Assembly (NCBI RefSeq): GCF_014279995.1
Contig: NZ_CP047935.1
Location: 1,819,494-1,883,493 of the forward strand
Direction: 5' to 3'
DNA: 64,000 nt
Source: Synechococcus sp. BIOS-E4-1
GTDB taxonomy: Bacteria > Cyanobacteriota > Cyanobacteriia > PCC-6307 > Cyanobiaceae
Shown here one piece after another: positions 1 through 64,000 of the stretch. The number at the start of each line of letters is the position of its first letter. Position 1 is the first letter of the stretch. The notes under the pieces are model-generated. The model did no database searches. It saw only the letters and a list, made by a program, of their open reading frames with translations, and was not told the DNA's origin. The position numbers and the translations under genes were made by a program.

Positions 1-1
1 C

Positions 2-85
2 GAGGAGCTAGAGAGCGTGGCTGGTGGTTTTGATACTCGCAACAACACTGGCTGCATTTGGTGTTTTACAGACAATTGCCACTAG
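2..85 (+). CDS. Prochlorosin-type lanthipeptide precursor (ProcA-like), C-terminal part
   Basis: The frame open from the window edge encodes the last leader residues EELESVAGG and then an 18-residue core, FDTRNNTGCIWCFTDNCH, ending at TAG. ELxxVAGG with a double glycine is the hallmark end of Nif11-type prochlorosin leaders in marine picocyanobacteria. The core has three Cys (core positions 9, 12, 17) and three Thr (3, 7, 14), the residues a ProcM-type LanM synthetase joins into lanthionine-type rings before a peptidase/transporter cuts after GG. The gene start lies outside the window. The assignment is firm from the motif; the ring pattern and bioactivity cannot be read from sequence. A broken relative follows about 140 bp downstream. 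Confidence 0.88.
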   Translation, partial: EELESVAGGFDTRNNTGCIWCFTDNCH

Positions 86-226
86 AAATGCCGCATGTTA
101 ATTTATAGCTTGTAAACCCAAATACCAACAAATTTGCCTCTGATTTCAGTTACGATGAAGCACATTGAGAATCAGCAAAAGACTCCGCAACAGACTGATG
201 CAATGACTCCTTATGGTGCCTGACCA

Positions 227-615
227 TTAATCACAGAAGAACGACTCAAAGCCTCCCTGGAAAAAGTCAAAGACGACTCCAGCCTGCAAGAAAGCCTCAA
301 AGCTGCGGCCGACTTCGATGCAGTTCTAGCGATTGCGAAGCGGCTGGATTTATGATTTCTTCAGATGACTTTTGGAATGATCTTGCAGTGAATGAACTTG
401 AAGAAATATCCGGAGAGACACATACTGACTGCTACTACAGGAATACAAAGGGATATGCATTTATTCATGTGAATGTCATGCAGAGTGCACAACACATTAA
501 GATTATAACAGTTACCCGATACGGCCTCGAAAACGTAGAGCAGTGGGTGTCAGTTAATTGCTATCAATGGAACAACTGCCAAGAGTCAATCAAACACAAA
601 CAGTCTTGGCAATAA
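227..615 (+). pseudogene. Frameshifted Nif11-type leader / prochlorosin-like precursor remnant
   Basis: Codons from 227 read LITEERLKASLEKVKDD, then LQESLKAAADFDAVLAIAK, the conserved N-terminal half of Nif11/ProcA leaders, and stop at 353. The neighbouring frame carries EAAGFMISSDDFW and then NELEEISGE, the usual second half of such a leader, followed by a Cys-poor tail to 615. A one-base frame change near 330-340 would join them. There is no start codon: the expected ATG position is TTA and an in-frame TGA lies at 221-223 (an in-frame ATG at 155 precedes that stop). The GG cleavage site is replaced by SGE. An intact ATG at 352 could still make an 87-residue product without the first half of the leader. 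Most likely a decayed member of the adjacent precursor family. Confidence 0.75.
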
Positions 616-709
616 CAGAAGTTCTTCACCTCTTCAATTGCCAAAAAGCCGAGAAGAAGGTTTCATTTATTGCCGCGATTGAACGTAGTTGAGCAGAGAC
701 AACCAAAGC

Positions 710-889
710 TTAATCAATCATCCAAACCTGCCATCTATGAGGTACTTGGAGCAATCCTCTTTCAACGGAAGCTATCAACGCCGACGCGCTGGCGTTAATG
801 CCCCAGTGCTGCAGGTAGATGACCCAGTAATTGGCCATGGACTGGCAGATGTCACGATCATTCAACACGATTCGATCAACCGCCTTCAC
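710..889 (-). CDS. Hypothetical protein, 59 aa
   Basis: This minus-strand frame starts at a GTG at 889, 13 bases after the stop of the preceding small ORF. It encodes a compact, coding-like peptide (VKAVDRIVLNDRDICQSMAN near its start, then a Trp/Tyr-rich stretch) ending in WQVWMID. I do not recognise the family. The frame stays open upstream to an ATG at 967, but that extension would overlap the upstream small ORF. It may be the last cistron behind the PPC-glutaredoxin gene. The start is uncertain. Confidence 0.4.
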   Translation of the reverse strand: MKAVDRIVLNDRDICQSMANYWVIYLQHWGINASASALIASVERGLLQVPHRWQVWMID

Positions 890-902
890 GTAACGGCAGA
901 GA

Positions 903-1058
903 TCAAATCCAGCTGTCTGGCAGGTCAGAGGTCTCAACATCCAGCAGCCAGTCGTCCTCTGGATCAATGTCCAGACTCAATTTCAGGAGGCTGTGATGGA
1001 TTCGGTCGGCGATAGTCATCAACCATCCGAACAGGCGGTTTCGAAAGCTCTGAATCAA
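903..1058 (-). CDS. Hypothetical protein, about 51 aa
   Basis: An open minus-strand frame just downstream of the PPC-glutaredoxin gene encodes an amphipathic, basic first half and a strongly acidic C-terminus (DIDPEDDWLLDVETSDLPD). I chose the TTG at 1058; an ATG at 1019 would give 38 residues. The frame is also open upstream into the end of the preceding gene, so a longer, overlapping product with an unusual start is possible. Composition and position suggest a real gene; no family is recognised. Confidence 0.4.
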   Translation of the reverse strand: MIQSFRNRLFGWLMTIADRIHHSLLKLSLDIDPEDDWLLDVETSDLPDSWI

Positions 1059-1107
1059 GCGGGTCGCTGGGGCTGCCCTCAGTCTGCGCAGCTGAGCAAA
1101 CGATTCA

Positions 1108-1746
1108 CTATCGGGCTGATGCCCCTTGCCCTAACGCCCGAAACTCAGGCTGCAATGAGAGTTCAGCGAGATCGTCATACCCCCCAACAACCTCTCCATC
1201 AATGAAGATCTGGGGAAAGGTGTTCATGCCGCTGCGTTGCCGGAAGGCCTCGAAGCGTTCGTCAGTTTCGATGGTTTCCAGGCGATGGGGGATGGAAAGC
1301 CTCTCCAAAAGCTGCCTGGCCCGAAGACTCCATGGGCATCCTGGAAGCACCGCCAGCTCGACACGCTCAGCCAACTGGGCAGGCTCCTGAACAGGCTGCT
1401 GAATGATCTGAGCAGTGGGAAGACCGCTGAGACCGAGAAGCAGCTGGGCACCCTTAAGAACAACAGTGCCTGGCTCAAGATGTCCTCCCCACACCTGACA
1501 GGCGCCGTCCGAAAGGCTGAGATGAAGATGAACACCTGATGGAGAGAAGGTTCCATTCAGTGTGATGACCTCGAGTTCCCCGCTCATCCGTGTGGGCTGT
1601 TGTTGGCCAGGACAGCGAAACGTGGCCTGGGACAGATTGCCGACCACCCCGAGAACAAATCCACTGAGCTGTTGCTGCATCGCCAGCTCAGACAGGACCA
1701 GATGGAGGTCCTGACCGGGCTCCAGCTCAAGGGGCAGGGTCTCCAT
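1108..1746 (-). CDS. PPC/DUF296-domain protein fused to a glutaredoxin domain
   Basis: The 212-residue protein has two parts. Residues about 1-115 match the PPC (DUF296) fold, with a ligand-pocket-like run including GVHLHLSLSDG and a GGHL motif. Residues about 125-205 form a glutaredoxin/thioredoxin-fold domain with the active-site-like motif CPWS at the end of its first strand and a conserved FPQIFIDGEVVGGYDDL segment (the TVPQIFI and GG/DD glutathione-binding elements of glutaredoxins). Having CPWS in place of CPYC implies a monothiol mechanism or a modified redox role. It is divergent from the gene at 1834. Family assignment is good; substrate unknown. Confidence 0.8.
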   Translation of the reverse strand: METLPLELEPGQDLHLVLSELAMQQQLSGFVLGVVGNLSQATFRCPGQQQPTRMSGELEVITLNGTFSPSGVHLHLSLSDGACQVWGGHLEPGTVVLKGAQLLLGLSGLPTAQIIQQPVQEPAQLAERVELAVLPGCPWSLRARQLLERLSIPHRLETIETDERFEAFRQRSGMNTFPQIFIDGEVVGGYDDLAELSLQPEFRALGQGASAR

Positions 1747-1833
1747 CCAGACAGAACAAGAATCCGGGTCAGGTTACGCCACAGAGCCAGGCGCCAATAC
1801 GGTACGTTTTAGATACGATACAAGCACGAAATC

Positions 1834-2070
1834 GTGTCATTCTTGGAAGGATTGCTGCAAGAGCTGCAGGAGCAGCTGCAGCTCGAGTCCGCTGAGGTCA
1901 CAGCCGCCCAGGTCGCTGAGGCTGCAGAGTCGGAACGACTCAATGTGACTCTTGCCGGAGGAGTCATGCAACGCCTCAAGCAGCAAGCGCTTGCCGAGGG
2001 GCGCAGCTGCAGCAGCCTGGCCAACTTTCTGATCGAAGACGGATTACGCCGACACAGAACTCTCAGGTGA
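1834..2070 (+). CDS. Small ribbon-helix-helix (CopG-like) protein
   Basis: This 78-residue protein starts at GTG. Its N-terminus is acidic and Glu/Gln-rich and could form a coiled coil. Residues about 36-75 (RLNVTLAGGVMQRLKQQA, then SLANFLIEDGLR) fit the strand-helix-helix pattern of CopG/Arc DNA-binding proteins. It probably acts as a small transcription factor or antitoxin-like dimer, but no toxin partner is visible. It is transcribed divergently from the PPC-glutaredoxin gene across an 87-bp gap, so it may regulate that promoter. Confidence 0.6.
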   Translation: MSFLEGLLQELQEQLQLESAEVTAAQVAEAAESERLNVTLAGGVMQRLKQQALAEGRSCSSLANFLIEDGLRRHRTLR

Positions 2071-2096
2071 AGCCATGCATCACCAAGCGTTCGCCA

Positions 2097-3182
2097 TCAC
2101 TGCAGCAGACGATCAGTGATCGACTTGACATCCCCGCTTCGCTGCATCTGCAAAAGCTCAACATCAATGGGTGTTCGCAAGGCACTGTTCATGGGAATCA
2201 CGAATCCATAGGTCTGATTCGCCAGTGCAAACGGCGCCATCTTGAACGGTGCTTCCGGTTTCTGCTGAAGGTAATAACGCAGAGGGGCCTCATCAAACAG
2301 CACGGCCGCCACCTCGCCTTGCGACAACAGCTCAATGGCCTTCTCAAGACTTACGGATTCCCGCGCCTTGGCTCCGTAGATTTTTGCCCAGGTTCCACTG
2401 GTGGTCCCGGCCACCACAGACACGGTCTTGCCGCGCAGATCGGAACGGTCCTGAATGGCAGAGGGCTCCAGCCTCGACAACGACACTGTGAATGCCGAAG
2501 CCAGGCCTGCCGTGATCGAGGACAGCGCCAGCAGCGACATCAGCATCCAGATGCCAGCAATGGTGCGACCGGTTCTGGTCGTGGGAGATCGATCCCCATA
2601 ACCGACTGTTGTGAGCGTCACCAGGGCGAACCACATGCCATTTCCCACGCCATGCAGGTACTGACGTGGGAAGTGCTCAGTATTGCGGCGGCGCTCAGCA
2701 AGCCAGATGAGATTGCCCACCAGGAACAGAAGGATCATCAAACCACCGAGCGATGACAGGGCCGCCCAGCCGAAAAAGGGTCTGAATCTCGCCCACAACC
2801 CAGGAGGTTTCACGGGAATCATCAGTCCCTCCCTGCCATGAAAGTAGGGCTGGGTGAAATCAATCCTGGGGTTCGCCAGTCGGTCGGGGGTGATGCTGAT
2901 CGGACCGACCGCAAGATCCAGATCGCCCTTTTCCAGAGCCGACAGATTGGCCTCCGTATTCGGCTGAAAGATCAATTCGTAGGGCTGATTAAGACGGTCC
3001 GCCACCTCTTCCCAGATCTGAATGCTGATCCCCTGAATCGGTTCACCCTTTGGCATCACGAAAGGTGGTGCACCACTGACGCCAACTCTCAGCACCTCAG
3101 CCCAGGCAGGAGATGGAACAGCAACGCTGAACAAACCGGCGAGCAGCAGGGAAATCCTGGGAACTCTGATCATGCGTTTCAT
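2097..3182 (-). CDS. GluR0-like ionotropic glutamate receptor / ligand-gated potassium channel
   Basis: The 361-residue protein has a signal peptide (cleavage near PAWA at residue 28), then a periplasmic solute-binding domain split into S1 (about 29-125) and S2 (about 235-355). Between them lie a membrane segment (about 138-163), a pore loop with the potassium-channel filter TTVGYGD (residues 191-197), and a second membrane segment (about 205-230). This is the architecture of Synechocystis GluR0, in which binding of an amino-acid-type ligand opens a K+ pore. The ligand cannot be inferred. The start overlaps the stop of a 27-residue membrane peptide upstream. Confidence 0.88.
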   Translation of the reverse strand: MKRMIRVPRISLLLAGLFSVAVPSPAWAEVLRVGVSGAPPFVMPKGEPIQGISIQIWEEVADRLNQPYELIFQPNTEANLSALEKGDLDLAVGPISITPDRLANPRIDFTQPYFHGREGLMIPVKPPGLWARFRPFFGWAALSSLGGLMILLFLVGNLIWLAERRRNTEHFPRQYLHGVGNGMWFALVTLTTVGYGDRSPTTRTGRTIAGIWMLMSLLALSSITAGLASAFTVSLSRLEPSAIQDRSDLRGKTVSVVAGTTSGTWAKIYGAKARESVSLEKAIELLSQGEVAAVLFDEAPLRYYLQQKPEAPFKMAPFALANQTYGFVIPMNSALRTPIDVELLQMQRSGDVKSITDRLLQ

Positions 3183-3262
3183 CCGTTGTTCTCAAGACGC
3201 TTAACGATCACGCCCATGGCGACGAGTGATCCCAGCAGGGCAAGCAACAAAGCGAGGGTCAT
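3179..3262 (-). CDS. 27-aa single-span membrane peptide upstream of the channel gene
   Basis: A short frame, MTLALLLALLGSLVAMGVIV followed by KRLENNG, consists of one hydrophobic helix and a basic/polar tail. Its TGA overlaps the ATG of the GluR0-like gene (ATGA), which suggests translational coupling. It does not match PetL, PetN, PsbM, Psb30 or the other short photosystem subunits I can recall. No clear Shine-Dalgarno sequence precedes it, so it could be chance, but the overlap and the perfect membrane-helix composition favour a real gene. Confidence 0.42.
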   Translation of the reverse strand: MTLALLLALLGSLVAMGVIVKRLENNG

Positions 3263-3445
3263 CAGAAGTCAATCGACTCGTGCATTCTGAGATTGCCATC
3301 CCAGAAGAGGAGTGGCCATTCCCGGATGCCCGATGAAGGGCAAAACATGCTTTTGAAACACTTCCGTGATTTGCAAGCAAAATGGTGCAAATCTCAGCTG
3401 TCCATTCCACTGTTGGCTGCCATCAACGCTGAAAACAGCAGAAGT

Positions 3446-4165
3446 GTGGCTGATGGCGAGCCAGCAGCCCCTGCACAGACGGACGTTGCACATTGTCGCT
3501 GGCAATGGCGAGACGAAGAGCTGGTTTTACTGGCTGAGAAAGCCATCTGGCGACCGTCCAGCGAGGAACTCTTTGTTGCCGATCTGCATCTTGGGAAGGC
3601 GGAGGTCTTCCAAGCCTGCGGAATCCCACTTCCAAGTGATGACGACAGGGGCACATTGCTGCGGCTCGAGAAGCTCTGTCAGCGGTGGAAGCCAAAACGT
3701 GTGATCATCCTCGGAGATTTGATCCACGGTCCACTCGGACTTACAGAGCGCCTAAGGGCAGATCTCAGAACCCTGCACAAACGCTTGGAGGCTGAGGTAC
3801 TCCTGATCGGAGGCAACCACGACCGCCATCTGCATCCGGGTGCTTTTCCCCAGCACCCTGCCTTCAGGCTGGGAGAGCTCTGGCTCAGCCACGAACCGGA
3901 ACAGCCCCTGGATGGGCGTGCTGGTCTCAATCTCTGCGGACATATTCACCCCACAACCATCCTGCGCCAGGGATCGGATCGACTCAGGCTTCCCTGCTTC
4001 GCCTACGACAACGTGGAACAGCGAATGCTCATTCCTGCATTCGGAGAGTTGACGGGAGGGCACGACTGCCGTCACCGTTACCGCAAATGGCTGGTGGCCG
4101 AGGGCACCATTGTTCCTTGGCTCGACAGCGCACAGGCATCCAAAGGGTCCAAGCTGCAATGGTGA
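3446..4165 (+). CDS. PdeM-like metallophosphoesterase
   Basis: Calcineurin-like phosphoesterase with the signature metal-binding motifs in order: FVADLHLGK (DxH), VIILGDLIHG (GD), GGNHDRH (GNHD), SHEPE and CGHIHP (GHxH). This matches the PdeM (YkuE/MJ0037-like) family associated with DNA-repair ligases. The frame is open from an ATG at 3293, but the first 51 residues look non-coding and the GTG at 3446 gives a family-typical 239 residues. Its end overlaps the next start (ATGGTGA). I see no DNA ligase or exonuclease partner here. Confidence 0.8.
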   Translation: MADGEPAAPAQTDVAHCRWQWRDEELVLLAEKAIWRPSSEELFVADLHLGKAEVFQACGIPLPSDDDRGTLLRLEKLCQRWKPKRVIILGDLIHGPLGLTERLRADLRTLHKRLEAEVLLIGGNHDRHLHPGAFPQHPAFRLGELWLSHEPEQPLDGRAGLNLCGHIHPTTILRQGSDRLRLPCFAYDNVEQRMLIPAFGELTGGHDCRHRYRKWLVAEGTIVPWLDSAQASKGSKLQW

Positions 4166-5661
4166 CGCGGACCCGTTCCACCACTGCGGCGCCCCCACGC
4201 CAGAAACGTATTCGGCGCCGTCGTCCCCGTCCGAAACGACTGCGTAAACGCTGGCTGGTTCTGGGTGTGCCCCTGGGTGTCTTTGCAACCCTTGTCGCAC
4301 TGGCCCCAGGAACTCCACAACCTGATGCCATCGCACCACTGGAGCAGGCAGCCAGTGGTGATGCTCTCGGAGCCTTCCGCTATCAGTCCGACGACGAGGT
4401 CTACGCACTCGATTTCGATCCAAGAAAGGTGCGTTTGGGGCTGCTCGAGGGCTGGGATCGGGAACAGGACGCCTTTGAGGATTCCGCAGCTCTGGCTTAC
4501 GTCTCAGGCCCGATGTACGAACGTCACATCGACAACGGTGGACAGGAGATCACTGTTCCTCTGGGGGATCTGAAATTCGGACAGAAGGTCTGGCAGGGCA
4601 GAAACCGCACAGCATCTCGACAGAGAGCATTCGTCGGCATCAAGCGGAATGGAGGAGTGGACTTCGGCTACGGGGAACTCACTCCAGAACGTGCCGAGAT
4701 CTACGACATGTTCGTGGGTGGATTACACAGTGTCTACAACGATCTGAACGAACCGCCCGACAGCTACAAGGGTGCTTACAGCATCAGCATGGGCCAGCGC
4801 ATCCGTTACTACCTGCCCAGGATCCGCATGGTCTACGGACTGCGCAGCGATGGCCGCATGGAGATGCTGATGAGCAGAGACGGCCTCACTCTGGAGCAGA
4901 CAAGGGAGCTGGCCCGTCGCCGAGGTTTAGTGGCCGCATATATGCCGGACCATGCCTCCAAGAGTCGCCTGATCATCCCGGGAGTGAAGGGATTCACAGA
5001 GGAAGACGCCAACTGGATCAGTGGTGGCGCAACCAGTTTTGTGCATGTGCCCTACTTGCTGCGGCTGAGTGAACGCCGCTTCCATCTGCAAGGTGGCTTG
5101 GTTGGAAACCTCGCCGAAAGCCTGCGCTCAAAGGTGGAGTGTCAGGGTCCACTGAACTGTGCCCAGAGTGCTGGTCATCACCTGATGGACCGAGCCCTTG
5201 CAGGGCTGAATCGCGTCATGGAGCAAGGGGTGGAGCCCGTTGCTCGACTGATCTGGAAACCGAAACGCCAGCCCCTGAAGCCGGGCGTTTCGCAGGACGA
5301 ACAAGAGGGCAAGGCGGAACGTTCACCGTTACCCGAACCGCCCATCACCGCTGATCCACTCGTTCTGCTTGAACAGCCGCGGCCAAGAGAAGAATCGGAC
5401 GCTGAGGGACCGGAATCAGCGTTTCCTCCCTATGAACGCGATCTTCCTCCTGATCTCCCGCCACCCGTTCTGCTCACACCGGAACCGTTGCCCAGTGAAG
5501 ACTCCCCGGTGCTCACATCCCCTGCATTCGATCAACCAGAGACAATCACTGAATCAAATGCAGATTCAGAGCCTGTTGAAGATCAGAAGCCAAGTCTGTC
5601 TCAGACTGATCCCTTGATAGGGGCACCACCACCGCCCTTGCTTCCACCGCCAGTGCCTTAG
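4159..5661 (+). CDS. Membrane-anchored cyanobacterial protein with proline-rich tail
   Basis: This 500-residue protein starts at the ATG overlapping the stop of the phosphoesterase. It opens with a very basic segment (residues about 15-32, mostly Arg/Lys), one membrane helix (about 33-50), then a folded, presumably lumenal or periplasmic region to about residue 340. That region is rich in Tyr/Arg and contains short repeated-looking elements such as GNLAESL and SGGATSFVHVPYLL. The last 140 residues are acidic and proline-rich, almost certainly disordered. It resembles conserved cyanobacterial hypothetical proteins; I cannot assign a function. The very basic N-terminus fixes the orientation inside-out. 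Confidence 0.75.
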   Translation: MVTRTRSTTAAPPRQKRIRRRRPRPKRLRKRWLVLGVPLGVFATLVALAPGTPQPDAIAPLEQAASGDALGAFRYQSDDEVYALDFDPRKVRLGLLEGWDREQDAFEDSAALAYVSGPMYERHIDNGGQEITVPLGDLKFGQKVWQGRNRTASRQRAFVGIKRNGGVDFGYGELTPERAEIYDMFVGGLHSVYNDLNEPPDSYKGAYSISMGQRIRYYLPRIRMVYGLRSDGRMEMLMSRDGLTLEQTRELARRRGLVAAYMPDHASKSRLIIPGVKGFTEEDANWISGGATSFVHVPYLLRLSERRFHLQGGLVGNLAESLRSKVECQGPLNCAQSAGHHLMDRALAGLNRVMEQGVEPVARLIWKPKRQPLKPGVSQDEQEGKAERSPLPEPPITADPLVLLEQPRPREESDAEGPESAFPPYERDLPPDLPPPVLLTPEPLPSEDSPVLTSPAFDQPETITESNADSEPVEDQKPSLSQTDPLIGAPPPPLLPPPVP

Positions 5662-5831
5662 ATCAGCATCAAGCGTGAAACGACTTTCAACGAGTGAATG
5701 AAAGCCAGCGAAGAGCCGAGACAATAAAATCAGTGGAAATTCAATACTAGTTCTCAAAACTTGATTTCTATCAAGTCCTTACTTACATCATGGATGAACA
5801 AAAAGGCATCTGATCCTCCACTGGAAGCTAA

Positions 5832-6072
5832 TTATTTGGATTCTTTTTCACTCTTCTTGATCTTATTTCGGCCGCCAAACCCGTAGAGCCTATGGCCTGA
5901 AACAGGGACTGATTCACCGCTGCCATTACTGAAAAGAAGACATGCTGAATCCTCCTGAACGGCATGGAACGCTGAATGATTTTTTATTTTTTCACTGCAC
6001 TCCCATAACTGTTCAGCACGCCATCACATTGAATGTCGTCGCAAGCAGCAAGATCAGTCGATGGGCAGCCAT
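5832..6072 (-). pseudogene. Frameshifted small secreted or lipoprotein gene
   Basis: From ATG at 6072 one frame reads MAAHRLILLLATTFNVMAC, a signal peptide ending in a lipobox-like VMAC, and then hits TGA. The adjacent frame continues as EQLWECSEKIKNHSAFHAV, then SACLLFSNGSGESVPVSG and HRLYGFGGRNKIKK to TAA at 5832. Removing one base (the T after the lipobox Cys codon) gives a coherent 79-residue exported protein with a Cys pair. Either a recent frameshift, a sequencing error, or a programmed shift. Neither half is long enough to be noticed alone. No homologue is recognised. Confidence 0.5.
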
Positions 6073-6265
6073 TCAATAACGCAAAACTCAGGAGGACAAC
6101 TCAATCAGAGCACAAAGAGAAACTTGAGCGATGTATTCAAGCTGAGCAACACATCAAATGGATCATCGTCCCTATTCAGCGTTCGTGAAACAGCAGCGAA
6201 GACTTGAACTCATGATTGATTCAGATCAACAGATACTTTGAACTCCCTGAGTCATTGGCAATGAT

Positions 6266-6550
6266 TTACCGCTGAAAGAGTCCATTGCAATCACCAGTAG
6301 CGGGTGTCTTGAAGCAAATGTTTTCCGGAGACCAGTAGCCCACTGCAGGGAAGCGAAGGCCCTGGCGACGAGCTTCTGCATTGACTGCTTCAACACCACG
6401 GGCGGTCACCAGCACATGGCCCGGCGCTTCCACCTGATCGAGGAATGCCTGCTCAGCCATCTCCTTTTGGGGAGAGGCTGATACCGGACTGGCAATCAGC
6501 GCGAGCACAGAACCGAAGAACACGGAACAAGCGGTGCGTACGGACATCAT
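6266..6550 (-). CDS. Small secreted hypothetical protein
   Basis: The 94-residue product has a clear signal peptide (MMSVRTACSVFFGSVLALIA, cleavage near SPVSA at about 26) and a short mature part containing HVLVTARGVEAVNAEARRQG and two Cys near the end (CFKTPATGDC) that may form a disulfide. It is exported, function unknown. It lies in the same direction as the downstream part of the L,D-transpeptidase gene (33-bp gap), so a joint transcript is possible. Confidence 0.65.
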   Translation of the reverse strand: MMSVRTACSVFFGSVLALIASPVSASPQKEMAEQAFLDQVEAPGHVLVTARGVEAVNAEARRQGLRFPAVGYWSPENICFKTPATGDCNGLFQR

Positions 6551-6583
6551 TCAGCTGCGGTAATAGAGCAAACAGGACAGGAA

Positions 6584-7057
6584 TCAGTTAACGGTGACGA
6601 CCACGGGAGTCCCGACATCAACCTGTTGAAACAGTGTGACCACATCCTTGTTCAGCATGCGAATACATCCCAGGCTGACTGCCGAACGCAGCTTCACCCA
6701 ATTGGGCCAGGCCGTTCCATGAATCGCGTATTCGCCTGATCCAACCTGGAAATAGGCCATGTAGCGAACACCCACCGGATTCTTGGGACCCGGTGCAATC
6801 ACCTTGCCTCCCTTGTGATAGACCGGTGCCTCTTCCTTGCGTGTGATGGCATAACTGCCTGCAGGGGTTGGAGATTCAGGAGCACCGATCGCAACGGGGA
6901 AACGCTCCACCACCTTTCCATTATCGAACAGGGTGAGGTAACGATCCTTGAGGCTGATTTCAATGGCCTTCTCTGCCCTTGCAGGCATTTGGAGCAGAGC
7001 GAGAGTCAGCAAAGCCAACCCTGCAGATCCAGCAATCCGCCTCAATCGAAAAACCAT
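6584..7057 (-). CDS. L,D-transpeptidase, YkuD/ErfK family
   Basis: This secreted enzyme of 157 residues starts at the second ATG (7057), which directly precedes the signal peptide; the ATG at 7093 would add 12 residues. The YkuD domain shows the catalytic signature HGTAWPN...SLGCIRM with the nucleophilic Cys, and a preceding IGAPESPTPAGSY-type substrate loop. It would form 3-3 cross-links in peptidoglycan or attach proteins to it, in the periplasm. A second family member lies at 35880. Confidence 0.85.
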   Translation of the reverse strand: MVFRLRRIAGSAGLALLTLALLQMPARAEKAIEISLKDRYLTLFDNGKVVERFPVAIGAPESPTPAGSYAITRKEEAPVYHKGGKVIAPGPKNPVGVRYMAYFQVGSGEYAIHGTAWPNWVKLRSAVSLGCIRMLNKDVVTLFQQVDVGTPVVVTVN

Positions 7058-7134
7058 GCCTCGGGACTCACATTCCGCGACATTGTGACCCAAGAACGGA
7101 TGCGGCTACCGTCTCACAACTGCTGCTCTGACCT

Positions 7135-8343
7135 GTGACTCACTTCCAGGCGTTCCGTTCCGCACTCAGAAGTCTTCCCGCCAGGGGGATTGCCGCTGCC
7201 GTTCTCGGTGTGTCTTGCGGGATGACCCATAGAGCTGAAGCAGGGTTCTCTCCGCAAGAACTGGCGGCTTTTGAGATCACGGAAATGAAAGCCACCGTGA
7301 CCACAGCCCTTCCGGAACAGAAGGTGATCGAGGTGATCGATCCACATGGTCACAAGGAAATCCTCACCGTGGGGATCGATCTCGAACCCCTTGGTCTGGA
7401 GCAAGGCGACGAGGTTTCACTTTCCATTCTTGATGGCCTCGTGGTCGAGCTGGAAGCCAGTACCAACCAGGACCTGAGTTTCAACCGCGAAGACATCATT
7501 CTTCCCGAGGACATGGGCAAGCTGAAAAAAGGCATGCGTGTGGCGCTGGCCTCTGGGACAGCTCAGGTCATCAGCATCGATCGGCAAGACAACAGCATCG
7601 ATCTGCTGGGGCCCCTCGGTGGCATTAACAACCTGGATGTGGTGATCACCGATGGAGCCAACCCCTTTGATCGCATTCAAGTTGGTGACACCGTTGATTT
7701 TCGACTGATCCAGCCCCTGGCTGTGAATGTGCGCAAATTGCCCGACTCGACCAAAGGCCAGGTCCTCAAGGGCTATCGAGGCCATGGAGAGCCACTGCTG
7801 GTGAGCCCTCTGGCTGCCCAGGAGGTCAGCCTGAAAAGCGAGCTGCTTGAAGCCTTTGAGCTCGCTCAGCTCACAGCCAGCATCGAACAGCTGGTTCCTG
7901 GTCAAAAGCTGCTCAGGGTGAAGGGAGCTCGAGGCCACAGCATGCTGATCACTTCAGCGATCGACCCGACCGCAGCTGGGCTCAAGGTCGGAGATCAAGT
8001 GAACATTGAAATGCTGCAAGGACTGGTGGTGGATCTGCGCAGCTCTCAGCAGAATCAGCTCACTCTCCAGAGAGAGGACCGCGAGCTGGGTCGTGATTTC
8101 GGACCGGTGCCTGCTGGAGCCCGGGTGGCCATGGCCAGTGGAACAGCAGAAGTTGTGCGACTCTCTCGCACCGATCACAAGGTGACTCTCAGAGGCCCAC
8201 TGGGCAAGATTCACAAGCTCGACATCCGCCCTGAGCTGGAAGATGAGGTTTTTGCCGATTTGAGTGTTGGTGACATGGTCGATTTCCGTCTGATCAAACC
8301 CATTGCCATCCGTATCCAGCCAGTCGCTCAGCGTCAGCTCTGA
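7135..8343 (+). CDS. Secreted protein with two tandem homologous halves
   Basis: The 402-residue protein starts at GTG and has a signal peptide (about 1-35). The rest consists of two related units of about 165-185 residues. Each contains a Q/PGQK-like segment, HGHKEILTVGIDLEPLGL versus RGHSMLITSAIDPTAAGL, then EVSLSILDGLVVEL versus QVNIEMLQGLVVDL, MRVALASGTAQV versus ARVAMASGTAEV, and GDTVDFRLIQPLAV versus GDMVDFRLIKPIAI. Beta-rich composition suggests two stacked beta domains in the periplasm or outer envelope. Function is unknown. Its 3' end overlaps the convergent CBS gene by 10 bp. Confidence 0.75.
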   Translation: MTHFQAFRSALRSLPARGIAAAVLGVSCGMTHRAEAGFSPQELAAFEITEMKATVTTALPEQKVIEVIDPHGHKEILTVGIDLEPLGLEQGDEVSLSILDGLVVELEASTNQDLSFNREDIILPEDMGKLKKGMRVALASGTAQVISIDRQDNSIDLLGPLGGINNLDVVITDGANPFDRIQVGDTVDFRLIQPLAVNVRKLPDSTKGQVLKGYRGHGEPLLVSPLAAQEVSLKSELLEAFELAQLTASIEQLVPGQKLLRVKGARGHSMLITSAIDPTAAGLKVGDQVNIEMLQGLVVDLRSSQQNQLTLQREDRELGRDFGPVPAGARVAMASGTAEVVRLSRTDHKVTLRGPLGKIHKLDIRPELEDEVFADLSVGDMVDFRLIKPIAIRIQPVAQRQL

Positions 8344-8804
8344 GCTGACGCCAGGGCCCTAACCACATCACCGCGGGTGAGAACCCCGACAGGACGGCGA
8401 TTGGCATCAACGACGATCAGACGTTGGGTGCCCTTTTCATGCAGCATCGAAGCAGCCTTCGGCAAAGGAAGGCTGACATCACAGCTGTGGCTGTCGCGGT
8501 GCATCAGATCACCAACAGTGTTGCCCAGCACCTGATGCACCTGGCGATCCCAGTTCAACGGATTGCGCAGGTAAATCACGCTGTCGAGCAGCATCACGTA
8601 AGGCCCGACATCCACACCGCTCTCACGGACCATCAGATCCTGTTCGGTCAGTTCTCCGATCAGAACGCCGTCCACGTCAACCACTGGCAGGCCACTCACG
8701 TGGTGATCGTTGAGCAGGCTGACTGCATCCTGAAGAGGTGTCTCCGCCGTCACCGTCAGCACCGGAGCGGACATCACCTCCCCGACTGTCTGCTGGAGCA
8801 CCAT
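8334..8804 (-). CDS. CBS-domain pair protein
   Basis: A 156-residue protein made almost only of two CBS motifs: VGEVMSAPVLTVTAETPLQD...GLPVVDVDGVLIGELTEQDL and VGDLMHRDSHSC...QRLIVVDANRRPVGVLTRGD. Such stand-alone Bateman modules bind adenine nucleotides and report energy state to a partner. The linker carries an insert with SVIYLRNPLNW, found in cyanobacterial and plant CBS proteins of the thioredoxin-regulating (CDCP/CBSX) type. No partner is adjacent. Convergent with the duplicated secreted protein. Confidence 0.85.
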   Translation of the reverse strand: MVLQQTVGEVMSAPVLTVTAETPLQDAVSLLNDHHVSGLPVVDVDGVLIGELTEQDLMVRESGVDVGPYVMLLDSVIYLRNPLNWDRQVHQVLGNTVGDLMHRDSHSCDVSLPLPKAASMLHEKGTQRLIVVDANRRPVGVLTRGDVVRALASAQS

Positions 8805-8835
8805 GGGACCTGATCAACTGCACGCATTCTGAGCC

Positions 8836-9381
8836 TTGATCTCTCCCTGGCGATTGTGGGCCGATCGACTCACCCTGCTGCGCGCCGTGCTTGGAGCACC
8901 GTTGCTGCTGTTGCTGGCTTGCGGACAGCAAAGCTGGGCTTGGCTGCTGCTGCTGATTGGAGCATGGAGCGACTGGGCTGACGGATGGATGGCCCGCAGG
9001 GCTGACGGAGGTAGCAGCTGGGGCGCAAAGCTCGATCCCCTCGCTGACAAGTTGTTGATCAGCGCTCCATTGATCTGGTTGGCAGCCGAGCGACAACTGC
9101 CGCTGTGGGCTGTATGGCTGCTGTTGGCCAGGGAACTGCTGATCTCCGGATGGAGGTCAGGCAGCAATGGAGGCGCTCCAGCCTCCTGGCTGGGGAAATG
9201 GAAAACCACCTTTCAGTTCCTGAGCCTGTTTCTGATGCTCTGGCCCCCGAGCTGGACATCCGTCCAGATCACTGAGGTCCTGCATGCACTGGGGTGGGGG
9301 CTGTTCTGGCCAGGCCTGGTGCTTGCCCTCTGGTCAGCGATCGCCTACCTCAGCCCCCGATCAGCGCCTGATCGGCACTGA
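8836..9381 (+). CDS. pgsA: CDP-diacylglycerol--glycerol-3-phosphate 3-phosphatidyltransferase
   Basis: An integral membrane enzyme that makes phosphatidylglycerolphosphate, the precursor of PG, which is essential in thylakoids. The CDP-alcohol phosphotransferase signature is complete: D-W-A-D-G-W-M-A-R then eight residues, G-A-K-L-D-P-L-A-D, at about residues 46-72. The 181-residue length and six hydrophobic segments fit the family. A TTG codon at 8836 is the start. The last 32 bp overlap the convergent epimerase-like gene. Confidence 0.88.
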   Translation: MISPWRLWADRLTLLRAVLGAPLLLLLACGQQSWAWLLLLIGAWSDWADGWMARRADGGSSWGAKLDPLADKLLISAPLIWLAAERQLPLWAVWLLLARELLISGWRSGSNGGAPASWLGKWKTTFQFLSLFLMLWPPSWTSVQITEVLHALGWGLFWPGLVLALWSAIAYLSPRSAPDRH

Positions 9382-10270
9382 AGTCCGGTGCCGATGTTGG
9401 AGTCAGCGAATAGTCGCGCTTGTAGCTGTCTGCCATGCAGCCATGGGCGTCGAAGCGTGGGTTCCAGGCCAGCTCGCGTTCGACCCGGCTGATATCCGTG
9501 AGGAAATGACTCAGTCTCAGGGGAAACGCCTTGCGCGCCTTTGGATCGAGCCCGGCAGGGTCGAAACTGCGCAGGTCAAGACTGCCGGGCTCACGACCGC
9601 AGGCCAGAGCTGCCGCCTCGATCAGGCCTCGGAATGTGATCCCCTTCTTGGCGGAGCAGTTGTAGATGCGATTGCAGGAAGCATCCACCTCAAGGCTGCG
9701 GGCCATGGCTTCAGCCAGATCCTCAACATGGCCGATCTGGGTGATGGTCGTTCCGTCTCCAGGCAAAGGGATGGGACGGTCATTGACGATGCGATCGAAG
9801 AACCAACGCTCCACTGGGTTGTAGTTCCCAGGTCCGACGATGTAAGTGGGTCTGAAACTGGTGAAAGCAATCCCTTCACGCAGGAGCCATTGCTCCGTTT
9901 CACCCTTGCCGACATGACGACTTGCCGGATCAAGGGGGCTGTCCTCATCGAGTGGCCAGGTGTGGCTGCCTGCATAGACACCCGCTGAACTCACGTAGAG
10001 AAAACGATGGCTTGGTGCACCGGTGCGCTCCAACACCCGCTGACTGTCCGACAACGTGCGCCCGGAACTATCGACAATCACATCAAAAGCGCGGCCCTTG
10101 AGCTGATCCAGGGCCTGATCATCTCCACGATCTCCATTCACCGCCTCAACCCCCTCAGGAACGGGCTGACGGCCGCGAGTGAAGAGGGTGAGCCTGTGAC
10201 CCTGCTGAAGCAGACGGATCACCAGGGGCTTGCCGACAAAGCGGGTTCCCCCCATCAACAGGATTTGCAC
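9350..10270 (-). CDS. NAD-dependent epimerase-like protein, CSP41-type
   Basis: An extended short-chain dehydrogenase/epimerase fold. I chose GTG at 10270 because the Rossmann strand with GGTRFVGKPL follows within a few residues; the frame is open to 10345 but that stretch is not protein-like. It contains SSAGVY and a divergent active-site region (FRPTYIVGPGNYNP) as in the chloroplast-stem-loop-binding CSP41 proteins and their cyanobacterial relatives, which bind or cut RNA. It could also be a nucleotide-sugar epimerase. 306 residues; convergent with pgsA. Confidence 0.75.
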   Translation of the reverse strand: MQILLMGGTRFVGKPLVIRLLQQGHRLTLFTRGRQPVPEGVEAVNGDRGDDQALDQLKGRAFDVIVDSSGRTLSDSQRVLERTGAPSHRFLYVSSAGVYAGSHTWPLDEDSPLDPASRHVGKGETEQWLLREGIAFTSFRPTYIVGPGNYNPVERWFFDRIVNDRPIPLPGDGTTITQIGHVEDLAEAMARSLEVDASCNRIYNCSAKKGITFRGLIEAAALACGREPGSLDLRSFDPAGLDPKARKAFPLRLSHFLTDISRVERELAWNPRFDAHGCMADSYKRDYSLTPTSAPDFSADQALIGG

Positions 10271-10350
10271 GAGCGCCCAGACAGACCAGCGGTTATTGAA
10301 GCGTGCCCAACCCACCGGTGCAGGATGGGAGTCTGTCCATTGCAACGGCC

Positions 10351-11121
10351 ATGCAGATCATTCCAGCCATCGACCTGCTGGGAGGGGCCTGCGTCCGCTT
10401 ACACCAAGGGGACTACGACCAGGTCACCCGCTTCAGCGATGATCCGGTGTCCCAGGCCTTGAGCTGGCAAGACCAAGGGGCTCGCCGTCTGCACCTCGTG
10501 GATCTCGATGGTGCCCGCAGCGGTCAGCCAATCAACGATGCTGCCGTTCGTGCCATCACCGAGTCGCTTTCGATCCCTGTTCAGCTCGGCGGCGGCGTGC
10601 GTTCGGCAGATCGCGCTGAAGCACTTCTGGAATGCGGTCTCGAACGCGTCATTCTTGGGACGGTCGCGTTGGAGCAACCGGAACTTGTTGTGGAACTGGC
10701 CAACCGCCACCCCGGCAGGATCATCGTTGGCATTGATGCCAGGCACGGCAAGGTCGCCACAAGGGGATGGCTGGAAAACAGCGATACGGAAGCCACTGAA
10801 CTGGCCGCACGGTTCAGTGAATCTGCGATTGCAGCCATTATCAGCACCGACATCAGCACCGATGGAACCCTTGCGGGACCCAACCTCAAGGCCCTGAGGC
10901 AAATGGCGGCTGCCAGCTCCGTGCCTGTGATCGCTTCAGGCGGAGTGGGCTGCATGGCTGACTTGCTTGCCCTGTTGGCCCTTGAACCGCTGGGTGTTGA
11001 GGGGGTGATTGTTGGACGAGCCCTCTACGACGGCCGCATCGATCTGCGAGAGGCGCTCATGGGGCTTGGCGATGGACGACTTCAGGACCCATCAACAGGA
11101 CTGTTGAACGACATGGCCTGA
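10351..11121 (+). CDS. hisA: Phosphoribosylformimino-5-aminoimidazole carboxamide ribotide isomerase
   Basis: A (beta-alpha)8 isomerase of histidine synthesis that converts ProFAR to PRFAR. Start at ATG 10351 ([12 protein letters not shown]); the upstream in-frame codons from 10303 are unlikely. Twin phosphate sites and the catalytic Asp residues are present: IPAIDLLGG near residue 8, [27 protein letters not shown] and VIASGGVG. The length of 256 residues is normal. Confidence 0.93.
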
Positions 11122-11181
11122 AAGCATCATCCCGTCGGGTCGGTTTCACGGGTCTAACCTGAATTTATTACGACGACTGCC

Positions 11182-11667
11182 GTGGAGTCGCTGGTCGAGT
11201 CATTTCTGCCACAGGGATCCAGCGACAAGCGCACCCTTGAGGATGCCTTCGATCATTGCCGCCATCAAGGCATGCGACTCAGCCGACAGCGGCGAATGGT
11301 GCTCGACCTGCTGTGGCGAGAAGCCAGTCACCTCAGCGCCAGAGACATTTTTGAGAAACTCAACCAGCAAGGTCGGCGAATCGGCCATACCTCCGTTTAT
11401 CAGAACCTTGAAGCACTTCAAAGTGCAGGTGTGATCGAGTGTCTCGATCGAGCCAGTGGTCGCCTGTACGGGTATCGCAATGATCCACACAGCCATCTCA
11501 CCTGCCTGGAGACAGGTGTGATCGAAGACCTGGATGTGAAACTTCCAGACGAGCTTCTTAGAGAAATCGAACGCCGGACCGGATTCAACATCGAGTCGTA
11601 CACCCTGCAGTTGAACGGTCGTCCAAGAATTGCCACTGGAGCATCCTCGCCAGTGCCGTTACCTTGA
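11182..11667 (+). CDS. Fur-family transcriptional regulator, PerR/Zur-like
   Basis: 161 residues from a GTG start. The winged-helix part includes LSRQRRMVLDLLW, HLSARDIFEKL and HTSVYQNLEALQSAGVIE. The regulatory part keeps HSHLTC, but the CxxC pairs that hold the structural zinc in classical Fur are absent, as in some picocyanobacterial PerR-type proteins. It would repress metal or peroxide genes when metal-bound; the target set is not visible. feoAB and ferritin lie elsewhere in this window and are possible targets. Confidence 0.8.
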   Translation: MESLVESFLPQGSSDKRTLEDAFDHCRHQGMRLSRQRRMVLDLLWREASHLSARDIFEKLNQQGRRIGHTSVYQNLEALQSAGVIECLDRASGRLYGYRNDPHSHLTCLETGVIEDLDVKLPDELLREIERRTGFNIESYTLQLNGRPRIATGASSPVPLP

Positions 11668-11694
11668 CGCTCATCAGCACAGTTTCAGGGCATC

Positions 11695-13311
11695 GTGATC
11701 GACCAGGACCGGGAGATTCTGCTTTTCGCTCCCGATCTTCTCGGTGAAAGCCTTGCTGCGGAACTCTCCACTGACGAGCTGACACTTCGGGTCAGACGTT
11801 CGGCTGATCAACTTCAGGGTCATCCGTCACTGGTGATCTGGTCTCTGCCGTCGGAGACGCAGCCTCTGATCCTGAAGCGGGAGATCCTTCAGCTGCAACA
11901 ACGCTGGACTCCTGCACCAACATTGCTGCTGTTACCCGCCGACTACAGACGTGATCCCCAGGCACTGCTCTCGTTGAACTGCGACGGCATCCTTCAGGAC
12001 CCTGACCTAGCAGCCCTCAGGGAGGCGGTTCAGACCCTTCTTAACGGAGGCAGGGTGCTGAAGATCAAGCCCCATTCAGCTCACGCCTCAACCAGCGAGC
12101 AGGACCTGAGCATGGCGCAGTGGCTTCTGGTCAGTGGTCTTCAGCAGATCGGTCGAGATCTCCAGGTCATCGAAGCGCTGCTCGATCTCCCGCCTGAGCA
12201 TCTTGTGATGCGACTGATGCTGGAAGGTCGTTGTCGTGAACTGCGCAGTGCCAGGAACCTGCTTCTTTGGCTCTGGGGACCTCTTCACACCGGCCTTGCT
12301 GAGGTGGTGCCGCTGCGTGATCAGAGCCAATCCTTAGAACTGACTCTGAGCAACCGGCAACCGACGGCCGTCTGGCATGCCATTCAGCAACGACTCGAAG
12401 GAGCTGTGAGCAGTGGACTGGGAAACGGCACAGGTCAGTTGCTGGCGATTGAAGGGCTTCATCCGGAACGCCGCCGTGACCTTTTGTTGGCTCTTCTGCA
12501 GCAATTGCATGAGGTTCTCTTACGTCTGCGTGGCGATGAGCTCGTCAGCACACGCGACCAGAAAGCACTGAGTGCTCGCTGGCAGTCCTTGCAGACGGAA
12601 GTGAAGCAACAGGCTTTGCGCAGCGTTGCAGGCAATTATGTGAGGCTTCCGCAGGGCGAAAATCTTGTTGCCGTGGCCGACCAGCTGGTGGATCGGACGG
12701 ATCTCCGGCAATCGGATGATGAGCTGCCAGATCCACAGACCATGCTGGCGTCGCTGGTTCTGGATCAACCGGTCCTCGTCGATGGTCAGCTGCTTCCCTC
12801 GGACGATCCCAGGGCTCTGCTGCAGCTGGAGACCCTGATCAGCAACTGGCTTGTGCGCACCGCTGAGCTGATTGGTTCCGAACTGCTCGGCATCTGCGGC
12901 GAATGGCCCGAACTGCGCCGTTATCTCCTGCAGCAGGATCTGATCTCAACGCGCGAACTCGAACGTCTGCGCAACCAACTCAACAGTCAGTCGCGCTGGC
13001 AGGACTGGATTGAACGTCCGATCCGCTTGTATGAAAGTCGACGATTGCTGTTCAGCCTCAAGACAGGACGCATCGAACCGTTGCTGTTGACAGAGCCGAG
13101 AGATGAGGAGCTCAGGCGACTGCGATGGTGGCAACAGCAGGTCGCACTGATCGTGGAAGCCCGTGATGCCATCGCTCCGCAGGTTCAGGCCCTGGTGAAA
13201 CGTCTTGGTGACCTGATGGTGGTGGTGCTGACCCAGGTGGTGGGTCGGGCCATCGGTCTGATCGGACGTGGCATTGCTCAAGGGATGGGTCGAAGTCTCG
13301 GGCGCAGCTGA
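11695..13311 (+). CDS. DUF3685 / Ycf55-like cyanobacterial protein
   Basis: 538 residues from GTG. Residues about 1-115 resemble a receiver-like domain (EILLFAPDLLGESL, then a LLLLPADY strand) but the usual phospho-acceptor environment is not obvious. The rest is long, helical and rich in Gln/Leu/Arg, characteristic of the DUF3685 family, which is restricted to cyanobacteria and red-algal plastids (Ycf55). The C-terminal 30 residues are hydrophobic and glycine-rich (VVVLTQVVGRAIGLIGRGIA) and could insert in a membrane. Role unknown. It overlaps the possible upstream extension of the next gene. Confidence 0.7.
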   Translation: MIDQDREILLFAPDLLGESLAAELSTDELTLRVRRSADQLQGHPSLVIWSLPSETQPLILKREILQLQQRWTPAPTLLLLPADYRRDPQALLSLNCDGILQDPDLAALREAVQTLLNGGRVLKIKPHSAHASTSEQDLSMAQWLLVSGLQQIGRDLQVIEALLDLPPEHLVMRLMLEGRCRELRSARNLLLWLWGPLHTGLAEVVPLRDQSQSLELTLSNRQPTAVWHAIQQRLEGAVSSGLGNGTGQLLAIEGLHPERRRDLLLALLQQLHEVLLRLRGDELVSTRDQKALSARWQSLQTEVKQQALRSVAGNYVRLPQGENLVAVADQLVDRTDLRQSDDELPDPQTMLASLVLDQPVLVDGQLLPSDDPRALLQLETLISNWLVRTAELIGSELLGICGEWPELRRYLLQQDLISTRELERLRNQLNSQSRWQDWIERPIRLYESRRLLFSLKTGRIEPLLLTEPRDEELRRLRWWQQQVALIVEARDAIAPQVQALVKRLGDLMVVVLTQVVGRAIGLIGRGIAQGMGRSLGRS

Positions 13312-13366
13312 CTTGTCAGCGGCCAGGGTTGACCAGGGCTCAGAATGCACGGACTGTTCCGCTGCT

Positions 13367-13903
13367 ATGACCGCGTTGCTGATCCGTTCCATCGTCGCGG
13401 TGCTGGCCTTGATGCTGATGGCGTTACCGGCTAAGGCCATCCGGGAAACCGACAGCTACGACGGCAATATCTTCGCGCTTTATGCCGGTAACGGATCTCT
13501 GGTTCCTCCGGCCGTCACCTTGGCTGAGTCCCAGCAAGCAGGGCGCACGAGCGTCATCGTCTTCTACCTTGATGACAGCAGCACAAGCAAAGCCTTCTCT
13601 CCAGCTGTGTCGGAACTTCAGAGGCTCTGGGGAAACAGCGTGGATCTCCTGCCTTTGACCACTGATGCACTGCAGGGGACAACCACCAGCGACCACGGTG
13701 ATCCGGCGTATTACTGGCACGGCATTGTTCCGCAGGTGGTGGTGATCGATGGAGATGGCCAGCTGTTGCTCGATGAGGAGGGGCAAGTTCCTCTGGAGCA
13801 GATCAACGCCGCCATCAGTCAGGCAACCGGACTTCCCGCTCCACAGGGTGAAAGCATGAGCCTCAGTTTCAACGAGCTCAACACGGAAGTGATCTCACGT
13901 TGA
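13367..13903 (+). CDS. Thioredoxin-like thylakoid protein
   Basis: 178 residues starting at ATG 13367; a longer frame from 13268 would overlap the previous gene and is unlikely. An N-terminal signal or anchor (residues about 1-24, ending LPAKA) is followed by DSYDGNIFALYAGNGSLVPP, a thioredoxin-fold core (VIVFYLDDSS, then VPQVVVIDGDGQL) and a conserved C-terminus (SFNELNTEV). The usual CxxC is missing. This pattern matches a cyanobacterial thylakoid family that I recall as a photosystem I accumulation factor; that function is from memory, not from the sequence. Confidence 0.7.
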   Translation: MTALLIRSIVAVLALMLMALPAKAIRETDSYDGNIFALYAGNGSLVPPAVTLAESQQAGRTSVIVFYLDDSSTSKAFSPAVSELQRLWGNSVDLLPLTTDALQGTTTSDHGDPAYYWHGIVPQVVVIDGDGQLLLDEEGQVPLEQINAAISQATGLPAPQGESMSLSFNELNTEVISR

Positions 13904-13963
13904 ACGTTCACGCGGACGCCTTACGCTGCGCGCCATTGAGACCGGCCGACAGCCGACGCTGAC

Positions 13964-15130
13964 ATGTGTGTTCTGCTTGTGATCCTGCTCCTGATCGGAC
14001 TGGGAGTGTTCTGGATCGAAGCGCGGCACCGCCTGAGGCCCGCATCGCCGCTGAAACTCCGTCAACTGGACTGGAGTGTCGCGATCAAAGGCCATGACCT
14101 TGAACTGGAGGGATGGATCGAAATCACCAATCCTCATGCGCGCATGGAGGTGATGGTGCCTGAGCTGCAGGTCAAACCGGTGCTGATCGGCAGCTCGGAC
14201 CTCAGCGATGTGATGGTCAGAACCCGGATCACACCCCACCATCCTGACGAGGACACCCGGGCCGACGGGTACTGGCCGGCCTACATCGTGAAAGGACACA
14301 AAAGCACTCGCATCGAGGTCAGTGTCAGCCTCAGCGGTCTGACAGATGCTGCGGTTGCCGATCGGGTCGATACGGTCTGGATGGATGTCCACTGGACGAA
14401 CTACGGCCCCTTCGGACGTCTCAATCGTCGCCAGGGCGTGGTGGTTCCTCTGCGCAGACCCGCTGTGCGACAGCCCAGCGAAGCTGAATTCCGCTCAGGG
14501 GAGAACTGCAAAGTGCTTCCTCTGAAGACACACCTGCTTGGCCCTCTTGACAGCACCATTGAGGTGCTTCGTGACTATGCGGGCGAGCTGGTGCAACCAG
14601 GGGACATTCTCACGATCGGGGAAACCCCTGTCGCGGTGATTCAGGGGAGATACACCCATCCATCCATGGTCGAACCGTCCTGGATCGCTCGGTTGCTCTG
14701 CCGCGTGTTCCACCCCACCAGCAGCCTCGCCACGGCCTGCGGCTTGCAAACACTGATCGATCAGGTCGGACCAACCCGAGTCCTGCTCGCGTGGTCGATC
14801 GGCCTGGCGCTGAAAATGATTGGATTCAAAGGCTGGTTCTATCGACTCGCCGGCGATCAAGCGCGCCTGATTGATGACATCACAGGAACAACACCCCCTT
14901 ACGACCAAACCATCGTGCTTGGCCCCGAGGACCCGGTCCGGCTTTGCCAAGATGCTGCAGACACCCTCGGCGTTGGCGTTGCAATCGTTGATGTCAACGA
15001 TCTTGGACGGGTGAAGGTCCTGGCCTCCAGCAGCGGCTGTGATGAAGCGCTGCTCCATCGCGCTCTGCGCCCCAACCCGGCGGGGAATGCCAACGAGCGC
15101 ACTCCACTGGTGCTGGTCAGGCCGGCTTGA
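13964..15130 (+). CDS. Cyanobacterial protein annotated as F420-0:gamma-glutamyl ligase-like
   Basis: 388 residues. An N-terminal membrane helix (about 1-18) precedes a beta-rich region (about 30-165) and then a domain with motifs of the CofE-like family (DYAGELVQPGDILTIGE, then a GDQARLIDDITGTTPPYD loop and VIVDVNDLG near the end). Cyanobacterial members are usually named F420-0:gamma-glutamyl ligase, but these cells are not known to use F420 widely, so the true substrate is open. It lies in a rightward run, 60 bp after the thioredoxin-like gene. Confidence 0.65.
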   Translation: MCVLLVILLLIGLGVFWIEARHRLRPASPLKLRQLDWSVAIKGHDLELEGWIEITNPHARMEVMVPELQVKPVLIGSSDLSDVMVRTRITPHHPDEDTRADGYWPAYIVKGHKSTRIEVSVSLSGLTDAAVADRVDTVWMDVHWTNYGPFGRLNRRQGVVVPLRRPAVRQPSEAEFRSGENCKVLPLKTHLLGPLDSTIEVLRDYAGELVQPGDILTIGETPVAVIQGRYTHPSMVEPSWIARLLCRVFHPTSSLATACGLQTLIDQVGPTRVLLAWSIGLALKMIGFKGWFYRLAGDQARLIDDITGTTPPYDQTIVLGPEDPVRLCQDAADTLGVGVAIVDVNDLGRVKVLASSSGCDEALLHRALRPNPAGNANERTPLVLVRPA

Positions 15131-15181
15131 CCTCAGACAACGAAAGGCGGCGATAGATTAAAAAGGTGGTGGAGGCCTGCC

Positions 15182-16255
15182 GTGGCAACGTCAGCGGGAT
15201 TCCGGCTCCGGGTCGAGCCCTTGAAAGCTGGGCATTTGGGCCAGATCGCATCGGTTCCCGATCCCTGTTCCAATATTGAAAACAGCGCTCTGCAGAGCCT
15301 GCTGGTTCAGTCATGGTTTAGCCGTCTCGAACAGTTTCTTCCTGACCCTCTCAATGCGCGACTCACGCGGGTGCTCGCTCTGATCGAGTCGTCCTCAGAA
15401 TCAGCGGACCAAATTGAATCTCTGCTTCTGATGCGCTCCAGCAACCGTCGCAACAGTTGCTGGCATCTCGATGTTCTCACCCTTGCTTCACCTCGTCACT
15501 TCAGTCGCCAGCAAGGCCTGCGATTGCTGATCCAGCAGGCGCTGAACGATGACATCGCTCGCTGTCGCAGCTGGCTCGTACGCTGCGACCCAACGGACCG
15601 ACCGCAACTGGATCTGTTGCGAGAGCTTGGCTTCCAGCCTCTGCGGCAGGCGCGCATCTGGAATCCGCCGATCCCGGTTTCGCCATCACCCCCTGAAGCG
15701 CAGCGCAGCCTGCAGCTTTCGGATGGACTCTCCTGGAATCCTCTCAACCAGGACAATGCACGACAGCTGTTGGCCCTGGAGCAGGCCAGCATCAGCCCAC
15801 AGCACAGACAGATCCTCGATCGCCAGTGGTGCGATCTGCTCGACCTGCGCGGCGGCGGGTCAACGGTTCTGACCGTTGAGAGAGATGGAAGCAGTCAGGT
15901 GATTGCAGGGCTGATCAGACGTCCCTGGGGGATGGATTCACCCCGTCTGGAAGTGCTGCGTGGACCGGCGTGGGATGAACGCATCGGCATTGGGTTACCC
16001 GCAGCGTTGTCTCAACTGCTCAGTCAGCAGGTTTCCCCAACACTCCTCATAGCGGAGGAGGACCATCAGCTGAGGTCCATACTCGCAAGCCAGGGATGGC
16101 AGGAAGGACCACTGGAAATGATGCTGGGGCGAAGCATCTGGAGGCGTGTGCACCAGCGCAGCCTGGGTGGGCTCAGGCCACTTGAATCCATGCTCGGTCG
16201 CCTGCAGCCTCAACAACCTCCACTGCCAACCCCGAGCCTGGCCCCGAGGCGATGA
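15182..16255 (+). CDS. Putative GNAT-like protein
   Basis: 357 residues starting at a GTG. Residues about 70-160 resemble an N-acetyltransferase core (WHLDVLTLASPRHFSRQQG resembles the acetyl-CoA-binding strand and loop, then LVRCDPTDRPQLDLLRELGF). A second half (residues about 180-320) looks related in layout. Such proteins sit beside ruvX in many marine Synechococcus genomes. The stop at 16253 is followed one base later by the ruvX start, suggesting coupling. Target unknown. Confidence 0.55.
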   Translation: MATSAGFRLRVEPLKAGHLGQIASVPDPCSNIENSALQSLLVQSWFSRLEQFLPDPLNARLTRVLALIESSSESADQIESLLLMRSSNRRNSCWHLDVLTLASPRHFSRQQGLRLLIQQALNDDIARCRSWLVRCDPTDRPQLDLLRELGFQPLRQARIWNPPIPVSPSPPEAQRSLQLSDGLSWNPLNQDNARQLLALEQASISPQHRQILDRQWCDLLDLRGGGSTVLTVERDGSSQVIAGLIRRPWGMDSPRLEVLRGPAWDERIGIGLPAALSQLLSQQVSPTLLIAEEDHQLRSILASQGWQEGPLEMMLGRSIWRRVHQRSLGGLRPLESMLGRLQPQQPPLPTPSLAPRR

Positions 16256-16256
16256 G

Positions 16257-16763
16257 TTGAGCTCACGTCCCCGCGCGCGATCGGCTCTCAGCCTTGATGT
16301 AGGCCGCCGAAGAATCGGACTGGCAGGCTGTGATGGCCTTGGCTTGACGGTCACACCACTCCAAGCGTTGAAACGTGGCGACTTCGGCGACGATGTCAGT
16401 CAAATCAAAAAACTCTGCGTTGAACGCCGGGTTGAGGCTCTGGTCGTGGGGCTCCCCCTGGATGAGATCGGCAACCCGACCACGCAAGCCAAACACTGTT
16501 ATCGCTACGGAGTCCGTCTGGCCCGCGCCTTGTCACTTCCGATGGCCCTTGTGAACGAGCACAGCAGCAGCTGGGCAGCTGGAGAACGCCATCAACTGCA
16601 TGGTGATCGCACTGGGCGACTGGATAGCGCCGCTGCAGCACTGCTGCTTGAACAGTGGCTGGCCGATGGGCCTGAGCCACAACCAGTCCAGATGGCGCCT
16701 GTCGATCGTGGCGAAACGGATGCTGATGCAAGATCCTGTATTTCAATTCCTCCAGCGCCATGA
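16257..16763 (+). CDS. ruvX: Putative Holliday-junction resolvase / pre-16S rRNA nuclease, YqgF family
   Basis: 168 residues from TTG at 16257; no ATG or GTG is available between the preceding stop and the first conserved residue. RNase-H-fold motifs: LSLDVGRRRIGLAGCD (first catalytic Asp), EALVVGLPLDEIGNPTTQA, LVNEHSSS (Glu) and LDSAAAALLLEQWL (last Asp). YqgF/RuvX proteins process the 5' end of 16S rRNA. The product ends in a Pro-rich tail, and the stop overlaps the next start by four bases. Confidence 0.82.
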   Translation: MSSRPRARSALSLDVGRRRIGLAGCDGLGLTVTPLQALKRGDFGDDVSQIKKLCVERRVEALVVGLPLDEIGNPTTQAKHCYRYGVRLARALSLPMALVNEHSSSWAAGERHQLHGDRTGRLDSAAAALLLEQWLADGPEPQPVQMAPVDRGETDADARSCISIPPAP

Positions 16764-17302
16764 GTTCAAGCGGACCTGCTTCCAGCGGCGAGGTGCCCAC
16801 CGTTCTCGTCAAGGACCGTGACGGACACGACCTGCTCTGCTTTCTGGAGCAGCTCATTCCACTCGATGACACGGATTACGCCCTGCTCACTCCGGTTGAC
16901 ACGCCTGTGTGTCTGTTCCGGCTGCGAGACAGGGATGATCCAGAGCTGATTGAGAGCATCACCAGCAGTGAACCGATCCTTTCAGTCGCTGACGTCGTGC
17001 TTCAGGAACACGATCTAACCCTGGTTCGTTCAGCGGTGACTCTGACCGTGAACGGTGAGCTTGATGAACCAGATCCTGAGGAACTCGACGAAGAGGACGT
17101 TGATGATGAATCCGAAACCTATGAACTGTTGGTGAGTTTTCTGGTGGATGAACAGGAATACGGCCTGTACATCCCTCTGGATCCCTTCTTCGTGGTGGCA
17201 AGGATGGACGACGGTGCAGCCTTGCTGGTCGAAGGCGAGGAGTTCGACCGCGTTCAACCAAGGATTGAAGCCGAGCTGGATGAACAGGGACTGCCTGAGT
17301 GA
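16760..17302 (+). CDS. DUF3727 (DUF1292-like) protein
   Basis: 180 residues, acidic (pI clearly low), with a DUF1292-like first half (TVLVKDRDGHDLLCFLEQLI, then YALLTPVDTPVCLFR) and the DUF3727 half after an Asp/Glu-only linker (DEPDPEELDEEDVDDES). It is conserved with ruvX and yqeG in cyanobacteria and is plant-chloroplast related. It overlaps ruvX by four bases and the next gene by four (GTGA). Soluble; function unknown. Confidence 0.78.
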   Translation: MSSSGPASSGEVPTVLVKDRDGHDLLCFLEQLIPLDDTDYALLTPVDTPVCLFRLRDRDDPELIESITSSEPILSVADVVLQEHDLTLVRSAVTLTVNGELDEPDPEELDEEDVDDESETYELLVSFLVDEQEYGLYIPLDPFFVVARMDDGAALLVEGEEFDRVQPRIEAELDEQGLPE

Positions 17303-17811
17303 TGCAGCGTCACTGGCTGACACCGGATTGGGATCCAGGCCTGACCCTGGCCCACTTGCCCCTTGAACCCCTGATTGGGAGGGGAATCAGGGTTCTGCTG
17401 CTCGATGTTGACCGCACCCTGCTCCCAGGGCGTGATGTGGAACTTCCCGCTCCAATGCGTCGCTGGGCTGACGAAGCATCGCGTTTGCTGCACATCCATC
17501 TGATCAGCAACAACCCCTCGCGTCAGAGAATCCAGGCAGTGGCGGATCAGCTCAAAGTGACATACACCTGCTCGGCAGCCAAGCCTCGAGGAGGAGCGAT
17601 TCGCCGTGTGATCAGCAAGCTTCCCAATGTGCCCGCCGAGATCGCCATGGTGGGAGATCGCGTGTTCACTGATGTGCTTGCCGGCAACAGACTGGGGCTA
17701 TACACCGTGCTGGTGAAACCACCTCGCTTCGACGGCACACCCTGCAGTCACGATCGGGTTCAAAGGCTGGAACGACATCTCGCCAGAGTTTTCGGAGCCG
17801 TGGGGCCATGA
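17299..17811 (+). CDS. YqeG-family HAD phosphatase
   Basis: 170 residues. HAD motifs: motif I LLLDVDRTLLPG (Asp nucleophile), motif II ISNNPS, motif III and IV AKPRGG and MVGDRVFTDVLAGNRLG. The family (YqeG in Bacillus; plant PGP phosphatase relatives) includes phosphatidylglycerophosphate phosphatases, which would fit with pgsA in the same window, but is not proven here. Start is GTG 17299 or ATG 17302; it overlaps DUF3727 upstream and proB downstream (ATGA). Confidence 0.85.
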   Translation: MMQRHWLTPDWDPGLTLAHLPLEPLIGRGIRVLLLDVDRTLLPGRDVELPAPMRRWADEASRLLHIHLISNNPSRQRIQAVADQLKVTYTCSAAKPRGGAIRRVISKLPNVPAEIAMVGDRVFTDVLAGNRLGLYTVLVKPPRFDGTPCSHDRVQRLERHLARVFGAVGP

Positions 17812-18926
17812 CGCTCAGGGTTGTGAAAGTGGGCACCAGCCTGCTGAGACAACGCCAAGAGACGTCCACAGCTGAGGCGATTGCAGGGTTGTCCAGCACA
17901 CTGGCGGAAAGCATGGACAGCGGTGATCGAACGGTGTTGGTGTCATCTGGAGCCGTTGGTCTCGGCTGCCAACGACTCGGAATGAAGCAGCGTCCCCTCA
18001 GCCTTCAAGGCCTGCAGGCTGCCGCATCAGTGGGCCAGGGATATCTGATGAGCCTTTATGAAATGGCCTTCTCCCTCCACTCCATTCCCGTAGCGCAGGT
18101 GCTTCTCACTCGCGCGGACCTGGAAGACCGCCTGAGCTACCACAACGCATCCGCCACACTGAATCAGCTGCTGGAGTGGGGAGTGCTCCCCGTGGTGAAT
18201 GAAAATGACACGGTGTCATCGGACGAGCTGAAATTCGGCGATAACGACACCCTCTCAGCACTCGTGGCTGCTGCACTTAAAGCGGATGAACTGATTCTGC
18301 TCACTGATGTGGACAGTCTTTATTCAGCGGATCCTCGTAGTGATTTCAATGCAACTCCAATCAAGGATGTGCATGATGCTGAACAGATCGGAGCGCTTGA
18401 AGAAGGTGCAGGCAACGGCGGCAAGTGGGGGACCGGGGGAATGGCCACAAAGCTTGCGGCTGCTCGAATCGCTACCGCAAGCGGCGTCACAGTGCATCTG
18501 GGCGATGGCAGAAAGTCTGAGGCCTTGCAGAACATTCTGCGAGGAGGGCGAGGCGGCACTGTTTTCCATCCCCATCCTCAACCGCTTGGCAATCGCAAGA
18601 GTTGGCTAGCCCATGCACTGAAGCCAACAGGTTCGTTGCACCTTGATCCAGGGGCCTGTAGGGCACTGCTGAACAAGGGAGCTTCGCTTCTGCTTGTTGG
18701 TGTCACCGAGCTCGATGGCCAGTTCGACGCCAATCAGGCTGTGCTCCTGCTTGATGAGGACGGCCAGGAGGTGGCTCGAGGTCTTGCGACAATGAGTAGC
18801 GAGAAGTTGAAAGATCTGCTCACCAGGCAGTCACCCAATCAGACAACCACTGGCGGTTCACCAGTTGTGGTTCATCGCGACGCCATGGTTTTGACGATGC
18901 CCACTACACGCCAGAGCCCTGATTAA
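17808..18926 (+). CDS. proB: Glutamate 5-kinase
   Basis: First enzyme of proline synthesis; phosphorylates glutamate. 372 residues. Contains the amino-acid kinase domain (VKVGTSLL, then VSSGAVGLG, VNENDTVS, FGDNDTLSALVAAAL, LTDVDSLYSADPR, GTGGMATKLAAARIA) and a C-terminal PUA domain (about 270-365, including GACRALLNKGASLLLVGVTE). The start ATG overlaps the stop of yqeG, giving a coupled chain ruvX - DUF3727 - yqeG - proB. Confidence 0.95.
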   Translation: MTLRVVKVGTSLLRQRQETSTAEAIAGLSSTLAESMDSGDRTVLVSSGAVGLGCQRLGMKQRPLSLQGLQAAASVGQGYLMSLYEMAFSLHSIPVAQVLLTRADLEDRLSYHNASATLNQLLEWGVLPVVNENDTVSSDELKFGDNDTLSALVAAALKADELILLTDVDSLYSADPRSDFNATPIKDVHDAEQIGALEEGAGNGGKWGTGGMATKLAAARIATASGVTVHLGDGRKSEALQNILRGGRGGTVFHPHPQPLGNRKSWLAHALKPTGSLHLDPGACRALLNKGASLLLVGVTELDGQFDANQAVLLLDEDGQEVARGLATMSSEKLKDLLTRQSPNQTTTGGSPVVVHRDAMVLTMPTTRQSPD

Positions 18927-19031
18927 CAAACAGTGAGTCAAAATTAGAACTTAAACGCGGATGAACTTGCTAAATCCATCAAGCCCACTCAATGACTCAG
19001 CACTAATTCAAACATTAATTCAGCAAAAAGA

Positions 19032-19208
19032 CTACTTGTTCGCAGAAAGTCCCATATAGTATCCAAATCCATTGGCACAGATCATGCTGAGAAAGAGAAA
19101 GGGAATAATGATATTGGCGTAATCGTGGGCTAGCCAAGACGTCAAAAGAAACGCCCCAACAGAGGCAGCAGCAAATAAACTGACAATCGGGTCCTGTTTC
19201 GCCGACAT
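19032..19208 (-). CDS. Small two-helix membrane protein, 58 aa
   Basis: A hidden short frame from ATG 19208 encodes MSAKQDPIVSLFAAASVGAF, then LLTSWLAHDYANIIIPFLFL and SMICANGFGYYMGLSANK. Two membrane helices with short polar ends and no Cys pattern. The protein-like composition, unlike the alternative frames, supports it. It sits in the 1.1-kb gap between proB and lpxD. No family recognised. Confidence 0.6.
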   Translation of the reverse strand: MSAKQDPIVSLFAAASVGAFLLTSWLAHDYANIIIPFLFLSMICANGFGYYMGLSANK

Positions 19209-19428
19209 AACATAGTAAACATTCCACTTTATTTTAGCGAGAGATTGGCCATGTGGCGGTATCAGCTTCTACTACAACAAACAACGCCGGAAACCAACCA
19301 TCGTTCAACCAGACCTCCCTCCGCCGCACAAGAATCCATTCACTCCAACAAGAATAGTTCAGCAAAACCTGAAAGAATTGATTCTTTCAAACAGATGAAA
19401 GCCTTGGCATCGAACCAGCAGAGAAGAA

Positions 19429-19689
19429 CTACTTTATAGCAGGCAAAATCACATAGATATAAAGAAGAAGGAACGAATATAAACCGCCAAGAATCAGAAC
19501 CCACTTTGACATAACTGATTGATGAGATGATCCAGCATAGCCAACAGACCACCCAACCCTTTTCCAGATAAAGCAAAATCGGACGAAGACAACACGCAAA
19601 CAAGAAAGAGACGCCGCAAAAACAAACATTGAAATCAATTTATCAAAACAATTACTCCAAAAATTCAGGCCAAAAAGCCCAGCACTCAT
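19429..19689 (-). CDS. Hypothetical membrane protein, 86 aa
   Basis: Open minus-strand frame with an aromatic, Cys/Phe-rich N-terminal half and a clear C-terminal hydrophobic helix (WVLILGGLYSFLLLYIYVIL). The AT-rich codons differ from neighbours, so chance cannot be excluded. If real it would be a membrane peptide with two segments. A shorter form may start at the ATG just before KWVLILGG (about 26 residues). Confidence 0.35.
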   Translation of the reverse strand: MSAGLFGLNFWSNCFDKLISMFVFAASLSCLRVVFVRFCFIWKRVGWSVGYAGSSHQSVMSKWVLILGGLYSFLLLYIYVILPAIK

Positions 19690-20021
19690 GGACTTAATCT
19701 CAAAAAATCAAGCACAAAAATGCTGACGCACTTCCTTGGAGGCATTGACACAATCAGGAAGAGTCAAGAAGTCGACAAATTCTTTCATGAACCATCATCG
19801 GCTCGAGCTGTTCGGCAAACGCAGTCAGCCAGAACCGCCTACTTACGCTCTCGAAAAGTCCTGATTTCGCAACAGTTGAGCGTGCATCATCAACCTCTTT
19901 GCCAGCTAAATTAACTGGAACTTCTCACTGGATTCTCCAAGGCTGCCAGTAACGAATGTGTTGCGAACCAGCCTGAGAATGTCAGCTGTGAAAACGATGT
20001 TCAGTCAATCGGTACGTCTCC
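19690..20021 (+). other. Intergenic region upstream of lpxD
   Basis: No convincing gene. A rightward frame at 19720-19914 lacks coding character. The stretch probably carries the lpxD promoter; I cannot pick a -10/-35 box with confidence. Confidence 0.5.
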
Positions 20022-21101
20022 ATGCGCTTCAGCGAGTTGATCGCCATTCTTGAGCAGGGCGAATCCGGTGTTCTGAAGGTGTCCACAGGCCAAGATCCGG
20101 ACCTGCGTGGGGCGGCCTCTCTGGAGTGCGCACAATCCGATCAGCTCAGTTTCCTTGAACAGGGCAACGCCCTGATCACCAGCCTGGAAACCAGTGCAGT
20201 GGGTGCACTACTTCTCCCTGATCAGGAGGAGCTGAAGACAATTGCCGAGCAAAGAAAACTGGCCTGGGCCATCTGTCGCGATCCAAGACTTGCTTTCGCT
20301 GAGGCACTGGAACAACTGCATCCCCGTCCTGTTCAGAACGCCGGCATTCATCCCAGCGCCGTGATCTCCGATCGCGTGCAGATTGGCGCTGGTGTCAGCG
20401 TCTGCGCCAACGTGACGATCGGCGATGACACCAGGATCGGAGCTCAAACCGTGATCCATCCAGGCGTGGTGATCTACGGCAACGTGGAGATCGGGGAAGG
20501 CTGCGAATTGCACGCAAATGCCGTTCTCCACCCCGGATGCCGCATTGGCAAGGGTTGCGTTGTGCATTCCAATGCAGTGGTGGGATCCGAGGGGTTTGGC
20601 TTTGTTCCAACGGCCAAGGGTTGGCGCAAGATGCCCCAGACCGGATTGGTGGTTCTCGAAGATGGAGTCGAGATCGGCTGCGGGAGCACGATTGATCGTC
20701 CTTCCGTCGGTGAAACGCGGATTGGAGCCGGCAGCAAAGTCGACAATCTGGTCCAGATCGGCCACGGCGTGGTGACAGGACGGGGCTGCGCCCTGGCCTC
20801 ACAGGTGGGTATCGCCGGCGGAGCGCGTCTCGGTCATGGGGTGATTCTTGCCGGACAGGTCGGCGTCGCCAATCGTGCCGTGATCGGCGACAGAGCCATT
20901 GCGAGCTCCAAAAGCGGCATCCATGGCGAGATCGCCTCAGGGGAAGTGGTGAGTGGTTATCCAGCCATTCCCAACAGGCTCTGGCTGCGCTGCTCTGCGG
21001 CCTTCAGCAAATTGCCGGAAATGACCAAACAGCTCCGTCAGCTCCAGCGCCAGGTGGCGCCAGCAGCCTCCCGGCCTGAAGGATCAGAGACCGCTCAGTA
21101 A
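20022..21101 (+). CDS. lpxD: UDP-3-O-acylglucosamine N-acyltransferase
   Basis: Adds the N-linked acyl chain in lipid A synthesis. 359 residues: N-terminal uridine-binding domain (about 1-95, [16 protein letters not shown]) and a left-handed beta helix of hexapeptide repeats from about residue 105 ([19 protein letters not shown] onwards) to about 310, then a C-terminal helix. Contains the [14 protein letters not shown] loop and the [12 protein letters not shown] motif with the catalytic His. Complete length. Confidence 0.92.
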
Positions 21102-21132
21102 TCTCCCCCCAGCACTGTCCGGGCTCGGCAAC

Positions 21133-22206
21133 ATGGATCAGCATCGTGTCGTTCTTCTGCCCGGTGACGGCATTGGTCCGGAAATCACGGCCGTGGCCCG
21201 TCAGCTTCTTGAAGTCGTCGCCGCACGTTTCGACCTCAGCCTGACGTTCGATGAGCAACTGATCGGTGGAGCCGCCATCGACGCAACCGGAGAACCGTTG
21301 CCGGCAAGCACGCTGGAGACATGCCGTGCAGCAGATGCCGTCTTGCTTGCCGCGATCGGCAGTCCACGTTTCGATGCATTGCCAAGAGACAAGCGACCGG
21401 AAAGCGGACTGCTGGCTCTGCGTTCAGGCATGGAGCTGTTCGCCAATCTCCGTCCGGTGAAGATTGTGCCTGCCTTGATCGATGCCAGCAGTCTCCGGCC
21501 AGAAGTGATTGAAGGAGTCGATCTGATGGTCGTCCGTGAACTCACCGGCGGCATTTACTTCGGCCAACCAAAGGGTCGAATCGAAGCAGACGGAGAGGAA
21601 CGGGGCTTCAACACCATGACCTACTCGAATTCAGAGGTGGATCGAATCGCCAGAGTGGCGTTCGAGCTGGCGGCTGAGCGCAGAGGTCAACTCTGCTCGG
21701 TCGACAAGGCCAACGTTCTTGATGTCAGCCAGCTGTGGAGAGACCGAGTGAATGCCTTGTCCAGCAACTACAGCGGGGTGGAGGTGAGTCACATGTACGT
21801 GGACAACGCCGCCATGCAGCTGGTGCGGGCTCCACGTCAGTTCGATGTCTTACTCACAGGCAATCTTTTCGGCGACATTCTCAGCGATGAGGCCGCCATG
21901 CTCACGGGATCCATCGGCATGTTGCCCTCAGCGTCTCTCGGAAGTGAAGGGCCGGGGCTCTTTGAGCCGGTGCATGGATCAGCTCCGGACATTGCCGGAC
22001 AAGACAAGGCCAACCCCATGGCCATGGTTCTCTCCGCAGCGATGATGCTGAGGACAGGGTTGAAGCAGCCCAGCGCTGCTGACGCACTGGAAAAGGCTGT
22101 GGATCAGGTGCTGGCCAAGGGCTTCCGCACCGGCGATCTGATGGCGGAAGGTTGCACACCACTGGGGTGCAAGGCGATGGGTGAAGAGCTGCTCAGGGCA
22201 CTCTGA
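21133..22206 (+). CDS. leuB: 3-isopropylmalate dehydrogenase
   Basis: Leucine biosynthesis enzyme, 357 residues. Shows the NAD-dependent beta-decarboxylating signature: [56 protein letters not shown], and [21 protein letters not shown]. The start ATG lies 31 bp after lpxD, so joint transcription is likely. Confidence 0.95.
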
Positions 22207-22281
22207 ACAGATTTGATCAAGCAAAATTCGAAATCGGTCCGTTGACCTGCCAAACTCTTCGGGCCAGATCTGCCTCCGTCG

Positions 22282-23184
22282 ATGTCGAAGCGTCACCCCG
22301 TCGTGGCTGTCACCGGTTCCTCAGGTGCCGGCACCAGCACCGTGAAGCGTGCCTTCGAGCACATCTTCGCCCGTGAAAGCATCACACCGGCTGTCGTTGA
22401 AGGTGACAGCTATCACCGCTTCGAGCGCATGGCCATGAGAGATGCCATGGCTGATGCACTGGCCAAGGGTGAGAACTTCTCCCACTTCGGCCCTGAAGCC
22501 AACCTGTTCGACAATCTTGAGGAACTGTTCCGCGTCTACGGCGAAACAGGAGGGGGCCAGAAGCGCTACTACCTGCACAGTCCTGAAGAAGCCGCTGAAC
22601 ACAATTCACGTCTGGGAGTCGATCTGAACCCGGGCCAGTTCACACCCTGGGAAGACATTCCCACAGGCACTGACCTGCTGTTTTACGAAGGTCTTCACGG
22701 TGGCGTGAAAGGTGATGCCTACGACGTGGCATCACTCGCTGATCTCCTGGTCGGTGTGGTGCCAATCACCAATCTCGAATGGATTCAGAAGATTCACCGT
22801 GACAATGCCGAGCGTGGCTATTCAGCTGAAGCAATTGTGGACACCATCCTTCGCAGGATGCCTGACTACATCAATCACATCTGTCCCCAGTTCAGCCGTA
22901 CCGATATCAATTTCCAGCGAGTCCCCACAGTCGATACATCCAACCCCTTCATCTGCAGGAACATTCCCAGCCCGGACGAAAGCTTCGTGATCATTCACTT
23001 CCGCAAGGGTGCTCGAGAGAAATGGGGTATTGATTTCAACGAACTTCTGAACATGATCCACGACTCCTTCATGTCAAGTCCCACCAGCATTGTGGTGAAC
23101 GGAGGCAAGATGGGATTCGCCATGGAACTGATCCTCACTCCAATCATTCATCGCATGATTGAAGAGAAGAAAAAGCTGAACTGA
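22282..23184 (+). CDS. prk: Phosphoribulokinase, bacterial class I type
   Basis: Phosphorylates ribulose 5-phosphate for Rubisco in the Calvin cycle. 300 residues with P-loop VTGSSGAGTSTV (about 10-21), EGDSYHRFERM, FYEGLHGG, EWIQKIHRDNAERG and QFSRTDINFQRVPTVDTSNPF. This is the proteobacterial (CbbP/PrkA) class I type, not the longer plant-like class II type. The Cys pair that CP12 and thioredoxin control in class II enzymes is missing near the P-loop. It lies between leuB and accD. Assignment strong. Confidence 0.92.
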   Translation: MSKRHPVVAVTGSSGAGTSTVKRAFEHIFARESITPAVVEGDSYHRFERMAMRDAMADALAKGENFSHFGPEANLFDNLEELFRVYGETGGGQKRYYLHSPEEAAEHNSRLGVDLNPGQFTPWEDIPTGTDLLFYEGLHGGVKGDAYDVASLADLLVGVVPITNLEWIQKIHRDNAERGYSAEAIVDTILRRMPDYINHICPQFSRTDINFQRVPTVDTSNPFICRNIPSPDESFVIIHFRKGAREKWGIDFNELLNMIHDSFMSSPTSIVVNGGKMGFAMELILTPIIHRMIEEKKKLN

Positions 23185-23218
23185 TTTCTTCTCAGCAGTA
23201 GCTCCAATCAGTCCTATC

Positions 23219-23563
23219 GTGGGCTCATCTGATGCTTCAGGTGGGCCTATTTCTGTTTCTCCTCCATCCTTCGTGATCGCGGGAGCCGGCGGAAACGCCA
23301 GCCTCACTCCACGCTGGGACCGAGTGGACAGCAGACGTCTGATCGCTCTGGCACGAAGCATTTATTTCCAGCATCTGAGCGAATCAACCCATTCACTCGA
23401 ACCCTACGGAGTGGTGGTGAATATCCATCTCACAGAGGGACGTGTGGTTCTCAATGCCCCAACACTGTTGCCCGACGAACAATTCATCAGTGCAGAACTG
23501 ATCAGTCGCAGGCTCAGGCGACCACGCAATCCAAAAGAACGGCTCAGAGGGCAGGGGTCTTGA
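23219..23563 (+). CDS. Conserved hypothetical protein, 114 aa
   Basis: Starts at GTG 23219, 34 bp after prk. After a Ser/Gly-rich start, residues about 30-100 form a compact domain (RLIALARSIYFQHLSESTHS, then YGVVVNIHLTEGRVVLNAP). The stop overlaps the pilD TTG start (TTGA). Found in picocyanobacteria as I recall; no known function. Confidence 0.6.
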   Translation: MGSSDASGGPISVSPPSFVIAGAGGNASLTPRWDRVDSRRLIALARSIYFQHLSESTHSLEPYGVVVNIHLTEGRVVLNAPTLLPDEQFISAELISRRLRRPRNPKERLRGQGS

Positions 23564-24393
23564 ACCCACTCCTGTTGATCGTGCTGCTGACAGGAGCCTG
23601 TGTTGGCAGCTTCATCAACGTAGTCGTCTGGCGGCTTCCGAGAGGAGAGTCCGTTGTATGGCCCGGCAGTCGCTGCCCTCACTGCGGCCATTCCGTGCAA
23701 TGGCACGACAACATCCCCGTGCTTGGCTGGCTGGCTCTGCGAGGACGCTGCCGCAACTGCTATCAACCCATTTCAGCGCGTTACCCCCTGGTTGAGGCGC
23801 TCACAGCAGGCTTGTGGCTGAGTGCGACGTGGGCTATCGGCTTCAGCTCTGGCACGTTTTCAACAGACCCCATAACGACTCTGGTCACGCTGGTGGGCGG
23901 ATTCGTGCTGATCAGCCTGTTGATGCCGCTGGTGCTGATCGACATCGATCACCTCTGGCTGCCGGAACCGATCTGCCGCGGAGGAGTGATTGCAGGTCTG
24001 CTGGCCACTGGACTTGTTGCAGCCTTTGCAGAGCAGCAGACGGAGGGAAGCCTTCTGTTCAATCATCTGCTGGCGTCAGCAGCGGGGTTATTGGTGCTGG
24101 AAGCACTCAGCGCTTTGGCCGAACGCTTGGTGGGTCAGCCTGCACTGGGGTTGGGTGACGCCAAACTGGCAGCCATGGCCGGGGCATGGCTGGGACTGGC
24201 TGGACTGGGCGTGGCGATGGGCATCGCTGTGATTTCAGGAGCATTGTTCGGGATCATTGGCAGGATCACAGGCCGCCTGAAACCCAGAGAACCTTTTCCA
24301 TTCGGTCCTTTCATTGGTGTGGGGATCTGGCTGGTCTGGTTAATGGGCCCCCAATGGTGGTGGACTCAGTGGCTGGCGTTGATTGGACCATGA
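23560..24393 (+). CDS. pilD: Prepilin peptidase / N-methyltransferase
   Basis: Cleaves and methylates type IV pilin and pseudopilin leaders at the inner membrane. 277 residues from TTG. Motifs: GSFINVVVWRLPRGESVV, the zinc-binding C-P-H-C...C-R-N-C pair (about 38-68), IDIDHLWLP (first catalytic Asp) and GLGDAKL (GxGD, second Asp). Several membrane helices. Its presence implies a type IV pilus or competence/export machinery elsewhere in the genome. Confidence 0.92.
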   Translation: MNPLLLIVLLTGACVGSFINVVVWRLPRGESVVWPGSRCPHCGHSVQWHDNIPVLGWLALRGRCRNCYQPISARYPLVEALTAGLWLSATWAIGFSSGTFSTDPITTLVTLVGGFVLISLLMPLVLIDIDHLWLPEPICRGGVIAGLLATGLVAAFAEQQTEGSLLFNHLLASAAGLLVLEALSALAERLVGQPALGLGDAKLAAMAGAWLGLAGLGVAMGIAVISGALFGIIGRITGRLKPREPFPFGPFIGVGIWLVWLMGPQWWWTQWLALIGP

Positions 24394-24396
24394 AAA

Positions 24397-24430
24397 AGCC
24401 CGTTGAACCGGATCGGGCAGACAACGGGCT
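24397..24430 (-). terminator. Rho-independent terminator for ferritin
   Basis: Perfect 9-bp stem AGCCCGTTG (24397-24405) with CAACGGGCT (24422-24430), loop of 16. On the minus strand the hairpin is followed by a T-run, so it ends the ferritin transcript. The gene pilD ends just before it. Confidence 0.75.
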
Positions 24431-24476
24431 CAGTTATTCAGTTAAGAAGCATGGAATCTTCTGATTGCACTTTCAG

Positions 24477-25025
24477 TCAGGCAGCACCGCCGCCGCCAGC
24501 ACCGGCAATGTCAAAGGCTCCTCCTGCTTTGACATTGGCAAGCAGAGTTCCGTCGAGGAACTGCTGGTCGAGCAGAATTAATGCAGAGGCACTGGAATCA
24601 GCAAGGCGCAAACGCTTCAGAACAAATCGGGCTTCTGCCTCTTCCTGCAACTGCTCGCCCACAAACCAATCGAGCATGGCTGTGGCAGCTCTGTCATTCT
24701 CCTTCTCACATAACGTGTAAATATTACTGATCGACTTAGTTACAGTTTTCTCCATTTCATACACCTTGTCAAAAAGTGCTTTAACGGATTGCCACTCCCT
24801 TTCGGGCGAGTCAATGGTAGGCAGCTGAACCTCACTTTCACTATCCACAAGATAGGAAATGAATCTTGAAGCGTGACCTCGCTCCTCGGTACTCTTATTG
24901 AGCATATAACTGGAAAAACCAATCAGATCTCTTTCGCGCAGCCAAATCGACATCGCAAGATATGTATGACTAGCTTGAAATTCAAGCGCAAGATGTTCAT
25001 TAATTGCCGAAGTATGCGATGCCAT
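24477..25025 (-). CDS. Ferritin-like iron storage protein
   Basis: 182 residues of a four-helix ferritin. Ferroxidase ligands are in the right places: E (LALEFQASHTYLAMS), EERGHASRFISYL (ExxH) and EQLQEEAEARFVL. The C-terminal tail is Gly/Ala-rich and disordered, unusual for ferritin. It resembles SynFtn-type proteins of marine Synechococcus, which oxidise Fe2+ and store it in a shell. The 275-bp upstream gap probably holds divergent promoters for it and accD. Confidence 0.85.
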   Translation of the reverse strand: MASHTSAINEHLALEFQASHTYLAMSIWLRERDLIGFSSYMLNKSTEERGHASRFISYLVDSESEVQLPTIDSPEREWQSVKALFDKVYEMEKTVTKSISNIYTLCEKENDRAATAMLDWFVGEQLQEEAEARFVLKRLRLADSSASALILLDQQFLDGTLLANVKAGGAFDIAGAGGGGAA

Positions 25026-25300
25026 AAAAAGAAAGCTGATAATTTTTTATAGACATGCCATTCCCAGCGAGCCCTAGAGCAAAGATTAAAAACCGCTTCC
25101 ATCATGCAGCATGAGTAACAAATGCTACGCGTCAGCATCGTCTGTTTTGGCGCTCGATTTTGGGACTGGCCGTGCTCAGAACTCAGGTGAAAAAGTCGAT
25201 CAGCATCAACTTGAAAAACGCTCCTCAGCGCGACAAGAAGCCGCGATGGCATGGTTCTTGACCTGGTCCGTCTTTAAATAGACCGGTCTGGAACGTCCCC

Positions 25301-26182
25301 GTGTCTCTTTTCGACTGGTTCGCTGATCGCCGCAAGGGTCAGTCCGTGGTCAAGGTCGCGCAGGAACCGGAGGAGGGGGATGGTCTCTGGAGCAAATGTC
25401 CTGAATGCTCCCAGGTGGTCTATCGCAAAGACCTTCTGGCCAATGCAAGCGTCTGCGGTAACTGCAGTTATCACCACCGCATCTTTAGTGCTGAACGAAT
25501 CGCGATCATTGCCGACGAGGGCAGCTTTGAGCCGCTCGATGATGACCTGACTCCCACCGACCCACTGGGGTTCAAGGATCGACGTGCCTATGCCGATCGC
25601 CTGCGTGAAACCCAAGCCAGTACAGGACTTCGCGATGGCGTCATTACAGGGCTCTGCCGGGTGGACGACATACCCATGGCCCTCGCCGTGATGGATTTCC
25701 GCTTCATGGGGGGATCCATGGGTTCCGTGGTGGGGGAGAAAATCACCCGTCTGATTGAGGCGGCCACAGCCAAGCGCCTGCCGCTGCTGATCGTCTGTGC
25801 CTCAGGAGGTGCACGCATGCAGGAAGGCATGCTGAGCCTGATGCAGATGGCCAAGATTTCCGGTGCTCTGGAACGCCATCGGGAAGCCGGTGTGCTTTAC
25901 ATGCCACTGCTAACGCACCCCACAACGGGAGGCGTAACAGCGAGTTTCGCAATGCTCGGCGATTTGATCCTCGCCGAACCGAAGGCTCTGATCGGCTTTG
26001 CAGGTCGAAGAGTCATTGAACAAACCCTGCGGGAGAAGCTTCCCGACAACTTCCAGACGGCCGAATACCTTCAAGACCATGGCTTCGTTGACACAATCGT
26101 TCCGCGAACGCAGCTGAAAAACACCTTGGCAACACTCCTAAGCCTGCATGGCTGTCGTCCCGCGGTCACCGTCCAGACATGA
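25301..26182 (+). CDS. accD: Acetyl-CoA carboxylase carboxyltransferase subunit beta
   Basis: 293 residues from GTG. Zinc ribbon C-x2-C (CPEC) and C-x2-C (CGNC) at about 33-55, then the carboxyltransferase/crotonase core ([61 protein letters not shown]). It joins AccA to carboxylate acetyl-CoA, committing carbon to fatty acids. Overlaps the next ORF by four bases. Confidence 0.95.
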
Positions 26183-26574
26183 ATGGAAATCTGTTCAAAC
26201 GAGTCGAACAGTGTCTGATATCAGCACTGTTGGCGATGCTGATCGTTGTGCTGGCCCAGCCTGTTGTCGCCGGTCCTGTTGATTGGCGTGAAGTGCCATC
26301 CACCAGCGAAGGGCAGCAGTGGTGGGATGCCGGAAGCGTCCGCAGAACGAAGGAGGGCAATGTGTCTGTTCTCAGTCGGTACAGCCTGAAAACAGAAGAT
26401 GAGTCGCCTGCCCTGGGGACGCTTGTGGTGATGGAGATCGATTGTGATCAGTCGCTTTACCGTGACACTCAGAAGAACGGCCTGCCTCGATTTAGAGCTG
26501 AATGGGAAGCACCGTCCAAAGATGATCTGATCACCGAAGTCATCAACGCTGTCTGCAGTTCCGAACTGACCTGA
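26179..26574 (+). CDS. Secreted hypothetical protein
   Basis: 131 residues with a signal peptide (about 1-31, [16 protein letters not shown]). The mature part starts [19 protein letters not shown] and contains a single Cys pair (DCDQ..., VCSS) likely to be a disulfide. The ATG overlaps the accD stop (ATGA). Similar proteins in cyanobacteria are uncharacterised. Confidence 0.6.
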
Positions 26575-26605
26575 CTGCTTCCTTTCACCCGTCGCCCGGT
26601 TCACC

Positions 26606-27685
26606 ATGGCTCCCAATCCGACACCTCAACTCCCGATTGGTGTTGCCATCGCCGGTCTCGGATTCGGCGAAGCGGTGCATCTGCCCGCTCTGCAGAACGT
26701 TTCCGAGCTGGAACCTGTCGCTCTCTGGCATCCTCGTCAGGATCGGCTGGATCAGGCCTGCAGCAACTTCGGGCTGACTGGCTACAGCCACTGGGACTCA
26801 CTCCTCGAGGATTCCCAAGTCGATGCAGTCATCATTGCCACACCACCGGCCCCGCGTTATGAGCTGGCGAAACGAGCTCTGAAAGCAGGCAAGCATCTGC
26901 TGCTTGAGAAACCGGTCGCCCTGAACGCGGGGGAGGTGGCGGATCTGCAGCGCGAAGCCATCGGCAGAGGTCTCAGCGTTGCCGTTGACTTCGAATACAG
27001 AGCAGTTCCATTGTTTCAACAGGCAGCACGCCTTCTCCAGCAGGGAGCCGTGGGAACTCCCTGGCTCGTGAAACTGGACTGGTTGATGAGCAGCAGGGCC
27101 AATCCGCAACGAGCCTGGAACTGGTATTCGCAGGCACAAAAGGGGGGAGGCGTTCTCGGAGCTCTAGGGACCCATGCCTTTGACACATTGGCCTGGTTGA
27201 TCGGTTCTGTGGGAGAACCACAGGCCATGACACGCACCGCCATTGAACGGCGACCTGATTCCGAAGGCAGCATGCGAGCCGTCGACGCTGACGACATTGC
27301 CCTGATCAATGTCGAATTAGTGACTCATCAGGGCGGGGCTGTAGCCGCACAGATGGCACTGTCGTCGGTTGCCCGCAATGGTCGTGGCTGCTGGATTGAG
27401 ATCTACGGATCCGAAGGCAGTCTGGTTCTCGGAAGTGAAAACCAGAAGGATTATGTGCATGGTTTTTCCCTCACCCTGCAGAGAGATGGAGAAGCTCCTC
27501 GCAACGTCCAGCCGGATGAGGATCTGCGCTTCGGCACAACATGGAGTGATGGACGCGTGGCCCCTGTCGCTCGTCTGCAGCGCTGGTGGGCAGAAAGCAT
27601 CCACAGCGGCCATCCGATGGTGCCCGGCCTCGCTGAGGGCCTGGCGAGTCAGCAAGCCTGTGAGAGGACTTTGTCGTCACGCTGA
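26606..27685 (+). CDS. Gfo/Idh/MocA-family oxidoreductase
   Basis: 359 residues. Rossmann domain (GVAIAGLGFGEAVHLPAL, then DAVIIATPPAPRYELAKRAL and HLLLEKPVAL, the EKP motif) and the C-terminal dimerisation domain. Substrate is probably a sugar or inositol-type polyol with NAD(P); specificity cannot be read. Confidence 0.85.
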   Translation: MAPNPTPQLPIGVAIAGLGFGEAVHLPALQNVSELEPVALWHPRQDRLDQACSNFGLTGYSHWDSLLEDSQVDAVIIATPPAPRYELAKRALKAGKHLLLEKPVALNAGEVADLQREAIGRGLSVAVDFEYRAVPLFQQAARLLQQGAVGTPWLVKLDWLMSSRANPQRAWNWYSQAQKGGGVLGALGTHAFDTLAWLIGSVGEPQAMTRTAIERRPDSEGSMRAVDADDIALINVELVTHQGGAVAAQMALSSVARNGRGCWIEIYGSEGSLVLGSENQKDYVHGFSLTLQRDGEAPRNVQPDEDLRFGTTWSDGRVAPVARLQRWWAESIHSGHPMVPGLAEGLASQQACERTLSSR

Positions 27686-27799
27686 TTGCCTAAGCACATA
27701 ACGCGCGTCCAACTCCGTATCAACGGCAACTGCTTGGCGTGTCTTTAAAAAAGCCACGCATTTTTTAAATCGCTTTAATAAAAATAAATTTTTTGATCA

Positions 27800-28555
27800 A
27801 TGCTCAAAAAAACAACTTGTTTTGCAGCGCTGCTCTTGATGGCGGCATGCTCATCTGGATCGGTCAGCGACGACTCATCCAAGGACAAGGAAAAAATCTC
27901 AGCCGATAGAAGTGAGGTCGAAGCCTACGAGCAGAACGACACCACCCTTTCGGGAGAACAGAACAACAAAGATTTCGTCAACAAACTCGACGACACTGAC
28001 CTTGTCAGCGCTCTGAGAGATGGCGGCCATGTCATCTACCTCCGGCACACGAAAACCGTTAAGGATTGGGGTGATCAGGTCAGCCCCGCACTGAATCTTT
28101 CCGATTGCAACACTCAGCGGCGCCTGAGTACTGAAGGCAAGGCTGATGCCAAAGTCATCGGTGAAGGCATCAAGGCCGCAAACATTCCTATCGGAGATGT
28201 CATCTCAAGCGACTACTGCCGTGCCTACAACACTGCTGATCTCGCTTTCGGCAGATACACCAAGAATTCAAACCTGAATTTCCTGCCCTGTGTTGAGTGC
28301 ACTCCGGACGATTACAAGGAATACGCCACGCGTGTCGCTCCTTTGATGTCCGCGCTGCCTGAGACCGGGAAAAACACTGTCCTCGTTGGACATGATGATC
28401 CTTTCCAGGGAGTGACCATGCCTGTCGTTCCGACCAATGGTATTTATCCAGCACCCATGGGCGTTGCCTACGTTGTGAAGCCACTTGGAGATGACAAATT
28501 CGAGTTGGTCGCCAAGATCCTTCCCAATCAGTGGGAGCCTCTCTCTCAACTTTGA
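27800..28555 (+). CDS. Histidine phosphatase-like lipoprotein
   Basis: 251 residues with a lipobox (LLLMAAC, Cys about 17) followed by a Ser/Asp/Lys-rich linker. The phosphoglycerate-mutase-like fold is seen in HVIYLRHTKTVKD (RHT in place of RHG), LSTEGKADAKVIGEGI, ISSDYCRAYNTADLAFG and VLVGHDDPFQGVT (HDD in place of HE/HD). The catalytic RH and second His are kept but the surroundings are altered. Predicted periplasmic; a phosphatase or a binding protein. Confidence 0.75.
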   Translation: MLKKTTCFAALLLMAACSSGSVSDDSSKDKEKISADRSEVEAYEQNDTTLSGEQNNKDFVNKLDDTDLVSALRDGGHVIYLRHTKTVKDWGDQVSPALNLSDCNTQRRLSTEGKADAKVIGEGIKAANIPIGDVISSDYCRAYNTADLAFGRYTKNSNLNFLPCVECTPDDYKEYATRVAPLMSALPETGKNTVLVGHDDPFQGVTMPVVPTNGIYPAPMGVAYVVKPLGDDKFELVAKILPNQWEPLSQL

Positions 28556-28592
28556 TTTGGCCTGATCCAGATTGAAGCTTCGAACAGCAAAA

Positions 28593-28622
28593 AGCCTGCT
28601 CCTCAAGGAGCCGGCTTTTTTT
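28593..28622 (+). terminator. Terminator after the histidine phosphatase-like gene
   Basis: Hairpin AGCCTGCTCC / GGAGCCGGCT (one mismatch) with a CAA-like loop and seven T residues. Sits 40 bp after the stop of the lipoprotein gene. It also insulates the class I aldolase promoter downstream. Confidence 0.75.
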
Positions 28623-28865
28623 CGCCTCAGGGCAGTGAAAAACCAGCTTGTCCGAAGCGCGCGAACCACGAGCAGGAAATCAGCTGGAGCCGCAAGTCGT
28701 CAGTGGATCAAATCCCTTAGCCCAACTGCTAGCAAGCGGCAAGCCAACATTGGAGCGAAAATCAAATGTTGCAATAATTATGTAGCAAATCTCACTCAAA
28801 GGTGTAAACAGAGTGTCCTGGGCGTCCTTCTGGACCCCGAGACTCTCTCAATTCCGAAGAATCAA

Positions 28866-29933
28866 ATGGCACTGTCTGATTATTCCTCCGAACTGATTGC
28901 AACCGCGCAATCCCTCGCCTCACCTGGCAAGGGAATTCTCGCTGTGGATGAATCCACCAAGACCATTGGCAAGCGCCTGGGCTCCATCGGAGTTGAGAAC
29001 ACCGAAGCCAATCGCCAGGCTTATCGCGGAATGCTCTTCACCACAGCCGGCCTCGGAGACTTCATCAGCGGCGCCATTCTCTACGAAGAGACCCTCTTCC
29101 AGAACCATGCCGACGGCGAGTCGATGGTGAGCAAGCTTGGAAAGCTGGGCATTATTCCCGGCATCAAGGTCGACAAGGGCCTGCGTCCGCTGGCAGGCGC
29201 TGGTTCGGTCGAAACCCTTTGCACTGGTCTGGACGGACTGGTCGAACGTGCAGCCGACTATTACGCCCAAGGTGCGCGTTTCGCCAAATGGCGCGCCGTT
29301 TTGCAGATCACTTCAGACGGCTGCCCCTCACCATTGTCTGTTCGGGAGAATGCCTGGGGCCTGGCTCGCTACGCCCGCTCAGTCCAGGAATCCGGCCTTG
29401 TTCCAATTGTGGAGCCAGAAATCCTGATGGATGGTGATCACACCATCGAAACCACGGCCCGAATTCAGGAGCACGTGATCCAGGAGGTTTATCACGCCTG
29501 TCAGGCCAACGGTGTTCTGCTCGAGGGAACGCTGCTGAAGCCTTCGATGACCGTGCAGGGCGCCGATTGCTCCGGCAAGGCTGATCCAGCCAAAGTCGCT
29601 GCGATGACTGTGCGCACTCTGGAACGCAGCGTCCCCGCAAGCGTTCCCGGCATCGTCTTCCTCTCTGGTGGCCTGAGCGAAGAAGCGGCATCGGTCTACC
29701 TGAACAACATGAACACCATTGAGCGCAAGGCGAAGTGGAATCTGGGCTTCTCCTACGGAAGAGCACTGCAGCACTCCTGCCTGAAGGGATGGGCAGGTAC
29801 CAATCTCGAAGCTGGCCAGAAAGCACTGCTTGCACGTGCACAAGCCAACTCTGAGGCCTCACTCGGCCGCTATGTGCCCGGCTCCCAGCCCTCCTCCGAC
29901 GAGCAACTGTTCGTAGCCGGCTACACCTATTGA
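28866..29933 (+). CDS. Fructose-bisphosphate aldolase class I
   Basis: 355 residues from ATG 28866 (MALSDYSSELI); the frame is open further upstream through a terminator and is not coding there. Schiff-base family motifs: KGILAVDESTKTIGKRL, GIKVDKGLRPL, ARFAKWRAVL, VEPEILMDGDH, and GTLLKPSM with the catalytic Lys; FLSGGLSEEAAS. Cleaves fructose 1,6-bisphosphate and may act on sedoheptulose bisphosphate. A class II enzyme of unrelated fold lies directly downstream. Confidence 0.93.
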   Translation: MALSDYSSELIATAQSLASPGKGILAVDESTKTIGKRLGSIGVENTEANRQAYRGMLFTTAGLGDFISGAILYEETLFQNHADGESMVSKLGKLGIIPGIKVDKGLRPLAGAGSVETLCTGLDGLVERAADYYAQGARFAKWRAVLQITSDGCPSPLSVRENAWGLARYARSVQESGLVPIVEPEILMDGDHTIETTARIQEHVIQEVYHACQANGVLLEGTLLKPSMTVQGADCSGKADPAKVAAMTVRTLERSVPASVPGIVFLSGGLSEEAASVYLNNMNTIERKAKWNLGFSYGRALQHSCLKGWAGTNLEAGQKALLARAQANSEASLGRYVPGSQPSSDEQLFVAGYTY

Positions 29934-30012
29934 TTCATCATCACGTACAGCCTGTCGCCACTTCCGCGACAGACCTGCGTGACAAATTGAACGCCGCTCA
30001 GGTAAAGTCTCG

Positions 30013-30049
30013 GCCCTACGGACCTTTACGTCCGATAGGGCTTTTTTTT
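30013..30049 (+). terminator. Hairpin terminator or attenuator between the two aldolase genes
   Basis: GCCCTACGGAC / GTCCGATAGGGC stem (one bulge), loop of CTTTAC type, followed by eight T. It ends 11 bases before the ATG of the class II gene, so the downstream gene's leader contains or abuts it. Confidence 0.7.
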
Positions 30050-30060
30050 GGACTTTTTCT

Positions 30061-31134
30061 ATGGCGCTCGTTCCGCTTCGGCTTCTGCTCGACCACGCTG
30101 CCGAAAACGGCTACGGCATCCCTGCATTCAACGTCAACAACCTTGAGCAGGTGCAGGCAATCATGGAAGCGGCCGACGAGACCGACAGCCCGGTCATCCT
30201 GCAGGCTTCCCGTGGCGCACGCAGCTATGCGGGTGAGATTTTTCTACGCCACCTGATCCTGGCCGCAACTGAAACCTATCCCCACATTCCAGTGGTGATG
30301 CATCAGGACCATGGCAATGCCCCTGATACCTGCTACTCGGCGGCCATCAATGGATTCACTTCCGTGATGATGGATGGATCACTGGAAGCTGACGCCAAAA
30401 CACCCGCCAGTTACGACTACAACGTTTCAGTGACCAAGCAGGTTGTTGATTTTGCCCACTCCGTTGGCGTGAGTGTCGAAGGTGAACTGGGATGCCTGGG
30501 TTCACTGGAGACCGGAAAAGGCGAAGCCGAAGATGGCCATGGCTTCGAGGGTGAACTCTCCAAGGACATGCTTCTCACCGATCCAGCAGAAGCCGCAGAT
30601 TTCGTGGCCAAAACCAAGTGCGATGCTCTGGCCATCGCGATCGGCACCAGCCATGGAGCTTACAAATTCACCCGCAAACCCACCGGTGAAGTGCTGGCCA
30701 TCAGCCGAATCGCTGAGATTCACAAGGCCATTCCTAACACTCACCTGGTGATGCACGGATCCTCCTCAGTGCCCCAGGAGTGGCTGGAGATGATTAACAA
30801 GCATGGCGGTTCAATCCCTGAAACCTATGGAGTGCCTGTTGAGGAAATCCAGGAAGGGATTCGCAACGGTGTTCGCAAAGTGAACATCGACACCGACAAT
30901 CGCCTTGCTTTCACAGCCGCAGTACGTGAGGCTGCGATCGCTGATCCAGCTAATTTTGACCCCCGCCATTTCAACAAGCCTGCTCGCAAATACATGAAGC
31001 AGGTCTGCCTTGACCGCTATCAGCAGTTCTGGGCAGCAGGCAATGCCAGCAAAATTCAACAGCAGAGCATCACCTACTACGCCGGCCTCTACGCCAAGGG
31101 TGCACTGGATCCCAAAGCTGCTGTTGCTGTCTAA
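30061..31134 (+). CDS. fba: Fructose-bisphosphate aldolase class II
   Basis: 357 residues. Zinc-dependent family motifs: [38 protein letters not shown] (metal-ligand His), [42 protein letters not shown] and [14 protein letters not shown]. In cyanobacteria this is the main Calvin-cycle/glycolytic aldolase. No clear Shine-Dalgarno: the 12 bases before ATG are a T-rich terminator tail. Confidence 0.93.
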
Positions 31135-31162
31135 TCAACTTGATTGCACAATTTGCATCGCA

Positions 31163-31187
31163 AAGGGGCCATCAGGCCCTTTTTTTG
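31163..31187 (+). terminator. Terminator after class II aldolase
   Basis: Stem GGGCC (31166-31170) with GGCCC (31175-31179), loop ATCA, followed by seven or more T. Located 30 bp after the stop of the aldolase gene. Confidence 0.8.
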
Positions 31188-31415
31188 GACTTTCATCGAT
31201 CATTTCAAAGCCTCAGACAGGTCTGACTTGCTCAATCATCATTAATTAGCGTAAAAAAAGTGATTCAAGAAGACAAGCAATCCGACGCATTTCATCCACT
31301 CAATAACCATCAAAATGCCCCTTTCAAGAAAAGGAGCAGAAGCTTAAAAAAACATACTCACAAAATCCGACTCAACAAAAGAGCAATCCATAGCCAATAA
31401 GGCGCAGAGTTCATC

Positions 31416-32138
31416 ATGAGGCGCGCTCTACCATGGAAATCCAGTGGTCACTTTCGAATGGACGGCGTTCAAAATCCAATCTCGCCTGCCGAGCGACGAT
31501 CATTCGATCGATTAATCAATTTCACGGATGCTGTTGTTGCAATCGCCATTACCCTTCAGCTGCTTCCACTTGTTGACATTAAAGCGACTGATGGAGAGTC
31601 AATGTGGAAACTAATCAGCGATAACTCATCTCAAATTTTTGCTTTTTGGCTTAGCTTTTTAATCCTTTCCGTACTCTGGCTCAAGCACAATCAGGTCTTC
31701 AATTCGATGAGGGCTTTTGATGGAACGATTTTCTGGTTGAATTCAATTTGGATGGCATTGATTGTCTTTCTACCCTGGCCTACAGCACTTTACGGTTCCT
31801 TGAATGATGGCCAGCTAACTGAATCGCAGGGAATTGGTCTTTTTTACTGGTGGACACTCGCCCTGATCAGCGGCATTGGATGGCTTGTGGCAATCCATGC
31901 ATGGCAAAAGCCGGAGCTGTTAGAGCAGTCAGTACTCCTGGAGAGGAGCGAAAACTCTGGACTCAAAAAATATCGTGGTGCAGGCTTCGTTGCAGCTTTT
32001 CTATTGATTGGTCTTGCTGCTGAATTTTCGCCTCAGCTGACTCCCTATCTGATTATTGGAATTATTCCGATGGACTTGCTGCTGAGAAAAAGATCAGGAC
32101 GCAAAAGCAGACAGATTGATGTAGGCGACAGCATCTGA
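31416..32138 (+). CDS. TMEM175-family (DUF1211) membrane protein
   Basis: 240 residues. First helix carries RLINFTDAVVAIAITLQL, matching the RxxxFSD-type filter helix of TMEM175 potassium channels (T replaces S). Six hydrophobic segments are visible to about residue 220. Bacterial members have one such unit per subunit and form tetrameric K+ channels. ATG 31416 is used; ATG 31458 is a shorter alternative. Confidence 0.75.
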   Translation: MRRALPWKSSGHFRMDGVQNPISPAERRSFDRLINFTDAVVAIAITLQLLPLVDIKATDGESMWKLISDNSSQIFAFWLSFLILSVLWLKHNQVFNSMRAFDGTIFWLNSIWMALIVFLPWPTALYGSLNDGQLTESQGIGLFYWWTLALISGIGWLVAIHAWQKPELLEQSVLLERSENSGLKKYRGAGFVAAFLLIGLAAEFSPQLTPYLIIGIIPMDLLLRKRSGRKSRQIDVGDSI

Positions 32139-32148
32139 AAGAAACCCT

Positions 32149-33123
32149 TCAGGCCTGCAGTGTGAGTTGTCCTGATTGTGCGTTCAGCAGTGCTTCGCGT
32201 CCCAGAGGAAGTGCCAGGTTCGGTAAACCATGGCCAAGAGGAAGATCCATCACCAGAGGCACGCCGAGATCACTCAGGCGTTCCTCAAGGATTTCCGCCA
32301 TGGAGAAATCTCCAGGCAGAACGTCGTCTTCCTTCCAACTAAAGCGACCACATGCCACTCCAGCCAAACCTTTGAACAGTCCTGCGCTGCGCCATTGGGT
32401 GAGCATGCGATCCACTCGATAGGGCGCCTCGCCCACATCCTCCAGCACCAGAATCGCTCCCTTGAGCGAGGGGAACCAGCGGGTACCAATCAAATGGGTG
32501 GCGACCGTGAGGTTGGTCACCACCAGTCGCCCCCGTGCCATGCCACCGCGTAACCCTCGTCCTTGGAGGGGTTGTGTCGGTCGTCCGCTCAGCAGATCAA
32601 CCGTGCGTTGCCACTGTTTCTCAACGCCCCAGGCAGAGCCATGGATGGCTCCCAGCAGACCGGCCTGCCACTGGGCGAGCAGCAGGGCACTGCTGTCAGA
32701 GAAACCCAAAGACCAGAAAGGTCGCTCGGGAAACCGCAAACCAGACTCAAGCACCCGCGCAGCACCCCAGCCACCTCCCACATAAACAACACCATCGAGA
32801 GTTGGATCGTTCCAGGCCTCTTCGATCGACGCACGTCGTTGCGCATCAGTGGCAGAAAACCATTGCCACTGGCCTCTAACGCTTTCTGGAATTTCGAGAG
32901 CCCAGCCTTGGGCGGCGCATCGCTGAAGCAATGGCGTGAAATCTGTCTCAGGATCCATCCAGGTGCCTGGATTGATGGCTCTAAGCCGGGAACCTCGGCG
33001 AAGTGGAGGCACTGGCCGAGGTTGACGCGAACTGGAAGCGGCTTTGAGATGGCCTTCAGCAAAAGACACAGCAACTCCTGAGCCGGCGGAGAGAGCCAGC
33101 GCCAGAAGAGAACGACGACGCAT
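32149..33123 (-). CDS. S66-family LD-carboxypeptidase / MccF-like
   Basis: 324 residues with an Arg-rich signal sequence (MRRRSLLALALSAGSGVAVS). The S66 fold shows AINPGTW, a GVVYVGGGWGAAR strand-turn, GFSDSSALLLAQWQAG (nucleophile Ser), LVLEDVGEAPYRVDRMLTQW (catalytic Glu) and MDLPLGHGLPN (His). It would trim peptidoglycan peptides or hydrolyse peptide-nucleotide antibiotics such as microcin C. Ends right beside the convergent TMEM175-like gene. Confidence 0.8.
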   Translation of the reverse strand: MRRRSLLALALSAGSGVAVSFAEGHLKAASSSRQPRPVPPLRRGSRLRAINPGTWMDPETDFTPLLQRCAAQGWALEIPESVRGQWQWFSATDAQRRASIEEAWNDPTLDGVVYVGGGWGAARVLESGLRFPERPFWSLGFSDSSALLLAQWQAGLLGAIHGSAWGVEKQWQRTVDLLSGRPTQPLQGRGLRGGMARGRLVVTNLTVATHLIGTRWFPSLKGAILVLEDVGEAPYRVDRMLTQWRSAGLFKGLAGVACGRFSWKEDDVLPGDFSMAEILEERLSDLGVPLVMDLPLGHGLPNLALPLGREALLNAQSGQLTLQA

Positions 33124-33126
33124 GGG

Positions 33127-33780
33127 TCAGGAGAGCAGCGCTTCCAGGATGGCTCGACCTGCCGTTCCTCCCGTCTGCTGATCACAGGCACGCTCAGGAT
33201 GAGGCATCAGTCCGAGCACCGAACCGGATGCATTGGTGATACCGGCGATATCGCCCACGGAGCCATTGGGATTCACGCAGTACTGGAGAGCAATGGCATC
33301 GTCATCTTGAAGCTGCTTGAGCGTGTCATCGCTGCATTGGTAACGCCCTTCGCCGTGGGCAATCGGCAAGTAAAACTGACTGCCACGACCACGGGAGGAC
33401 AGCCATGGAGAGCGATCACTCACGACAGAAAGAGCGGTGTCTTCACAGATGAAGTGAAGATCACGGTTACGGGTGAGCGCTCCAGGCAGCAGTCCCAGTT
33501 CTGTCAACACCTGGAAACCATTGCAGATGCCAAGCACCCGTCCACCGGATGAGGCGAAACCGAGCAGCGATTCAAGGACCGGAGCAAACCGGGCTATCGC
33601 GCCGCAGCGCAGATAGTCCCCATAACTGAAGCCACCGGGAAGAACAACTGCAGCAAGGCCACTCAGGTCCCGTTCCTCATGCCAGAGGTAACGCGTGGGC
33701 ATCCCCAGGCAGCCCTCGGTGGCCCAGCGAACATCACGGTCGCAGTTCGATCCTGGAAAAACGACAACCCCGATGGTCAT
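33127..33780 (-). CDS. purQ: Phosphoribosylformylglycinamidine synthase, glutaminase subunit
   Basis: 217 residues. Class I amidotransferase: [49 protein letters not shown] (nucleophile Cys) and MPHPERACD (His and Glu). Supplies ammonia to PurL in purine synthesis. Overlaps purS by four bases (ATGA). Confidence 0.95.
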
Positions 33781-34031
33781 GGCTGGGTCAGCTCAAGAGT
33801 CCAGTTCTCGATCACGGGATTGGCCAGCAGCCGATCACTGAGCAGCTCCAGGTTGCGACGTGCTTCCGCCTCATCAGACGCCTCCAACTCCAGCTCCACT
33901 GCCTTGCCGATGCGCAGTCGCTCCACACCATCCACACCGAGGCGGGACGCGGCAGCCCTGGCAGCTTCACCGGCTGGGTCGAGAACCGATGGGCGCAGGT
34001 GCACCAGAACGCGGGCTTGGTAACGCGGCAC
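33777..34031 (-). CDS. purS: Phosphoribosylformylglycinamidine synthase subunit PurS
   Basis: 84 residues from GTG 34031 ([20 protein letters not shown]); the open frame to 34205 is longer than any PurS. The family's small dimeric alpha-beta fold is seen in ARVLVHLRP...[15 protein letters not shown] and ...ENWTLEL. PurS bridges PurL and PurQ in the complex. Confidence 0.9.
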
Positions 34032-34131
34032 GGGCTCCGAGCGGCAATTGTTAAATATTGACAGGCCAGGGGACCGCTTTCTTTCCACGAAATGCAGGTT
34101 GAAGAAAGCCCCTTGCCGCAACGGCCAGTCC

Positions 34132-34482
34132 GTGCCCCATCCACTGGCTTCCCTTATCCGCTCACTGAGCCAAACCAGCCTGCTGGTTGCGGCGGGACTT
34201 GGCATGGCAGCACCTGCCAGACCAGCCGTCAGCGTGCCTGTTGAATGCAGGCAACAGCATCAGGAGTGGCAGAACTGTCGGTACGAAAGCGATCAACCTG
34301 GAAGGAGCTGGCAGCTGGCGTTCGAAAACAACACTGTGCGCTTCTACCATGACGGCAGCGGTCGCATGAAGATGCAGCTGAATGACAATGGCGACTGGAC
34401 AGGCGTTCAGGCCCGTTGGATCGCGGAACGAACGCTCTGCTGGAACGACGTTTGTGCCCGAGGAGAGATCCCTCTGGATTGA
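34132..34482 (+). CDS. Secreted hypothetical protein
   Basis: 116 residues from GTG 34132, the first start before a signal peptide (SLIRSLSQTSLLVAAGLGMA). The mature part has four Cys (ECRQQHQEWQNCRYES..., TLCWNDVCARG), probably two disulfides. The frame is open from 34048 but that part is not protein-like. Convergent with the SDR gene, directly abutting. Confidence 0.6.
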   Translation: MPHPLASLIRSLSQTSLLVAAGLGMAAPARPAVSVPVECRQQHQEWQNCRYESDQPGRSWQLAFENNTVRFYHDGSGRMKMQLNDNGDWTGVQARWIAERTLCWNDVCARGEIPLD

Positions 34483-35187
34483 TCAGCGCTCAAGCGATGC
34501 ATTAACAGCGCACTCAAAGGGGACTGCCGCCGATGGGAGCGTCAGCAGATGCGCGCAGAGGCTGGCCAGATCCTCGGGCTGGGTCATCTGCTCAGGAGGC
34601 ATCGTCTTGACCCCTGCAGCCATCCGGGTATTCACCCAACCGGGACAGACGGCGGTCACGCGAATGCCGTTCTCCCACCCCTCGTTGCGCATGGTCTGGC
34701 AAAGGCCCATCAATGCGAATTTGGAAGCGGTATATCCAGCAAGCGAACCTTTGGACCTCTTGCCGCTCATCGAAACCAGCACCTGAATCCGACCCCGTCC
34801 GGAGTCAACGAGGGCTGACCAGGCAGCTCGGGTCAACCACCAGGGACCCATCACGTTCACCTTCCAGAGTTCATCCGGTTCAGACTGTTGCTCCTCACTG
34901 AACAGCAGGGGCGTGCGACGCAGGATTCCGGCGCAGTGGATGAGCGTGTCCAGGGATCCAAACCGGTTCAGGGTTGCCTCGACGACCCGTTGAGCATTCT
35001 CAGGAACGCGAGCGTCATAGGGGCATGACATGAGGCGGGCTGGAGCTTGCGCTGGATCCAGATCAGTTCCCAGCAAGGCCTCGGGATCCCGCACTGCCAG
35101 GCAGAGCTGATGACCCTGATCGATCAGCCTGCGAGCCACCGCAGCTCCAATCCCCCGGTTGGAACCTGTGATCACAACGGTTCTCAT
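34483..35187 (-). CDS. Short-chain dehydrogenase/reductase
   Basis: 234 residues. VVITGSNRGIGAAVARRL (cofactor loop), NVMGPWW region, and the Ser-Tyr-Lys triad in VSMSGKRSKGSLAGYTASKFAL. PGWVNTRM follows. Substrate unknown. Ends at 34483 immediately beside the convergent hypothetical gene. Confidence 0.85.
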   Translation of the reverse strand: MRTVVITGSNRGIGAAVARRLIDQGHQLCLAVRDPEALLGTDLDPAQAPARLMSCPYDARVPENAQRVVEATLNRFGSLDTLIHCAGILRRTPLLFSEEQQSEPDELWKVNVMGPWWLTRAAWSALVDSGRGRIQVLVSMSGKRSKGSLAGYTASKFALMGLCQTMRNEGWENGIRVTAVCPGWVNTRMAAGVKTMPPEQMTQPEDLASLCAHLLTLPSAAVPFECAVNASLER

Positions 35188-35261
35188 CTTTCATGGGAGG
35201 TCAGGATTGGAGCATGGTCCCATCGACGGGACAGCCTTTGCAGTAGTGGAGCCACCCCGCC

Positions 35262-35810
35262 GTGACCGACTGGAAAGACGCTTTCACAGGCTGGGGACTG
35301 AGCTGGGACGGATGGATCAACAACCGGCGCGGTGAGTGGTGGTTGCTGGCGCAGCTGGCCCTGATCACCTGCCATCTGTTGCCCGCCTGGCCCAAGCCTG
35401 AGTTCTTCGGGATCAGCTGGCCTCTTGCTGCTCAACTCACGGGCCTGATCATCCTGGCCATCGGACTGGGCCTGGCCGTCCAGGGATTTCTGACGCTGGG
35501 GCCCAGCCTTTCTCCCTTACCAGATCCGAAACCGGGAGCCGTTCTGATCACAACAGGGGTCTATGCAAGCTGCCGGCATCCCCTCTACCGAGCGGTACTG
35601 GTCTGTTCTCTGGGAGTGGTGATCGCTTTGGCAAGCCTGTTCCATCTTCTGCTCTTTCTCGCTCTGGTCTCTGTGCTGACAGGCAAGGCCCGACGCGAGG
35701 AGCGCGCACTGCTTCGAATGCTTCCCTCCTATGCGGACTACATGAAAACGACGGCGGCCATCGTCGCCCATTGCCCGGGGTTGGACTGGCGCCGACTCGA
35801 GGCCAGCTGA
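35262..35810 (+). CDS. Isoprenylcysteine methyltransferase-like membrane protein
   Basis: 182 residues from GTG. Four to five helices and the ICMT/PEMT-like motif GVYASCRHPLYRAVLVCSLG followed by REERALLRMLPSYADYM. Bacterial members methylate lipids or small carboxylates using SAM; the substrate is unknown. Confidence 0.7.
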   Translation: MTDWKDAFTGWGLSWDGWINNRRGEWWLLAQLALITCHLLPAWPKPEFFGISWPLAAQLTGLIILAIGLGLAVQGFLTLGPSLSPLPDPKPGAVLITTGVYASCRHPLYRAVLVCSLGVVIALASLFHLLLFLALVSVLTGKARREERALLRMLPSYADYMKTTAAIVAHCPGLDWRRLEAS

Positions 35811-35879
35811 ACAACCGTTTATTCATTCATCAAGCGATAATCATCCCCCTTAGGAAAGGCACGTTTTTCTGCCAACGGG

Positions 35880-36488
35880 ATGCAAATCGCCAGAACTCGT
35901 TTTCTGTTCAGCAGCCTGCTCTCAGGTCTGACCCTGGCCCTGGTCCTGGCAGGGACAGGTTTGATGCCTGAAGCAAGGGCTGAAGCCAAACCGTTCAAAC
36001 GCCAGTCCTTGATGGCCTTGCTTGAACCTGTAGCACCGAAGCCAGATCCTGTCCCCACCCTCGTTCTGGAACGCACCGATCGGCGACTGCAGACGACCGG
36101 AGACCCCATCTGGGACCTCAAGATTGAGATTCCGGGTGAACCGCTGCGACGGTTCGATGCCCTCAGTGGCCGGGCGAACCGACAGAACGCCAATCGTGAC
36201 CAGCTCGGTAGCCGTGCTCCCCTGCCCATCGGCCGTTACAGCGTGGGGGTCGTCGAACCCCTGATCGATGGTGATTACCCCGAGCTTGGTCCTGTCTGGA
36301 TCGGTATTGAACCCACCTTCACAACCGGTCGCAGAGTGCTGGGGATCCACCTGGATCCCAGCGCAGGACTTCAGAATGCCAACAGCGGCACTCTCGGCTG
36401 CATCGGACTGGTGAATAGGTCCGACATGCTCGAGCTGGCTCAACTGATTGAACGCAGCGGCGCCGATCGACTGGAAGTCCGTGATTGA
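35880..36488 (+). CDS. Second L,D-transpeptidase family protein
   Basis: 202 residues with a signal peptide (about 1-35). The YkuD-type domain is present (LVLERTDRRLQTT..., APLPIGRYSVGVVEPLI, HLDPSAGLQNANSGTLGCIG) with the catalytic Cys in SGTLGCIGL. More divergent than the one at 6584. A periplasmic cell-wall role is likely. Confidence 0.75.
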   Translation: MQIARTRFLFSSLLSGLTLALVLAGTGLMPEARAEAKPFKRQSLMALLEPVAPKPDPVPTLVLERTDRRLQTTGDPIWDLKIEIPGEPLRRFDALSGRANRQNANRDQLGSRAPLPIGRYSVGVVEPLIDGDYPELGPVWIGIEPTFTTGRRVLGIHLDPSAGLQNANSGTLGCIGLVNRSDMLELAQLIERSGADRLEVRD

Positions 36489-36499
36489 AGGCTCTATCG

Positions 36500-36535
36500 C
36501 CTAGAACCAGGCTGTTCGCGCCGCCGGGTTCTAGG
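36500..36535. terminator. Convergent-gene hairpin
   Basis: Perfect 9-bp inverted repeat CCTAGAACC (36500-36508) with GGTTCTAGG (36527-36535). It contains the stop codon of the minus-strand MliC-like gene and lies 12 bp after the L,D-transpeptidase. No T-run on either side, so termination strength is uncertain. Confidence 0.5.
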
Positions 36536-36896
36536 TCACTGAATCACAGTCCTTCAACGTGACATTCCACTTGCCATGAGAGTCGCGCTGCTGAAGGAAA
36601 CCGCTGTTGCCTTTGATCCACCAGGTGAACTCGCTGTCAGCACTGAATCGGGCTCCTGATGCCGAGGAAATCTGCGGCAAAGTGAGCTGACGACCATCCG
36701 GCAGTCGCAGACGCACAAACGCCAGAGAACCATCGCGAAGCCCGTAGTAGGTCGCCTCAAGCTGCTCACCACCGCTGCAGCGGTAGCTCGCGCTTGACGC
36801 CTTTTGAAGACTGAGCTCTTCGGCCTTGAGGCACAGCAGTGAGCTTGAGAATCCCCCGAGAAGAGCTGCTGCTGCAAGACAACGCAACACGATCAA
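36531..36896 (-). CDS. MliC-like (C-type lysozyme inhibitor) secreted protein
   Basis: 121 residues from TTG 36896, whose TTGA overlaps the preceding cobW stop; an ATG at 36926 would overlap more. A signal peptide (about 1-26) is followed by YRCSGGEQLEATYYG, LRLPDGRQLTLPQISSASGA and FTWWIKGNSGFL, the MliC/PliC domain pattern that in other bacteria blocks lysozyme. Two Cys fit its disulfide. Confidence 0.7.
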   Translation of the reverse strand: MIVLRCLAAAALLGGFSSSLLCLKAEELSLQKASSASYRCSGGEQLEATYYGLRDGSLAFVRLRLPDGRQLTLPQISSASGARFSADSEFTWWIKGNSGFLQQRDSHGKWNVTLKDCDSVT

Positions 36897-37993
36897 ACTC
36901 CCTGGAGACAGCTTTTTTGCAGACACCTTTCCAGTCGCTGAGTGGAATCGTTCTGCAAACCGATCACCACCAACTCCAGACCTTGGGATCCTGCGGGTTT
37001 CCAGGCCTCTGATGGCGCCGACTCAAACCAGCTCTCAAGACGAGGACCCACCATCTGGATCTGAAGAGGCAGGGTTTTTCCCTCAATCCAGAGCCGTCCC
37101 TTGAGTCGAATCACATCGTGGTCGATCACGAAACTTTTGAGCAGCTGTTCGAGCTGATCACGCTTGAAACCTGCCTCCAGTCGAATCTGACCACTCACAG
37201 CCTCCACATGGGTGTGATCGTGATGGCCATGATGAGCGTGGTTATGGCCATGGCTTTGATGTTGATGGTCATCGTCAACGGGCGTGGATTCCTCCTGTGA
37301 AATCTCCATCCCCAGCACGAGCGCTGGATCGACAACGCCACGAGTGATGGCCAGGGTGACCGCTCCCGACCTCAACCGTTCAGCAAGCTGACGTTGTACG
37401 GACTCCATCTGGGGGACATCGAGACGATCAGATCGACTGATCAGTACAAGATCTGCAGCTTCGAGCTGATCACTAAACAACTCGTCGATAGCTGTGAGGT
37501 GATCCAGATTGGGGTCCTGCTCACGCTGACGTTCGAGGGCTGCGGGATCGCCAACAGGGCTTCCTGCACTGAGGGCTTCCCCATCGACAACGGTGACCAC
37601 TCCGTTCACGTGCACACGCTTACGGATGGCTGGCCACTCAAGAGCCTGTAACAACGGTCTGGGCAGCGCCAGGCCACTGGTTTCCACAACGATTCCATCG
37701 AGCTGATCAGAACGCTGCAGCAATGTCTCCATCGTCGGCAGGAAGTCGTCCTGAACTGTGCAGCACAAACAGCCGTTGTTGAGCTCCACCAACCGACCGT
37801 CAATCTCGTCGTCAGGACAGAAGCCACAGCTTCGAATCAGATCGCCATCGAGCCCGACCGTGCCAAATTCATTGACCATCACCGCCAGCCTCTGGCCGCT
37901 GTTCACAAGTAGATGTCGAAGAAGAGTTGTCTTCCCGGCTCCAAGAAAGCCTGTGATCACGGTGACAGGTAGTCGTGAAGGCATCAGCGACAC
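36893..37993 (-). CDS. cobW: CobW-family GTPase / metal chaperone
   Basis: 366 residues (363 if started at M4, 37984). GTP-binding motifs VTVITGFLGAGKTTLLRHLL (Walker A), GCLCCTVQDDF (metal-binding CxCC) and ETSGLALPRPLL. A His-rich loop near residues 245-265 (HQHQSHGHNHAHHGHHDHTH) would bind Zn, Co or Ni. The family inserts or escorts metals; in cyanobacteria this may serve cobaltochelatase or zinc allocation. The start overlaps the stop of the pentapeptide gene. Confidence 0.85.
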   Translation of the reverse strand: MSLMPSRLPVTVITGFLGAGKTTLLRHLLVNSGQRLAVMVNEFGTVGLDGDLIRSCGFCPDDEIDGRLVELNNGCLCCTVQDDFLPTMETLLQRSDQLDGIVVETSGLALPRPLLQALEWPAIRKRVHVNGVVTVVDGEALSAGSPVGDPAALERQREQDPNLDHLTAIDELFSDQLEAADLVLISRSDRLDVPQMESVQRQLAERLRSGAVTLAITRGVVDPALVLGMEISQEESTPVDDDHQHQSHGHNHAHHGHHDHTHVEAVSGQIRLEAGFKRDQLEQLLKSFVIDHDVIRLKGRLWIEGKTLPLQIQMVGPRLESWFESAPSEAWKPAGSQGLELVVIGLQNDSTQRLERCLQKSCLQGV

Positions 37994-38514
37994 CCCAGGG
38001 TGTCACGGGTGCTGAGACCACTGCGACTGTTGACACCCGTGGCCCTGCCGCACAAGGCCTTGAGCTGGGGAAGGTCGATCACAGCATTGGTGAAATCCGT
38101 TCCTTCGATTTCAGCATCGGTGAAGCGACTCTGCATCAGCATCGCGTTGGTGAAATTGGCATCGCGCAAATCAGCTCCGTCAAAGCGGCTTGAAAAGGCA
38201 ACGACATCCTCAAGATCAGCTCCCCGAAGATCAGCTCCCTGGAGCTGCGAGGTATTGATCACAGCACCACGCAAATCGGTCTCGCTGAGATTCACCTCAC
38301 GCAGATCGGCTTTGAGGAATTCCTTCTCTTTGAGATCGCGTCCATGCATATCGGCTGTGATGTCCTGAACAGCCCGTTGCCCGCGCAGCTCCGGAGCCGT
38401 AATCGCTTCAGCAGCGCCACCAGCAAAAACCATTGCGGTAACGACAAGCAGCCCACAGACAAATGAAGCGATGCAGCGGCGGGCAACAGAGCGGAATAAA
38501 GCAGACAAGACCAT
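37984..38514 (-). CDS. Secreted pentapeptide-repeat protein
   Basis: 176 residues from ATG 38514; the longer open frame beyond it runs through the divergent gene and is not real. Signal peptide about 1-36 (VVTAMVFAGGAAEA). The core has A(D/N)LxX-type repeats: FLKADLREVNLSETDLRGAV, LQGADLRGADLEDV, FDGADLRDANFTNAML. This forms a right-handed quadrilateral helix. Similar lumenal proteins exist in thylakoids; function unknown. Confidence 0.82.
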   Translation of the reverse strand: MVLSALFRSVARRCIASFVCGLLVVTAMVFAGGAAEAITAPELRGQRAVQDITADMHGRDLKEKEFLKADLREVNLSETDLRGAVINTSQLQGADLRGADLEDVVAFSSRFDGADLRDANFTNAMLMQSRFTDAEIEGTDFTNAVIDLPQLKALCGRATGVNSRSGLSTRDTLGCR

Positions 38515-38601
38515 GGTGAATGAACGCTCGACAGGTGCCTGGGAACAACTGCCGTAACTTGAGCGGTCACGATATGGCAGACGACTGCCCAGCCACGCGT
38601 C

Positions 38602-39219
38602 ATGGCCAAGACTCTCCGGGTGGTGGTACCGCCCCATCCCCTGATCGCCCACTGGCTGACCATGCTCAGGCATGAGGGAACTCCACCGGCTTTGTTCAGA
38701 ACAGCCATGGAGGAGCTCGGTCGCTGGCTCAGCTACGAAGCGATGCGTGACTGGCTGCCTCATCGCAAGGATCTGGTGAAAACCCCACTGGGGAGCACGG
38801 AGGGAACCGTGATTGAGGCAGCAGTTCCACTGCTGGCGGTTCCGATGTTTCCTGGAGGCCTCCACCTCTGGGAAGGTGCCCGCCAGGTACTGCCAAGCGC
38901 CGAACTCTGCCTGGGAGGACTGCCGGAAACGATTGAGGCCCAGGCAGGCGTGGTGATGTTTCTGGATCAGATCCGTCGTGGCGATGAGCTGATCGACCTG
39001 CTTCAGCGTCTGGAGCAGCTGGGCGTTGAAGCGCCGAGACTGCGTGTGATCACAGCACTCTCCGCCAGCCCTGGACTGAAGCGAATCGGTGAGTCCTACC
39101 CGGAGATCACGATCCACACAGGCTGCATCGATGCCGAACTCGATGAGCAAGAAAGGATCCTTCCAGGAATCGGTGATCCCCTGCAAAGACTGGGAATCAG
39201 AACAGCTCAGCCGAACTAG
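38602..39219 (+). CDS. upp: Uracil phosphoribosyltransferase-like protein
   Basis: 205 residues of the UPRT type I phosphoribosyltransferase fold: HPLIAHWLTMLRHEGTPPALFRTAMEELGRWLSYEA in the N-terminal helices, AVPLLAVPMFPGGLHLWEGA, and RVITALSASPGLKRIGE for the PRPP loop region. The usual DPMLATG motif of UPRT is altered, so uracil salvage is probable but not certain. Confidence 0.7.
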   Translation: MAKTLRVVVPPHPLIAHWLTMLRHEGTPPALFRTAMEELGRWLSYEAMRDWLPHRKDLVKTPLGSTEGTVIEAAVPLLAVPMFPGGLHLWEGARQVLPSAELCLGGLPETIEAQAGVVMFLDQIRRGDELIDLLQRLEQLGVEAPRLRVITALSASPGLKRIGESYPEITIHTGCIDAELDEQERILPGIGDPLQRLGIRTAQPN

Positions 39220-39243
39220 GCTGAACACATTCAATGGAAGCCC

Positions 39244-39540
39244 ATGGCGCGGCAGCAGGACTCTGCATCAGGAACCCTGGCCACCCTGGTCAGTGGCGCC
39301 GTTCTGGGAGCGGCTGGATTCGGTTGGTGGCTGCTCTCCGAGGCAGACCGCCGTCGTCGTATTCGCAACCAGCGCTCGATGCTTTATGCACCGCGCATGC
39401 AGGACGGTAGTGAGGCATTCAGCGCCGGGAACCGACCTGAGCCTGATTCCGATAGTCACCTTGAAGCCCGTGTCGAGCAGCTGAATTCGGCGATTGCAGA
39501 TGTGCGCCGTCAACTTGAAGATCTCGGCTCCAGGCAGTGA
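39244..39540 (+). CDS. Small membrane-anchored hypothetical protein
   Basis: 98 residues. One membrane helix near residues 13-30 ([17 protein letters not shown]), a basic strip (RRRRIRNQR), and a C-terminal coiled coil ([18 protein letters not shown]). Typical small thylakoid or plasma-membrane scaffold protein; unknown role. Confidence 0.6.
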
Positions 39541-39592
39541 CAGAGCGGCCGGTAGGTTGACCGGAGTGATCCGCCGCAACGCGAGACAGTCC

Positions 39593-41263
39593 ATGCTCCG
39601 CTCCGATGCCGTCACCAAGGGGATCCAGCGTTCCCCTAACAGGGCGATGTTGCGAGCCGTGGGATTCGGAGACCAGGATTTCGGCAAGCCCATCATTGGC
39701 ATTGCCAACGGCTACAGCACGATCACGCCCTGCAATGTGGGCCTGAACGATTTGTCGAAACGGGCGGAAGCAGCCGCTCGGCAGGCGGGAGGCATGCCGC
39801 AGATGTTCGGAACGATCACCGTCAGCGATGGCATCTCCATGGGAACTGAGGGGATGAAGTACTCCCTGGTGAGCCGTGAAGTGATTGCCGATGCAATCGA
39901 GACAGCCTGCAACGGCCAGAGCATGGACGGTGTTCTTGCCGTGGGTGGATGCGACAAGAACATGCCCGGCGCCATGCTGGCGATGGCCCGGATGAACATC
40001 CCGGCGATCTTTGTCTACGGCGGCACGATCAAGCCGGGAAAACTCGGTGGATGCGATCTCACCGTAGTGAGTGCCTTCGAAGCCGTAGGACAGATCACGA
40101 ACGGCAAAATCGATATGGATCAGCTGATCGCCGTCGAAAAGAACGCCTGTCCTGGAGCCGGAAGCTGTGGCGGCATGTTTACTGCCAACACGATGAGCGC
40201 CGCCATCGAAACAATGGGGCTGAGTCTTCCGTGTAGTTCCACGATGGCGGCGGAGGATGCCGAGAAGGCCGACAGTGCTGCCCGGTCGGCCGAGGTCCTT
40301 GTCGAAGCGGTGAAAGCGAACATCAGACCCCTGGATCTGCTGACCAGGGAAGCGTTTGAAAACGCGATCAGCGTGATCATGGCCGTTGGCGGCTCAACCA
40401 ACTCGGTCCTGCACCTGCTCGCCATTGCGAGAACAGCGGGAGTCGACCTGAACATCGATGACTTTGAACAGATTCGCCAGCGGGTTCCGGTCTTCTGCGA
40501 CCTGAAGCCGAGCGGTCGTTACGTCACCGTTGATCTGCACAGAGCCGGCGGCATCCCCCAAGTGATGAAACTGCTGCTGAATGCAGGCCTCCTGCATGGA
40601 GATTGCCGAACGATTGAAGGCAAGACGCTGAAGCAGCTGCTCGAAGATGTGCCGTCAGAACCTCCTGCTGATCAGGATGTGATCCGTCCGATCAGCAAAC
40701 CTATCTATCAGAAAGGACACCTGGCCATTCTCAAGGGCAACCTTGCGCTCGAGGGAAGCGTCGCCAAGATCAGCGGGGTCAAATCTCCTGTCTTGACCGG
40801 CCCTGCGAGGGTCTTTGAAAGTGAAGAGACCTGCCTTGAAGCCATTCTTGATCGCAAGATCAAGGCTGGAGATGTGGTGGTCGTCCGCTATGAGGGGCCA
40901 GTGGGCGGACCAGGTATGCGCGAGATGCTCTCACCCACTGCAGCCATTGTCGGACAGGGGCTGGGAGAGAAAGTGGCCCTGATCACCGACGGCCGCTTCA
41001 GTGGTGGTTCCTACGGACTGGTCGTGGGGCATGTTGCGCCTGAAGCCGCTGTTGGCGGCACCATCGGACTGGTACAGGAGGGCGACAGCATCACCGTTGA
41101 CGCCAATGAACTCTTGCTGCAACTCAACGTGGACGAAGCCGAACTGGAGCGCAGACGTGCTGCCTGGAGCAGTCCGACTCCCCGCTATCGCACCGGCATC
41201 CTCGGCAAATATGCCCGTCTTGTCAGTTCCAGCAGCAGGGGAGCGGTCACCGATCAGCCCTGA
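39593..41263 (+). CDS. ilvD: Dihydroxy-acid dehydratase
   Basis: 556 residues from ATG 39593. An iron-sulfur enzyme that forms the 2-oxo acids of valine and isoleucine. Cluster Cys in [14 protein letters not shown] and [16 protein letters not shown], plus [20 protein letters not shown] near the end. Length is normal. It abuts the convergent hypothetical gene with no gap. Confidence 0.95.
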
Positions 41264-41674
41264 TCAGACCAGCAGGGCCCTGAGGCGTCGAGCAAGGGCT
41301 TCCAGCGGTGCCCCGTCGTTAGGAGCCGAACAGCGCTTGCCCGTATCACCATCCATCCAAACCGGGTGCTGTCCATGCCAAAGAAGTGGTCTGTCTGTCT
41401 GATTCACCCAACTCAGCATTAAATTCAAATCCTCGCCACTTTGGTAAATCTCGAGTTCGAGATCCTGCTCACTACAACGGCTGCCCTCTGGGTCTCGACA
41501 TTCAAGATGAGCGCTCAAATCAATCATCGTCTTCAAAGAATCGGCATTGGATATCGGAGCCTGATCAGGGGAAAACTGCTGATCGAATGGAACAAGCGCA
41601 TGAATCAGCGGCTTTCGGCAAAGATCGGCAGCCGAACAAATCAACGCCGCCAGAGAAGGCTTCAAATCGTCCAT
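41264..41674 (-). CDS. Conserved hypothetical protein
   Basis: 136 residues starting at MDDLKPSLAALICS; the preceding ATG at 41701 would add nine. Contains a cytosolic-looking alpha-beta domain (LELEIYQSGEDLNLMLSWVN, then PLLWHGQHPVWMDGDTG) and an Arg-rich end. No signal peptide. I recall similar proteins in marine Synechococcus without known role. Confidence 0.55.
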   Translation of the reverse strand: MDDLKPSLAALICSAADLCRKPLIHALVPFDQQFSPDQAPISNADSLKTMIDLSAHLECRDPEGSRCSEQDLELEIYQSGEDLNLMLSWVNQTDRPLLWHGQHPVWMDGDTGKRCSAPNDGAPLEALARRLRALLV

Positions 41675-41853
41675 GCCTTGATCCCAGAAGCCCTCCAACA
41701 ATCAGGAATTGCGTGCAGAGAATTCAGCCGAAATCTCATCGCTCAACCCCAGACAGAACACTCAGACAATTGCCAATGGTGGGCATGGTATTCCCAGCGG
41801 TCCAAGCAGAAATATCAATCAGCTTTAAACCAACCACTGACAACTGCGGAAAT

Positions 41854-42945
41854 TTAACGAGAACGGCGAATGTCAACAATGCGCGAATCCGAGGCAGATT
41901 GGTCGAGGAAAGACTGACCCGATTTGGCATCAAGATTTAGACTCTTATTCAAAAATGCAACAGCATATTCCATTGTAGGAATATCCACATAAGGGCGACT
42001 TGGCCTATTAAAGTTTAAACCTGATTCACCACGAGCCCAATCCGCAAAATTCTGCATATCGCCACCATCATCAATGCCGGCAATCGTGAAATGGCTAACA
42101 CGGTTGATATCAATTAAGACAGCGTTCTGAGCATTATCAAAGATCGCCATAGCCCCACCGCGCCATGTGGGATCAGCCGAAGGTCCAAACAGCAGTGGGA
42201 TTTCAGGAGATACGCTGCCAGTCAGGACACCTTGCGTATCACTCAACTGAACCTCACCGGAGCATGGGCAAAGAGCATCAGACATTGAACAGAAAATCAG
42301 AATAGGCGCCGAAACGCTTCTAACAACGGAACTAGGGGTCGGCTGAACTCCGTTCCATGGAGCGATCGCAACAACGGCTTTAACCAAATCAGATCCATCC
42401 GCACCGAGACCAGATGCCACATCGACAACCATCCCGCCTCCCATGCTGTGACCCATGAGGGCAAGTCGATTGGAATCAACATCTGAGCGACTCTTTAAAT
42501 ATCTCAAATTCGAGCGAATGTCATCTGCCATACCAAAAAAATCGACAGCATTACTGAATTTGATCGGAAGCTGAAAGAGGTTGCCCAGAGTAGCGAACGG
42601 ATGATCAACATTCATCACTCCACAATCACCTTGCTGCTGGCTTGCAATCACCATGAAACCCCAGGAAGCGAGACGAGACAGAGTGGATGAATACTTTTCT
42701 GCAGGACCACACAATCCGTGAGCAAAGACCACAGCAGGCCACGAACCTTCAGGAGCAGAACCTGTGGGAGCAAACAACAACCCCTGGCCTTCAACTGATG
42801 ACACTGAAACGGCGTACGGCCCAGGACCTTTGAAACCATCCTGCTTTGCTAGAGCCGAAGAACACAATTGCGTGGACAGAAGAGCCAAAGGCAATGCGCA
42901 AAAACGCAGAAGAATTTTACTTAAAAGGGGTGATCTCATTGTCAC
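41854..42945 (-). CDS. Secreted alpha/beta hydrolase
   Basis: 363 residues with a signal peptide (about 1-33). Catalytic triad candidates: GHSMGGGMVVD (nucleophile Ser), an Asp in SMSDALCPC or nearby, and a C-terminal His (VSHFTIAG). The AHGLCGPAEKYSSTLSRLAS and GFMVIASQQQGDCG segments match the platelet-activating-factor acetylhydrolase / polyester-hydrolase family. It carries two extra Cys in the CPCSGE stretch. Substrate unknown; lipids or polyesters are candidates. Confidence 0.75.
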   Translation of the reverse strand: MTMRSPLLSKILLRFCALPLALLSTQLCSSALAKQDGFKGPGPYAVSVSSVEGQGLLFAPTGSAPEGSWPAVVFAHGLCGPAEKYSSTLSRLASWGFMVIASQQQGDCGVMNVDHPFATLGNLFQLPIKFSNAVDFFGMADDIRSNLRYLKSRSDVDSNRLALMGHSMGGGMVVDVASGLGADGSDLVKAVVAIAPWNGVQPTPSSVVRSVSAPILIFCSMSDALCPCSGEVQLSDTQGVLTGSVSPEIPLLFGPSADPTWRGGAMAIFDNAQNAVLIDINRVSHFTIAGIDDGGDMQNFADWARGESGLNFNRPSRPYVDIPTMEYAVAFLNKSLNLDAKSGQSFLDQSASDSRIVDIRRSR

Positions 42946-43134
42946 TTCAATCGATTACTATCAAAACAATAGACTCGGACAAATCAAGGCGCAAGTTCCA
43001 GATGAACACGGGTTGCCCCCCGACTCAACAAACCACCAATGCACTAGTCAGCACTGAATAATTCGAAGAGGTTGTTACTTTAATCATGGCATAAAGGCAA
43101 GCAACAGAACTTCTTGGACGCGGGAATATTGCCG

Positions 43135-43707
43135 TCAGAATGCTTCGATCGAGCGAATCAAGAGCTTGATCTCACCCGCTCGATAGCCGGGATTGGGCTC
43201 ACCATCGTCACCGAATCGTGAGTGCAACAACTGAAGACGCGTAATACACGATGGGTCAAAGCGAACTGGAATACTGACAGGTTTCGCTCGCACAACAGGC
43301 CGGAGAAGGTCAAAGGGAAGATCTACGATCGTGGTATCCGTTAACTCGGTGGCAACCGTTGTGACCCAACGCAATCCACCAGGAATTAACTCGGTGAGTC
43401 CGAACACGCCATCACGGCACGCAACTGCGAACTTGAAACTGCGTCCTTGCCCATCCAATCTCAGCCGCAGGCCTCTGTAGGAACTGAGATCCAGGGGCGG
43501 TCGAAACACCGGAGAACGGCAGCTCACGAAACCACCGCCTTCACTCACCACCTCGCCTTCAAGAACTAGACCCTGATCACTGAATCGGCAGCCCGCACGG
43601 CTGGACCCACCCATGATCGTGTCATTGAGACTGGCCCAGTCGCGAAAGGAGTCACCGGCAGCGATCACTCGAATTTGCGGTGGCTGTTGGTAGGGAGGTG
43701 TTGTCAA
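43135..43707 (-). CDS. CIA30-family protein (NDUFAF1-like)
   Basis: 190 residues. RDWASLNDTIMGGSSRAGCR and GGGFVSCRSP, with YRGLRLRLDGQGRSFKFAV, are the CIA30 domain signatures. Eukaryotic members help assemble complex I; the cyanobacterial role is unproven. The start overlaps the pgl stop by four bases. Confidence 0.8.
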   Translation of the reverse strand: MTTPPYQQPPQIRVIAAGDSFRDWASLNDTIMGGSSRAGCRFSDQGLVLEGEVVSEGGGFVSCRSPVFRPPLDLSSYRGLRLRLDGQGRSFKFAVACRDGVFGLTELIPGGLRWVTTVATELTDTTIVDLPFDLLRPVVRAKPVSIPVRFDPSCITRLQLLHSRFGDDGEPNPGYRAGEIKLLIRSIEAF

Positions 43708-44420
43708 AGACCTTCAGCAGCAGCCTGATCAGCGAGCACGAGAATCTCAGAGGCTGGCTGCACCAGCTTGGCAGGTGTGCGCTCCGGGGACTCCTCAGCA
43801 TCCATCAGCCGTGACAGAGCCTGGCGCTTGGCCTCTCCGCTCACCAGAAACACCACCTGGCGTGCAGCACTGAGAACGGGAGCCGTGAGAGTAATCCGCT
43901 CAAGCCCTTTGCCCCGGCCAATGGTGGTCCAGCGATCACAAACTCCGGGGGCCTCCGTTCCAGGAAACAGAGACGCCGTATGACCGTCATCCCCAAGGCC
44001 GAGCAACATCAGATCGAACACGGGTGGTTCGCCCAGGCAGACCTTGACCACCAGCTCAGCAAAGGCCTCGGCACTGGCTTCTGGAGAGGGCAGTTCAACA
44101 GTTGGAACGGGATGGAAACAGGCGCGGGCTCCTGGCTGATCCTGCTTGAGCAGGGTGTTGCGCAACATGCGTGCGTTGCTTGATTCATCATCAGCAGCCA
44201 CCCAGCGCTCATCGCCCAGGAAGACATCGACTCTGTCCCAGGGCAGGTGTTCCTGCCCCAGCAATGCATAGGCCAGAGCAGGGGTGTTGCCACCGGACAA
44301 GGCGATCTGCGCCCGGTCCCTTTGGTCAAGCGCCAGGTCGATCGCGGATCCAATGTGCTCGGCGGCTCGCCGAGCAAGATCCTGGGCTGATTGAACCTGC
44401 TCGATGCGATAAGAGCTCAT
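43704..44420 (-). CDS. pgl: 6-phosphogluconolactonase
   Basis: 238 residues from ATG 44420; the frame continues upstream into gnd but that is not this protein. IALSGGNTPALAYALL, VDVFLGDERWVAADDESSNARM and LGLGDDGHTASLFPG are the SugarP_isomerase motifs of Pgl. Hydrolyses 6-phosphogluconolactone in the oxidative pentose phosphate pathway, next to gnd, which catalyses the following step. Confidence 0.93.
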   Translation of the reverse strand: MSSYRIEQVQSAQDLARRAAEHIGSAIDLALDQRDRAQIALSGGNTPALAYALLGQEHLPWDRVDVFLGDERWVAADDESSNARMLRNTLLKQDQPGARACFHPVPTVELPSPEASAEAFAELVVKVCLGEPPVFDLMLLGLGDDGHTASLFPGTEAPGVCDRWTTIGRGKGLERITLTAPVLSAARQVVFLVSGEAKRQALSRLMDAEESPERTPAKLVQPASEILVLADQAAAEGL

Positions 44421-44430
44421 CGCGCGGCCC

Positions 44431-45849
44431 TCACTTGAGCCACTCGGTGTGGAAGATGCCGTCTTTGTCCACGCGCTCGTACGTATGGGAACCGAAGCAG
44501 TCACGCATGGCCTGCACAAGGTTCTGGGGGAGGCGTGCCGTGCGGTAGCTGTTGATGTAATCGAGAGTGCTGCTTAGGCAGGGCACTGGAACGCCGGCAG
44601 CGGCTGCACCGGCGACCACTTTCGCCAGTCCGGGCAGACGACGGTTCACCTGATCGGCGAACCACGGATCGATCAACAGGTTCTCCAGTTGGGGGTTGGC
44701 GTTGAACGCATCCTGAATCCGCTTCAGCAAGCGGGCACGGATGATGCAGCCACCTTTCCAGATCTGGGCAATCGACGGCATGTTCAGGTTGTAGTTGTGC
44801 TCAGCGGATGCAATCCGCAGCAGCTCCATTCCCTGGGCGTAGCTGGCCATGCAGGCCAGAACCATGGCATCCATCAACGGAGACATGCCATCAGCCGTTG
44901 TGCCCATGTCGAACGCCTGAATGGCCGGCCCCTTCAGAATCGGCTCAGCCTTGATGCGCTGCTCCTTCATGGAGCTCATCACCCGTCCATTGAGGGCGGC
45001 GTAGATCGTGGGCACCGAGGCGCCCATCTGCAGAGCACTGACAACAGTCCAGAGCCCCGTTCCCTTCTGCCCAGCCTTGTCCTGAATCTTGTCCACGAGC
45101 GGAGTGCCATCATCCGGATCCATGGTGCGCAGACACACCTCGGTGATTTCAACGAGATAGGACGACAGCTCCTCGGTGCTGTTCCAGTGCGCAAACACAT
45201 CCGCCATCTCGAGGCTGCTCATGCCACCGACCCGCTTCATCAGGTCGTACCCCTCGGCCAGAATTTGCTCAATGCCGTATTCAATTCCGTTGTGCACGGT
45301 CTTGACGAAGTGACCTGAGCCTCCCGGGCCGATGTAGGTGACACAAGGACCATCCTCAACCTGGGCCGCCATCTTGCAGACCAGACTTTCGATGGCGTCA
45401 TAGGAGGACTTGGTCCCTCCTGGCATCATGCTCGGCCCCTCCAGAGCACCTTTGGCTCCACCCGAGACGCCCATCCCGATGAATCCAAACCTTTTACTTT
45501 CCAGTTCAGCAACGCGTCGTTCGGTGTCGTGATATTCCGAATTACCACCATCAATCAATAGATCTCCCTCATCCAAATAGGGGGAAATCTGCTCGATGAC
45601 TGCGTCTACAGGTCCTCCAGCCTTGACCATCATCAAGATGCGTCGTGGACGTTCCAGTTTGTTGACGAAATCCTGGAGGTCAGTGGCTCCCTGAATGTTT
45701 TTGCCCGCCCCACGGCCGGACATGAATTCTTCCGTCTTGGAATAAGTGCGGTTGTAGACGACGCTCGAGAAACCATTGCGCTCAGCGTTGAGGACAAGGT
45801 TTTCCCCCATCACGCCTAGACCAATCAGACCGAAGTGGGCCTTGGACAT
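44431..45849 (-). CDS. gnd: 6-phosphogluconate dehydrogenase, decarboxylating
   Basis: 472 residues from MSKAHFGLIGLGVMGENLVL (ATG 45849; another ATG at 45864 is five codons up). NADP loop GLGVMGENL, IDGGNSEYHDTERR, GVSGGAKGALEGPSMMPGG and HNGIEYG...IAEGYDLM-type core are all present. Yields ribulose 5-phosphate, CO2 and NADPH at night. Confidence 0.95.
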   Translation of the reverse strand: MSKAHFGLIGLGVMGENLVLNAERNGFSSVVYNRTYSKTEEFMSGRGAGKNIQGATDLQDFVNKLERPRRILMMVKAGGPVDAVIEQISPYLDEGDLLIDGGNSEYHDTERRVAELESKRFGFIGMGVSGGAKGALEGPSMMPGGTKSSYDAIESLVCKMAAQVEDGPCVTYIGPGGSGHFVKTVHNGIEYGIEQILAEGYDLMKRVGGMSSLEMADVFAHWNSTEELSSYLVEITEVCLRTMDPDDGTPLVDKIQDKAGQKGTGLWTVVSALQMGASVPTIYAALNGRVMSSMKEQRIKAEPILKGPAIQAFDMGTTADGMSPLMDAMVLACMASYAQGMELLRIASAEHNYNLNMPSIAQIWKGGCIIRARLLKRIQDAFNANPQLENLLIDPWFADQVNRRLPGLAKVVAGAAAAGVPVPCLSSTLDYINSYRTARLPQNLVQAMRDCFGSHTYERVDKDGIFHTEWLK

Positions 45850-45936
45850 GCTCAGCTGGACCATTCACTAATGACAGTGTGACCACAGCAACCGAAGTCG
45901 GCTGCAAGATGGTCAACCTCTGTCAGGAATGAACGA

Positions 45937-47232
45937 TCAGATCACACTTCCATCAGGAATCGATGCATTTTTTACAACGACCACGATCCCATTACGGATG
46001 TAGAAGCCCAGCTCGGCGCGATCGGCTTCTTCAACATTGTCCTTGTTCACGATCGTGACATTGGAACCAATGCGCGCGTTTTTGTCGAGAATGGCACGCT
46101 TGACCGTGGTGCCCTGGCCCACCCCGAGGGGGATACCACCACGCTCTCTGAGCACTGCACGCTCTTCGCTGGACTCAAAGAAATCAGCACCCATGACGAG
46201 GGTGTCTTGAAGCACCACATCAGACTCAAGCCTGCTGCGGACACCAAGAACGCAGTGATGAACACTGCACGACTTCAGAATCGACCCCTCGCCGATAATT
46301 GAATTGGTGATCTGAGCATCAACAAGTTTGCTCGGAGGCAGATAACGCGGCCGTGTGTAGATCGGGAATTTCTCGTCGTAGAAGCTGAATGGGGGTTTTG
46401 GTTGTTGCGTCAGAGCAAGGTTGGCCTCATAGAACGCACCAATCGTGCCGATGTCTTCCCAGTAGTCATCGAAGACATAGCTCTGGAGCTTGTCACCTTG
46501 AGCAAGCGATTCAGGAATCACTTCCTTGCCGAAATCCTTGTGGTTGGTGTTGCCATCGAGAAGATCGAAGAGTGTCTGACGACTGAACACGTAGATCCCC
46601 ATCGAAGCCAGATAGGGACGTTCCTTAGCGGATTCGGGACTGAGCCCGAAGCGGGCTGTGTCCACGGCCATCTCAAGCAGGGAGTCACCCTTCGGCTTTT
46701 CGCGGAATTCCTGAATATTGCCGTCGTTATCCGTTCTCATCAGACCGAAGGATTCAGCCTGTTTGGCATCAACTGGCAGTGCCGCAACAGTCAGATCGGC
46801 TCCAGTGCGTCGGTGATGCTCAATGAAACGGCTGTAGTCCATGCGGTACAGCTGATCCCCGGACAGGATCAGATATTCGTCAACATCCCATTCCTGAAAC
46901 AGCCACTGATATTTGCGCACTGCATCAGCGGTACCTTCGAACCAGGAAGGACTGTCGGGAGTCTGCTGAGCGGCAAGGACCTCGACGAATCCGCCACCGA
47001 AGGAATTACTGAGATTAAACGTCTGGCTTAGGTGACGATTCAGGGAAGCACTGTTGAACTGCGTCATCACGTACATCTTGTTGATGTCGGAGTTGATGCA
47101 GTTGCTGATCGGAATATCGATCAGTCGGTACTTGCCGGCCAGAGGAACAGCGGGCTTGGCCCGCATCTTGGTAAGGGGGTATAGACGCGTTCCCGCTCCT
47201 CCCCCCAGAATGATGGCCAGAACACGCTTCAT
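45937..47232 (-). CDS. glgC: Glucose-1-phosphate adenylyltransferase
   Basis: 431 residues. [20 protein letters not shown] and [20 protein letters not shown] form the nucleotidyltransferase core; [10 protein letters not shown] and a C-terminal beta helix follow ([20 protein letters not shown]). Makes ADP-glucose for glycogen; activated by 3-phosphoglycerate and inhibited by phosphate in cyanobacteria. Confidence 0.95.
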
Positions 47233-47363
47233 GCCGCCCCCGCAGATCGGCTTTGCCGGGCAAACCTACCGGACTTTTGGGGCTCCCAACCGATGCATGG
47301 GCCAGATCCGACAAGAATGCTGGGAATCAGATTTAGACAGGGAAATTCAGTGCCGGAAATGAC

Positions 47364-48677
47364 TCAGCGCTCCTGCTCATCATCCTGAACCAGATCGAAC
47401 AAGCGCTCGACCACAATCAGCGCATTTTGTCTTTCGCTGCGCTGCTGAGGTGCACGCAGTGAAGTCACAGGGGTGTGCAGGATTTTGTTGATGATGCCCT
47501 TGCTGAGAGCTTCCACAACCTTGCGCTCACGAGCAGAAAAATCCGGTCCCATGCGACTGAGCGCCTTTTGCAGCTCCTCTGACCGGATCGACTCCAGAGA
47601 AGAACGCAGTCGATTGATGGTTGGGACTGCCTCCAGGCTGTCCCACCATTCCAGAAAAAGCCGCGCTTCTTCATCGAGGAGTCCCTGTGCTTCTCGAGCC
47701 ACCTGCTGACGGGCTTCCTGATTGCGTTCGACAACTTCCTTGAGATCATCGACGTCGAAAGCCTCAACCCCGGTGATCCCTTCCACATCAGCATCAATGT
47801 TGCGAGGGACACCGATATCCACCAGCCGCAGTGAGCTGCGACGATTCAACTGCTGCAATCGATTGGCATCAATGATTGGATCATCTGCAGCCGTGCTGGT
47901 GAAGACCAGCGAACAGGTACTCAGGCAGTGATCAAGATCGTCCAATGAACGACACTGCACTGGAAGATCAGGGAAGTCGGCAGCGAGGGCCTGTGCCCGG
48001 CTCACGGTGCGGTTCAAAACAACCACACCTGAAGCACCCTTCGCTTTCAGATGCTGAAGCAAAAGACGGCTCATCCGTCCGGCACCGACAACGGCCACCT
48101 GTTCATCCTCAAGGGTGACCAGATCGTCCACAGCACGGCTCTGCCCCAGCTTCAACTGGGCGAGTTCAACAGCTGCAGAGCTGATGGAGACGGCACCGGT
48201 ACCCAGATTGGTTTCGCTGCGAACCCTTTTCCCCGTGCTCACAGCTTGCGTGAGCAGGCGATTAAGGATCGGGCCGAGCGATTTGTGCTCCTGGCCCAGG
48301 CGCATCATTTTCTTGACCTGGGACAGAATCTGCCCCTCTCCGAGGACCAGGCTGTCAAGACCGGCTGCAACCCTCATCAGATGACCAACGGCATCCTCGT
48401 GGTGGAATGTGAACAGGTGAGGTTTCAGATCTCCGGTATCCAGTCCGGAATGTCCACTAAGAAATTCCCTGACAGCCGAAATTCCCAGTTCAGGATTGCG
48501 CACAAGGGTATAAATCTCAAGGCGATTGCAGGTGCTGAGAATCGAAGCCTCAAGCACCTGGTCATGCCCCCGCAGATTTTGCAGGGATTCCTCCATGGTT
48601 TGCTCAGGAATGCTGAGCTTTTCGCGCACTTCGACCGGTGCCGTTCGATGACTGAGGCCGACAACGGCGATGTGCAT
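47364..48677 (-). CDS. hemA: Glutamyl-tRNA reductase
   Basis: 437 residues. Catalytic Cys is residue 50 in LSTCNRLEIY; NADP-binding region VAVVGAGRMSRLLLQHL; dimerisation helix at the C-terminus. First step of C5 tetrapyrrole (heme, chlorophyll, bilin) synthesis. A long leftward block with glgC, gnd and pgl follows it. Confidence 0.95.
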   Translation of the reverse strand: MHIAVVGLSHRTAPVEVREKLSIPEQTMEESLQNLRGHDQVLEASILSTCNRLEIYTLVRNPELGISAVREFLSGHSGLDTGDLKPHLFTFHHEDAVGHLMRVAAGLDSLVLGEGQILSQVKKMMRLGQEHKSLGPILNRLLTQAVSTGKRVRSETNLGTGAVSISSAAVELAQLKLGQSRAVDDLVTLEDEQVAVVGAGRMSRLLLQHLKAKGASGVVVLNRTVSRAQALAADFPDLPVQCRSLDDLDHCLSTCSLVFTSTAADDPIIDANRLQQLNRRSSLRLVDIGVPRNIDADVEGITGVEAFDVDDLKEVVERNQEARQQVAREAQGLLDEEARLFLEWWDSLEAVPTINRLRSSLESIRSEELQKALSRMGPDFSARERKVVEALSKGIINKILHTPVTSLRAPQQRSERQNALIVVERLFDLVQDDEQER

Positions 48678-48706
48678 GGAAAACCCTCGCTGCTTGAAGA
48701 AGGAGA

Positions 48707-49711
48707 TCAGCTCAGAGCAATGCTCTGTGCACCTTCCTTGATGTGAACCGTGTTGGTGAAACGGCAGGTGTCATCGAGATTGCTGATCACAAGGCTGCTG
48801 GTACGAGTGCAGTCCTTTTCGAACTTAACGCCGTGGAACAGCAGACCATCGGTGATACCGCTGCCGGCAAACACCACATGCTCGCCGGATGCCAGCTCAT
48901 CAGCCTCATAGATCTTGTCTGGATCGCTGATGCCCATTTCTGCCAGGCGAGCCAGGTTGCCCTCCTTGGTCAGATCAGCCCATTCCTTGGTTTGGGCCAC
49001 GGCGGGGTCATAAACAAGCTGACCCTGGAAATGTCCACCCAGAGCACGCATGGCAGCTGCGGAGATCACACCCTCCGGGGCTGCACCGATGCCCATCAGG
49101 CAATGGGTGCCCGTACCGGCGAAACCACAGGCAATGGCGGCCTGAACATCTCCATCTGAGATGGGTTGAACACGGGCTCCAGTTGAACGGATTTCCGCGA
49201 TCAGATCCTTGTGGCGCGTCCGGTCCATCACAACGATGGTGAGCTCGTCAACAGCCAGTCCGAGGCATTCGCTGAGAATCTTGATGTTTTCGGTTGCCGA
49301 CTTGCGGATGTCGACCTTGCCTTTAGCCGCCGGGGGAGCCGCCAGCTTCTTCATATAGAAGTCAGGCGCATTGAACAAGCCGCCACGATCGGACGCCGCC
49401 AGCACAGCCATCGAACCGCGCTGATTGTTAGCGCAGAGGTTGGTGCCTTCGCAGGGATCAACTGCGAAGTCCACTCCAGGGCCATTACCGCTGCCAACCT
49501 CTTCGCCGATGTAGAGCATGGGAGCTTCATCACGCTCGCCTTCCCCGATCACAATTCGACCCTGCATCTGAATCTGGCCCATGCGCTGACGCATGGCTTC
49601 TACGGCTGCAGCATCGGCTTCATCCTTTTTGCCGAGGCCTGTGAGGCGAGCAGAGGCGATGGCTGCCTGCTCAACAACCTCGAGAATTTCCTGGATGAGA
49701 GTGCGATCCAC
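48707..49711 (-). CDS. glpX: Class II fructose-1,6/sedoheptulose-1,7-bisphosphatase
   Basis: 334 residues from GTG 49711 ([10 protein letters not shown]); the ATG at 49768 is upstream of any conserved residue. [20 protein letters not shown] and [20 protein letters not shown] mark the GlpX family; [15 protein letters not shown] and [13 protein letters not shown] follow. In cyanobacteria this dual enzyme is essential to the Calvin cycle. Divergent from rpe. Confidence 0.94.
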
Positions 49712-49868
49712 TTGAGTGCGGCGGGGAACTAGATGCGGTGAGGAGCAGCTCTCAGGACTTGGCGCCACTGGGCTTTTCGCTCAAAAGCGCGGCTTACTGT
49801 ATCAGTGACTTCGAGCAAGCCTGAGTTCATGGCGCTTCCCTAAAGTCCCCCGAGTTTTCAGAGCCTCC

Positions 49869-50603
49869 ATGACCGCATCCGAACGCCCGATTCAGATCAT
49901 TCCATCGGTGCTGCCCGCTGATTGGGCTGCCATGGGCCAGTGCGTGAAGGATCTCGAAGCCGCTGGTGTCGACAGGATTCAGTTTGACGTGATGGACGGC
50001 AACTTTGTTCCGAATCTCACGTTCGGCCCTGAACTGATCAAGGCATGCCGCAAATACTGCAATGTGAAATTTGAGACCCAGCTGATGGTCAGTCAATACA
50101 ACTCGGAAACGATGCTTGAGCAGTACGTCGATGCAAGCAAGGGGCCCAACGGAGAACCTGGCGTTGTCATTGCTCACGTCGAAGCCAACACACACCTGCA
50201 CCGAGTGCTTGGCAGAATTCGACAGCTCGGGGGGAGTCCCTCCGTTGCGATGAATCCCCATACACCGATGGAGATGGTCAAAAACGTGCTCGATATGGTC
50301 GATCACGTGCTGGTGATGACAGTGAATCCTGGTTTTGGTGGTCAGGCCTACATCCCCACCATGCTCGACAAGATTTCACAACTGAGAAAAACCATCGATG
50401 AACGTGGTCTCACCGTTGATATTGAAGTCGACGGTGGAATCAAGGCCAATTGGACCATCTCCCAGTGTTGCGCGGCAGGCGCCAATTGCTTCATTGCGGG
50501 AAGCGGCATGTTCGCCTACCCCACACTGAAGGAAGGTTGCGAAGATCTGCGCCGCGTTGCACAGGAAGCCAGAGAGGGCAAGGTTCTGCCGACTCCTTCC
50601 TGA
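49869..50603 (+). CDS. rpe: Ribulose-phosphate 3-epimerase
   Basis: 244 residues. IIPSVLPADWAAMGQCV, FDVMDGNFVPNLTFGPELI, VMTVNPGFGGQAYI and IEVDGGIKANW are the family motifs; metal ligands His and two Asp kept. Interconverts ribulose 5-phosphate and xylulose 5-phosphate. Divergent promoter region shared with glpX (49712-49868). Confidence 0.95.
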   Translation: MTASERPIQIIPSVLPADWAAMGQCVKDLEAAGVDRIQFDVMDGNFVPNLTFGPELIKACRKYCNVKFETQLMVSQYNSETMLEQYVDASKGPNGEPGVVIAHVEANTHLHRVLGRIRQLGGSPSVAMNPHTPMEMVKNVLDMVDHVLVMTVNPGFGGQAYIPTMLDKISQLRKTIDERGLTVDIEVDGGIKANWTISQCCAAGANCFIAGSGMFAYPTLKEGCEDLRRVAQEAREGKVLPTPS

Positions 50604-50669
50604 GGCATCAGTCAAGTCATTCAAGCGTAGGCCTCGGTTCACACCTGGGCCTACACAAAGCAGCAACGA

Positions 50670-50984
50670 TTAACCCTCCTGATCGGCCACATCAGCACCA
50701 GAACCGAGTTCGTTATCAAGCTGCTGACCAGGCTTCCAACCACTGGTCCAGATCTCACGGCAACGGGCGTTGAGGCTCTGGGAATCGAGTCCCCAGCCGG
50801 CAACCACCTTCTGGATATCCTGTTTAATGTCATCGGCGCCTGGGAAATCGCCGTATCGCATCACAAGTCTTGCCGCCACAGTGAGCTGCTCAGGGCCTGG
50901 ATCGCCCTGATGACCGAGCAAAGCATCCACCTGATCACGATCCGTTGCATAGAGCGGATGCGTCTGAGAGGTCTGTTCACTCAT
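50670..50984 (-). CDS. DUF3288 family protein
   Basis: 104 residues, no signal. YATDRDQVDALLGHQGDPGP and LVMRYGDFPGADDIKQDIQKV, WGLDSQSLNARCREIW fit a cyanobacterial DUF3288 protein. Acidic and soluble. The 3' end lies close to rpe, convergent. Confidence 0.7.
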   Translation of the reverse strand: MSEQTSQTHPLYATDRDQVDALLGHQGDPGPEQLTVAARLVMRYGDFPGADDIKQDIQKVVAGWGLDSQSLNARCREIWTSGWKPGQQLDNELGSGADVADQEG

Positions 50985-51046
50985 GGGGAAAATTCATGCC
51001 TGCACAACAGAATGTCATTGAAAGGAATGATGGTCCTGATCAGTCA

Positions 51047-51078
51047 AACAAAAAGCCGACCGGAAAGACAGGTCGGCT
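51047..51078 (-). terminator. Terminator of the porin gene
   Basis: Stem AGCCGACC (51054-51061) with GGTCGGCT (51071-51078), loop of nine; on the minus strand followed by TTTTTG. It lies 62 bp past the porin stop. Confidence 0.78.
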
Positions 51079-51139
51079 CGAATCTTCATCGGTTGATAGC
51101 AGAGATGCCTGATCAACCAATCAAACAGAAATTGTTTGA

Positions 51140-52903
51140 TCAGAAGGTGAATGTTGTGCGAAGCACTCCACCGAACTGATTGAAGGTGCCATCTTTTCCA
51201 CCACGGCCAAGGTAAGTTAATTCACCCAAAGGACGGCTCAGATAAAAGACTGCTGGAGTCACAGTGATGTTATCCGTAACCTGAAAACCGTAGTAGGCCT
51301 CCATGACATAATTCCCGTCATACGGAGTTTCCCCGCCCTTCAGTGCAGTCGCGAATGTTGGTTGTCCAACCGCGAAACCAAGACTGTTGCCCTGCAGGAA
51401 TGCGTCATCCCAGTGCAGTGAAACCTGCCAGGACTGGGAAGTTGTCACAATGCGATCAGGGGAACCATCGGTATCGTTCAGAGTGTTGATACCCCAACCC
51501 GCACTGATTGCAGGAATCCAACCTGTATCTTCGGGCTGCCAATAACCGGAAAGGGCAAAGGCATTCAGAGAGCTGTCACTCGTCGCATCGCTGAGGATAT
51601 AGCTCAGCTGGGTAAACGCAGTGGAGTAGGGAACGAGCGAGGCATCCTGCAGGTACGAGTAAACACCAGCAATGCCCCATTGCTCAGCCTGATAACCGAT
51701 CTGAACAGTACCGACTCCAGCTGAACCATCCGTAGCAATTCCTCCCTCCTGAGGATTGCCGTCCATGCCGTTTTGAGAAACGTACTGAACGCCGGCCACA
51801 AAACCATCTTTTTCGTAATTGAGTGCGGCACCAGGTCCCTGGGTCTTGTTGTAAGCACCAGGTGCACCGTTGAGCGTCAGGACATCAAGAACCGTGTTGC
51901 CATCACCGGAGGGATAAACAGATGGCCACATCGGCATCATGTCATCCTGACCGACGTTGGCACCAACCACAAAGCTGAAACTGCTTCCGATCGGAGCTGT
52001 GTAAAAGATCTTGTCGATGTAGATCGAATCACTGCTGTTGCCGCCATCCAGGGAATCTGAAGCGACTTCGAGAGTCGACAGAGAGGAAGGAGCGCCGAAA
52101 AACGCTGTATTTCCAAAATTGCCGGCTCGGAGCGTTGTCGTCAGCAGATCCTTACCAGTGAAGCTGGTATTGAGGTTGATCTGCGTGTCGTAGTTGAAAG
52201 TTGTCGCTCCAAACTCTCTGTTCTCATAGTCCTGAGCATTCTGACCGCTGTAGAACAGCTCAACAATGGATTGATCGCTGAACGGAGTGTTCTCAAATAG
52301 ACCGTCGTCAGGATCTAAGAGGAAGTCATTGATCTCAGTAGTGGTCAGACCCAATTCGAAGACGTCGTTGAGCCCGAACAGGTCGTATTCATTGAGATCA
52401 CCACCAAAAGTGTTGGCACCAAGCACGAAGCTTGTCTGACCCTCGAGTTTGGTGGTGGTGGAGAACTGCATTGCTTCCAGTTCGCCAACACGAGCTTCCA
52501 GACCGTCAACACGGCCCTTGACGATGGCGAGTTCCTTTTCGAACTCCTTCATGAGGCGCTTGAGCTCGTCGGTCACTTCGGTGACGCGGTCGAGACAGGC
52601 GTTCAACAGTGCGGCCGCCTCAAAGCGGGTCATGGCACGATTGCCGCGGTAGGTGCCGTTGGGATAACCGGCAACACAGCCGTAGCGCTCAATCAGGTTG
52701 CTGAGAGCCTGATAGGCCCAGTCGGTCGGGTAGACGTCAGAGAACTGGGTGATGCTGGTGACCTGCTCCTCTGCCGCTGAATCGTGCGATACGGATGCAT
52801 AACTGGAAACGCCGCTCACGTTCATTTCAGAGGCGTTAGACACCGCAGGTACCAAAAGGCCCAGGGCAGCAGGAGCAACTAGCAGTTGCTTGAAAAGTTT
52901 CAT
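51140..52903 (-). CDS. som: SLH-domain OprB-type outer membrane porin (Som)
   Basis: 587 residues from ATG 52903; ATG 52936 adds 11 improbable residues. Signal peptide (about 1-24), SLH domain (QFSDVYPTDWAYQALSNLIE, then MTRFEAAALLNACLDRV, about 55-115), a coiled-coil linker (ELKRLMKEFEKELAIVKGRV) and a beta-barrel from about residue 155 ending in a C-terminal Phe, as barrel proteins do. It is a major outer-membrane pore of marine cyanobacteria, tied to peptidoglycan by the SLH domain. The ribosome binding site carries a Yfr1-matching stretch. Confidence 0.9.
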   Translation of the reverse strand: MKLFKQLLVAPAALGLLVPAVSNASEMNVSGVSSYASVSHDSAAEEQVTSITQFSDVYPTDWAYQALSNLIERYGCVAGYPNGTYRGNRAMTRFEAAALLNACLDRVTEVTDELKRLMKEFEKELAIVKGRVDGLEARVGELEAMQFSTTTKLEGQTSFVLGANTFGGDLNEYDLFGLNDVFELGLTTTEINDFLLDPDDGLFENTPFSDQSIVELFYSGQNAQDYENREFGATTFNYDTQINLNTSFTGKDLLTTTLRAGNFGNTAFFGAPSSLSTLEVASDSLDGGNSSDSIYIDKIFYTAPIGSSFSFVVGANVGQDDMMPMWPSVYPSGDGNTVLDVLTLNGAPGAYNKTQGPGAALNYEKDGFVAGVQYVSQNGMDGNPQEGGIATDGSAGVGTVQIGYQAEQWGIAGVYSYLQDASLVPYSTAFTQLSYILSDATSDSSLNAFALSGYWQPEDTGWIPAISAGWGINTLNDTDGSPDRIVTTSQSWQVSLHWDDAFLQGNSLGFAVGQPTFATALKGGETPYDGNYVMEAYYGFQVTDNITVTPAVFYLSRPLGELTYLGRGGKDGTFNQFGGVLRTTFTF

Positions 52904-52908
52904 GGGAT

Positions 52909-52917
52909 TCCTCACAC
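52909..52917 (-). promoter_or_regulatory. Candidate Yfr1 sRNA pairing site over the porin ribosome binding site
   Basis: On the porin mRNA the leader reads GGTGTGAGGAATCCC then ATG. The stretch GTGTGAGGA (complement TCCTCACAC) is fully complementary to the conserved unpaired CUCCUCACAC element of Yfr1, a picocyanobacterial sRNA known to bind porin mRNAs in Prochlorococcus. GAGGA is also the Shine-Dalgarno sequence, so pairing would block translation. The Yfr1 gene itself is not in this window. Confidence 0.6.
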
Positions 52918-53067
52918 CAAAAAAAGAGGAACACAAATATTAAGAAGAAAGATCGAGACCGCAAGGGGTCGAAACAATCCTGCATTCAAATGATTCACAA
53001 AGCCGTCTAATGCAGTCGCACAAGGAAGACTCAGGAGACCAGTGAGTCAGGAGGGAAAACTTGGAAC

Positions 53068-53385
53068 TCAATAAGGGCTAATCTTCTTGATATCATCATA
53101 TAATTGTTTTGCAAGTTTATTGTTATAGCCCGTGCACAATTCGCGCATACAAAGAGCATCAAAGATGGAAAAAAGCGCAGGCAACAATGTCCACGAAAAA
53201 ACAAGGAAAATAATACCACTGTTGCGATCATTCAACCAAAATCGATGAAAACCAAACCATCCCAGAAGCAGGGCATAGACGACACCTAAAGAGGGCTGTC
53301 TGCAACGTAATTCAAACTCGTTTTCAAAGACCATCTGCTCACCAAGAGACATTTTTTTAGCAAGATGTTGATACTCTTTTCTCAT
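53068..53385 (-). CDS. TM2-domain membrane protein
   Basis: 105 residues from the ATG at 53385 (MRKEYQHLAKKMSLGEQMVF). The TM2 pattern LGVVYALLLGWFGFHRFWLN, GIIFLVFSWTLLPALFSIFD shows two membrane helices around a short turn. The N-terminal half is soluble. AT-rich codons; unknown role. Confidence 0.68.
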   Translation of the reverse strand: MRKEYQHLAKKMSLGEQMVFENEFELRCRQPSLGVVYALLLGWFGFHRFWLNDRNSGIIFLVFSWTLLPALFSIFDALCMRELCTGYNNKLAKQLYDDIKKISPY

Positions 53386-53800
53386 CTGTAGCCAAAGTAA
53401 GATTACTGGCAACAGGGTAACAATGACAGGACGAGAGATCAAGCTTGCTGCAGAAAATCACAAGAGAATTCTCTGATAAGCCTCCACCAGATATAAAATG
53501 CCTTGAAAACCGGAACAACAGGGTGACCAAGGCAAAGACGAGCTGACAAGAAAACGCCTTAAGCAAATACAAAGAAGGCCAGGTAACAATTTCTGCCAAA
53601 GTGAGCTGACTGAAACTCAGCAGAACGTGCGGATCGAAAAATTGAAGACCATCATTATCATGACCGAACTCGTCAGCCAAGGACAGAAAAGAAATCAAAA
53701 GAATAGGGTTTTCAGCGACCTCTCCGGTTAAGGTTAATTGTGTATGAGTCAAACTGATGCCCCATTGCAGCAAATGTGGCAAAATGCCTAATTTAGGCAT
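53357..53800 (-). CDS. Hypothetical protein, doubtful
   Basis: 147-residue stop-free frame overlapping the start of the TM2 gene by 29 bp. The N-terminus (MPKLGILPHLLQWGISLTHT) and middle (LSFSQLTLAEIVTWPSLYLL, then FSCQLVFALVTLLF) look protein-like, but the last 30 residues do not. AT-rich DNA makes a chance frame of this length unlikely but possible. No family recognised. Confidence 0.3.
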   Translation of the reverse strand: MPKLGILPHLLQWGISLTHTQLTLTGEVAENPILLISFLSLADEFGHDNDGLQFFDPHVLLSFSQLTLAEIVTWPSLYLLKAFSCQLVFALVTLLFRFSRHFISGGGLSENSLVIFCSKLDLSSCHCYPVASNLTLATDEKRVSTSC

Positions 53801-53920
53801 TAAACGCCTGCTGAGGAGCTTCGGACACCTTCTTGAAGCGCTATTCCATTCAATTTCAAACTTACTGAAAACAAAAAAACAAAAATCAGCAAGTCAAATA
53901 ACAATGAAAACGAGTGAAAA

Positions 53921-53945
53921 ACCTTGGCCCTGAACAGGCCAAGGT
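53921..53945 (-). terminator. Terminator of the 53979 gene
   Basis: Perfect 9-bp stem ACCTTGGCC (53921-53929) with GGCCAAGGT (53937-53945), loop CTGAACA, then TTTTC on the minus strand. Lies 33 bp after the stop of the gene at 53979. Confidence 0.75.
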
Positions 53946-53978
53946 AATTAAATCAAAGAGCATATTCACATTCAGGTC

Positions 53979-54479
53979 TTAAGCAACGATCCAAGCATCT
54001 TCTTGCTCGTCTCTTTGGATCGTTCCAGACAAATTATCTTTCCAATGTTCATAAGTTACATCGAACTCACGGTCCCAAAGGGCAGGAATGTCAATCACTG
54101 ACTTCTTGAAGTAACCATCCTGAATTGAGCTGATGTAAAGCCTACGAAGAGCGACCCAGCGTGGTTCGTTCTTGTGTGACATCCTGAGCATAATATCTTG
54201 TTTCTCACCATCGATATCTTCATCAGGGATACAATAAAAATCCCCTACTCTTCGCTTAGCTCGTAAAAAATGACCCTCTTCGAGCAAGTGATTAGTAATC
54301 GCATTTTGACCGTCTTTTTGATCCAATAATTGGAACAACTTCCTAGCTCGCTTAAGACCAATTTGATATCTTCTATTGGCAAGCCATTGCGTAATTGCAG
54401 TACGACGGGTAATTGCTATTAAAACAAGCACAAGCGCAATGAGCAGTTCAATTTCAATAATCAGCATGATTACATACAA
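53979..54479 (-). CDS. Hypothetical protein with one membrane anchor
   Basis: 166 residues. N-terminal hydrophobic helix (IIEIELLIALVLVLIAI, about 6-24) then a soluble basic/acidic domain (RKLFQLLDQKDGQNAITNHL, then RRVGDFYCIPDEDIDG and ALRRLYISSIQDGYF). No family recognised. A terminator follows. It sits next to feoA in an AT-richer stretch. Confidence 0.55.
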   Translation of the reverse strand: MYVIMLIIEIELLIALVLVLIAITRRTAITQWLANRRYQIGLKRARKLFQLLDQKDGQNAITNHLLEEGHFLRAKRRVGDFYCIPDEDIDGEKQDIMLRMSHKNEPRWVALRRLYISSIQDGYFKKSVIDIPALWDREFDVTYEHWKDNLSGTIQRDEQEDAWIVA

Positions 54480-54732
54480 TCAAATCTCAAATTAGCAGCG
54501 ATTCAGAGGTCGACAAGCAACATCAACTACGAGGTATCAAATGTGACAATTCAGTCCTAATCTCAGAACGCATCTAAAGGATTTGCTTGTTTTTCGAAAA
54601 AAAGTGCAAAGATCATCAGTAAAAAATTCTACCGAAGTAGTCCTTTTCAGTCATTTTTCAGTCTTCTTTAATTGCCAGATCAATCTTAGAGCTCTAGCAT
54701 TTTTACAGAGTTGCAACAGCCCATCCACGCAA

Positions 54733-54993
54733 ATGAACTTAAGTGAGTTAGACGTCCATCATTCAGCAACAGTCGTTGGTGTCAGTAGCGACGGAAGTGA
54801 CTTGAGCAATTCCTTCAAGGATCGTCTGGAAGCAATGGGAATAAGGAAAGGTAGAACGGTACGAGTAATGCGCAAGGCTCCTGGTGGAGATCCTTACGAA
54901 GTAAGAGTTGGCAGCACCACTGAAATTGCTATACGAAAGTCTGAGGCAGCTCTGGTTGAAATCACAGATGTCTTAGACACCAAAAAATCATGA
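54733..54993 (+). CDS. feoA: Ferrous iron transport protein A
   Basis: 86 residues from ATG 54733 (MNLSELDVHHSATVVGVSSD); the frame opens further up but is unrelated. SH3-like FeoA domain: LEAMGIRKGRTVRVMRKAPG, DPYEVRVGSTTEIAIRKSEA. FeoA assists the FeoB channel; 43 bp ahead of feoB. Confidence 0.88.
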   Translation: MNLSELDVHHSATVVGVSSDGSDLSNSFKDRLEAMGIRKGRTVRVMRKAPGGDPYEVRVGSTTEIAIRKSEAALVEITDVLDTKKS

Positions 54994-55036
54994 CCCTGTC
55001 CCTTCATTCTTTTTCAACTAGTTCTAAAACTTCATC

Positions 55037-56881
55037 ATGATCACCGCAGAAACTGGTAAAACAATCCAGACAAAAAACGAATTACCAAGGATCGTTTTTA
55101 TAGGTCAACCTAATACAGGTAAATCAACTTTCTTCAATCGTGTCACCAACGCGACTGCAGGAGTCGCTAACTGGCCTGGCTTGACGGTTGATTTCATGCA
55201 GGCGAAAGTTGAACGCGATGGGAAAACCGTCGAATTTGTCGACCTGCCTGGAATCTACGATCTCGATGGATTCACTGAGGATGAGAAGGTTGTTCAGGAT
55301 TTTTTACAGCAATACAATTTTGATTTAGTTGTTTGCGTTGTTAATGCATCTCAGATTGATAGACAAATACTTATTCCACTGCAACTCAAAAAACTTGGTA
55401 TTCCGAGTTTAGTTGCACTCAACATGGCTGATGAGGTTAAACGCTTTGGGGTGAAAATTAACACCTAGAAGCTGTCTCAGTACCTTGAAATGCCTGTCTT
55501 TACGATCAGTGCAAAATACGGCGCTGGCTGCAGTCTGGCAATCGATGGGATCTGGAATACTGTTAACGACATCAAAGATTCATACAAGGTATCCGAGCTT
55601 GTTGAATTCTGCCGAGAGAATAAGATTAGCGATGAAGAAATTCAAGAATCCCTAGATCAAGGTATTGAAATGCCACCAGAAAATCTGGTGACATTTACGA
55701 ACCGAATGGATGCAGTGCTTCTGCATCCGATTTTCGGATTGCCAATCTTTTTCCTGACCATGTTGGCCCTCTTCCTCTTTATCTGGAATGTGGGCATGCC
55801 AGCGCAGGATCCGGTTGGGGACTTCACGGATTGGTTACAAGCAACTGTCTTAGAACCAGGATTGAGCTTTCTCCCTGAGATCGTTAAAGATTTTGTAATT
55901 AGTGGACCTTATACAGGATTCGCTTCGTTGCTCGGCTTTGTGCCACTTGTTGCCTTCTTCTTTGTGGTGATGACGGCTCTCGAAGACAGTGGTTATCTCT
56001 CAAGAGCTGCATATCTGATGGACAACATCATGCGCAAGGCAGGTCTTGACGGCCGAGGATTCGTCATGCAGTTGTTTGGATTTGGCTGTAATGTCCCTGC
56101 GATCATGGGAACAAGAACCATTCGTTCACGCAGTCAGAGATTGCTTTCGATTCTGGTTATCCCATTCGCATTATGTTCTGCAAGACTACAAGTTTTTGTT
56201 TTCTTCCTGGGAATCATCCTGCCCAGCTATTTGGGTGCTGTAGCCCTATGGCTGCTTTACATCATCAGCTTTATCGTGGCATTTGTGATGGCGATGATTT
56301 TCAATGCCAGTGGACAGTTCAAGTCAAAAGATCCGTTTGTCATTGAATTGCCCCCTTACAGAACTCCAACATTCAAACAAGTTGCATTGAATGTATGGAG
56401 TGAAATGAAGACGTTCGTTCAAAAACTATCAGTCTTCATGATTATTGGTACGACGATCACTTGGTTCCTTACTAATTATCCTGGTGGATCCGAAGGATTG
56501 AATACCTACGCAGGACAAATCGGAACTTTCTTCCAACCCTTGATGGCTCCTTTGGGCATCAATCCGTTGTTGACTGTTTCACTCATTATTGGCTTCGTCG
56601 CCAAGGAAGTTCAATTGGCTGCAGTTGCGACAATGTATGGATTGAGTGAAGGAAGTGATGCACTCAAAACAACACTGGGAGGTGCTATCAACTTCCGGCA
56701 AGGTTTCAGTTACTGTCTTTTCAGCCTTCTGTACGTTCCATGCTTAACGACTGTTGCAACCATTTGGGGTGAAACAAAGTCAGCCAGGTTCACCCTATTT
56801 TCTGTTGCTGTATCAATGATCGTTGCCTGGGTTGTTGCTTTTGGATTCTATCAGATATACGGTTTGATCTTCACCTCTTAA
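55037..56881 (+). pseudogene. feoB: Ferrous iron transporter FeoB interrupted by one in-frame amber codon
   Basis: Two frames in the same register, 55037-55468 and 55490-56881, are separated only by TAG at 55466-55468. The first part is the G domain: VFIGQPNTGKSTFFNRVTNA (G1), ANWPGLT (G2), VDLPGIYDL (G3), VALNMADEV (G4). The second begins KLSQYLEMPVFTISAKYGAG (G5) and continues with the membrane part, including GFGCNVPAIMGTR. Without the stop the protein is 614 residues, normal for FeoB. A CAG or GAG to TAG change would explain it. Options are recent inactivation, sequencing error, split subunits or suppression; the ATG at 55490 could start the second part. Confidence 0.85.
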
Positions 56882-56899
56882 ATCCAATAAACTTAAAAC

Positions 56900-56935
56900 C
56901 CGATGGTATTTCCATGAATTGCCATCGGTTTTTTT
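56900..56935 (+). terminator. Terminator after feoB
   Basis: Stem CCGATGG (56900-56906) with CCATCGG (56922-56928), loop of 15, then a run of seven T. Ends the feo transcript about 20 bp after the stop. Confidence 0.75.
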
Positions 56936-57146
56936 ATTGTCTGTTCTGCATCATGACATCGATATCCACAAGTTGGATGCAATCATCGAGAATCACCATT
57001 GCCGGTTAACAATTTAAAGCGAAACAAGTACATTTACTGAAGGGAATTCGATCCCGATATCTTTTTACTAATTGTTTACTGTGAAATCTGCGACTAATAT
57101 TTTGGAAAACATTACATTCTAATCAATCAAAGTAATGATGATTTAA

Positions 57147-57839
57147 TCATGCAGCTCTATGTTCCAGGGGTGTAAAGTCCCAACCTATTGGAGTTGAAGA
57201 GATATTTTTTTCTCGATGAGTCTGATAAAGGTCTTCAATCTCAATGCAAGCTTTGTCATAGGCATACCAACCCATCATGCGCCTTGAATGTGCTCGACCT
57301 CTTTTATCAACAGACTGATCCACCGTGACACCATTGGTTTCAGCACTCTCAAAAGCGCTTAAAAGAGGAATTTGAGAGTTTAAAACATGAATACCAAAAC
57401 CTTCAAGGATTTCAATGGCTGAATCTGCTGAAGATTTTTTACGCGAATCAACCTTAACCAACAAAGCAGCATAAGGAATACGATAATTGTTTAACAACGT
57501 CGACATTTCAACAGTTAATTCTAACGAGCGACTCTGAGGAGTCGTAGGAAGGACAATAATATCAGAGCCTTCAACAAGATTTTTAAGTTCTTCTTCGTTG
57601 CTGCTTGCTTGACCATCTGTCACAACAATATCCGCACCTCTAGCTGCTTTAGCTGCTGCTTCAATGGGAATCACGGGGTAGGGAAGCAATTCACGTGCTG
57701 CATAAGCAGTTGCCGATCGATTTCTGTCCGCATCAATCAAAGCAACTTTCTTTTGTTGATGGGCCCAAATGGCAGCAAAATGAACGCTCGTACATGTTTT
57801 TGCAACTCCTCCTTTCTGACCGAAAACAGTGATAAACAT
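57147..57839 (-). CDS. Orphan ParA-family ATPase
   Basis: 230 residues. Deviant Walker A FGQKGGVAKTCTSVHFA (KGGVAKT), Walker A' IDADRNRSATAY, Walker B IVVTDGQ. No ParB or parS is adjacent. ParA proteins of this small type position plasmids, carboxysomes (McdA) or other cargo. A partner gene may lie elsewhere. AT-rich neighbourhood; flanked by wide gaps. Confidence 0.82.
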   Translation of the reverse strand: MFITVFGQKGGVAKTCTSVHFAAIWAHQQKKVALIDADRNRSATAYAARELLPYPVIPIEAAAKAARGADIVVTDGQASSNEEELKNLVEGSDIIVLPTTPQSRSLELTVEMSTLLNNYRIPYAALLVKVDSRKKSSADSAIEILEGFGIHVLNSQIPLLSAFESAETNGVTVDQSVDKRGRAHSRRMMGWYAYDKACIEIEDLYQTHREKNISSTPIGWDFTPLEHRAA

Positions 57840-58199
57840 TGTTTGGAAGGAATTTTTAATATCATTACGTCAACAAGCAAGATGTCAAGTGCTTTTAAGC
57901 TCCATGTCATATCCGAAACATAATGAAGAATCAGCTGTTCCTGCATGAGTCACAGGAAAAAAAGAGGATCAACAAGATCACAAATCAAATATTTACTTGA
58001 TCAAGATGGGCCAAAGCCAAAACAAGCCAAAATATGCGATCGGAACTCACCGAAAGCTCAACCGGGCAAGCCACAGATTGATAGCAATCAACGAGTTGTC
58101 TAGAGTTCTTGCTTCTTGATTGACATGAAATTGCTCATCCATCCATGTGATGTTCTACTCAAGAGAGATCGTTGGACGAATCCCAACGCCAATAAAAAA
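57840..58199. other. Intergenic stretch after the ParA gene start
   Basis: No convincing open frame. It probably holds the ParA promoter on the minus strand. Nothing else recognised. Confidence 0.4.
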
Positions 58200-58223
58200 C
58201 GGGGCGGTATCCCTATCGCCCCG
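58200..58223 (-). terminator. Strong hairpin terminator, minus strand
   Basis: Perfect 7-bp GC-rich stem CGGGGCG / CGCCCCG (58200-58206 / 58217-58223), loop GTATCCCTAT, then GTTTTTTA on the minus strand. It must end a leftward RNA that begins upstream (58224-58540), where no clear gene exists. Confidence 0.75.
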
Positions 58224-58317
58224 ACTGAGAACAAATGTCTGAGGCAAGGAATCCAGACACGTTAATTATCACGAATAATGAGGGACGACTGTGGATCCAC
58301 TGGTCTATCCGGAGGAT

Positions 58318-58446
58318 TCATCCATCAATCGTGCCAGCACTCCTCCTGACTTCAGCGCGAATCAGACCGAAATAAGAGGCAGCCAGCAACAGCAGATGAC
58401 ATGAGCCTTTGCTTGGAATGCCTGACCAGTGCACAAACCAATGCAC
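58318..58446 (-). CDS. Doubtful 42-aa ORF before a strong terminator
   Basis: GTG at 58446 opens a frame with VHWFVHWSGIPSKGSCHLLL then LAASYFGLIRAEVRRSAGTI. One short hydrophobic run. It may be a small membrane peptide or the region may instead be an sRNA ending at the terminator at 58200. Confidence 0.22.
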   Translation of the reverse strand: MHWFVHWSGIPSKGSCHLLLLAASYFGLIRAEVRRSAGTIDG

Positions 58447-58547
58447 GATCTGAGCTCAGTGGCAGGAACCTGAGAATGATCAAACAGTCACGGCTCGTTG
58501 CATGAAATCACACGTGATGATCACTGCTTCTGGCCAGATTACTCTCT

Positions 58548-58688
58548 ATGAACGAAAATTCAAACGAAACTCTGCCTCAACAGGAGGACGTTGAAAGCTT
58601 CACCGCTTGGATGAAACGCAACCGTCTCGACAGTGGTCAGCCGTGGTTGTTTTATGGCGAAGATGAGTTGTTCGAAGATGTGGTCTAA
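58548..58688 (+). CDS. Small acidic hypothetical protein, 46 aa
   Basis: ATG 58548 to TAA 58688. MNENSNETLPQQEDVESFTA, WMKRNRLDSGQPWLFYGEDE, LFEDVV: acidic ends with a basic middle, compact and protein-like in codon choice. No family recognised. Confidence 0.55.
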   Translation: MNENSNETLPQQEDVESFTAWMKRNRLDSGQPWLFYGEDELFEDVV

Positions 58689-58914
58689 GCAAAATCGGCC
58701 TGAAAATATCTAATCTATTATTGAACGAATTGAATGAATAGTAAGCCATGAGCTTATCAACCCCATGGTTTTCCAGCACCTTTAAATTTGCCACAAAAAC
58801 ACAAAACAAATCTCAATTCATCCGATCGAGAAACAATTAATTGGCAATATTATAAAAATTAGTACCCATCAATTTTACGGCCATTAATTATTCACAACGC
58901 GAGCAATGGCGCGA

Positions 58915-59256
58915 CTAGGCAACTCGATTCTCGCCAGAAATGGCTTGACTCAGTAGCCCGGGAGAAACATTTCCTGTGTTGGAATCAAGGAACCACTGTT
59001 CGAGCTCTATGAATTGAATCATCTCAAAAATTTCATTCACAGACGCCAAGTCTTGTTGCATGAATTCCATAACCACTCTGATTTTTGCATAAACTTCGAT
59101 CTCTGATCCGCAAAAATATCGAACAGGGCCTTGAACACCTCGACTAATGTATTGGTTGAGGAATCTTTCAAGGCTGTCTTTCTCGTATCCATCCGCAATC
59201 GAACTCTTTAGCTCAATACATTTTATTGTGAAATAGCTGACTGATGCATCAGACAT
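58915..59256 (-). CDS. Hypothetical protein, 113 aa
   Basis: Soluble, helical. YFTIKCIELKSSIADGYEKD and VYAKIRVVMEFMQQDLASVN. No signal or membrane segment. It may be part of an accessory stretch. No family recognised. Confidence 0.45.
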   Translation of the reverse strand: MSDASVSYFTIKCIELKSSIADGYEKDSLERFLNQYISRGVQGPVRYFCGSEIEVYAKIRVVMEFMQQDLASVNEIFEMIQFIELEQWFLDSNTGNVSPGLLSQAISGENRVA

Positions 59257-59625
59257 GGATCAAAAAAAATTTGCGTCATGCTAGTGGTCTTGATTCTGCC
59301 TCTGCGGACAACCATATACACCCTTCATCTACTTAAAGCACTATGAGCAGGCCTGACTGGCCAGAAGAAAGACCCGATGTTTAGATAAAGAGAGTCCTAT
59401 TCTCTAGAAAAAACTTTCAACCAAATTACGATAAAGGCCATCAGGGTTTGTCATTACCATAGATCAACAGCACGAAGTTTGACCATAAACTTTGTCAAGC
59501 ATGACTGGATGATTGCTACTACTGCAAAACGATCTAGCCACAAGAAACAAATATTTTACAACCAAAGAGTTGAATTTGGATCAAAAATGATCAACATTCC
59601 ATCCTTATTTTAACCTGAACCTTGT
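59257..59625. other. AT-rich intergenic stretch before polyphosphate kinase gene end
   Basis: Nothing convincing found on either strand: no open frame of note, no tRNA-like arm, no strong hairpin. Confidence 0.45.
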
Positions 59626-60579
59626 TCAATAGGGGTAGCCATTAGGAACAAAGAATTGTTCGTTAATGGGAGGGCGTGCATAATCACCTTTTTTGGGTCT
59701 GGGAGGAAGCTTGATCCCAGGTGGAGTCATGTCTTCCCATGGCACCTTAGTGAGTACATGGCGAAGACAATTGAGTCTGGCTCTCCTCTTATCATCTGCT
59801 TCAACAGTGAACCATGGAGCCTCAGGGATATTAGTTCGCGTAAACATTTCATCCTTTGCCCTTGAAAAATCAACCCAACGATTACGAGCCTCAAGATCCA
59901 TCGGACTCAACTTCCAACGGCGTGTGGGATCATCAATGCGCGACTGAAAACGCATTTCCTGCTCGGTGTCGCTGACAGAAAACCAATACTTGAGAACAAG
60001 AATGCCGCTGCGCACCAGCATCCGTTCAAATTCAGGAGCATCATCAAGAAACTGTTCGACCTGTTCAGGGCTACAGAAGCCCATCACACGCTCAACACCG
60101 GCTCGGTTGTACCAGCTTCGATCGAATACAACAATCTCACCAGCAGCAGGAAAATGTTCCACATAGCGCTGGAAATACCACTGGCTTTTTTGGCGCTCCG
60201 TTGGTGTTCCCAATGCCACAACCCTGCAACCTCTTGGATTCAGTGGTTCGGTCAATCGTTTGATCGTGCCGCCTTTTCCAGCAGCATCACGCCCTTCAAA
60301 GAGAACGATCATCCGATAGCCGGTTTCACGAATCCAGTACTGCATTCTGACCAGATCAGTCTGCAGGCGGATCAATTCAGCCTCATAAAGCTTCTTGTTC
60401 AGCCTTTTAATCTTTTGATGTTGATCTTCCATGAGATCGCCAAGCAGCTCTGATGGACTGTCAATGTCCTGTGCACTGCCGCCGAGGCTTGCAAGAGCAA
60501 CTTCAGAGGCGCGGCCTGACCGACTTTTGTCCTTGGCTTGATCGTGTTTTTTTGCCTTGCTCTTGTCCTTGTTGCCCAT
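59626..60579 (-). CDS. ppk2: Polyphosphate kinase 2 family protein
   Basis: 317 residues. Lys-rich N-terminus (about 1-30), then Walker A GRDAAGKGGTIKRL, and FDRSWYNRAGVERVMGFCS with the lid/Walker B elements; DPTRRWKLSPMDLEARNRW follows. PPK2 enzymes use polyphosphate to phosphorylate ADP or GDP (or the reverse). One-domain class I or II; exact nucleotide unknown. Confidence 0.9.
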   Translation of the reverse strand: MGNKDKSKAKKHDQAKDKSRSGRASEVALASLGGSAQDIDSPSELLGDLMEDQHQKIKRLNKKLYEAELIRLQTDLVRMQYWIRETGYRMIVLFEGRDAAGKGGTIKRLTEPLNPRGCRVVALGTPTERQKSQWYFQRYVEHFPAAGEIVVFDRSWYNRAGVERVMGFCSPEQVEQFLDDAPEFERMLVRSGILVLKYWFSVSDTEQEMRFQSRIDDPTRRWKLSPMDLEARNRWVDFSRAKDEMFTRTNIPEAPWFTVEADDKRRARLNCLRHVLTKVPWEDMTPPGIKLPPRPKKGDYARPPINEQFFVPNGYPY

Positions 60580-60654
60580 GTTCTGAACAAATCCGTTCCT
60601 ATTAGTGGCAGAAGACGTGACTAGCTCACCAACAGCTCCAGTTTTTCTCAGATT

Positions 60655-62004
60655 TCAGCTCGCCAGTGACGCGGACTGACCATCCGGCCAAGGCAGGCTG
60701 AAACGGATCGCAAACCTGCCTAGATCAGTGCCTGAATCGGTATTGGCGCGATGGATGCACTCCAGCCTGCCGCCATGCAAACGGGCGACATGAGACACAA
60801 TGGCTAGCCCTAGACCGCAATGGCCCTGCTGACCGCGTGATGAATCAAGGCGGTGAAAGGGCTGCAAAGCCTCTTCCCATTGCTGGGCAGGCATCCCTTT
60901 GCCTTGATCCCAGACATCGATACAGCAGCGTTCATTTTCGACATGCAAACGCAGAGTGACAGGGGCCACTCCATAGGAGAAAGCGTTATCAATCAAGTTG
61001 GCGATTGCACGACCGAGGGCAACGGGTTTGACCGAAACGGACAGCGGAGCCAGATCAAGACGCAATTGATCTGCCGGATGGCTGCTGGCCACCTCCGCCA
61101 GCAATTGATCCAGGGGAACTTGAACCGATGTTTCACTGTCACCACCGCCGGCAAACAGCAAAAACTGTCCAGTGATTCTCTCCAAAGATTGAAGGTCACC
61201 AGCACAACGCTCCCGCTCATCTGCTGAGAGCTGTGGCATGGCCAGACGGAACTGAAGACGGGTGATCGGTGCTCTCAGATCATGCGCGATCCCGGCAAGC
61301 ATGGTGGCCCGCTCTCGACGATTGTCAGCCAGCCTCTCCACCATGGCGTTGAAACGCTGAGTGAGGCGCTGGACCTCAGGAGCTCCACGAGCCGCGACAG
61401 CATCAGGGTCCTCGCCTTCACCGACTCTGGAAAGCGCTTTCTCTAACCCACGCAAAGGTGCCTCCACCTCCACCAGCAGAAACAAGCCACCGCAGATGAT
61501 GCCAGCGCCCACGAGGGAAAGTCCGAGCAGTGTTGGTTCCGGAGGCCAATGCATCATCGAGGGCACGTCCACACGCAGCCAGATGGGCTCCAGAGGGGAA
61601 ATCAGTTCGATCCAGACGCTACGTTCTCCGCGGGCAGCCCGGTCGGGCAAGACCATTGGGCAATGGGAGAGTCGTTGACAAAGCTGAATTTGCAACGCAT
61701 CTGCCTGACGTTTGAAAGCCGCTGAGGGTGGCAGAGGTGCGGGTTTCGGGCGAACCGTGACCTCGAGATCAAGACCGCTCAGTTCCGCGACCAGATGAGG
61801 TGGATAACGCTCGAGTGCCAGCTCAGTGAGTCGCACGTTCAGGGCTAGCTCTCTGCCGAGCTGAATGGTTTGCAACTGCTCCAGTTGACGACCGAAGAGA
61901 GCCTGGAAGACCACCAGGCAAAAGGCCGAACTACCGAGGGCCAGTCCTCCCCAGCCCAGCAAAGCAGTGAAACGCTTCTGCCAAGGACGGGAAGGCATCG
62001 ACAA
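60655..62004 (-). CDS. Sensor histidine kinase, EnvZ-like
   Basis: 449 residues. Two membrane helices (about 14-34 and 155-178) around a periplasmic domain, a HAMP domain (about 180-230), H-box MLAGIAHDLRAPITRLQFRL (phospho-His), N-box NLIDNAFSYGV, G-boxes DQGKGMP and GHCGLGLAIVSHVARLHGG. The response regulator gene is directly upstream (18-bp gap). Confidence 0.9.
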   Translation of the reverse strand: MSMPSRPWQKRFTALLGWGGLALGSSAFCLVVFQALFGRQLEQLQTIQLGRELALNVRLTELALERYPPHLVAELSGLDLEVTVRPKPAPLPPSAAFKRQADALQIQLCQRLSHCPMVLPDRAARGERSVWIELISPLEPIWLRVDVPSMMHWPPEPTLLGLSLVGAGIICGGLFLLVEVEAPLRGLEKALSRVGEGEDPDAVAARGAPEVQRLTQRFNAMVERLADNRRERATMLAGIAHDLRAPITRLQFRLAMPQLSADERERCAGDLQSLERITGQFLLFAGGGDSETSVQVPLDQLLAEVASSHPADQLRLDLAPLSVSVKPVALGRAIANLIDNAFSYGVAPVTLRLHVENERCCIDVWDQGKGMPAQQWEEALQPFHRLDSSRGQQGHCGLGLAIVSHVARLHGGRLECIHRANTDSGTDLGRFAIRFSLPWPDGQSASLAS

Positions 62005-62021
62005 CAGTCGTGAAAGAGAAA

Positions 62022-62747
62022 TCAGCGGGATCGCGGCTGGCCGTCAGGTACGAACACATAGCCATAACCCCAGACTGTTTGCAGGTAGCGCGGGCGGGTT
62101 GGATCCGGCTCCACCAATTTGCGCACTCTTGAAACCTGAACATCCATGCTGCGGCTGTCAGTATCGCAGCCGGGTCCACGGGCCAGCTCAATCAACCGCT
62201 CGCGCGAGAGAGGGCGATGAGGGTGCTGAACAAAGGACGCCAACAGGCTGAACTCGCCACTGGTAATGACAACAGGCTTGCCTTCACGGGTGAGCGTGCG
62301 GGCAGCCAGATCCAGCACGTTGTCTCCAAACACCACATCGCCACCCTCAGCCAGAGGTGTGCCTGCGGGCAGGGCACTGCGCCGCCTCAACACCGCTTCA
62401 ATCCGAGCTGAAAGCTCACGCGGCAGAAAAGGTTTGGCCAGGTAATCGTCAGCCCCCTGCTCCAGACCAATGATCCGGTCAACGCCCTCTGCTCGGGCCG
62501 TGAGCATCACCACCGGCAGGTCATCTCCGGCATCCCTGAGACGACGCAGTGCTGTCAGCCCATCATCCCCGGGCATCATCAGGTCGAGCACGATCAGATC
62601 AGGTCGCTGAAATTCCAGCCGAGCCTCAAGCTGCTTCACATCGCTGAGGCTGCGGACGTCATACCCCTGATCCAGCAGATAGGTCCCAACCATCTGACGC
62701 AAATCAGGGTCATCATCGACCACCCAGATCATCGAAGTGCGGGGCAT
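62022..62747 (-). CDS. OmpR-family response regulator
   Basis: 241 residues from ATG 62747 (MPRTSMIWVVDDDPDLRQMV); the frame extends to 62846 without protein character. Receiver: DDD acidic pocket, phospho-Asp in LIVLDLMMPGDDG, Lys in LAKPF. C-terminal winged helix: GEFSLLASFVQHPHRPLSRERL and VSRVRKLVEPDPTRPRYLQT. Partner of the adjacent kinase. Divergent from the EF-hand gene. Confidence 0.92.
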   Translation of the reverse strand: MPRTSMIWVVDDDPDLRQMVGTYLLDQGYDVRSLSDVKQLEARLEFQRPDLIVLDLMMPGDDGLTALRRLRDAGDDLPVVMLTARAEGVDRIIGLEQGADDYLAKPFLPRELSARIEAVLRRRSALPAGTPLAEGGDVVFGDNVLDLAARTLTREGKPVVITSGEFSLLASFVQHPHRPLSRERLIELARGPGCDTDSRSMDVQVSRVRKLVEPDPTRPRYLQTVWGYGYVFVPDGQPRSR

Positions 62748-62890
62748 GAGTTCTGTCGATGCTTCAAGTTGCACTGATCGTATGGATCCCTTTGCCTCCT
62801 GTCGCGCTGAAACGAACCTTGTCACAGCTGATCGGATCACTGTCACGACTCAGACATGTCCATGTCGCCCAATCTCCATATGCTCAACGA

Positions 62891-63355
62891 ATGGCGAAGT
62901 GCTTGTCACAACCGGTGTTGATGGCTTTCGTGCTGTTCGGGTTGCAAAGTCTTGGCCTGTTCTCCGCTGTTCTGGCAAGCCCACGGCATGTTCAGGTCTA
63001 TGGGAAACGCATGGAGGCACTGTTCATCCGAATGGATGTCAACGGTGACGGTCGGCTGGAAACGGGAGAAGTCCGGGGTCGGCCGTATTTCGAGAGACGA
63101 CTGCAACGGCCTGATTCACGGGGCTACTTGCTGCTGAAAGATCTCAGACCCCTGAGCCCTCATCCCAGTGGTCAGCGGCTGCAGAAACGCTTCCATCAGG
63201 CCGATCGCAATGGTGATGGTCGGATCGACCGGCATGAATGCCAATCACTACCTTGGTTGAGCAGAAATTTTGTGAGTTTCGATCTCGACGCCGATGGCGG
63301 ACTAACACTTGAGGAACTGTGGACGGTGCAGCGTTCGCTCGCTCCGCGCCCATGA
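62891..63355 (+). CDS. Secreted EF-hand calcium-binding protein
   Basis: 154 residues from ATG 62891; the longer frame from 62759 overlaps the divergent promoter. Signal peptide about 1-30 (VLFGLQSLGLFSAVLASP). Three EF-hand loops: DVNGDGRLETGE, DRNGDGRIDRHE and DLDADGGLTLEE. Likely periplasmic or extracellular Ca2+ binder. Adjacent to the two-component genes. Confidence 0.8.
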   Translation: MAKCLSQPVLMAFVLFGLQSLGLFSAVLASPRHVQVYGKRMEALFIRMDVNGDGRLETGEVRGRPYFERRLQRPDSRGYLLLKDLRPLSPHPSGQRLQKRFHQADRNGDGRIDRHECQSLPWLSRNFVSFDLDADGGLTLEELWTVQRSLAPRP

Positions 63356-63427
63356 TGTTGTTCGCGAATGATGTTTTTGGCGACTGATGTTTTTCATGAC
63401 TGATGTTTTTCGCGACTGATGCTTGCC
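63353..63427 (+). repeat. 16-bp tandem repeat overlapping the EF-hand stop codon
   Basis: Four units of exactly 16 bp (63353-63368, 63369-63384, 63385-63400, 63401-63416) and a partial fifth: TGATGTTGTTCGCGAA, TGATGTTTTTGGCGAC, TGATGTTTTTCATGAC, TGATGTTTTTCGCGAC, TGATGCTTGCC. The first TGA is the EF-hand stop codon. Confidence 0.8.
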
Positions 63428-63438
63428 GCCAAGGATGC

Positions 63439-63849
63439 TCAACGTCTGGGCCTGGATCGACGCTGAATCACTTGACTCGGCTTGGGCCGCTCAGAGCTGA
63501 ACAACCGTGTAAAGGATTTAACCAGGCGGAACACTCCAGACACCAGAGCCAAAAGGCCTGCGAGAAGAAGCATGGCAATCAGGATGACCGCGGCCAGACC
63601 AAGCAAGGCCTCCAGCAGCTGTCCCAGGCCTCGGATCAGATCAGCAATGGCTTCGCTGACCACCACCATGGCGTCGACCTTCTCAGGCAACCAGCTCAGA
63701 AATGCGAGCAACCCTGAACCAAGGGCCAGCAATAAAACACCCTCAAGCATCTGACGGCCGACTGAAACAGCCCTCGACCGGGGGCGCTTTCTGAACACTC
63801 TCCGAGTCTTTGGCACAGCACTAAGAGGTCTCAGATTTGGGGAATTCAT
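63439..63849 (-). CDS. Hypothetical membrane protein
   Basis: 136 residues. Basic N-terminus, then two long hydrophobic stretches (MLEGVLLLALGSGLLAFLSW, about 34-54; LLEALLGLAAVILIAMLLLA, about 78-105) and a basic tail with RRSRPRR. Membrane protein of unknown function. The start overlaps the stop of the preceding partial frame (ATGA). Confidence 0.6.
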   Translation of the reverse strand: MNSPNLRPLSAVPKTRRVFRKRPRSRAVSVGRQMLEGVLLLALGSGLLAFLSWLPEKVDAMVVVSEAIADLIRGLGQLLEALLGLAAVILIAMLLLAGLLALVSGVFRLVKSFTRLFSSERPKPSQVIQRRSRPRR

Positions 63850-64000
63850 GACGCCGTCTCCTGAGCGAGGCGGGTACTCAGTGACCGGCGCTCAAAGGCG
63901 ATCAAAAAGCAGAGAGACGCTGACGGCAAGAACTCAGCGATCCAAACAACAGAACTCTTGAGGTTGGACGGACTCACTGCTATGCGAAAGCTCAGGCATT
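63846..64000 (-). CDS. Partial hypothetical protein, cut by the window end
   Basis: Open minus-strand frame, 50 residues to the edge, ending SLSTRLAQETAS. Its TGA overlaps the ATG of the 63849 gene. Internal part reads SSVVWIAEFLPSASLCFLIA, membrane-like. No function recognised. Confidence 0.45.
   Translation of the reverse strand, partial: CLSFRIAVSPSNLKSSVVWIAEFLPSASLCFLIAFERRSLSTRLAQETAS

Follow-up and report, generated by a model that had tools for sequence, protein, structure and literature searches.

A single in-frame TAG in feoB of Synechococcus sp. BIOS-E4-1, probably a very recent nonsense allele

The feoB gene of Synechococcus sp. BIOS-E4-1 is interrupted by one in-frame TAG, and the question that this locus raises is whether the gene was disabled very recently, is misrepresented in the assembly, or is still translated in some form. 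The locus was studied within a stretch of 64,000 nucleotides, here called the window, to which all positions given without a contig name refer. On the forward strand, feoB occupies 55037-56881 and consists of 614 codons, counting the in-frame TAG, followed by a TAA at 56879-56881. The open frame starting at ATG 55037 encodes 143 amino acids and ends at codon 144, the TAG at 55466-55468. The same frame is open again from 55469 to the TAA. Its first ATG past the stop is codon 152 (55490-55492), from which an open frame of 463 codons extends to the end of the gene. This feoAB locus probably comes from a marine Synechococcus that belongs to the CRD1 clade.

The upstream piece (55037-55468) corresponds to the G domain with motifs G1-G4 and lacks G5, the motif labels G1-G5 being those that we take to apply to this protein. 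It matched Pfam FeoB_N with an E-value of 2.1e-41, and the match covered positions 2-126 of the 156-position profile. The downstream piece (55490-56881) carries G5 with the remaining part of the G domain, a linker and the membrane domains Gate (6.3e-34) and FeoB_C (1.7e-14), so that the five G motifs do not occur in one chain. Solved NFeoB sequences aligned across the TAG region. With X at the stop, the whole frame scored 542.8 bits against the NCBIfam feoB model TIGR00437, for which the cut-off is 315.65. All domains of a TIGR00437 FeoB transporter (FeoB_N, Gate and FeoB_C) are thus found here across two frames with feoA ahead; the difference is that the frame is cut by one TAG and no single protein is predicted. 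The feoB match search found no second feoB in the genome. An earlier note, made from the letters of this DNA, had described a single TAG between the G4 and G5 motifs of a feoB at these coordinates, with intact, in-register sequence on both sides. The position and description proved correct, and the domain matches in both pieces together with the overall score bear out the intactness.

The same note placed the gene between feoA and a terminator, and both flanks were confirmed. The feoA gene (54733-54993, forward strand) ends 43 bases upstream of feoB and encodes an intact protein of 86 amino acids that matched Pfam FeoA (PF04023) at 2e-19; such a neighbor is expected of a genuine feoB. In tblastn searches feoA was found at 92-97% in six close relatives and at 66% in two more. 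Downstream, an intrinsic terminator on the forward strand at approximately 56900-56936 consists of a hairpin, whose outer stem has 9 pairs, and a T run after it. The hairpin folds at −16.3 kcal/mol with a z-score of −4.66, though it was absent from the list produced by a simple terminator scan.

For comparison with relatives we used a genus sample of 31 genomes, this one included, of which 11, again including this one, contain feoB. None of the ten other feoB matches had an internal stop. They comprise eight orthologues with 78-98% identity and two distant sequences with 43-45%. A frame arising by chance can be dismissed since all eight orthologues are full length without a stop. The six closest (G028, G016, G013, G025, G008 and G030) resemble the protein studied here at 94-98% identity and differ from it in being full length with a Gln codon at position 144. 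In the codon alignment this position is Lys in the next two sequences and Glu in the two distant ones. The codon of the nearest relative, G028, differs from TAG at one base, which agrees with the earlier view that the gene is one base away from a functional one. A separate scan of contigs for feoB gave seven loci, three of them in Synechococcus; the other four are distant and were left out of the comparisons. As judged from these alignments, the TAG is private to this genome among the genomes searched, and its absence from all ten other feoB sequences is what a recent nonsense allele predicts.

Gene order was conserved as well. The feoAB neighborhood was colinear with that of G028 over window positions 50670-60600, in three blocks, and with those of G025, G008 and G016, with gaps; in this respect the locus is like those of its intact close relatives in all four whose flanks were compared. 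In the stretches compared from G001 and G015, feoB was kept and its surroundings were in another order or unmatched. The region around feoAB (52001-60000) is A+T-rich, with 42-44% G+C compared to 53-60% in the rest of the window, and includes a gene for a ParA-like ATPase at 57147-57839. It is island-like, yet colinear among the four close relatives.

The evolutionary constraint on feoB was strong on both sides of the stop. Between this gene and that of G028, 8.4% of the bases differ, but only 10 of 613 residues. The dN/dS ratio was 0.021 overall, 0.009 before the TAG and 0.024 after it, and the overall value ranked seventh from the bottom among the 47 gene pairs of the window that reach 180 amino acids. 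Decay has thus not accumulated, in agreement with a recent nonsense allele. When changes were polarised with five outgroups, leaving out eight synonymous changes that could not be assigned, the branch leading to this genome had 17 synonymous and 1 nonsynonymous changes before the TAG and 47 and 7 after it, in total 64 and 8 with the stop itself not counted. The sister branch had 8 synonymous and no nonsynonymous changes before the TAG position, and 61 and 4 after it. After the TAG, the ratio of nonsynonymous to synonymous changes was 7:47, not significantly different from the 4:61 of the sister (Fisher p = 0.22), giving no significant relaxation of constraint. The segments before and after the TAG did not differ significantly either (Fisher p = 0.67). 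A wholly neutral branch should have accumulated about 208 nonsynonymous changes, and with 8 seen no more than 6.9% of the branch would have been neutral (95% upper limit), a bound that presumes uniform rates across sites and does not distinguish whether the loss took place in nature or in culture. The low dN/dS on both sides and the small neutral share imply that the stop is very recent, that it is an error in the consensus, or that the gene still works. Unrelaxed constraint would fit recent loss, and equally continued function or a base-calling error.

Continued function could take two forms, readthrough of the TAG or translation of the gene in pieces. The former would require a near-cognate tRNA to decode UAG, giving full-length FeoB in reduced and perhaps regulated amounts. 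The strong constraint downstream of the TAG would be expected under this explanation, and the Gln, Lys or Glu codons of the relatives at position 144 are in its favor. There is also precedent: according to the available text of PMC7918605, readthrough takes place at some in-frame stops of bacteria, with dN/dS kept below 1, and an in-frame stop is a poor indication of a pseudogene where the gene shows no further degradation. The TAG in feoB resembles the putative readthrough stops of that work in the low dN/dS on either side. However, the same text describes a filter against sequencing errors that keeps stops shared by orthologues of at least two species, and the feoB TAG does not pass this filter, as it is common to no other genome examined. 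No orthologue examined has the stop, from which selection for readthrough might have been demonstrated, and many of the readthrough events detected in that study are suggested to last only short periods (PMC7918605). The decoding machinery argues against suppression too. Among 44 tRNA genes, detected with RF00005 and typed by anticodon with ARAGORN, none had a CTA anticodon; a tRNA gene that escapes RF00005 would have gone unseen. Release factor 1 is present, with prfA scoring over the cut-off, and TAG is still in use as a terminator, the window genes that reach 180 amino acids, 47 in all, ending in TGA (39), TAA (5) and TAG (3). Conservation of the stop in relatives, which recoding of UAG would predict, was not observed. 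Recoding or suppression of UAG found no support in the tRNA anticodons, RF1 or the use of terminator codons, and we consider functional readthrough improbable.

Translation in two pieces would start again at ATG 55490 or at an internal start further downstream, ATG 55706, and the pieces, or the membrane part by itself, would transport iron. The first of these codons is in frame and lies 21 bases past the stop. Its Shine-Dalgarno pairing is nearly absent (−0.4 kcal/mol), with 83% of the local background as strong or stronger. This is weak evidence against a restart, since pairing is a poor guide in this operon: it is likewise missing at the feoA and feoB starts (1.2 and 0.8). The in-frame ATG 55706 lies just before the first membrane segment and has an SD-like energy of −7.2 kcal/mol, so that a membrane-only product might be initiated there; energies of −7.2 kcal/mol or lower are found at 7.5% of random local sites. 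Both codons are ordinary conserved Met codons in close relatives, ATG 55490 being Met in all eight orthologues with 78-98% identity and ATG 55706 in all six close relatives, so their presence here is uninformative. A membrane-only feoB match in another genome of the family, described below, would be in keeping with such an arrangement. On the other side, the break falls inside the G domain rather than at a domain border, and no relative examined is split at codon 144: a conserved split was absent from the ten genus relatives and from the broken family copies inspected. A two-piece FeoB is in our view very improbable. The chance is similarly small as for readthrough that the UAG acts as a leaky brake, by which near-cognate decoding or restart would turn the Fe(II) channel down, not off, in a cyanobacterium of the low-iron ocean. 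Nothing found here gives positive support to readthrough or restart. The earlier note offered a very recent stop, an artefact, suppression or translation as two pieces as options. The first gained from the analysis, through the private stop and the lack of significant relaxation. Suppression lost ground because of the missing CTA-anticodon tRNA and the presence of RF1, and translation as two pieces did so more weakly, because the next ATG has no SD-like site and no relative is split there.

An error of the consensus or of base calling would mean that feoB is intact, the TAG being either absent from the DNA or the product of a mixed base in the culture. The lesion is a single substitution in a gene otherwise under full constraint, as expected if the base were wrong. 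No second lesion points to real decay, and feoB is, on our reading, the sole true gene with a stop among 67 frames of the window. Substitution errors are, however, rare in Illumina-based assemblies, and the genome consists of one contig of 3,314,220 bases rated 99.99% complete. The available text of PMC7522525 describes a BIOS-E4-1 assembly built from Illumina reads and closed manually except for three gaps; the single contig would agree with this description if those gaps had been filled with N. An error therefore seems unlikely, if less so than continued translation.

We consider a very recent nonsense allele of the sole feoB found in this strain to be the likely explanation. This reading is based on the private stop, the low dN/dS, the neutral share of at most 6.9%, the lack of a suppressor tRNA and the presence of RF1, as well as on the absence of a second feoB, the presence of a FutA-like gene and the sporadic occurrence of broken feoB in the family. 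In this scenario, the single feoB copy of the feoAB locus would have gained one nonsense substitution very recently, possibly in culture. Translation would stop after 143 residues. Because the product would contain neither G5 and the part of the G domain still to follow nor any of the membrane channel, Feo is predicted to have lost its Fe(II) uptake. The remainder of feoB would look intact because there has been too little time for decay.

Loss of Feo need not be lethal, given that a gene with a predicted role in ferric-iron binding remains. It encodes a protein of the FutA/IdiA kind (C1:1359870-1360535), whose best match among solved structures was a putative iron ABC transporter substrate-binding protein (1.6e-79). 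Loss of Feo would be most tolerable in iron-replete culture medium, in which the strain is grown. The FutA-like protein and the iron-replete medium together would explain why the mutation is tolerated. Three points are inferred here: the TAG exists in the DNA, FeoB no longer functions, and the strain copes with the loss. Should the TAG be genuine, the strain is a natural feoB mutant whose relatives hold feoB under very strong constraint, and caution is warranted when it serves as a model of iron adaptation. The event is ordinary in itself. In the available text of PMC7522525, FeoA is listed among the specific genes of all three CRD1 strains and FeoB is not named in that passage. A break of feoB in one strain would account for its absence there; homologues outside the CRD1 clade, or a passage that gives examples only, would do so as well.

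Broken copies of feoB also occur elsewhere in the family. A sample of 300 genomes gave feoB matches in 87, this one included; G013, G016 and G030 were not part of this sample and were covered by the genus search. Four other genomes were flagged with a stop in feoB. In G208 the flagged stop is the natural end of the gene and was rejected as a break. The gene of G236 (G236:C4:511361-513148, L080) is broken in the membrane part, that of G281 (G281:C30:1477-3261, L079) near the C-terminus, and that of G245 (G245:C100, L081), a draft genome, has several lesions. We further inspected nine partial or two-piece matches, leaving out the two-piece matches of G060, G127, G192 and G214; some matches of this kind come from draft assemblies. 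In G124, G145 and G175 feoB was found in one open frame, and in G130 it is cut by the contig end. The feoB of G053 (L090) is broken by a frame change near residue 520, and that of G300 (L088) carries a stop in addition to a frame change that falls between residues 170 and 199. Matches in G101, G133 and G163 were partial, that of G163 being distributed over two contigs. None of the family copies inspected has a break at codon 144. Altogether five other picocyanobacterial feoB genes are broken, at differing places: a single TAG is responsible in two, a frame change in one and several lesions in two.

The partial match in G133 (G133:C23:1459-2595, L087) covers only the membrane part, in an open frame of 414 amino acids, and the part of the contig that was read (6,000 of 7,269 bases) showed no G domain. 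The match could be a relic, could reflect an assembly gap, or could represent a FeoB that consists of the membrane part only.

With one private stop in a constrained gene, the allele described here is like sporadic nonsense alleles and young bacterial pseudogenes in general, and we found no difference from these. Among the best 20 of 22 literature matches for split FeoB no title dealt with it, and PMC8749426 contains no occurrence of 'split' or 'pseudogen'. For broken feoB, the word feoB was absent from the best 20 of 150 literature matches. The available parts of PMC9124967, PMC10119275, PMC3877281 and PMC9723758 bear on background only.

The lesion check of the window compared a greedy set of 67 reading frames with the nearest relative, and four of these, feoB included, had an internal stop. 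The frames at 43707-44609 and 58918-59271 were rejected as broken genes because the stop precedes the apparent start, and that at 46928-47314 because it is an ORF of 129 residues overlapping another gene in another frame. On our reading of these frames, feoB appears to be the only true gene among them with an internal stop. Two window genes, both named by eye, stood out by their synonymous divergence from the nearest relative: one for a CobW-like GTPase (36920-37993) with a dS of 2.0, and one for a ferritin-like protein (24528-25025) with a dS of 1.0. The other 45 window gene pairs had dS values of 0.14-0.62, and the CobW-like and ferritin-like genes may have been exchanged by recombination.
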